From: a virus
Direction: 5' to 3' (one strand)
Length of the DNA: 20,901 bases
Virus record (IMG/VR): IMGVR_UViG_3300034284_000268
Location: 1 to 20,901 of that record
Shown piece after piece: positions 1 to 20,901 of the stretch. Made by a program: the position numbers and the translations under genes. The notes beneath the pieces are model-generated. The model saw only the letters and a program-made list of their open reading frames with translations. It searched no databases and was not told where the DNA came from. Numbering within the stretch: the first letter of the stretch is position 1; the number at the start of each line of letters is the position of its first letter.

Positions 1-313
1 CACTTTGTAGTGAGTCCTTATACATTAATCGAATTGTACGCAAAGAGTCGTTAAAACGTTTGTATTCGAATCTCGTTTCGTAGCGTGTTTTTGGATAGTA
101 GGAAGTGTTATAATAGATAATAGTATCTTTTGACGTTACTACCTTTACCCAATAAGTGGTGTCGTGTTTCCATACAAGGAAACTATCTACTTTTGTTACC
201 CGGATGGTGTCGCTTATGGTGTCGCACCGATAACCTTTTTTAATTGCTTTGTTGAGGTGGTAATTAACCGAGCAAGACGTTAAACATAGGGCAAACATTA
301 TACGCAATAACAT
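1..313 (-). CDS. Spanin-like outer-membrane lipoprotein, 3' end cut by window edge
   Basis: An open frame starts at ATG 313 and runs 104 codons without a stop to the left edge, so the protein is partial. It begins with a short lipoprotein signal, MLLRIMFALCLTSC, with lipobox LTSC and the acylated Cys at residue 14. An in-frame ATG at 298 is a second possible start. The mature part is hydrophilic, rich in charged and aromatic residues, and has recurring DT(I/T) segments (CDTISDTIRV, KHDTTYWVKV, SKDTIIYY). It follows the holin-like gene on the same strand. A small lipoprotein next to a holin is the usual setting of an o-spanin or u-spanin, which disrupts the outer membrane at lysis. The signal and lipobox are seen directly; the spanin role is inferred from form and position. 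Confidence 0.65.
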   Translation of the reverse strand, partial: MLLRIMFALCLTSCSVNYHLNKAIKKGYRCDTISDTIRVTKVDSFLVWKHDTTYWVKVVTSKDTIIYYNTSYYPKTRYETRFEYKRFNDSLRTIRLMYKDSLQS

Positions 314-366
314 ATATAAATGATTTAATTGTGTAAATTATACGGAAAAACATATATAAAGATGGA
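299..366. repeat. Imperfect tandem repeat around the lipoprotein start
   Basis: The block TTATACGCAATAACATATA and its continuation (from about 298) recurs 40 bases further on as TTATACGGAAAAACATATA. The 12 bases AACATATATAAA are identical at 309-320 and 349-360. On the minus strand each copy holds an ATG (311-313 and 351-353) preceded by TTTATAT. Only the left ATG opens the lipoprotein frame; the right one opens a 29-codon frame ending at 264. The 314-374 gap otherwise holds no gene that I can see. Confidence 0.6.
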
Positions 367-374
367 TTAAACCG

Positions 375-788
375 TCAGAAACTATCTTTTATCTTCTTTG
401 CGTTGGAAATAAACCTCTTAAACCTAGCAATAAATCCTTTATCGTCTCCGTATTTTACTCGTATCTTTTCGTCAATGCTGACTACTTCAATACTTGCCAG
501 GAATAACCCGACCAATTTAGTTAAGGTATAGTCCACCGAGAATACCGTCTTGACCATTTCGTTAACCATTGCGTAATCAATAAGGAAGAAAAGAATAACT
601 GCACTTTGGTACGTGATCATCTTACCTACTAGCCCCTTTCGTAGTCTCCGACTGCTAAACTTTTCCGTAGTTAACCGAACGGCTACAATAGTGTCAATGA
701 AAATAGCAAGACCAATGACTAAAAGAATAACTTGGATAGGTGCAAAAAACGAATAGACCGCAACGAGTGCCGTGATTATATATTTCAC
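375..788 (-). CDS. Holin-like membrane protein (probable GTG start)
   Basis: The protein has two strongly hydrophobic segments near its N-terminus (ITALVAVYSFFAPIQVILLVIGLAIFIDTIVAV) and more in the middle (AVILFFLIDYAMV), joined by a basic loop containing FSSRRLRKGLVGKM, then a charged, lysine-rich tail. The order hydrophobic region, DTI..., SSRRLRK, Y..A/L-rich helix is typical of phage holins of the 120-160 residue class, which make the timed lesion in the inner membrane. The open frame extends upstream to an ATG at 845 (156 aa), but that start would overlap the preceding gene by 61 bases. The GTG at 788 overlaps the preceding TGA as GTGA, the coupling used throughout this phage, and gives a 137-aa product. 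I prefer GTG 788; ATG 845 remains possible. The spanin-like gene follows. Confidence 0.6.
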   Translation of the reverse strand: MKYIITALVAVYSFFAPIQVILLVIGLAIFIDTIVAVRLTTEKFSSRRLRKGLVGKMITYQSAVILFFLIDYAMVNEMVKTVFSVDYTLTKLVGLFLASIEVVSIDEKIRVKYGDDKGFIARFKRFISNAKKIKDSF

Positions 789-1012
789 ACTTCGTATTTT
801 GAAAGTTCGGTTAAAGTCCAAAGTTCGACTTCCTCGTCGTTCCAATCATTAACGTAAGTAAAGCCGTCAAGGCTCAAACCAAAGTTAGCCGTTTCCGTAG
901 TTAAAAGAACGTCAACGCTGCAAGTCCGTTTTGCTATTGTGTCGTGAATAACAAGAACCTCGATTCTTGGATTAACGATTTCTACACTAAATTGAGAAAA
1001 TTTGTAAGTCAT
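785..1012 (-). CDS. Hypothetical protein, 75 aa, lysis-region
   Basis: This is a short soluble protein, with no membrane segment or motif that I recognise. The N-terminal half is basic and hydrophobic in alternation (FSVEIVNPRIEVLVIH), suggesting beta strands; the C-terminal half is acidic and aromatic (VNDWNDEEVELWTLTEL). It starts four bases after the stop of the tip-protein gene and ends in a GTGA overlap with the proposed holin start, so it sits in one transcription unit with the tail tip and lysis genes. Function is unknown; its position is the only clue. Confidence 0.6.
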   Translation of the reverse strand: MTYKFSQFSVEIVNPRIEVLVIHDTIAKRTCSVDVLLTTETANFGLSLDGFTYVNDWNDEEVELWTLTELSKYEV

Positions 1013-1016
1013 GATT

Positions 1017-1634
1017 TTAAGTTAAGGTAGTTCCTGTTACTGTGAAAGTTCGGCATGAAATGTAAGTAATATTTATCGCAAATGTTTTAACAATAAAAGA
1101 CTGCGTTCCGTTATTTCCCAAATAATAAGCATCGGTAGTCTGACCGTTTAATGTGTTGGCAGTCCATAAAAATAAATTATTGTTTTGTATGTTAATCGGT
1201 GAATAGTTTAAAGGTGAATTGTAGTTAACGCCGTAATTGTAAAGGTTTTGATATTCCTTAATGTTGCACATTCTCCACCCGGTTGTAAAGCCGCCAAAAC
1301 TTAAAGCAATTGATTCATCTATTGCGTTGTTCCAATTTATACCAACCGCCCGAAGAGTTCTTTTATAGCCTAGCACATTTGACCCGTTATAAGTGCTCCA
1401 ATCAATTACTATGTTTTTCGTGTATGTTTGACCGCCTAACTCGTCCGTAAATCTATTTGTATTTCCAAAGGGATTATTCGAAGCTAGTACCGTAAACGAA
1501 GTAGCACGTCCCGCTTCAATGTCGCCATCGTCTCCAGTGCGGTAAGAGGTCGTTTGTCCCGTCTTCATTAAGGTAGCTCCCACTGGTGCAGCTGCTGAAG
1601 GTGCTGCCGCTTTTATGTATAAATCGTTTATCAT
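1017..1634 (-). CDS. DUF1566/Lcl-type tail tip or receptor-binding protein
   Basis: The first ~20 residues are an Ala/Pro-rich linker (KAAAPSAAAPVGA). Residues ~23-160 match the DUF1566 (Lcl C-terminal) pattern: MKTGQTTSYRTGDDGD, the central INWNNAIDESIALSFGG followed by GWRMCNIKEYQNL, and then LFLWTANTLNGQTTDAYYL. Such domains are common at the distal end of phage fibres and in bacterial surface adhesins, and are thought to bind ligands at cell surfaces. The gene overlaps the tail-fibre gene upstream as ATGA, so the two are translated together and probably form one adhesion device. The domain call rests on recognisable motifs; the receptor-binding role is inferred from neighbours. Confidence 0.7.
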   Translation of the reverse strand: MINDLYIKAAAPSAAAPVGATLMKTGQTTSYRTGDDGDIEAGRATSFTVLASNNPFGNTNRFTDELGGQTYTKNIVIDWSTYNGSNVLGYKRTLRAVGINWNNAIDESIALSFGGFTTGWRMCNIKEYQNLYNYGVNYNSPLNYSPINIQNNNLFLWTANTLNGQTTDAYYLGNNGTQSFIVKTFAINITYISCRTFTVTGTTLT

Positions 1635-2806
1635 AATCTAGTTACATTCAAAGTTACTACTGAAGCAGTAGAAGCCGTTACTGTTATTTTACTTCCAGCT
1701 GAGATTGTGCCTCCCAGTGTATAGGCTACATTGTCATCTTGAATTGTTATTGTTGGAGCGTTTAAAATATTTGTAACTGAAGCTATTGACAAATTGTATG
1801 GTGCGTAAAAGTCCACCGTAAGCGCAGCGACAAGTTCAATTGTGTATTTTATAGGAATGTTTAACGTATGTGTATCTGCTGTAGAAGACCAATTCACAAC
1901 ACTTCCTGATTGACCTAAAGCCAAATATTGAATTTGTGAAGTCAAGCCATTCAATGCAGTTAAGCCCGTAGAAAATGTTGTTATCACTTGGCAAAGGTGA
2001 CTATTTTCGGTATGCAGTGTAATTGTTTTACTGCTATGGATTACATATACTCTCACAGCAAGTCTATCCGCAGCCAAAAGTACTGTGCTTGGAACTGCTA
2101 AAGCCGTTGTATAAAGGTCAATCTGAGTGCCATTGGTGATAAACTCAGGAGTTGCAGAACTTGACGCAAGCAATGTTAATGTACCTCCGCTTAATTTATA
2201 CAGCTCAAGGTAGAATCTTGGTGTTCCGCCATTGCTTGATGCAGAAAAATACATCTCAAAATTCCAATTTCCACCCGGGATTGATAATTGATTTGGTACA
2301 CTTGCATCTGTGATAAATGATTGAATGTATCCATCTGCATTGATAGTGAAGTCAGTTCCTGCACCAATTACTGGAGTGCTACTCATTTGCTTGAATGCCA
2401 CACCACCTAGTGTGCCTTGAGCAACTGAACCATTGAGGTAAAAATTAACACTTGACCCACCGCCGCTAGATGTCGGAAAGTTGGCAAGTTGTCCATCACC
2501 TCGAATGTATTGACTACTAAGTCCTGCCGCTGCGACAGCTAATGTGCCGCTAGATGTTACAGGGTTACCACTTACCGAAAATGCAGGTGGCATTGTCAAG
2601 TCTACCGAAGTAACCGTGCCATTATTTAAAGTCGGCAAGTTGTCTAAGTCGTTGTAATCTCCAGTTGTTGCAACAAGTGCAAGGTCTGCGTCGTTAGCCT
2701 TTAAAGCCAAAGCGTCAAATACCGCATTTTCTGAGGGTGCTGTTGTAGTTACTCCGTCAGTGATTGTTTGCGTAACTTCCGAAGGAATATTTATGTTTAC
2801 TGCCAT
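1631..2806 (-). CDS. Tail fibre protein
   Basis: The 391-aa product has a modular layout seen in tail fibres of Bacteroidota phages. It opens with SEVTQTITDGVTTTAPSENA and VFDALALKAND, a repeat-type stalk module, then a short collagen-like linker (NDLDNLPTLNNGTVTSVDL), a Ser/Gly/Thr-rich beta region with SSQYIRGDGQLANFP, and a glycine-serine hinge (TSSGGGSS) near residue 115. The C-terminal ~250 residues are beta-rich, low in charge and presumably the adhesive part. It begins within the last 10 bases of the tail-terminator-like gene and ends in ATGA with the DUF1566-type gene. Host recognition is inferred from composition and position; I recognise no enzyme domain. Confidence 0.75.
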   Translation of the reverse strand: MAVNINIPSEVTQTITDGVTTTAPSENAVFDALALKANDADLALVATTGDYNDLDNLPTLNNGTVTSVDLTMPPAFSVSGNPVTSSGTLAVAAAGLSSQYIRGDGQLANFPTSSGGGSSVNFYLNGSVAQGTLGGVAFKQMSSTPVIGAGTDFTINADGYIQSFITDASVPNQLSIPGGNWNFEMYFSASSNGGTPRFYLELYKLSGGTLTLLASSSATPEFITNGTQIDLYTTALAVPSTVLLAADRLAVRVYVIHSSKTITLHTENSHLCQVITTFSTGLTALNGLTSQIQYLALGQSGSVVNWSSTADTHTLNIPIKYTIELVAALTVDFYAPYNLSIASVTNILNAPTITIQDDNVAYTLGGTISAGSKITVTASTASVVTLNVTRL

Positions 2807-3429
2807 ACTATGTTTATATCAAAATCTGCTAAAGTGACTGCCGTTTCCGTGGCTACAAGAACCTCGTTTAAATACACGTTGTAGGTTGTGTCTGGTAATA
2901 TAAGTAAACCACCACTAGGTACGGTTGCCGTGTAGCTTCCGTCCGAGTTTTCAACGTTACCCGGCTCACATTCTACTTCAACGGGCTCAATTGGGTTCAT
3001 TGGTATCTCGCACGCCCCGTAAGTTGAGACCTCGAAAGTTATACTCATTACCCAACCCGCCACATAATCGGAGTCAAAGTTGTTAACGGGTGTCATTGTC
3101 GACGTTCCTACAACATCTAGTTGAGCGTCCATGTCGTTAATGTAATAGACGTACATATCCTTTAAGATAAGTTGGCAGTCGCTTACAATAGTGTTTAGGT
3201 TTGCTCGGTCTTTTTGTATAATGTCAACGCAATAAACGTTAATAGAAAATTGGTTCGTGTTTAGGTCTTCCAAGTCGCTAACGGGTTCGACAAAAACAAC
3301 GGGGTACTTTTCGTCTTTAGTGCTAAAGTTCGGCATTTGTTCCCGAAATTCACCTCCGTACTTTTTGATTTGCAAGTGAGCGTTACAAAACTGCTCAATC
3401 TTACTAAGTAATGTTATATAACTCGTCAT
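2797..3429 (-). CDS. Tail-terminator-like protein with extra C-terminal beta domain
   Basis: Residues 1-~145 resemble tail terminator/completion proteins: an N-terminal helix (LLSKIEQFCNAH), a strand pair with YPVVFVEPVS, then FSINVYCVDIIQKDRANLNT followed by a long helix (IVSDCQLILKDMYVYY) and closing strands (GWVMSITFEVST). Such proteins cap the tail tube and join it to the head. The last ~65 residues form a separate module after a Pro/Glu linker (PIEPVEVECEPG), containing TYNVYLNEVLVATETAVTL, which looks like a small beta domain of the kind added to virion proteins. The gene overlaps the tape-measure gene as ATGA. The terminator role is an inference from fold pattern and tail context. Confidence 0.5.
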   Translation of the reverse strand: MTSYITLLSKIEQFCNAHLQIKKYGGEFREQMPNFSTKDEKYPVVFVEPVSDLEDLNTNQFSINVYCVDIIQKDRANLNTIVSDCQLILKDMYVYYINDMDAQLDVVGTSTMTPVNNFDSDYVAGWVMSITFEVSTYGACEIPMNPIEPVEVECEPGNVENSDGSYTATVPSGGLLILPDTTYNVYLNEVLVATETAVTLADFDINIVWQ

Positions 3430-5417
3430 AGTGTAGCGTTTTCTTGCATTTTCTTAACCTTGTTTTGGGTGCTTGTTACATCACTTTCGACTACAATAGC
3501 TTTAACCGTGAGTTGGTTATTATTGCTTTGTACGTCTTGCGCTGCACCCGTGGTATTTTGGTTGTTACCTTGTCCGAATAGTGAGAACGAAGGCGCACCA
3601 CCTCCCGCAGCTTCACCACCACCAACGGCAGCACCGCCACCACCACCCGCAGGTGAACCGCTTTTAGCTCCGTATTGAGTTGAAGCAATTTTAGCGACGT
3701 TAGCAAGTGAAGTAGTAATAGCAAAGGCAAAGGCGGCAATTGCGCCCGGGTTTGGCACACCTAAAACTGTTAAAGGTGAGGCAGCAAGTGAAGCGTTAGC
3801 AGCCTTAAACCCGTCGATAATTGCCATGCTTAACGACATAGCCTTCTGAATTTGAAACTGACGCTTTGCTCTTTTCTCTTTGCTGATTTCGTCTTGCTTT
3901 CCGAAACGATTTGATAAAGTAAAGACCGTTTCCGCAAGGTTATTAACTGCACCTGCGTATTGTTCAGCCATTTGTATTTTTTCCGCTTGTTCTTTTAGAC
4001 GTTTTTGTCGTGCTGTTTCTGCGGCATCCTCTTCAATTTTAGCAATTTCATCTTCCTGACGTTTCTTTAACTCAACTGTATCTAGTCCGTATTGTTCGGC
4101 TAAAGTAATTAGGTTAAAGTATTTTTCACGAACTGCGTCCTCTTCAAGTTGTGCGGCGCTGCGTGTGTTTTGGTCGTATAGTGCGGCAAAGTCTTCCTCG
4201 TCTTGGGCTTGTAAAAGTTTAGCGTCTTTGATTATTTTGGCAATGTCGGCTTGTTTCTTTATTTCTGCGTCAACGTATTTTTGATTAATCTTTTCGGCTT
4301 CAACTATGCTTTGCTCAAGGTATAGTGCGTTTAACTTTGCTCGTTCTTCCTTGTTTAACTTTTCGTTATTAGCAAGGTCTTCACGTAGTCGGTCGTACTT
4401 GTATTTATTGGCAAGTAGTTCTTTTTCTATTCCGTCTTTTGCAACGCTCAATTCGATGTCTTGTATTAAACGTCTTGCGGCTAACCTAGCAGCTAAAAAT
4501 TGTTCGTAATCTGCGGCGGCTTTTTCTTGTTCGGCTTTTACTTCTTGATTGAGTTTTATTTCCTCTACTTTGATTTCTTGCGTCTTGGCTTTATTTGCTT
4601 TAACCGTATCTTTCCATAGTTTGGTTTGGTTTAAGAAATTGTTACTCATAAACTCCAAAACTTTAGTTTGGTTGGCAATTTCCTCTTGCATGTATTTATT
4701 ACGCTCAATGCGAAGTGCAAGTGTGCTTTTTCCTTCGGCATCTAACAACGCAATTTTGTCGTCCATCTGACCCAAAATTTGTTCACGTTGTTCCTTTTCC
4801 TTTTCGAGTGAGGCGGTAGTTTTCTCCATTGACTCTTCGGCTGCAAATGAAGTGATACCTAACGCATCCATTAACCATTTAATCATGTCAATTAAAGGTC
4901 GAAATACTGCGGTAAGCATTTTTATTATATTTTCAAACCACCCTAATTTAGCACCTAAATAAACAAATGCAGCAACCACCGCACCGATAATAGTTACAAG
5001 TAAAAAGATAGGATTGAGTAAAAGTTGCGCACCTAGTTTAAGGAACGCACCGCCCACTGACGCAATAGTAGAACCCAACCCTTTTAAAGATGCAGAAATA
5101 GTTTTGCCGTCAATTTTTCCAAGGCTTCCAGCGAACAACTTAGCACTTGACGCAGCCCCTTCAAAGTCCATGTCCATTAATTGGGACTTCATCAAGCCAA
5201 ACGCATTACTTGTTTGCTCAAAGCGTGAACCCGAAGCAAAGACCGCAACCTGTTCGTTTGCGTCTTTTAACTTATCCGAGAGTTCCCCCGCCTTTTCCCC
5301 GAGTTCCGCCATTTGTTTGGGGTCGGTTGCGTTGGCAAGTTCCCCCTTTAAGGCTTTAAGTTCCGAACGGATTTGGGCTATCCCGTTGAGTTTTATATTT
5401 ATTTCTTGGTCTGCCAT
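3426..5417 (-). CDS. Tail tape measure protein
   Basis: At 663 aa this is among the longest proteins here and has tape-measure architecture. It has an N-terminal helical part with LNGIAQIRSELKALKGEL, a hydrophobic segment at ~132-156 (LLLNPIFLLVTIIGAVVAAF), a second amphipathic hydrophobic stretch at ~163-190, and a long charged coiled coil from ~200 to ~490 rich in Lys, Glu, Ala and Gln. A further Ala-rich hydrophobic region follows at ~515-575, then a Gly/Ala linker and an Asn/Gln-rich tail. The protein sets tail length and is ejected with the DNA; by the usual 0.15 nm per residue the tail would be near 100 nm. It starts in a TGATG overlap with the connector gene and ends in ATGA with the terminator-like gene. 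Confidence 0.85.
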   Translation of the reverse strand: MADQEINIKLNGIAQIRSELKALKGELANATDPKQMAELGEKAGELSDKLKDANEQVAVFASGSRFEQTSNAFGLMKSQLMDMDFEGAASSAKLFAGSLGKIDGKTISASLKGLGSTIASVGGAFLKLGAQLLLNPIFLLVTIIGAVVAAFVYLGAKLGWFENIIKMLTAVFRPLIDMIKWLMDALGITSFAAEESMEKTTASLEKEKEQREQILGQMDDKIALLDAEGKSTLALRIERNKYMQEEIANQTKVLEFMSNNFLNQTKLWKDTVKANKAKTQEIKVEEIKLNQEVKAEQEKAAADYEQFLAARLAARRLIQDIELSVAKDGIEKELLANKYKYDRLREDLANNEKLNKEERAKLNALYLEQSIVEAEKINQKYVDAEIKKQADIAKIIKDAKLLQAQDEEDFAALYDQNTRSAAQLEEDAVREKYFNLITLAEQYGLDTVELKKRQEDEIAKIEEDAAETARQKRLKEQAEKIQMAEQYAGAVNNLAETVFTLSNRFGKQDEISKEKRAKRQFQIQKAMSLSMAIIDGFKAANASLAASPLTVLGVPNPGAIAAFAFAITTSLANVAKIASTQYGAKSGSPAGGGGGAAVGGGEAAGGGAPSFSLFGQGNNQNTTGAAQDVQSNNNQLTVKAIVVESDVTSTQNKVKKMQENATL

Positions 5418-5932
5418 CAGATTACCATCATGGTGTTGTCGTAGTCACCTCTATTTCCGCAACCACCTACGGGCTTAATATCCGAGTCTCTATTTAGGTC
5501 GCTCGTAAATTGTGGATAAAGTGCTTTGTATTCTAGCAAATAGTTGATAAGTCTTTTCTCGTAGAACGCTGCCATTTGTCCGTAGTGATCCATAACGAAG
5601 GCGGTTTCACTTTGACTTACTGAACTTGAGTAGTCTCCGTTTTGTTGTTGGATTCCTTTGTTTTTAAGTTGGTATGTCAGTCCGAAGGCGGCTTGTTCCG
5701 CTGCCCTCCACGCTACGACAAACTGAATTTTTTCCACTAGCGTAACTTCGTCGTTGGTTAAAACTTCGTCGTTGTATTGAGTCAGTAAATAGTTGTAGAA
5801 ATAACTGCCTAGGATAGCTTGTAAGCGCATATCACTAGCAGGTTTAACGTATGGGAACACGTCCGTAACATCGACGTTACGAGTGATTGGTGTGTTTACT
5901 TTTAGAAAGTTCTCAGTTACGAAATAAATCAT
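5417..5932 (-). CDS. Head-tail connector protein (DUF6712-like)
   Basis: The 171-aa product begins with YFVTENFLKVNTPITRNVDV followed by TDVFPYVKPASDMRLQAILG and a long helix (SYFYNYLLTQYND), then KIQFVVAWRAAEQAAFGLTYQL. This is the pattern I associate with the DUF6712 family, found next to portals in Bacteroidota phages and all-helical like gp6-type adaptors. The C-terminus is unstructured and includes PVGGCGNRGDYDN. It overlaps the portal gene as ATGA and the tape-measure gene by one base, so its product is likely to be part of the portal-adaptor neck. The family name is recalled from motif similarity and the function is inferred from order. Confidence 0.65.
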   Translation of the reverse strand: MIYFVTENFLKVNTPITRNVDVTDVFPYVKPASDMRLQAILGSYFYNYLLTQYNDEVLTNDEVTLVEKIQFVVAWRAAEQAAFGLTYQLKNKGIQQQNGDYSSSVSQSETAFVMDHYGQMAAFYEKRLINYLLEYKALYPQFTSDLNRDSDIKPVGGCGNRGDYDNTMMVI

Positions 5933-7218
5933 GCTGTTGGTGTTTGAGTGTCAGGTAACGGAGCTAAAGATGCAAGTTCCCGAATTTCGTTTTGTGTCAT
6001 TGACTCCAAGACTTTAGCCGCAAGTGTCGGGTTCATTGCGTTGAGTGCGTTAATTACGTCCTTTCCTTTTTCGTCTACGCTTGTAATAGTTTCGTTGACA
6101 ATTTGGTAGTTAGTTATTTCAACGTGTGCATTAATACCAACGGCTCTCAAAAGTCCGTTCACTACGTCCGTAATGGTTTCACGCAAAGGAATAATTGTGT
6201 TTTTCTCGAAGATTACGTAGGCTTGTTTAATGTCACTACCCGAACCAAGTGCACCCGAAGTACGAACCCCCAAAAGAATAGGGTCGATAGTGTGAGCGAA
6301 ACAAATTTGCTCGGTGTTTAATTCAGAAACCCCTCTAAACAATTCATCGTTTGAGTTAGTAGGCACGTTTACCAAGTCGGGCAAAGATTCTTTGTTATTA
6401 GCAAAGAAAGCAACCGCTTTTCCTGCGTTCTCCGCACCTTTCAACTTGTTTACGGTGTCTTTTATCAACTGCATTTCTTCAGGTCCTTGAGGCTTCTTAG
6501 GAAACATCATAGCAAACGACGGGAAGATTGAGTTTTGTATGTTTGATTTCTGCAAGTAAGATAGTTCACCCGACAAAAAAGCGAAGTTTAACGCACTGGT
6601 GTACTGCGGTAAAGGATAGTAGTCTTGTCCTACGCTCTTTTGTTCGTAAACGTATAGGTAGGTTCCGTCTTTACATTCCGGGTGGTATGGTTCAAAGGTT
6701 CTAATTTGCATTCCGAACTGCCAATCTTCATTAACAGCGTATAATGTTTTCGCTTGGTTTATTCTTACCTTCTCAGGTGCTACTCGTTTAACGTTGTGCG
6801 TCTTTCCACCTTTCAACTCAATGGTAAAGTAGCAACGTCCGTGTAAAATAACGTCTTTCGTGATTGTCTTTAGCGTGTCTTTAAAACCTATCTTTTTTCC
6901 AAACGCATAAAGTACTACTTTTTCCATGTCGGTCAACTTCGACTCGTCAAATGTATAGCCCCCTCCGATGGTTGCGTTGGTCTTAAAATCGACAATAGAC
7001 CCGTGTAAGGGACTCATATAGTACATTTGGTTCATGTACTGCGGATAAAGGTTATCACTTCCAAAACGAACGTAACCTTGCACAGTGTAACGTACATCTA
7101 CAAACGGCAACGACAAGTTACCTTCAGGCACACGCAAAAATGGCGTACTAAATGTTTGGTAACCCGTGTCCACCACGCTTACACTTTCGTCTTTCTTAAA
7201 CTTTCCAAATAAACCCAT
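5929..7218 (-). CDS. Portal protein
   Basis: The 429-aa product fits an HK97/SPP1-type portal, the dodecameric ring at the capsid vertex through which DNA passes. Supporting features are SPLHGSIVDFKTNATIGGGY at residues 69-88, which corresponds to the conserved region after the N-terminus where portals contact neighbouring subunits, then KDVILHGRCYFTIELKGG and VAPEKVRINQA in the wing/stem region. Later come AHTIDPILLGV followed by an S/G-rich tunnel-loop-like segment (RTSGALGSGSDIKQAY) and a helical crown. The C-terminus is Pro/Thr-rich. It joins the upstream 115-aa gene as TAATG and the connector as ATGA. Unusually, it lies downstream of the capsid gene rather than beside the terminase. Confidence 0.85.
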   Translation of the reverse strand: MGLFGKFKKDESVSVVDTGYQTFSTPFLRVPEGNLSLPFVDVRYTVQGYVRFGSDNLYPQYMNQMYYMSPLHGSIVDFKTNATIGGGYTFDESKLTDMEKVVLYAFGKKIGFKDTLKTITKDVILHGRCYFTIELKGGKTHNVKRVAPEKVRINQAKTLYAVNEDWQFGMQIRTFEPYHPECKDGTYLYVYEQKSVGQDYYPLPQYTSALNFAFLSGELSYLQKSNIQNSIFPSFAMMFPKKPQGPEEMQLIKDTVNKLKGAENAGKAVAFFANNKESLPDLVNVPTNSNDELFRGVSELNTEQICFAHTIDPILLGVRTSGALGSGSDIKQAYVIFEKNTIIPLRETITDVVNGLLRAVGINAHVEITNYQIVNETITSVDEKGKDVINALNAMNPTLAAKVLESMTQNEIRELASLAPLPDTQTPTA

Positions 7219-7565
7219 TAGTCATAAATTGAATTTGATATACCCTCGACAACCATACGCCCTTCCTCAACTAAATCTAGTCCGTTCGAAGTCGTGTTTG
7301 GGTCAACTACAATAGGCACGGGACTTTCGTAAATCTCGTATCGGTATTGTCCTATTCTTAAAGAAACGTCAACGCCTTCCTCCAAAAAGAAAAGATTGTA
7401 TCGGTTTACATACTGCGAATAATCAACACCAACCCAATAAATGGGTGCAAGTGTCTCGTCCATTTCCCATACGAATTTAAACAACCATGTCGGCGCAGTG
7501 ATCGTGGCACTTTCAGTTAGCGTTAAGGCTATTGTATTGTTTTCGTTTTGTTCGAGGTATATCAT
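7218..7565 (-). CDS. Hypothetical structural protein, 115 aa
   Basis: The product is short and beta-rich, starting MIYLEQNENNTIALTLTESA, with aromatic strands (TWLFKFVWEM), a central DYSQYVNRYNLFFLEE, then IGQYRYEIYES and a C-terminal LVEEGRMVVEG. This sequence style resembles small virion proteins of Bacteroidota phages whose exact role I cannot name; a head decoration or neck protein is possible. It is the first gene of the portal-to-tail unit, preceded by a terminator and by one of the four conserved leader elements, and its stop overlaps the portal start. Confidence 0.6.
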   Translation of the reverse strand: MIYLEQNENNTIALTLTESATITAPTWLFKFVWEMDETLAPIYWVGVDYSQYVNRYNLFFLEEGVDVSLRIGQYRYEIYESPVPIVVDPNTTSNGLDLVEEGRMVVEGISNSIYD

Positions 7566-7602
7566 ACTATCTTAATAAGTAGTATTTAGAAAAGTTGGTT
7601 AA
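7566..7602 (-). promoter_or_regulatory. Conserved leader element, copy A
   Basis: Read on the minus strand the 37 bases before ATG 7565 begin TTAACCAACTTTTC and end with TACTTATTAAG plus five bases. TTAACC is at positions 1-6 and TACTTATTA at 22-30 of the element, the same spacing as in copies B, C and D. It begins just after the intrinsic terminator of the preceding unit. It is probably a promoter or regulator site for the portal-tail genes. Confidence 0.65.
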
Positions 7603-7604
7603 AT

Positions 7605-7631
7605 AAAAAAGGGGGCTAATTAAAACCCCCT
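7605..7631 (-). terminator. Intrinsic terminator after tail tube gene
   Basis: On the minus strand GGGGG (complement of 7626-7630) and CCCCC (complement of 7611-7615) can pair around a 10-base AT-rich loop, TTTTAATTAG, followed at once by six T residues (7610-7605). It lies about 20 bases past the stop of the tail tube gene and just before leader element copy A. Confidence 0.8.
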
Positions 7632-7652
7632 CTTAAATTCGTGTTTATCTTA

Positions 7653-8159
7653 TTAGATAATGTCAGGAATTTCCGCCGCTGCAACCTCAAATGCAAGGTT
7701 TTCCGCTTCCGCTACGAATGTAACGCTGTACTTACTACCATCGGCTTTGGCAGTTCCAGAACCTTCCGTTACGGCTGTCAATTGAGCGTTTGGAAAATAC
7801 CAATACTTGCCGTTAGCGTCACCAACTACAAGAGCCAAGTCTCTTTGACCTTCGCCTAAGATTTTGATTGCCTTAGATTTCGCAGCCTCTCTTCGGTGGA
7901 AAATTAAAGTAACCGTTTGTGTATAGTAAGACGAACCGTTTACGAGGTCAATTGCTGCCTCTTCCGTATACATTCCCGTGTTACGTCTGAACTCGAAAGG
8001 GATAAATGGGTCGCCTAAAGTTCCGAAGCTAGAAATAATGTAGTTAGCCTCGACAATAGTGCCCGTCATGTTATCCATGTCGTTAATGTAAATCGAAGTT
8101 ATCCCTCCGATATTTGAATCACACCCTTTTAGGATGGTTTCTAAAGTTGTACATGCCAT
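7653..8159 (-). CDS. Probable major tail (tube) protein
   Basis: The 168-aa product starts MACTTLETILKGCDSNIGGI followed by TSIYINDMDNMTG, then FEFRRNTGMYTEEAAIDLVN and a beta-rich C-terminal half ending EAENLAFEVAAAE. I associate this layout with tail tube proteins of Bacteroidota siphoviruses: an N-terminal CDSNIGGI...I.D.D strand, a central FEFR.NT..YTE segment, then KY.VTF.AEA. Many copies would stack to form the tube. The setting agrees: it directly follows the capsid gene and has its own strong terminator, so it can be expressed separately at a high level. Identification is by pattern and position, not by a catalytic signature. Confidence 0.65.
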   Translation of the reverse strand: MACTTLETILKGCDSNIGGITSIYINDMDNMTGTIVEANYIISSFGTLGDPFIPFEFRRNTGMYTEEAAIDLVNGSSYYTQTVTLIFHRREAAKSKAIKILGEGQRDLALVVGDANGKYWYFPNAQLTAVTEGSGTAKADGSKYSVTFVAEAENLAFEVAAAEIPDII

Positions 8160-8183
8160 ATTATTTAGTATTTAAAGGTTTAT

Positions 8184-8207
8184 AAAAAGGGGGCTATTAC
8201 ACCCCCG
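8184..8207 (-). terminator. Intrinsic terminator after major capsid gene
   Basis: On the minus strand GGGGG (complement of 8202-8206), loop TGTAATAG, CCCCC (complement of 8189-8193) and TTTTT (8188-8184) form a compact hairpin with a T tract eight bases beyond the capsid stop codon. It closely resembles the terminator at 7605-7631. Confidence 0.8.
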
Positions 8208-8214
8208 TTATAAT

Positions 8215-9150
8215 TTAGCAGTATTGCGCTCCTCCGTACCAAACAACTTGTGGTGTATTCACTACATAGAAACCTGCTTTGAAGTCAGCTCTTGCACCGA
8301 TACGACGATCAAGTGTTGTCTTGCTAAAGTCAACGATTTGTAGGTTATCTTGGTCTCCTTCTGCATCCAATGCGTAGATGAAGTTTGTATAATCAGACAA
8401 GATGATAGTTGAAGCAGGAAGACCGTACTCAACAACAACTGGGATGTCCAAGTAAGTCAAAGACAAACCTGTAGTTACATTGGTGATTGTGTTAGTCGAA
8501 GCCGTAGCAATGCGGTAGTTAGCAGCAACGTCAGGAGAAACTTTAAACTGCATGTTTGAAGGGTTAACCAACATTTCGTTAGTTGCAGCCGCTAAAGTTG
8601 CACCCATCTTCGCCAATACGTTAGCTGAAGTAATAGCAGCGTAAGTACCCGCAGGAGTGATGAAGTCGTCAGCTGTACACAAACGCAACAACCAACCATC
8701 ACACAAACCAAGTGCAGTTTCAAGAGCGGTGTCACCTCTCCACATCAATTGTGCAAGTTCTTGGTGTCCTTTTTTCGCCATTTGTGAATAAAAGAAATTC
8801 ATAAACGATGCAACTGAAAAGTCCGAGTTTGAACCTTTAGCCATTTCCAATGCAAGGAAAGACTGCTCCAAGTCAAACTGACAAACTGACGCTTGAGAAG
8901 TCAAAGCACACACATCAATTTCGATTGCGCTAAGGTCTGCATCTTGAGCTGAAAAATTACACCCACTTTCTGCAAGAACTTCGTCAAAAAGAACCGTTGC
9001 AATTTTCGTTTTGTTTTTGATACCCGGTAAAACTCGGTAGTTAGTTACTGCGTTTTCCATTCCGTAAAGAATAGAATAGTACTCGGAAGGGTTTGCTTGT
9101 AGTAACGCACTGTTATCTACAGTCAAGTCAAATTTTAATTTTTTAGCCAT
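8215..9150 (-). CDS. Major capsid protein
   Basis: The 311-aa product lies immediately after the prohead protease gene (three-base gap) and is followed by a strong terminator, the usual setting of the most abundant capsid gene. The sequence fits an HK97-fold capsid protein without a long propeptide: an N-terminal arm (LTVDNSALLQANPSEYYSIL), a helical spine-like region (SVASFMNFFYSQMAKKGHQE), a central domain with NPSNMQFKVSPDVAANYR, LDIPVVVEYGLPASTIILSD and a C-terminal DRRIGARADFKAGFYVV. Six cysteines are present, including the last residue. The leader is A-rich with no clear Shine-Dalgarno. The assignment rests on context and on the characteristic order of these segments. Confidence 0.8.
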   Translation of the reverse strand: MAKKLKFDLTVDNSALLQANPSEYYSILYGMENAVTNYRVLPGIKNKTKIATVLFDEVLAESGCNFSAQDADLSAIEIDVCALTSQASVCQFDLEQSFLALEMAKGSNSDFSVASFMNFFYSQMAKKGHQELAQLMWRGDTALETALGLCDGWLLRLCTADDFITPAGTYAAITSANVLAKMGATLAAATNEMLVNPSNMQFKVSPDVAANYRIATASTNTITNVTTGLSLTYLDIPVVVEYGLPASTIILSDYTNFIYALDAEGDQDNLQIVDFSKTTLDRRIGARADFKAGFYVVNTPQVVWYGGAQYC

Positions 9151-9153
9151 TTC

Positions 9154-10089
9154 TTATTTTTTTAAGAAGTTAATTACATTACTGAATTTTTGCGCTGTTG
9201 ACATTTCGATTTCCTCTACGGATGCGACTTCTTCCGTTTCAGTTAATTCGTTTTTGAGGTCTGCAATGACTTGCAAAATTTCGCTTACACGCTGTTCTAA
9301 AACAGGGTTTACGATTGCAAGGATAGCTTCCGCATCTGCCGCAGGGTCAATAGCCGCCTCAACTTCTACAACCTCTTCAGGTGTTTCTGTCTCCGTTGCC
9401 ATCTCCACTTCCGTAGACGCTTCAACTCCCATTGCTACTTCCTCGGCTTGTGGCTCTTGAACTTCTACGACAACTCCGTCTTTTACAACGATTACCGTAC
9501 CATCTTCGAGCGTGTGTTTTCCGTCTGGTAACATATATGTTTGTTTTTGATTACTTAGTTTAAGACCTAAAAAGCCTTCAATGGAAAAACCAACTTGACC
9601 CGCTTCGACTAACTTGTTGTAGTACTCCGAGTCGGTTACTTGCGCAGTCATCATCAAAGTACCTTTAGGCACTGAAATACCGAACGTACTCATTGCCTTG
9701 TCCGCTTCGGGGTTGTCCACTAGCCACGCTTCGAGAATATAGGCAGGGACTAATTTGTCTACTTCGTGTTCGAGGTTAAACAAGTTTTGGTTGTTTAAAT
9801 TCAACATGAACTCTTTGAAGATAGTATCAATCTCAGTCTCGGTAAATTGAACGTAGTACTCGCCCATCTCCGTGTCATTTCGGTAAATATCCATCGGGAT
9901 CATGGCGGGTGCAGTAATACGGTATTTCTTTTCGTCTGCGAAGTGGCTCTTTGCTTGGGACTTGAACGCAACACCCTTAACCAATACGGCAGGGTTTGAC
10001 GTGAACGCAATAGCATCCACACCTAGCGGTTGTTCGCCATCGTTGTACGCTTCGTCTATGGTAATTTTGTAAGTCGGTAGTCCTTCCAT
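9154..10089 (-). CDS. XkdF-type prohead protease with scaffold-like C-terminus
   Basis: Residues ~20-175 follow the XkdF family pattern: GVDAIAFTSNPAV, YRITAPAMIPMDIYRND, GEYYVQFTETEIDTIFKEF, then NLFNLEHEVD, VDNPEADK..., FGISVPKGTLMM and GQVGFSIEGF. His108 (in LEHE) and Ser169 (in GFSIEG) are the likely catalytic pair of this serine protease, which matures the procapsid. Residues ~205-311 are very acidic and Glu/Val/Thr/Ala-rich, ending in a helix (SEILQVIADLKNEL) and a basic tail (FSNVINFLKK), as expected for a capsid scaffold made in one chain with its protease. It precedes the capsid gene and is preceded by leader element copy B. Confidence 0.8.
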   Translation of the reverse strand: MEGLPTYKITIDEAYNDGEQPLGVDAIAFTSNPAVLVKGVAFKSQAKSHFADEKKYRITAPAMIPMDIYRNDTEMGEYYVQFTETEIDTIFKEFMLNLNNQNLFNLEHEVDKLVPAYILEAWLVDNPEADKAMSTFGISVPKGTLMMTAQVTDSEYYNKLVEAGQVGFSIEGFLGLKLSNQKQTYMLPDGKHTLEDGTVIVVKDGVVVEVQEPQAEEVAMGVEASTEVEMATETETPEEVVEVEAAIDPAADAEAILAIVNPVLEQRVSEILQVIADLKNELTETEEVASVEEIEMSTAQKFSNVINFLKK

Positions 10090-10124
10090 TGACTTAATAA
10101 GTACACTAAATCTCTTTTGGTTAA
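10090..10124 (-). promoter_or_regulatory. Conserved leader element, copy B
   Basis: On the minus strand this begins TTAACCAAAAGAGATTT, continues to TACTTATTAAG and ends TCA before ATG 10089. TTAACC starts 35 bases before the ATG, and TACTTATTA is at element positions 22-30. It drives, or controls, the protease-capsid unit and lies in the divergent gap shared with the plus-strand genes. Confidence 0.65.
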
Positions 10125-10166
10125 TTTTTAAACATAATTTTTATACCTTTGGTTAAAATCTAAACA
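10116..10166. repeat. Direct repeat in the divergent gap, period 32
   Basis: TTTGGTTAATTTTTAAACA at 10116-10134 recurs as TTTGGTTAAAATCTAAACA at 10148-10166, directly before the plus-strand ATG. The two copies agree at 16 of 19 positions and their starts are 32 bases apart, about three helical turns. Confidence 0.55.
10117..10151 (+). promoter_or_regulatory. Bacteroidota-type promoter for the plus-strand genes
   Basis: TACCTTTG at 10144-10151 is a perfect match to the -7 consensus TAnnTTTG of Bacteroidota sigma-A promoters. A TTG at 10117-10119 lies 24 bases upstream, slightly further than the typical -33 spacing of about 19-21. The ATG at 10167 is 15 bases past the box, so the transcript leader would be under 10 bases. 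The upstream half overlaps leader element copy B on the other strand. Confidence 0.55.
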
Positions 10167-10715
10167 ATGATACAAATGTTCGGGGTCGAAATACCCAACC
10201 ACCTAAACGAGTTAACCGTTCAACAATTCGACGAGCTTAACAAAATTGAGAATAACCAAGAACTCGATACCATCGAAAAGTGGATTGAGAAATTTATCTA
10301 CCTTGGAGTACCTGAGAAGGCGTTTGACAAAATGGAACTCGAGGAGTTTACAAATTATATTAAAGAATTTAACAAGTCCGAAATTCCGCAAGGGGAAAAG
10401 GTGACCGAGTTAGTCATTGACAAATATACCTACCAAGCAAACGAGACCATCGGAGTAAAAGACTTGGGGCTTATTGAGAAAATATACCGAGGACAAGACG
10501 ACAACTTTTGCGCTCAAACGTTAGCTATACTTTTCAAACGTACTGACCTTACCCGTACCGAACACTACGCACCCGCTCACTTAAAGTTTAAAGTGAACGT
10601 AATGAAGAAACAAAACGCCGAAGTTGCCTTCCCGTACATTATGGAAATTCTGCAAAAGATAGCCGTTATTTCGGAAAAGAAAGTCGAAGAGGCTAACACC
10701 GAAGTAACAGAATAA
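10167..10715 (+). CDS. Putative tail assembly chaperone-like protein (first of a related pair)
   Basis: The 182-aa, helical, soluble product begins IPNHLNELTVQQFDELNKI, matching the opening of the next gene (LPRNWNEVTVNQWLELNTI) closely enough to suggest common ancestry. The rest is charged and helix-rich with an acidic C-terminus (KKVEEANTEVTE). I know no catalytic motif in it. Paired small helical proteins of this size between capsid and tail genes are often tail assembly chaperones (lambda gpG/gpT role), which hold the tape measure during tail assembly. Here, however, the pair is on the strand opposite to all other genes and far from the tape measure. The chaperone call is therefore tentative; a regulatory role is not excluded. 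Confidence 0.5.
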   Translation: MIQMFGVEIPNHLNELTVQQFDELNKIENNQELDTIEKWIEKFIYLGVPEKAFDKMELEEFTNYIKEFNKSEIPQGEKVTELVIDKYTYQANETIGVKDLGLIEKIYRGQDDNFCAQTLAILFKRTDLTRTEHYAPAHLKFKVNVMKKQNAEVAFPYIMEILQKIAVISEKKVEEANTEVTE

Positions 10716-10717
10716 AG

Positions 10718-11452
10718 GTGAATTTACCTAGAAATTGGAACGAAGTAACGGTTAACCAATGGTTAGAACTAAACACCATTGATGAACTCGAATATAACTC
10801 CGTATTCCTACAAACTATTGAGGCACTTTCCATACTCTCCGATACAGACCCCGAAGAGTTGGAAGACCTCGACCCCGAAGAACTAATTAACCTTGCTAGT
10901 AAAGTTAGTTTTATTCAGCGTGAGCCATCCAATAAACCAAAAGAACTGGTGAAGGGCTTAAAGTTAAAGCCGTTGGGTGCGCTTACGTTAGGGGAGTTCA
11001 TCGACCTTGAACATTATGCTATGCAATTTGTACAGAATTTCGATATTTTGCTTAGTATATTATACAAAAGGTTTAAATATGACGAATGGGGTACGCTAGT
11101 ATTTGAGCCGTATACGTATAGTATAATGAGCCGCAAAGACATATTCCAAAAGGTAAGTATAAACGAGGTTTACGGTGCAGTCAAGAACTATATCGACTAT
11201 TCAAACGACTTCAAGAAACGCTACGAGAATCTATTTAACCCCGTAATCGAGGAAGAGGAAACCGAACTAGATGAAGACGACATCAAAGCCGAAGCCGAAG
11301 AAAAGGTGTTTAGTAAATGGAGTTGGGAAAAATTACTTTACGACTTGTCAAACCAAGACCTCACAAAAATAGACGCAGTTACTGACCTAAATTTAGTCTT
11401 CGTGTTTAACATGCTGTCAATGGTCGAAGAGTTACAACTCAATAAAGACTAG
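10718..11452 (+). CDS. Putative tail assembly chaperone-like protein (second of pair, GTG start)
   Basis: It starts at GTG 10718, two bases after the TAA of the preceding gene, with AAAGG partly overlapping as a ribosome site. The N-terminus repeats the IP..WNE(L/V)TV.Q(F/W).ELN pattern of its neighbour. Acidic repeats follow (DTDPEELEDLDPEELINLA, residues 42-60), then PLGALTLGEFIDLEHY and a very acidic linker (EEEETELDEDDIKAEAEE). The C-terminal SWEKLLYDLSNQDLTKIDAV resembles a W...iy.LA..DitK module I have seen in tail-region proteins of Bacteroidota phages. Its stop overlaps the stop of the minus-strand 157-aa gene. Function is inferred only from similarity of pattern and genome region. 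Confidence 0.5.
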   Translation: MNLPRNWNEVTVNQWLELNTIDELEYNSVFLQTIEALSILSDTDPEELEDLDPEELINLASKVSFIQREPSNKPKELVKGLKLKPLGALTLGEFIDLEHYAMQFVQNFDILLSILYKRFKYDEWGTLVFEPYTYSIMSRKDIFQKVSINEVYGAVKNYIDYSNDFKKRYENLFNPVIEEEETELDEDDIKAEAEEKVFSKWSWEKLLYDLSNQDLTKIDAVTDLNLVFVFNMLSMVEELQLNKD

Positions 11453-11922
11453 TAATTATTCCAATTAGTAGCGTAGTCAAATTCTCCGTTCCACTTACCG
11501 CCATCAGCACCAAACAAATTGTAGGTAATTTCTAACTTGATATTGTCAGGTGTTACGTTGATCGTAGCCACATCCAAAATTGGGTAGTTAGCTTGCATCC
11601 ATACCAAGTACTCACCTATTGCATCTGAAATAAATTCTTGACCTAGTGGGCTTTCAATTGCTTTTTGTGTAATGAACTGCGGACGAATAACACCACCATT
11701 TGTAAGTAACGCTCCCTTGTCCATAAACATGTAGTAAAAGATAGCGTTAATCGTAACGTATAATTTATTAAGGTCACCCGTTGCAGCTGAAATTCTAATT
11801 GAATCGTGCATTGTTCCCGTTCCCTCTCCTGACTCATTAAACCCTATTTGAGTAATGGTTCGTTGGATAGCCTTTTGTAGCTTAAAACGGGTTTTGTACT
11901 TTATCTTAAATGAGCCTTCCAT
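11449..11922 (-). CDS. Hypothetical virion-associated protein, 157 aa
   Basis: The product starts with basic helical residues (MEGSFKIKYKTRFKLQKAIQ), followed by GTGTMHDSIRIS, a hydrophobic aromatic stretch (LYVTINAIFYYMFMDKGALL) and GGVIRPQFITQKAIE, ending in beta-type segments with GKWNGEFDYATNWNNY. A small protein with an N-terminal helix, an R/S...I strand and a ...Y..F.d.G... core is reminiscent of HK97 gp10-like tail-completion proteins, but the match is weak and I do not assign it. It is preceded by leader element copy C, so it may be transcribed on its own. Its stop codon overlaps the convergent plus-strand gene by four bases. Confidence 0.6.
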   Translation of the reverse strand: MEGSFKIKYKTRFKLQKAIQRTITQIGFNESGEGTGTMHDSIRISAATGDLNKLYVTINAIFYYMFMDKGALLTNGGVIRPQFITQKAIESPLGQEFISDAIGEYLVWMQANYPILDVATINVTPDNIKLEITYNLFGADGGKWNGEFDYATNWNNY

Positions 11923-11956
11923 AATTCAATAAGTAATGCTTTCGTGTTTTGGTTAA
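11923..11956 (-). promoter_or_regulatory. Conserved leader element, copy C
   Basis: On the minus strand it starts TTAACCAAAACACG, which overlaps the stop codon of the 879-aa gene, and continues to TACTTATTGAATT before ATG 11922. TTAACC lies 34 bases from the ATG, and the TACTTATT block is at the same offset as in the other copies. Confidence 0.65.
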
Positions 11957-14592
11957 ATCTTAAACCAATCATTAACCCCGTCGTTAATTAGTGTCACACT
12001 ATTTCCTGCGGTTAGTGTGTAAGATACTGCCCCGTCGAGTGCGTCGAGAGTGTCTGCATAAATAGTACTACTTGTTGAAATACTTTTAATCACAAACATT
12101 TGCCCGTTAATCTGTTCGGTTATTTTTGGTAGGTAAAAATTAACACTTCCACTTGTATGTAAAAAATAGTCGTTTGTAGTGACGTTATAATTTGCGGTTA
12201 TTTTTTGAGTAGGATTTGTTATACCACCCGACAAACTTAAAGACTTAATGTTCGCCACGTCCGCAGCTATCCGTTCGGTAACTATTCCCGTTTGGTCGAG
12301 CATCTTATTATTACCTACAATAATCCCGTTTACACCCGGTTGAATAACGTTGCCTTGTCCGTAGATAGCACTTACCGAAGTACCGGGTACCACGTTACCC
12401 ACAAAACTATTGTCCCAATGAATACTGCCCGTGTGACTAGATAGGTCGCCTACGGTTGTTGGGGTGACGTTACCTTTTTTAAATGGGGCTAAATCTATTT
12501 CAGTGTCCGCACTCATTAACTCGACCTTGGTAAGGTTTTGTGCGTTGCAGTCGTAGTCAATTACTTTATTTATCGTCCACCAACTATTGTCTATTCGTAT
12601 TTTAGAATTTAGTTTGAGGCTTTGGATATCGTCTTCACGTAGGTTGAAGTAAGCCGTCAACATTTTACCCACATTGATTTGGTTAACCGTGCGTCGCCAG
12701 TAAAGGTTGTATAGGTTGTTATTCGTAATCGAGTAACCTTCGTAAAACATGTAGTCGGGTTGTGCGAAAAGAATATCAAACGTTGGGTTTGTCGGGTTAT
12801 CCCAATGGTGAAAAATTGGGTAGGTCGTTACGTTCGTCTCACCCGTAGTACCATAATTGTATAAATTGTAAGCGTCACAAACTCCCTCCCCTCCGTCTTG
12901 TAGTATGCGTATGTTTACTTTGGGCGCACCTGACAAAGTAGGCACATAAGCGTTAAAGGTGGTCTTATCAATTGGTGTCGGGCTAAACGTTATTTCTTTG
13001 GTGTCTATTCCCTTTACATACTCGTTGTCAAAGATAAATTCTAATTGTCCGTAAATTTCCTTAGTAGCTTCGAAGTAGATTTTGTTAGGGTCGTCGCTGT
13101 CGTTTTTGTAAGTGAGTATTAATTTCTTTGCGCTCAACTCGGGAAGGAATTGTAACGCTTGGTCTTTGTCCTTTGCTAACTTGTACGTCCAGTCAATCTC
13201 CGCTCCTGCGTCGTAATAGTCGTCTCGGTGCATTAACACCAAGTTGTTCGGGACTTCGTTGTCTTGCTCGGTGTAAAGGTTATACATCGTGAAAATTGAC
13301 TTGATGAAGTCCGCTTGTTTCACCTTGTTAGGCACAGCGTTATTCATGTCGATGACCGCACCATAACCGAGTATGTTTGACGAGGGTAAGATACGAACCT
13401 CAAGTGAAGTGAAGTCTATTTCTAAACCTATTTGAGCGAACACACCGCCAACAGTCCAATAGTCCAAAGTTAACGAACCGCCTTTGATTGTAAATTCATC
13501 GGTAGTAATTACGTTACTAGCTAACATCGTATAAGTTCCCGTTAACGTTCCTATTGAAGTATTGCCCACTGGGATAGTTGTTCCAAAAGGTACGCTTATT
13601 CCCGCAGGTGAACCGCTAGTTGTTGCGTATGGTGTTCCGTTTAAGTCAAGTTGAAAGTACGGCTTGTAAGATAGGTTATTCGATTGTAGTGTTGCCGTTC
13701 CTGCGTTGCCATTTATCAGCGTTAAATCTGCGCTAAACGTAAACTCAAATACTATGCTTTCACCGCCTTGTAAGTTTAAAGGTACATCGTATGCACCCGT
13801 AGTTGGATTGAATAAACCGAAGTTGTCTTGCGTCTCAGTCCACCCCGTAATTGGGTTAATAAAAACGGCAGGTGTTCCCGAATCAGTAAATGAAGTTTCC
13901 GCTTTAACTAAATAGTCGTTGTAATCTACGAGCGAACCTTCCCCGTTAAATGGTATTATGAGTTTGTCAAAGTGTGCAGCGCTTAACGTGTCCCAAGTGT
14001 AAGAGAATCCTGCGTTAGAAAATATCCTATCAAAGTACGTCTTTGCGTAAATGGCAGGTTTCATCTCCTGCAAAAGGTAGTTGTTAGAATCCTTAAAGGG
14101 TAGCAAATATTTGTACCCGTCCGCTTGGGTGTGTGCGTAAGAGGCAATTACATTGTCCGCTCGGTATTCATGGTTAAGGTCGCTAAAGTCTAAGTTGGTA
14201 AGTTCGTTATTTCCTAGCCTAGTAAAGAACTCCGAACTTTCGTCTTTTATTAGCACCTCGTATTCAACTTCGTTCTCGTAGTCAGCTGTGATTTGAGATT
14301 TGTTAACAGCTATTAGTTGAAGGTAACCCGACTCAAGTACTGGTATTCCGTTTTGGATAATCGAGCATCTAGTGAGGGTGTTTATGTTAAATGTCCCCGC
14401 TTGAATGTTTACATCGTAGTAATGGTTCAGCAAGTTGTGATTGTTATCCGTCCCCGTCAGCGTGATCGTCTTACTAAACGCTCCCGACTTTTTACTCACG
14501 TCACGAATATCAGCGACACCAAAATTTAAAGGGAAGGCGGTACCATCCTTAACGTCTAGGTAGCCCGTCTCAAGTTGTATTCTTACACTCAT
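11953..14592 (-). CDS. Large tail/baseplate protein with C-terminal adhesin-like part
   Basis: The 879-aa product opens with FPLNFGVADIRDVSKKSGAF followed by SKTITLTGTDNNHN, then YYDVNIQAGTFNINTLTRCS, GIPVLESGYLQLIAVN and LDFSDLNHEY. I recognise this opening from large tail-tip/baseplate proteins of Bacteroidota phages and prophages, where it may act like a tail hub. The middle has NYLLQEMKPAIYAKTYFDRI and FSPTPIDKTTF. The last ~180 residues are low in charge and Gly/Ser/Thr/Asn-rich, with INQ/NNKML and an ending VTTNDYFLHTSGSVNFYLPK then a Trp-containing terminus, typical of a surface-exposed fibre module. Start ATG 14592 overlaps the previous stop as ATGA. Tail location is fairly secure; the exact role is not. 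Confidence 0.65.
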   Translation of the reverse strand: MSVRIQLETGYLDVKDGTAFPLNFGVADIRDVSKKSGAFSKTITLTGTDNNHNLLNHYYDVNIQAGTFNINTLTRCSIIQNGIPVLESGYLQLIAVNKSQITADYENEVEYEVLIKDESSEFFTRLGNNELTNLDFSDLNHEYRADNVIASYAHTQADGYKYLLPFKDSNNYLLQEMKPAIYAKTYFDRIFSNAGFSYTWDTLSAAHFDKLIIPFNGEGSLVDYNDYLVKAETSFTDSGTPAVFINPITGWTETQDNFGLFNPTTGAYDVPLNLQGGESIVFEFTFSADLTLINGNAGTATLQSNNLSYKPYFQLDLNGTPYATTSGSPAGISVPFGTTIPVGNTSIGTLTGTYTMLASNVITTDEFTIKGGSLTLDYWTVGGVFAQIGLEIDFTSLEVRILPSSNILGYGAVIDMNNAVPNKVKQADFIKSIFTMYNLYTEQDNEVPNNLVLMHRDDYYDAGAEIDWTYKLAKDKDQALQFLPELSAKKLILTYKNDSDDPNKIYFEATKEIYGQLEFIFDNEYVKGIDTKEITFSPTPIDKTTFNAYVPTLSGAPKVNIRILQDGGEGVCDAYNLYNYGTTGETNVTTYPIFHHWDNPTNPTFDILFAQPDYMFYEGYSITNNNLYNLYWRRTVNQINVGKMLTAYFNLREDDIQSLKLNSKIRIDNSWWTINKVIDYDCNAQNLTKVELMSADTEIDLAPFKKGNVTPTTVGDLSSHTGSIHWDNSFVGNVVPGTSVSAIYGQGNVIQPGVNGIIVGNNKMLDQTGIVTERIAADVANIKSLSLSGGITNPTQKITANYNVTTNDYFLHTSGSVNFYLPKITEQINGQMFVIKSISTSSTIYADTLDALDGAVSYTLTAGNSVTLINDGVNDWFKI

Positions 14593-15995
14593 ATATTTAC
14601 CTTGTCTTGGTTGGCTAACTTAATTGTAACCGTCTTTTTGAATAGATTTTTGTTGCGTTTCTTTTCCACCTCGAACGTGTTGTCCATGACTTGACAAGCT
14701 AGGTATTCAGTCCCGTTGTAAAAGTAAACCGAAGGTGACGTAATCAACTCTTGGAAGTAGATAGCCATTTCCTCGGTCATCCAATTGGTGTTAAGCGTGT
14801 ACATCTTATCGACCGTACTTGAGTAAGTCGTTAAGCCCGCTTCCGTGTTTGCGTATATCCACTCCGTACCCGAAACGTAACCTTCAACAACTTTGTTAAA
14901 CGACTGCTTAACTGCCGTTCCATTTTCCGTATAGCGAAGTTGAAAAGCAAACGAACCCCAAGACCCCATCCTATCCAAGAACACTAAATGAAAGTCATTA
15001 ATAGTACATCGTTGGTCAATGGTGAAAGTGTAGGTAGTTGAGTCAGTAGGTGCAGACGCATCTATAAAATAAACCTCGTAGTACGTAGTGTCGGCTTTAA
15101 TCAGTGGCGCAGTACCACTTAAAACGGTTAGGTTAAGTTGAGGACTTGCAACGCACAACTGAGTAGTTATTTCGGTGTTATTCACATCGTAGTAAAACGA
15201 ATCCCCGTTTGAGTTAGCAAAGACCATGCGACCCGTCACCGAGTTATTAAACCCGTTAAACCAAACTTCCTGCGTTGGTGTTATGGTTATTCCCGAAGTA
15301 GGAAAAGACGTAAGAAACAAAGCGCGGTCATCGTCTAGTAAGTATTGATTAAAATCGTAGCCATTAAACTGCGCCCAAGGTAAAGCCCCGTTGAAGACAT
15401 ACTTGTTTAGTTCGTCCTCAATGTCACGGGTAACCGTCTTCCGCTTGTCCGCATAAGTTACCGTGCCGTTTTCCGTTGCGTCCGTCACGTTCGACCACAA
15501 AGCCGATATTGTAAAGTCAGTCGTTCCCGTAATTGCTAGAACCGTCCAAAGTCCAGTTATCAAAGTGTTCGTCCCTGCGTCAACAACAACTTGGTCACCT
15601 ACCTGAAACGTGTGTGCCGTGGTTGGTGTTATCTTTACGTTACCCCCGTTGTTAACAAGTGAGGCGGTGTAAGAGTAAGTCACTATGTATTCTTCGCCTA
15701 CTTCAACATCGTATTTGTATCTCGTGTTTGGGGTGTCAATCTCGGAATAGTTAGTCGGGTCAAAATCGATTGAGACCTTTGAACTTAACAACTTGCTTAG
15801 GTCAACTTCCCCGTAGCCCGTCCCGAAGGTTGGAAGGACTCGGTACTCGGCTATCTTATTCGCCGTGCCACTTTCGTAAACGTCAAAAATATATCGAAAC
15901 CCCTCAAGGTTTTTGTTCGTTGAGTCAAAGATAAACTTGCAAGGGTTGTATGCAGGTGTGAAGTCTTGCGGTGCTGCTATTAGTGTCATTGCCAT
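14589..15995 (-). CDS. Tail/baseplate structural protein, 468 aa
   Basis: The product starts AMTLIAAPQDFTPAYNPCKF, then FRYIFDVYESGT and a strand-rich domain with FGTGYGEVDLSKLLSSK. Residues ~110-190 form a beta insert (TPTTAHTFQVGDQVVVDAG, SNVTDATENGTVTYADKRKT). Later segments include QEVWFNGFNNS and a C-terminal EEMAIYFQELITSPSVYFYN followed by EVEKKRNKNLFKKTVTIKLA. No enzyme motif is visible. It overlaps the 879-aa gene as ATGA, and both seem to belong to the tail tip or baseplate. It is the first gene after the terminase gene and is preceded by leader element copy D. Structural assignment is by composition and pairing. Confidence 0.6.
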   Translation of the reverse strand: MAMTLIAAPQDFTPAYNPCKFIFDSTNKNLEGFRYIFDVYESGTANKIAEYRVLPTFGTGYGEVDLSKLLSSKVSIDFDPTNYSEIDTPNTRYKYDVEVGEEYIVTYSYTASLVNNGGNVKITPTTAHTFQVGDQVVVDAGTNTLITGLWTVLAITGTTDFTISALWSNVTDATENGTVTYADKRKTVTRDIEDELNKYVFNGALPWAQFNGYDFNQYLLDDDRALFLTSFPTSGITITPTQEVWFNGFNNSVTGRMVFANSNGDSFYYDVNNTEITTQLCVASPQLNLTVLSGTAPLIKADTTYYEVYFIDASAPTDSTTYTFTIDQRCTINDFHLVFLDRMGSWGSFAFQLRYTENGTAVKQSFNKVVEGYVSGTEWIYANTEAGLTTYSSTVDKMYTLNTNWMTEEMAIYFQELITSPSVYFYNGTEYLACQVMDNTFEVEKKRNKNLFKKTVTIKLANQDKVNI

Positions 15996-16029
15996 AACTT
16001 AAAAAGTAATGTGTCCGTCTTTTGGTTAA
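15996..16029 (-). promoter_or_regulatory. Conserved leader element, copy D
   Basis: On the minus strand it starts TTAACCAAAAGACGG, whose TTAA shares bases with the terminase stop codon, and continues to TACTTTTTAAGTT before ATG 15995. Spacing of 34 bases from TTAACC to ATG equals that of copy C. TACTTTTT is the copy closest to the TAnnTTTG -7 box. Confidence 0.65.
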
Positions 16030-17177
16030 AAGGCTACATAGCCATCGTCCGTGTAGTACATCTCTTTAATGTAGGTCGTTGCATACCTCACGGCATCCAT
16101 GGCATCGTCGTATAGTTTAATCGGCTCGTCTAGAATCATGTCGCCTACCTTCTTCCACTTATAGTTTTCGTATTCCTTTTTGAGGGTTGGTTCTTCCTGA
16201 CAAAAGACACCGAAGGTCTTGACGTAGTTTATCCCCATCTTAACCGACTTGTTAGCGTTGTTCACGTTATACCCTGCGTTTTGCATCTCGGCAATTATTT
16301 CGGGTCGTGAGTAGTCAGCCATTATATCAATCGTCTTTTCAATGTCCATGTCTTTAAACTTTTGGATCAGCTCCGAAGTGGTTAGGTAGCTTTGATAAAT
16401 CACGGGTTCGATATAGATGTCCCCGTCAGACCAATAGACCCTTACGAGCGCAGTCGGGTGATTATACCCGAAGTCAAGTCCGTACACGAAATTAGTAAAC
16501 CTCGCAGGTCTCGACTTAGTAAACGTCCAATTGTTATAGATATTAGATTTGCTTATTGCCTTTTCCCCAAGTGCATAAATTTGGTATAAGCTTTCATCAG
16601 TCCGCTTAAGGTCTTCGATTTGGCGTTTAATACTTTCGGGTAGGAAGGGGTTGTCCCGGTACGTGGATTTGATTAACTTACTTTCATGGGGTGGTAACTC
16701 ATAAAGCCAACTAGATGACTCACTGGGATTGTAGTCAAATATCAGTTTATCCTCGGTTCGCATGTTCAGCTGTTGAAAGTCATCAAACCATAACTCATTA
16801 GCTTCGTTGCACCATCCAATGTCTCGCTTCCGTCCCCTAATCTTTTGCTCGTCGTCCACACTAAAGAACTCCACGATACTCCCATTTGGAAAGCGGTAAA
16901 TATTCTCGCTCATGTTATGGTTCGTCTTTTCGTAGATATCCAAGTCCTTAAGAATCTCGAAAAAGTCCCTCATCACCGTAGCCCGAAGTGCGGGGAAGGT
17001 CTTACGTACTATGCTCACTACCTTGTTCGGGTTTTGTATGCAATACACTATGACCATCTGACAAAGTGAATAGGTCTTACTTGATCGTGAACCGCCCTCG
17101 TTAATTATAAATCTAACCTCCGAGTTGGTAAGTGCGTCCCAATTACGAGCAAAGATATTAGTTGCTTTTATTTCCAC
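16026..17177 (-). CDS. terL: Terminase large subunit
   Basis: The 383-aa product has the two domains of a packaging motor. In the ATPase, EGGSRSSKT (residues 27-35) is the Walker A variant of PBSX/Terminase_3-type enzymes. IVRKTFPALRATVMRDF follows, and DIGWCNEANEL (119-129) carries the Walker B end with Glu125. The nuclease domain shows GLDFGYNHPTAL (Asp235), MADYS (Asp288) and DDAMDAVRYA (Asp358/Asp361), the three acidic metal-binding positions of the RNase H-like fold. It cuts concatemeric DNA and pumps it through the portal. It overlaps the 60-aa gene by 20 bases and is followed by leader element copy D. Confidence 0.93.
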   Translation of the reverse strand: MEIKATNIFARNWDALTNSEVRFIINEGGSRSSKTYSLCQMVIVYCIQNPNKVVSIVRKTFPALRATVMRDFFEILKDLDIYEKTNHNMSENIYRFPNGSIVEFFSVDDEQKIRGRKRDIGWCNEANELWFDDFQQLNMRTEDKLIFDYNPSESSSWLYELPPHESKLIKSTYRDNPFLPESIKRQIEDLKRTDESLYQIYALGEKAISKSNIYNNWTFTKSRPARFTNFVYGLDFGYNHPTALVRVYWSDGDIYIEPVIYQSYLTTSELIQKFKDMDIEKTIDIMADYSRPEIIAEMQNAGYNVNNANKSVKMGINYVKTFGVFCQEEPTLKKEYENYKWKKVGDMILDEPIKLYDDAMDAVRYATTYIKEMYYTDDGYVAF

Positions 17178-17340
17178 TTGCTATTTGATAGGCTTGTACT
17201 AACATGGAAAATTGGCGAGGGTCAATCATTTGTAGGCGGTCAATAGTTACGTGAACACCTTTGCGCTGAAAAATATACTCTTCAACTTTGGCGCACATAA
17301 GATTAATTTGTGTCTCCATTAAGTTTATCTGCATTGACAA
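17158..17340 (-). CDS. Hypothetical protein, 60 aa, between the terminase genes
   Basis: A short soluble protein with repeated MQINLMETQINLM at the N-terminus and a helical C-terminal half (FSMLVQAYQIASGNKSN). Starts at ATG 17340, 17334 or 17319 are all in frame; the last gives the smaller overlap (17 bases) with the upstream gene, which ends at 17303. I recognise no family. Because it lies between the DUF5681-type gene and terL and overlaps both, it could assist packaging, but nothing in the sequence proves it. Confidence 0.5.
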   Translation of the reverse strand: MSMQINLMETQINLMCAKVEEYIFQRKGVHVTIDRLQMIDPRQFSMLVQAYQIASGNKSN

Positions 17341-17692
17341 TGTTAACTTGAATTTCGCCTATACGTTCTCCTGCGGTTGTATGGTCTACGCTTTCCTTTG
17401 GCTTACCTACTGCCCTACTGAGTAGTGTTTCAATAGAATACAAACTACCTTTTTCAAGTGAACGTTTAAGTGCATTGGCTACCGTCTTTTCGAGTATCGT
17501 TGCCTTTGGGTTTTTATATACGTCAGCAAGTTCCTCAAGTGTCATTGATAGCATTACGAGAATACAGTCATTCACTTCCGAAGATTTATAGCCGCTGTCT
17601 TTAAGTTCGCTTATCCATTTGCGGGGTCGCCCGTTTGGGTTTCCGCTTTCGCCTTTTGACCAACGAGGTTCTATTTGTCCTTTACCTGCCAT
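17303..17692 (-). CDS. DUF5681-type protein, candidate small terminase
   Basis: The N-terminus carries the DUF5681 signature WSKGESGNPNGRPRK (residues 11-25), a basic Gly/Pro/Arg motif suited to DNA contact. A helical region follows (VNDCILVMLSMTLEELADVY and KTVANALKRSLEKGSL), then LLSRAVGKPKESVDHTT and a tail. Such proteins are often encoded just upstream of large terminases in phages and are candidate small subunits that recognise the packaging site. Here it lies one short gene upstream of terL. Its start is 12 bases after the stop of the ABC-GNAT gene. The domain is seen; the packaging role is inferred from position. Confidence 0.65.
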   Translation of the reverse strand: MAGKGQIEPRWSKGESGNPNGRPRKWISELKDSGYKSSEVNDCILVMLSMTLEELADVYKNPKATILEKTVANALKRSLEKGSLYSIETLLSRAVGKPKESVDHTTAGERIGEIQVNIVNADKLNGDTN

Positions 17693-17704
17693 TGTTCGTT
17701 GTTA

Positions 17705-18835
17705 TTATGTTGTTTTGTTTCTAAATTCAAAATGGAAAGTTCTAACCCCATTTTCTCTAAATCCTTGATTTTGCGCAAAACCTTTTGAAGCAGTTCCTCC
17801 AGTTTTCATTTTGCCCATTAATCTTTTTTCACCCAAGAAAATCCATTGCTTTTGTTTTCTCATTGCTTTGAAAACGGGAATAGCTGAAAATTTAGCCATA
17901 ATTTTGCAATCTATTTTTTGTTGAAGTAAAGCACTTGTTTCATTTATTAACTTAATTCCTAAACCCAATCCATTATAATCGGGGTGAATTACTGTTCTAT
18001 TTGAGTGATAAATAATCTTTGTTCCTTTTTTGTGTGGTGTATAGTTAGCAAAGCATTGGAAACCTATTTGGTCATTACCATAATAAATGCCGTACAAATA
18101 TATTTTACCACCGGGAAGTCGCTCACTTAAATAATGATATTTACTAAAATACTTCCATGTTTCTCTTCCGACTTCTTTAATTGTAAATTCAAGTTTTTCT
18201 CGCTCACTAAAAAAAAAATCCTCCGATTTGGGAAGTTCAAAAATTTGTTTGTTGCAATCAATTAACCAATCAGGATTAACCCATTCTAAAATGTCATAGT
18301 GACAACTCAATAAAATTATTTGTTTGTTGTGCTTTTTTGCAAATTTATGTAAGCACACGCTCATAGCTTTGGCAACGGTTCTATCCACTACGCTCGTCCA
18401 CTCATCTATACAAATAAAATCTTGTTTGCACATTAAATAAGCCGCTTCAGCTCTTGCACGTTGACCGTTTGACAAAGTTTTAATTGGTCTAATCCAACAA
18501 GGAACTGAATTCAATCCTATTCCATTCAATATACTTGCACAATCTTCATATGTAAATTCTTTGGGTAATTGATCAATGATACTTTTATTTTCATCTAACG
18601 AACAATCAAATATATCATTCCCAAACAAATGCTTTGCTAAGGTTGTTTTACCACTACCTGAAGCTCCATAAATTAAACCTATATTCCATGTTTTAGGAAG
18701 ATTGATATTATTTATTTCGAGTTTATGTATAGATTTTTTCTTTACGTCAATGTCCAAACTATTTGCTGCTGCTTGACATCTAAAAGTATTAAATACTTCA
18801 CTTTGTAATTCAAATTTAATATTGCTTGGTATCAT
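17705..18835 (-). CDS. ABC-type ATPase fused to a GNAT (Mom-like) acyltransferase
   Basis: Residues 1-~205 form a single soluble ABC ATPase: Walker A GASGSGKTT (57-65), signature LSNGQ (121-125), Walker B FICIDE (140-145), D-loop SVVD (148-151) and switch His179. No membrane segment is present, so it is not a transporter. Residues ~220-376 form a GNAT domain with WKYFSKYHYLSERLPGGK (227-244), IGFQCFANYTPH and the acetyl-CoA loop HPDYNGLGLG (284-293), followed by helix IKLINET. This fusion matches COG2401. The HYLS...G..IYL.GI and RTVIHPDYNGLG pattern is like phage Mom-type enzymes, which make carbamoylmethyl-adenine in DNA. It is coupled to the parB-like gene by ATGA. GC is ~32% against ~42% nearby. 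DNA modification is an inference. Confidence 0.75.
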   Translation of the reverse strand: MIPSNIKFELQSEVFNTFRCQAAANSLDIDVKKKSIHKLEINNINLPKTWNIGLIYGASGSGKTTLAKHLFGNDIFDCSLDENKSIIDQLPKEFTYEDCASILNGIGLNSVPCWIRPIKTLSNGQRARAEAAYLMCKQDFICIDEWTSVVDRTVAKAMSVCLHKFAKKHNKQIILLSCHYDILEWVNPDWLIDCNKQIFELPKSEDFFFSEREKLEFTIKEVGRETWKYFSKYHYLSERLPGGKIYLYGIYYGNDQIGFQCFANYTPHKKGTKIIYHSNRTVIHPDYNGLGLGIKLINETSALLQQKIDCKIMAKFSAIPVFKAMRKQKQWIFLGEKRLMGKMKTGGTASKGFAQNQGFRENGVRTFHFEFRNKTT

Positions 18836-19341
18836 TGAACAATTTTACAAATTAAACCTTCTTCAATTAATGAGTTATACCATTTTTCACACTCTTGTTC
18901 GTTTTCAAATTCTATATTTAAAAACCATTTTTGTGATAAATCGTAACCGCTTGGCTCATTTTCTTCATACTCTAAAATTTTTGGCACGTCCAAACCCCAA
19001 TTTTCTAATTCCTCAGCGTCCCATTCATTGGCTAACAAGTCCCAGTCCCATTCGCCACCGCTTACGTTGTCTTTAATCAAAAACTCCCGTTGTTGATCTT
19101 CCGTTAGGTTGTCCGCTACAATTACGGGTACTTCTTTTAATCCTGCTTCCTTACAAGCACGAAACCTCATGTTACCCCCTAATATAACCATGTCGTTATT
19201 CACTACGATAGGTCGTATGTCTAGCATCTCTGGAAAGTCTTTGATTGACTGCACTAAGTTTTTAAACTTGTCGTCTTTGATTTGGCGAGGGTTGTTAGGG
19301 TTTAATCTTACCTCTGATATTTTTACTAATTTACTTTCCAT
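18832..19341 (-). CDS. ParB/sulfiredoxin-fold nuclease-type protein
   Basis: Residues ~7-75 carry the ParB N-terminal domain: LNPNNPRQI (13-21), DIRPIVV (41-47) and ILGGNMRFRACKEAG (53-67), with the GGNMRFRA box that in this fold binds nucleotide (CTP in ParB). No helix-turn-helix of chromosomal ParB is apparent. Residues ~95-120 hold acidic WDWDLLANEWDAEELENWG, as in many phage ParB-like proteins next to DNA methylases. The C-terminal ~37 residues form a small beta-alpha-beta unit (KWFLNIEFENEQECEKWYNS). Base composition changes near residue 117: upstream ~42-47% GC, downstream ~28%. It overlaps the ABC-GNAT gene as ATGA, which suggests joint action. Confidence 0.8.
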   Translation of the reverse strand: MESKLVKISEVRLNPNNPRQIKDDKFKNLVQSIKDFPEMLDIRPIVVNNDMVILGGNMRFRACKEAGLKEVPVIVADNLTEDQQREFLIKDNVSGGEWDWDLLANEWDAEELENWGLDVPKILEYEENEPSGYDLSQKWFLNIEFENEQECEKWYNSLIEEGLICKIVQ

Positions 19342-19531
19342 TTGTGTTCGTCTTTTTAATGCTGTAATGGTCTAAAAATTCATCTTCGCTTATTTCTTCC
19401 AAGCACATTAACCCGTCCGAGTCCGTAAGGTAAAAAACTACGTGGGCTTTTTGCGCCTTTAGTTCGTCTTCCAGTGCAGCTGCAAACTTGGTCATGTTCT
19501 TCCCTGCGTCTAGTAGGTAGTAGTTAGCCAT
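19331..19531 (-). CDS. Hypothetical protein, 66 aa
   Basis: A small soluble protein with an N-terminal NYYLLDAGKNMTKFAAALED helix and then HVVFYLTDSDGLMCLEEISE, plausibly an alpha-beta fold. No motif is recognised. Its start overlaps the stop of the preceding 56-aa membrane protein gene by eight bases, and its end overlaps parB by eleven, so it belongs to the same coupled operon. No function is assigned. Confidence 0.55.
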   Translation of the reverse strand: MANYYLLDAGKNMTKFAAALEDELKAQKAHVVFYLTDSDGLMCLEEISEDEFLDHYSIKKTNTNGK

Positions 19532-19694
19532 TGTTCTCGTTTTCGCCTGTTATGGCAATTAGATAACAAAGGTAACTTATAAGTGACCATCCCGAAAATG
19601 TCATGACTAAATCTGTTTGGTGGTAAATCAAACTCAGTGCTGCTACAAACGTAAGACAAGCTACTAAAAAAGCGAATACATGGCTTAACTTCAT
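19524..19694 (-). CDS. Small membrane protein, 56 aa
   Basis: ATG 19694 opens a 57-codon frame, including the stop at 19526-19524. The product begins MKLSHVFAFLVACLTFVAAL and has two predicted membrane segments (about residues 6-24 and 31-49, the second containing GWSLISYLCYLIAI), joined by a short HQTDLVM loop, and an acidic tail ENENNG. Its ATG overlaps the upstream TGA as ATGA and its stop lies inside the next gene's start, both typical of this operon, which supports it as a real gene despite its size. Function is unknown. Confidence 0.6.
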   Translation of the reverse strand: MKLSHVFAFLVACLTFVAALSLIYHQTDLVMTFSGWSLISYLCYLIAITGENENNG

Positions 19695-19981
19695 TTCTTT
19701 TTGCGTTTAGGTTTGACCTCTATACCTTCGTACTTGACAGAATTAAATACTTGTTCTGCATCTTCGATAAATTTATCCCCTATTTGTTGGCAAAGGTCAT
19801 CTACAAAATTAGTTTCCGTCTTTTCGGTGACCTCCTCAAAGTATTTCCCCAAGTTAACTCCCCATTTTTTAGCCGTGTTTATGTCGGCTTCGGTCAAATC
19901 CTTAATTTTCTTGGTTACCCGGACAGTTCCCAATTTGTACTCAACGCTCACTCCGTTATATTGGTCTTTTATCTGCAACAT
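19691..19981 (-). CDS. Hypothetical protein, 96 aa, basic C-terminus
   Basis: The product begins with two beta strands (NGVSVEYKLGTVRVTKKIKD), followed by a helical part (LTEADINTAKKWGVNLGKYF, then FVDDLCQQIGDKFIEDAEQV) and a very basic end (KPKRKKK). It is soluble with no known motif. The start overlaps the sigma-like gene by 26 bases, and the stop overlaps the next ATG as ATGA. The basic tail could contact nucleic acid, but that is a guess. Confidence 0.55.
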   Translation of the reverse strand: MLQIKDQYNGVSVEYKLGTVRVTKKIKDLTEADINTAKKWGVNLGKYFEEVTEKTETNFVDDLCQQIGDKFIEDAEQVFNSVKYEGIEVKPKRKKK

Positions 19982-20459
19982 ATTTTTTAAATTTCGTCTT
20001 TATGTCATTTATGTAAATCAAAGCACTCGACGGGTCAATGTTAAAATGTTCCGCAAGGTCTCGCTTTGTCGTTTTGCCCTTGTTAAAATACACCTCAAAG
20101 ATAATTTGGTCGGTTCTATTCAACGTATTTACAAAGTCGCTTACATCTATTTTAAGTAGTAATTGGTCGCTTTGGTTATTCGTGTCTGAAATGTCAAAGT
20201 CTAAGTCTACCGGGTTAAGCCTTTCTTTCAGGTTCGTCTGCGAGTTGGTGCGGATAAGTTCTAATAGGATAAACCCAAACGCCAGGCGTGGTATTTCGTC
20301 CTCCGTAATGGTGTCGGCTTTACCCACTACGTACAAATAGGAAGAACTTACTAAACTTTCAGGCTCTATGTTTTTCTTTAGTTGCGTAATTCGTCTTTTC
20401 GCAGCTAAAACTAAGGTCTTGTAGTTCTCAGTATAGAATTTATCTATTTTGACCTTCAT
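19956..20459 (-). CDS. Sigma-factor-like DNA-binding protein
   Basis: The 167-aa product has two helical parts. Residues ~1-80 (YTENYKTLVLAAKRRITQLK, then SLVSSSYLYVVGK and IPRLAFGFILLELIRTNSQT) look like a reduced sigma region 2. Residues ~110-160 look like sigma region 4: LNRTDQIIFEVYFNKGKTTK then RDLAEHFNIDPSSALIYIND, a helix-turn-helix with the L.E.F.I..S....I...K pattern of sigma-70 family members. It would associate with host RNA polymerase core to direct it to phage promoters. The conserved leader elements of the late genes are possible targets. The HTH is fairly clear; the sigma role is inferred. Confidence 0.6.
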   Translation of the reverse strand: MKVKIDKFYTENYKTLVLAAKRRITQLKKNIEPESLVSSSYLYVVGKADTITEDEIPRLAFGFILLELIRTNSQTNLKERLNPVDLDFDISDTNNQSDQLLLKIDVSDFVNTLNRTDQIIFEVYFNKGKTTKRDLAEHFNIDPSSALIYINDIKTKFKKYVADKRPI

Positions 20460-20646
20460 ACCATTCGATAAAGTCCCTGCCGTATATCCGTCGTTGAACC
20501 GAAGAACACATGCAATAGGTTATTTTTCTTGTAGGGTTGTAAACGTTCCAAACGTCACGACATCGAACGGCAGTAACCTTGCTCACCTTCCCAGTGTTGA
20601 ATTCGTCTTTCAACTGCTCGAACAAGTCTACCTCTTGCGCATCCAT
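20440..20646 (-). CDS. Hypothetical protein, 68 aa
   Basis: A small, basic protein with an acidic start (MDAQEVDLFEQLKDEFNTG) and a Cys/Arg-rich middle (TAVRCRDVWNVYNPTRKITY CMC as two adjoining pieces), ending GRDFIEWYEGQNR. Three cysteines occur as C..(~16)..CxC, too few for a certain zinc site. It overlaps both neighbours by about 20 bases. I do not recognise the family; similar short proteins often precede regulators in Bacteroidota phages. Confidence 0.5.
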   Translation of the reverse strand: MDAQEVDLFEQLKDEFNTGKVSKVTAVRCRDVWNVYNPTRKITYCMCSSVQRRIYGRDFIEWYEGQNR

Positions 20647-20885
20647 CCTTCATGCAATATTTGAAGACCGAAAACAATAAACGACGAGATGACCGCCTTT
20701 TCAAACGACCAAGTGACAGCTAACGCACTCCAAAATGTGCAACACTGCCAACACTCCAACGAGCCGAAAATGTATTCTAAAATTGGACGTGGTTTAATTC
20801 GGTCATAAACCCACTCGGCAATGTATTTAAATGGTTCGAACTCTTGGATAAACCACCCTAACGCAATTAAAAAAACGTATTCCAT
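20628..20885 (-). CDS. Small membrane protein with ECWQCC motif, 85 aa
   Basis: The N-terminus is a hydrophobic segment (YVFLIALGWFIQEF), and a second stretch is at ~47-75 (FWSALAVTWSFEKAVISSFI). Between them lies LECWQCCTFW, a cysteine cluster next to the membrane that could bind metal or form disulfides. The end is basic (HEGWMRKR). Only 16 bases precede the start before the window edge, so its upstream control cannot be judged. Function is unknown. Confidence 0.55.
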   Translation of the reverse strand: MEYVFLIALGWFIQEFEPFKYIAEWVYDRIKPRPILEYIFGSLECWQCCTFWSALAVTWSFEKAVISSFIVFGLQILHEGWMRKR

Positions 20886-20901
20886 GATTATTTATTTTTG
20901 G

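What the first reader, a model, noticed from the sequence alone, without database searches (positions are those of the whole stretch)
17705..19341. ParB-like protein coupled to an ABC-ATPase/GNAT fusion: candidate Mom-like DNA hypermodification module
Seen: an ATGA-coupled pair of a ParB-fold protein (GGNMRFRA box) and a 376-aa protein with complete ABC motifs (Walker A, LSNGQ, Walker B DE, switch His) joined to a GNAT domain with HPDYNGLGLG, and no membrane segment. Known: COG2401 proteins are ABC ATPases fused to predicted acetyltransferases; Mu Mom is a GNAT-fold DNA-modifying enzyme; ParB-fold proteins recur beside phage DNA-modification genes. Inferred: ParB and the ATPase may locate or open DNA so the GNAT domain can acylate or carbamoylmethylate a base, protecting phage DNA from host nucleases.
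Basis: partly seen in the sequence, partly recalled or inferred. Interest (0 to 1): 0.78.

Follow-up and report, generated by a model that had tools for sequence, protein, structure and literature searches.

The report
Phage ParB-guided ABC–acetyltransferase DNA-modification module
A phage gene pair joins a DNA-associated ParB protein to an ATP-driven acetyltransferase; near-identical phages carry a DNA methyltransferase on the same ParB head at the same spot, so the pair is probably a swappable system that chemically marks phage DNA, a type already predicted but never tested.

Summary
A 169-aa ParB_N protein overlaps (ATGA) a 376-aa ABC-ATPase/GNAT fusion, just upstream of the terminase genes. 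It is not chance: hundreds of homologues exist, and most have the same upstream partner.

New findings. (1) The ParB ends in a ~30-aa tail found only with ABC-GNAT in these searches; in some phages it is a standalone 41–75-aa gene (phrog_28816). In two blind genome scans, 20 of 21 tail hits lay directly upstream of an ABC-GNAT gene. Tail sequence tracks ABC-GNAT, not the ParB head. (2) In relatives with 87–90% identical flanking DNA, the same ParB head (94–96% identical) is instead fused to an N6/N4 DNA methyltransferase; in another relative it carries a tail and an ABC-GNAT only 34% identical. The ABC-GNAT thus occupies the place of a DNA-modifying effector.

The DNA-modification reading is supported. 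The "Mom-like" part is mostly not: the GNAT is canonical, nearer RimI than Mom. The general idea, an ABC-coupled GNAT acylating a DNA base, was published by Iyer et al. (2013; restated 2021, PMC7824862), including a homologue. No chemistry has been shown. Best guess: ParB-directed, ATP-gated acylation of phage DNA bases (confidence 0.7).

The parts
18988..19341 (-). ParB_N head (aa 1-118) of the ParB-like protein
   Evidence: PF02195 E=2e-11 aa 5-92; phrog_498 ParB-methyltransferase head 1e-30; 94-96% identical heads fused to a methyltransferase in L309/L312/L322; predicted fold pLDDT ~90
18928..18987 (-). variable low-confidence linker (aa 119-138); DNA homology to the ParB-methyltransferase relatives ends at 18989
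   Evidence: pLDDT 54-66; blastn break
18835..18927 (-). C-terminal tail (aa 139-169), extended-helix-extended element, proposed docking element for ABC-GNAT; equivalent to standalone phrog_28816
   Evidence: HMM and alignment over 138 upstream genes, phrog_28816 match in 18 of 59 upstream proteins, blind genome scans, helix 148-160 at pLDDT ~90
18221..18835 (-). ABC ATPase domain of the ABC-GNAT protein (aa 1-205)
   Evidence: PF00005 1.1e-7; invariant Walker A/B, signature, switch His
17705..18220 (-). GNAT acyltransferase domain (aa 206-376 and stop)
   Evidence: AlphaFold2 model pLDDT 87.7; VIA-align Z 13-14 to GNATs; invariant W/F/HY/R/P/G/G/W
17303..17692 (-). context: DUF5681 protein in the small-terminase position; DNA homology to the methyltransferase relatives resumes at 17631
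   Evidence: PF18932 5e-8
16026..17177 (-). context: large terminase, used to find close relatives
   Evidence: PF04466 8e-28
19331..19531 (-). context: 66-aa gene immediately upstream; an equivalent 65-69-aa gene precedes the ParB-methyltransferase gene in relatives

Best explanation
It is a phage self-DNA modification module built from exchangeable parts. The ParB_N head associates with phage DNA. Its C-terminal tail docks the ABC-GNAT effector. The ABC domain uses ATP-driven dimerisation to load on, clamp or open the DNA. The GNAT domain then transfers an acyl group from a CoA thioester to an exocyclic amine of a base, before packaging, so that host nucleases or defences attack the DNA less well. 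Shown by comparison: conserved pairing, the tail, its linkage to ABC-GNAT, and replacement by a DNA methyltransferase on the same head. Inferred: DNA as substrate, docking, ATP-gated loading, acyl transfer and protection. Unknown: which base, which acyl group, what sequence specificity.
For: Same ParB head, different effectors: L309/L312/L322 carry the head (94-96% aa identity) fused to N6_N4_Mtase PF01555; nucleotide homology to L309 (87-90%) breaks at window 18989 and resumes at 17631, so [linker + tail + ABC-GNAT] is exchanged for [methyltransferase]; L310 carries the head (95%) with a tail and an ABC-GNAT 34% identical. Upstream partners are ParB-like in ~54 of 59 diverse loci by PHROGs and 31 of 59 by Pfam at E<=1e-3. 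Tail in 56 of 71 evaluable non-redundant loci, in 0 of 67 TerL relatives without ABC-GNAT, in 0 ORFs of the Mom loci. Blind scans: tail in the same 2 of 295 genomes as ABC-GNAT, adjacent (one of the two was the chosen centre); in a second class 18 of 19 tail hits lie within ~300 bp upstream of ABC-GNAT. Tail~ABC identity given head: partial rank correlation 0.545; head~ABC given tail: 0.08. Links to Mom: Enterococcus phage 9184 has ABC+GNAT where the related phage vB_EfaS_159 has Mom; L306 has Mom and ABC-GNAT ATGA-coupled; Mom in phage Appa and three other loci also follows a ParB.
Against: No phage with this gene was found here with a measured DNA modification. The GNAT fold alone looks like RimI/SpeG/Nat enzymes that act on proteins or small molecules. 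The window's ParB has no HTH domain, so how it would find DNA is unclear. Some homologues (P12024S, VmeM-32, PX29) have no recognisable ParB or tail beside them. The tail-ABC correlation could partly reflect physical linkage of overlapping genes.
Confidence: 0.7

Rival explanations
1. Protein acetyltransferase: the GNAT acylates a host or phage protein (RNA polymerase, nucleoid or defence protein) and the ParB/ABC parts bring it to DNA-bound targets.
For: Closest folds are RimI and Nat-type protein acetyltransferases; profile-profile match to RimI is stronger than to Mom.
Against: The same ParB head carries a DNA methyltransferase in near-identical phages; Mom occupies the same locus or operon elsewhere.
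Confidence: 0.13
2. DNA segregation or packaging factor: ParB plus an ABC ATPase act as a clamp/loader for packaging or plasmid-like partition next to the terminase, with the GNAT as a regulator.
For: Position directly before TerS/TerL in many loci; phage-plasmids such as SSU5 carry two ParB genes beside a related ABC gene and no Pfam-detectable enzyme among the tested neighbours.
Against: The gene is not always near the terminase (right end of Mu-like phages, T4-like phages); close relatives lack it altogether (L308); the GNAT catalytic and CoA-loop residues are as conserved as the ABC motifs.
Confidence: 0.09
3. Small-molecule N-acyltransferase or other auxiliary function, with ParB and ABC as transcription-linked passengers.
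For: GNATs of this fold often act on small molecules, e.g. an AAC(6') hit.
Against: Obligate-looking ParB-tail/ABC/GNAT architecture in hundreds of phages and conserved ABC catalytic residues.
Confidence: 0.05

Closest known systems
ABC ATPase-coupled GNAT predicted to acylate a DNA base (Iyer et al. 2013 NAR 41:7635, cited in PMC7824862; e.g. Tenacibaculum phage pT24)
   Same: Homologous protein: the pT24 locus is hit at E=1e-49; same domain pair; same predicted role.
   Different: The held text mentions no ParB tail, no exchange with ParB-methyltransferase and no formyltransferase subclade. The 2013 paper itself was not available here, so some of this may be in it.
ParB-N6/N4 DNA methyltransferase fusions (phrog_498)
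   Same: Practically the same ParB head in the same genomic slot.
   Different: Effector is a SAM methyltransferase in one polypeptide instead of a tail plus separate ABC-GNAT.
Mu Mom (PF25680; PDB 8bv8) DNA hypermodification
   Same: GNAT superfamily; HY segment aligns, an Arg in the next conserved block may correspond; sometimes the same locus or operon or a ParB partner.
   Different: The window protein lacks Mom's E108/A148/D149 signature, has a canonical CoA loop, and is coupled to an ABC ATPase.

Membership tests
PHROG 11143 / ABC-GNAT fusion family | full-length profile match | tested here: met
   E=6.3e-78 over aa 8-347
PHROG 11143 / ABC-GNAT fusion family | complete ABC motifs plus GNAT CoA loop in one chain | tested here: met
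   conserved in the window and 72 non-redundant homologues
PHROG 11143 / ABC-GNAT fusion family | homology to the published exemplar phage pT24 | tested here: met
   tblastn E=1e-49, statement in PMC7824862; matched by locus, not by the quoted accession
Mom (PF25680) | profile score above curated cut-off | tested here: not met
   14.5 bits against 27.1
Mom (PF25680) | HY motif before strand 2 | tested here: met
   H234/Y235 align with Mom H58/Y59; Mom's next residue S60 is Leu here
Mom (PF25680) | E108 and (S)FAD A148/D149 signature | tested here: not met
   invariant or at least 97% in 42-44 Mom proteins; not found in the window protein nor among the conserved positions of its family
ParB partition proteins | ParB_N domain | tested here: met
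   PF02195 E=2e-11
ParB partition proteins | central HTH DNA-binding domain and C-terminal dimer domain | tested here: not met
   protein is 169 aa: head, linker and tail only; no other Pfam domain
ParB-DNA methyltransferase (phrog_498) | methyltransferase domain | tested here: not met
   no PF01555 in the window pair, present in L309/L312/L322/L368
COG2401 | match to the COG2401 profile | not testable with these tools
   no COG library offered

The most novel reading that the evidence does not exclude
An undescribed class of ATP-gated DNA base acylation in which a ParB head and a ~30-aa docking tail form a plug-and-play platform: methyltransferase and ABC-GNAT effectors are exchanged on one head, and in one branch a 10-formyl-folate-type formyltransferase (20 loci) further elaborates the mark, giving a new hypermodified base.
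Probability: 0.3. Interest if true: 0.85.

Novelty: new variant of a known kind. Interest (0 to 1): 0.6.

Why it matters
If true, a widespread gene pair now labelled 'ABC transporter' or 'hypothetical' in phages is a DNA-marking enzyme that depends on an ATPase. The natural swap with a methyltransferase on one ParB head gives near-isogenic phages in which to test what the mark is and what it protects against, and the ~30-aa tail is a sequence tag for finding such systems.

Tried and rejected
Mom membership: rejected on profile score and missing signature residues. A structure search did not list solved Mom (8bv8) among the 50 best rows; BFVD gave one protein named Mom at rank 23 (E 1.4e-4, TM 0.56/0.49) among many GNATs; this does not discriminate. 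A curated Mom search in 185 genomes of one class found nothing, controls included, so it is uninformative. Idea that the downstream formyltransferase is PurN-like (GAR transformylase): toned down, since NCBIfam places it nearer Fmt/ArnA-type formyltransferases, all far below cut-off. Idea that the small ORF before ABC-GNAT in Mu-like phages is a Com-type zinc finger: rejected, it is the tail module. Papers: no experimental test of ABC-GNAT was found in the held library; the LE3/LE4 paper has no restriction or methylation data. Iyer et al. 2013 itself is not held.

Full report
Observation. The two ORFs are real, at the stated coordinates, ATGA-coupled on the minus strand. Pfam confirms ABC_tran and ParB_N above cut-off and a GNAT region just below cut-off. 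PHROG 11143, a family of unknown function, spans the ABC-GNAT protein (6e-78). The protein has close relatives in IMG/VR, 69 GenBank phage records at E<=1e-5, and at least 595 confirmed IMG/VR stretches and 433 in bacterial and archaeal genome contigs. Across 73 sequences under 65% identical, ABC motifs and GNAT residues W227, F230, H234, Y235, R280, V282, P285, G289, G291 and W331 are 95-100% conserved, so both domains are under selection as enzymes.

Gene context. In phages of Pasteurella, Leptospira, Arthrobacter, Gordonia/Rhodococcus, Streptococcus and Oenococcus the gene is preceded by an overlapping ParB-like or 'DNA methylase'-labelled gene and is often followed by terminase. Over all loci the commonest downstream cluster is a large terminase (85 loci). 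Of 59 diverse upstream genes, about 54 are ParB-like by PHROGs (phrog_498, phrog_620) and 31 by Pfam at E<=1e-3. In Mu-like phages of Porphyromonas and Pseudomonas and in a gut phage the ParB head is missing and a 41-49-aa ORF overlaps the ABC-GNAT start instead. 'Mu-like' here rests on the position after tail genes and near the genome end, not on a tested transposase.

The tail. These short ORFs resemble the last ~30 residues of the ParB proteins. An iterated HMM finds the element in 138 upstream genes, nearly always within a few residues of the C terminus, and in 56 of 71 evaluable non-redundant loci. PHROGs, built independently, has the standalone form as phrog_28816, which also hits the end of ParB proteins (8e-6 in L128; 18 of 59 members at E<=0.01). 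Searching genomes from the tail alone: 2 of 295 genomes in one class (one of them the centre used), the same two that carry ABC-GNAT, adjacent in both; 19 of 248 in another class, 18 of them within about 300 bp upstream of an ABC-GNAT hit on the same contig, the exception being G499. The tail is absent from 67 TerL relatives without ABC-GNAT, including four with a ParB-methyltransferase, and from all ORFs of the Mom loci. Over 114 loci tail identity follows ABC identity with head held constant (partial rank correlation 0.545, 0 of 300 permutations), while the head does not (0.08). Part of this may be physical linkage. The window ParB model has a confident head, a weak linker (aa ~121-140) and a confident helix 148-160 in the tail. 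I infer that the tail docks the ABC-GNAT.

Effector exchange. The closest relatives by terminase fall into several states. L308 (TerL 99% identical) lacks the module. L309 (98%), L312, L322 and the more distant L368 have one 390-405-aa protein, ParB_N plus N6_N4_Mtase. The ParB head of L309/L312/L322 is 94-96% identical to the window's over aa 1-118, and blastn homology with L309 (87-90%) stops at window 18989 and resumes at 17631. L310 has the same head (95%) with a different tail and an ABC-GNAT only 34% identical. Conversely L005 shares an 87% identical ABC-GNAT and an 86% identical tail but a 62% head, and blastn shows no other homology to the window region compared. This is direct evidence that ABC-GNAT is one of several effectors used with this ParB head, another being a DNA methyltransferase.

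Links to Mom. Mom in Microbacterium phage Appa and three more of 44 non-redundant Mom loci follows a ParB-like gene. In Enterococcus phage 9184 the ABC and GNAT genes interrupt the end of the DNA polymerase gene; in the related vB_EfaS_159 Mom sits directly after the intact polymerase, and the next gene is shared. In L306 Mom and ABC-GNAT are ATGA-coupled. So the families meet in the same loci, but they are not one family: the GNAT domain scores 14.5 bits with PF25680 against a cut-off of 27.1, profile-profile comparison favours RimI (E 1.8e-6, P 90) over Mom (E 5.6e-4, P 30), and the Mom match covers only the HY segment. The fold is a canonical GNAT (Z 13-14, rmsd ~3 A over ~135 residues to RimI, SpeG and others). 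An Arg follows in the next conserved block of both families (R280 here, R111 in Mu Mom), but its equivalence rests on reading the motifs by eye.

Formyltransferase branch. In 20 loci a Formyl_trans_N protein (PF00551, phrog_9240) overlaps or abuts the 3' end of ABC-GNAT. It suggests further processing of the mark, and is not present in the window.

Prior art and novelty. PMC7824862 (2021) states that a GNAT coupled to an ABC ATPase was earlier predicted to carry out an uncharacterised acyl modification of a DNA base (Iyer et al. 2013) and names phage pT24, whose locus is homologous here. The central idea is therefore not new. New as far as the held literature shows: the docking-type tail, the natural head/effector exchange with a methyltransferase, and the formyltransferase branch. 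No experiment on any member was found.

Verdict. DNA-modifying effector: likely (0.7). Acylation of a base: inferred from the GNAT fold. Mom-type carbamoylmethylation: no specific support.

Noticed in passing
L037 (Enterococcus phage 9184) 1330-4846: The ABC and GNAT genes are inserted into the DNA polymerase gene, splitting off its last ~80 codons, which are fused to the GNAT ORF.
   Followed up: partly
L306 1474-3272: A Mom gene and an ABC-GNAT gene are ATGA-coupled in one phage contig, with no ParB tail found.
   Followed up: partly
L228 1969-3121; L278, L279, L284: Mom genes preceded by overlapping or adjacent ParB-like genes whose C-terminal ends (zinc-type CPxC in Appa and L278) differ from the ABC-GNAT tail.
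   Followed up: partly
L026, L029, L030, L031, L152, L155, L156, L158, L161, L168 and ten more: A Formyl_trans_N gene overlaps or abuts the 3' end of ABC-GNAT in 20 loci; nearest NCBIfam models are Fmt/ArnA type, all far below cut-off.
   Followed up: partly
L021, L022, L024, L032, L037: In several phages (Oenococcus, Streptococcus, Tenacibaculum pT24, Thomasclavelia, Enterococcus) the ABC and GNAT domains lie in separate neighbouring ORFs.
   Followed up: no
L035, L036: Phage-plasmids SSU5 and nickie carry ParB, ParB/'methyltransferase', ABC and a ~295-aa protein without a Pfam match in a row; the effector there is unidentified.
   Followed up: no
window 10167-11452 (+): Two ORFs (182 and 244 aa) lie on the plus strand inside an otherwise minus-strand structural gene block.
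   Followed up: no
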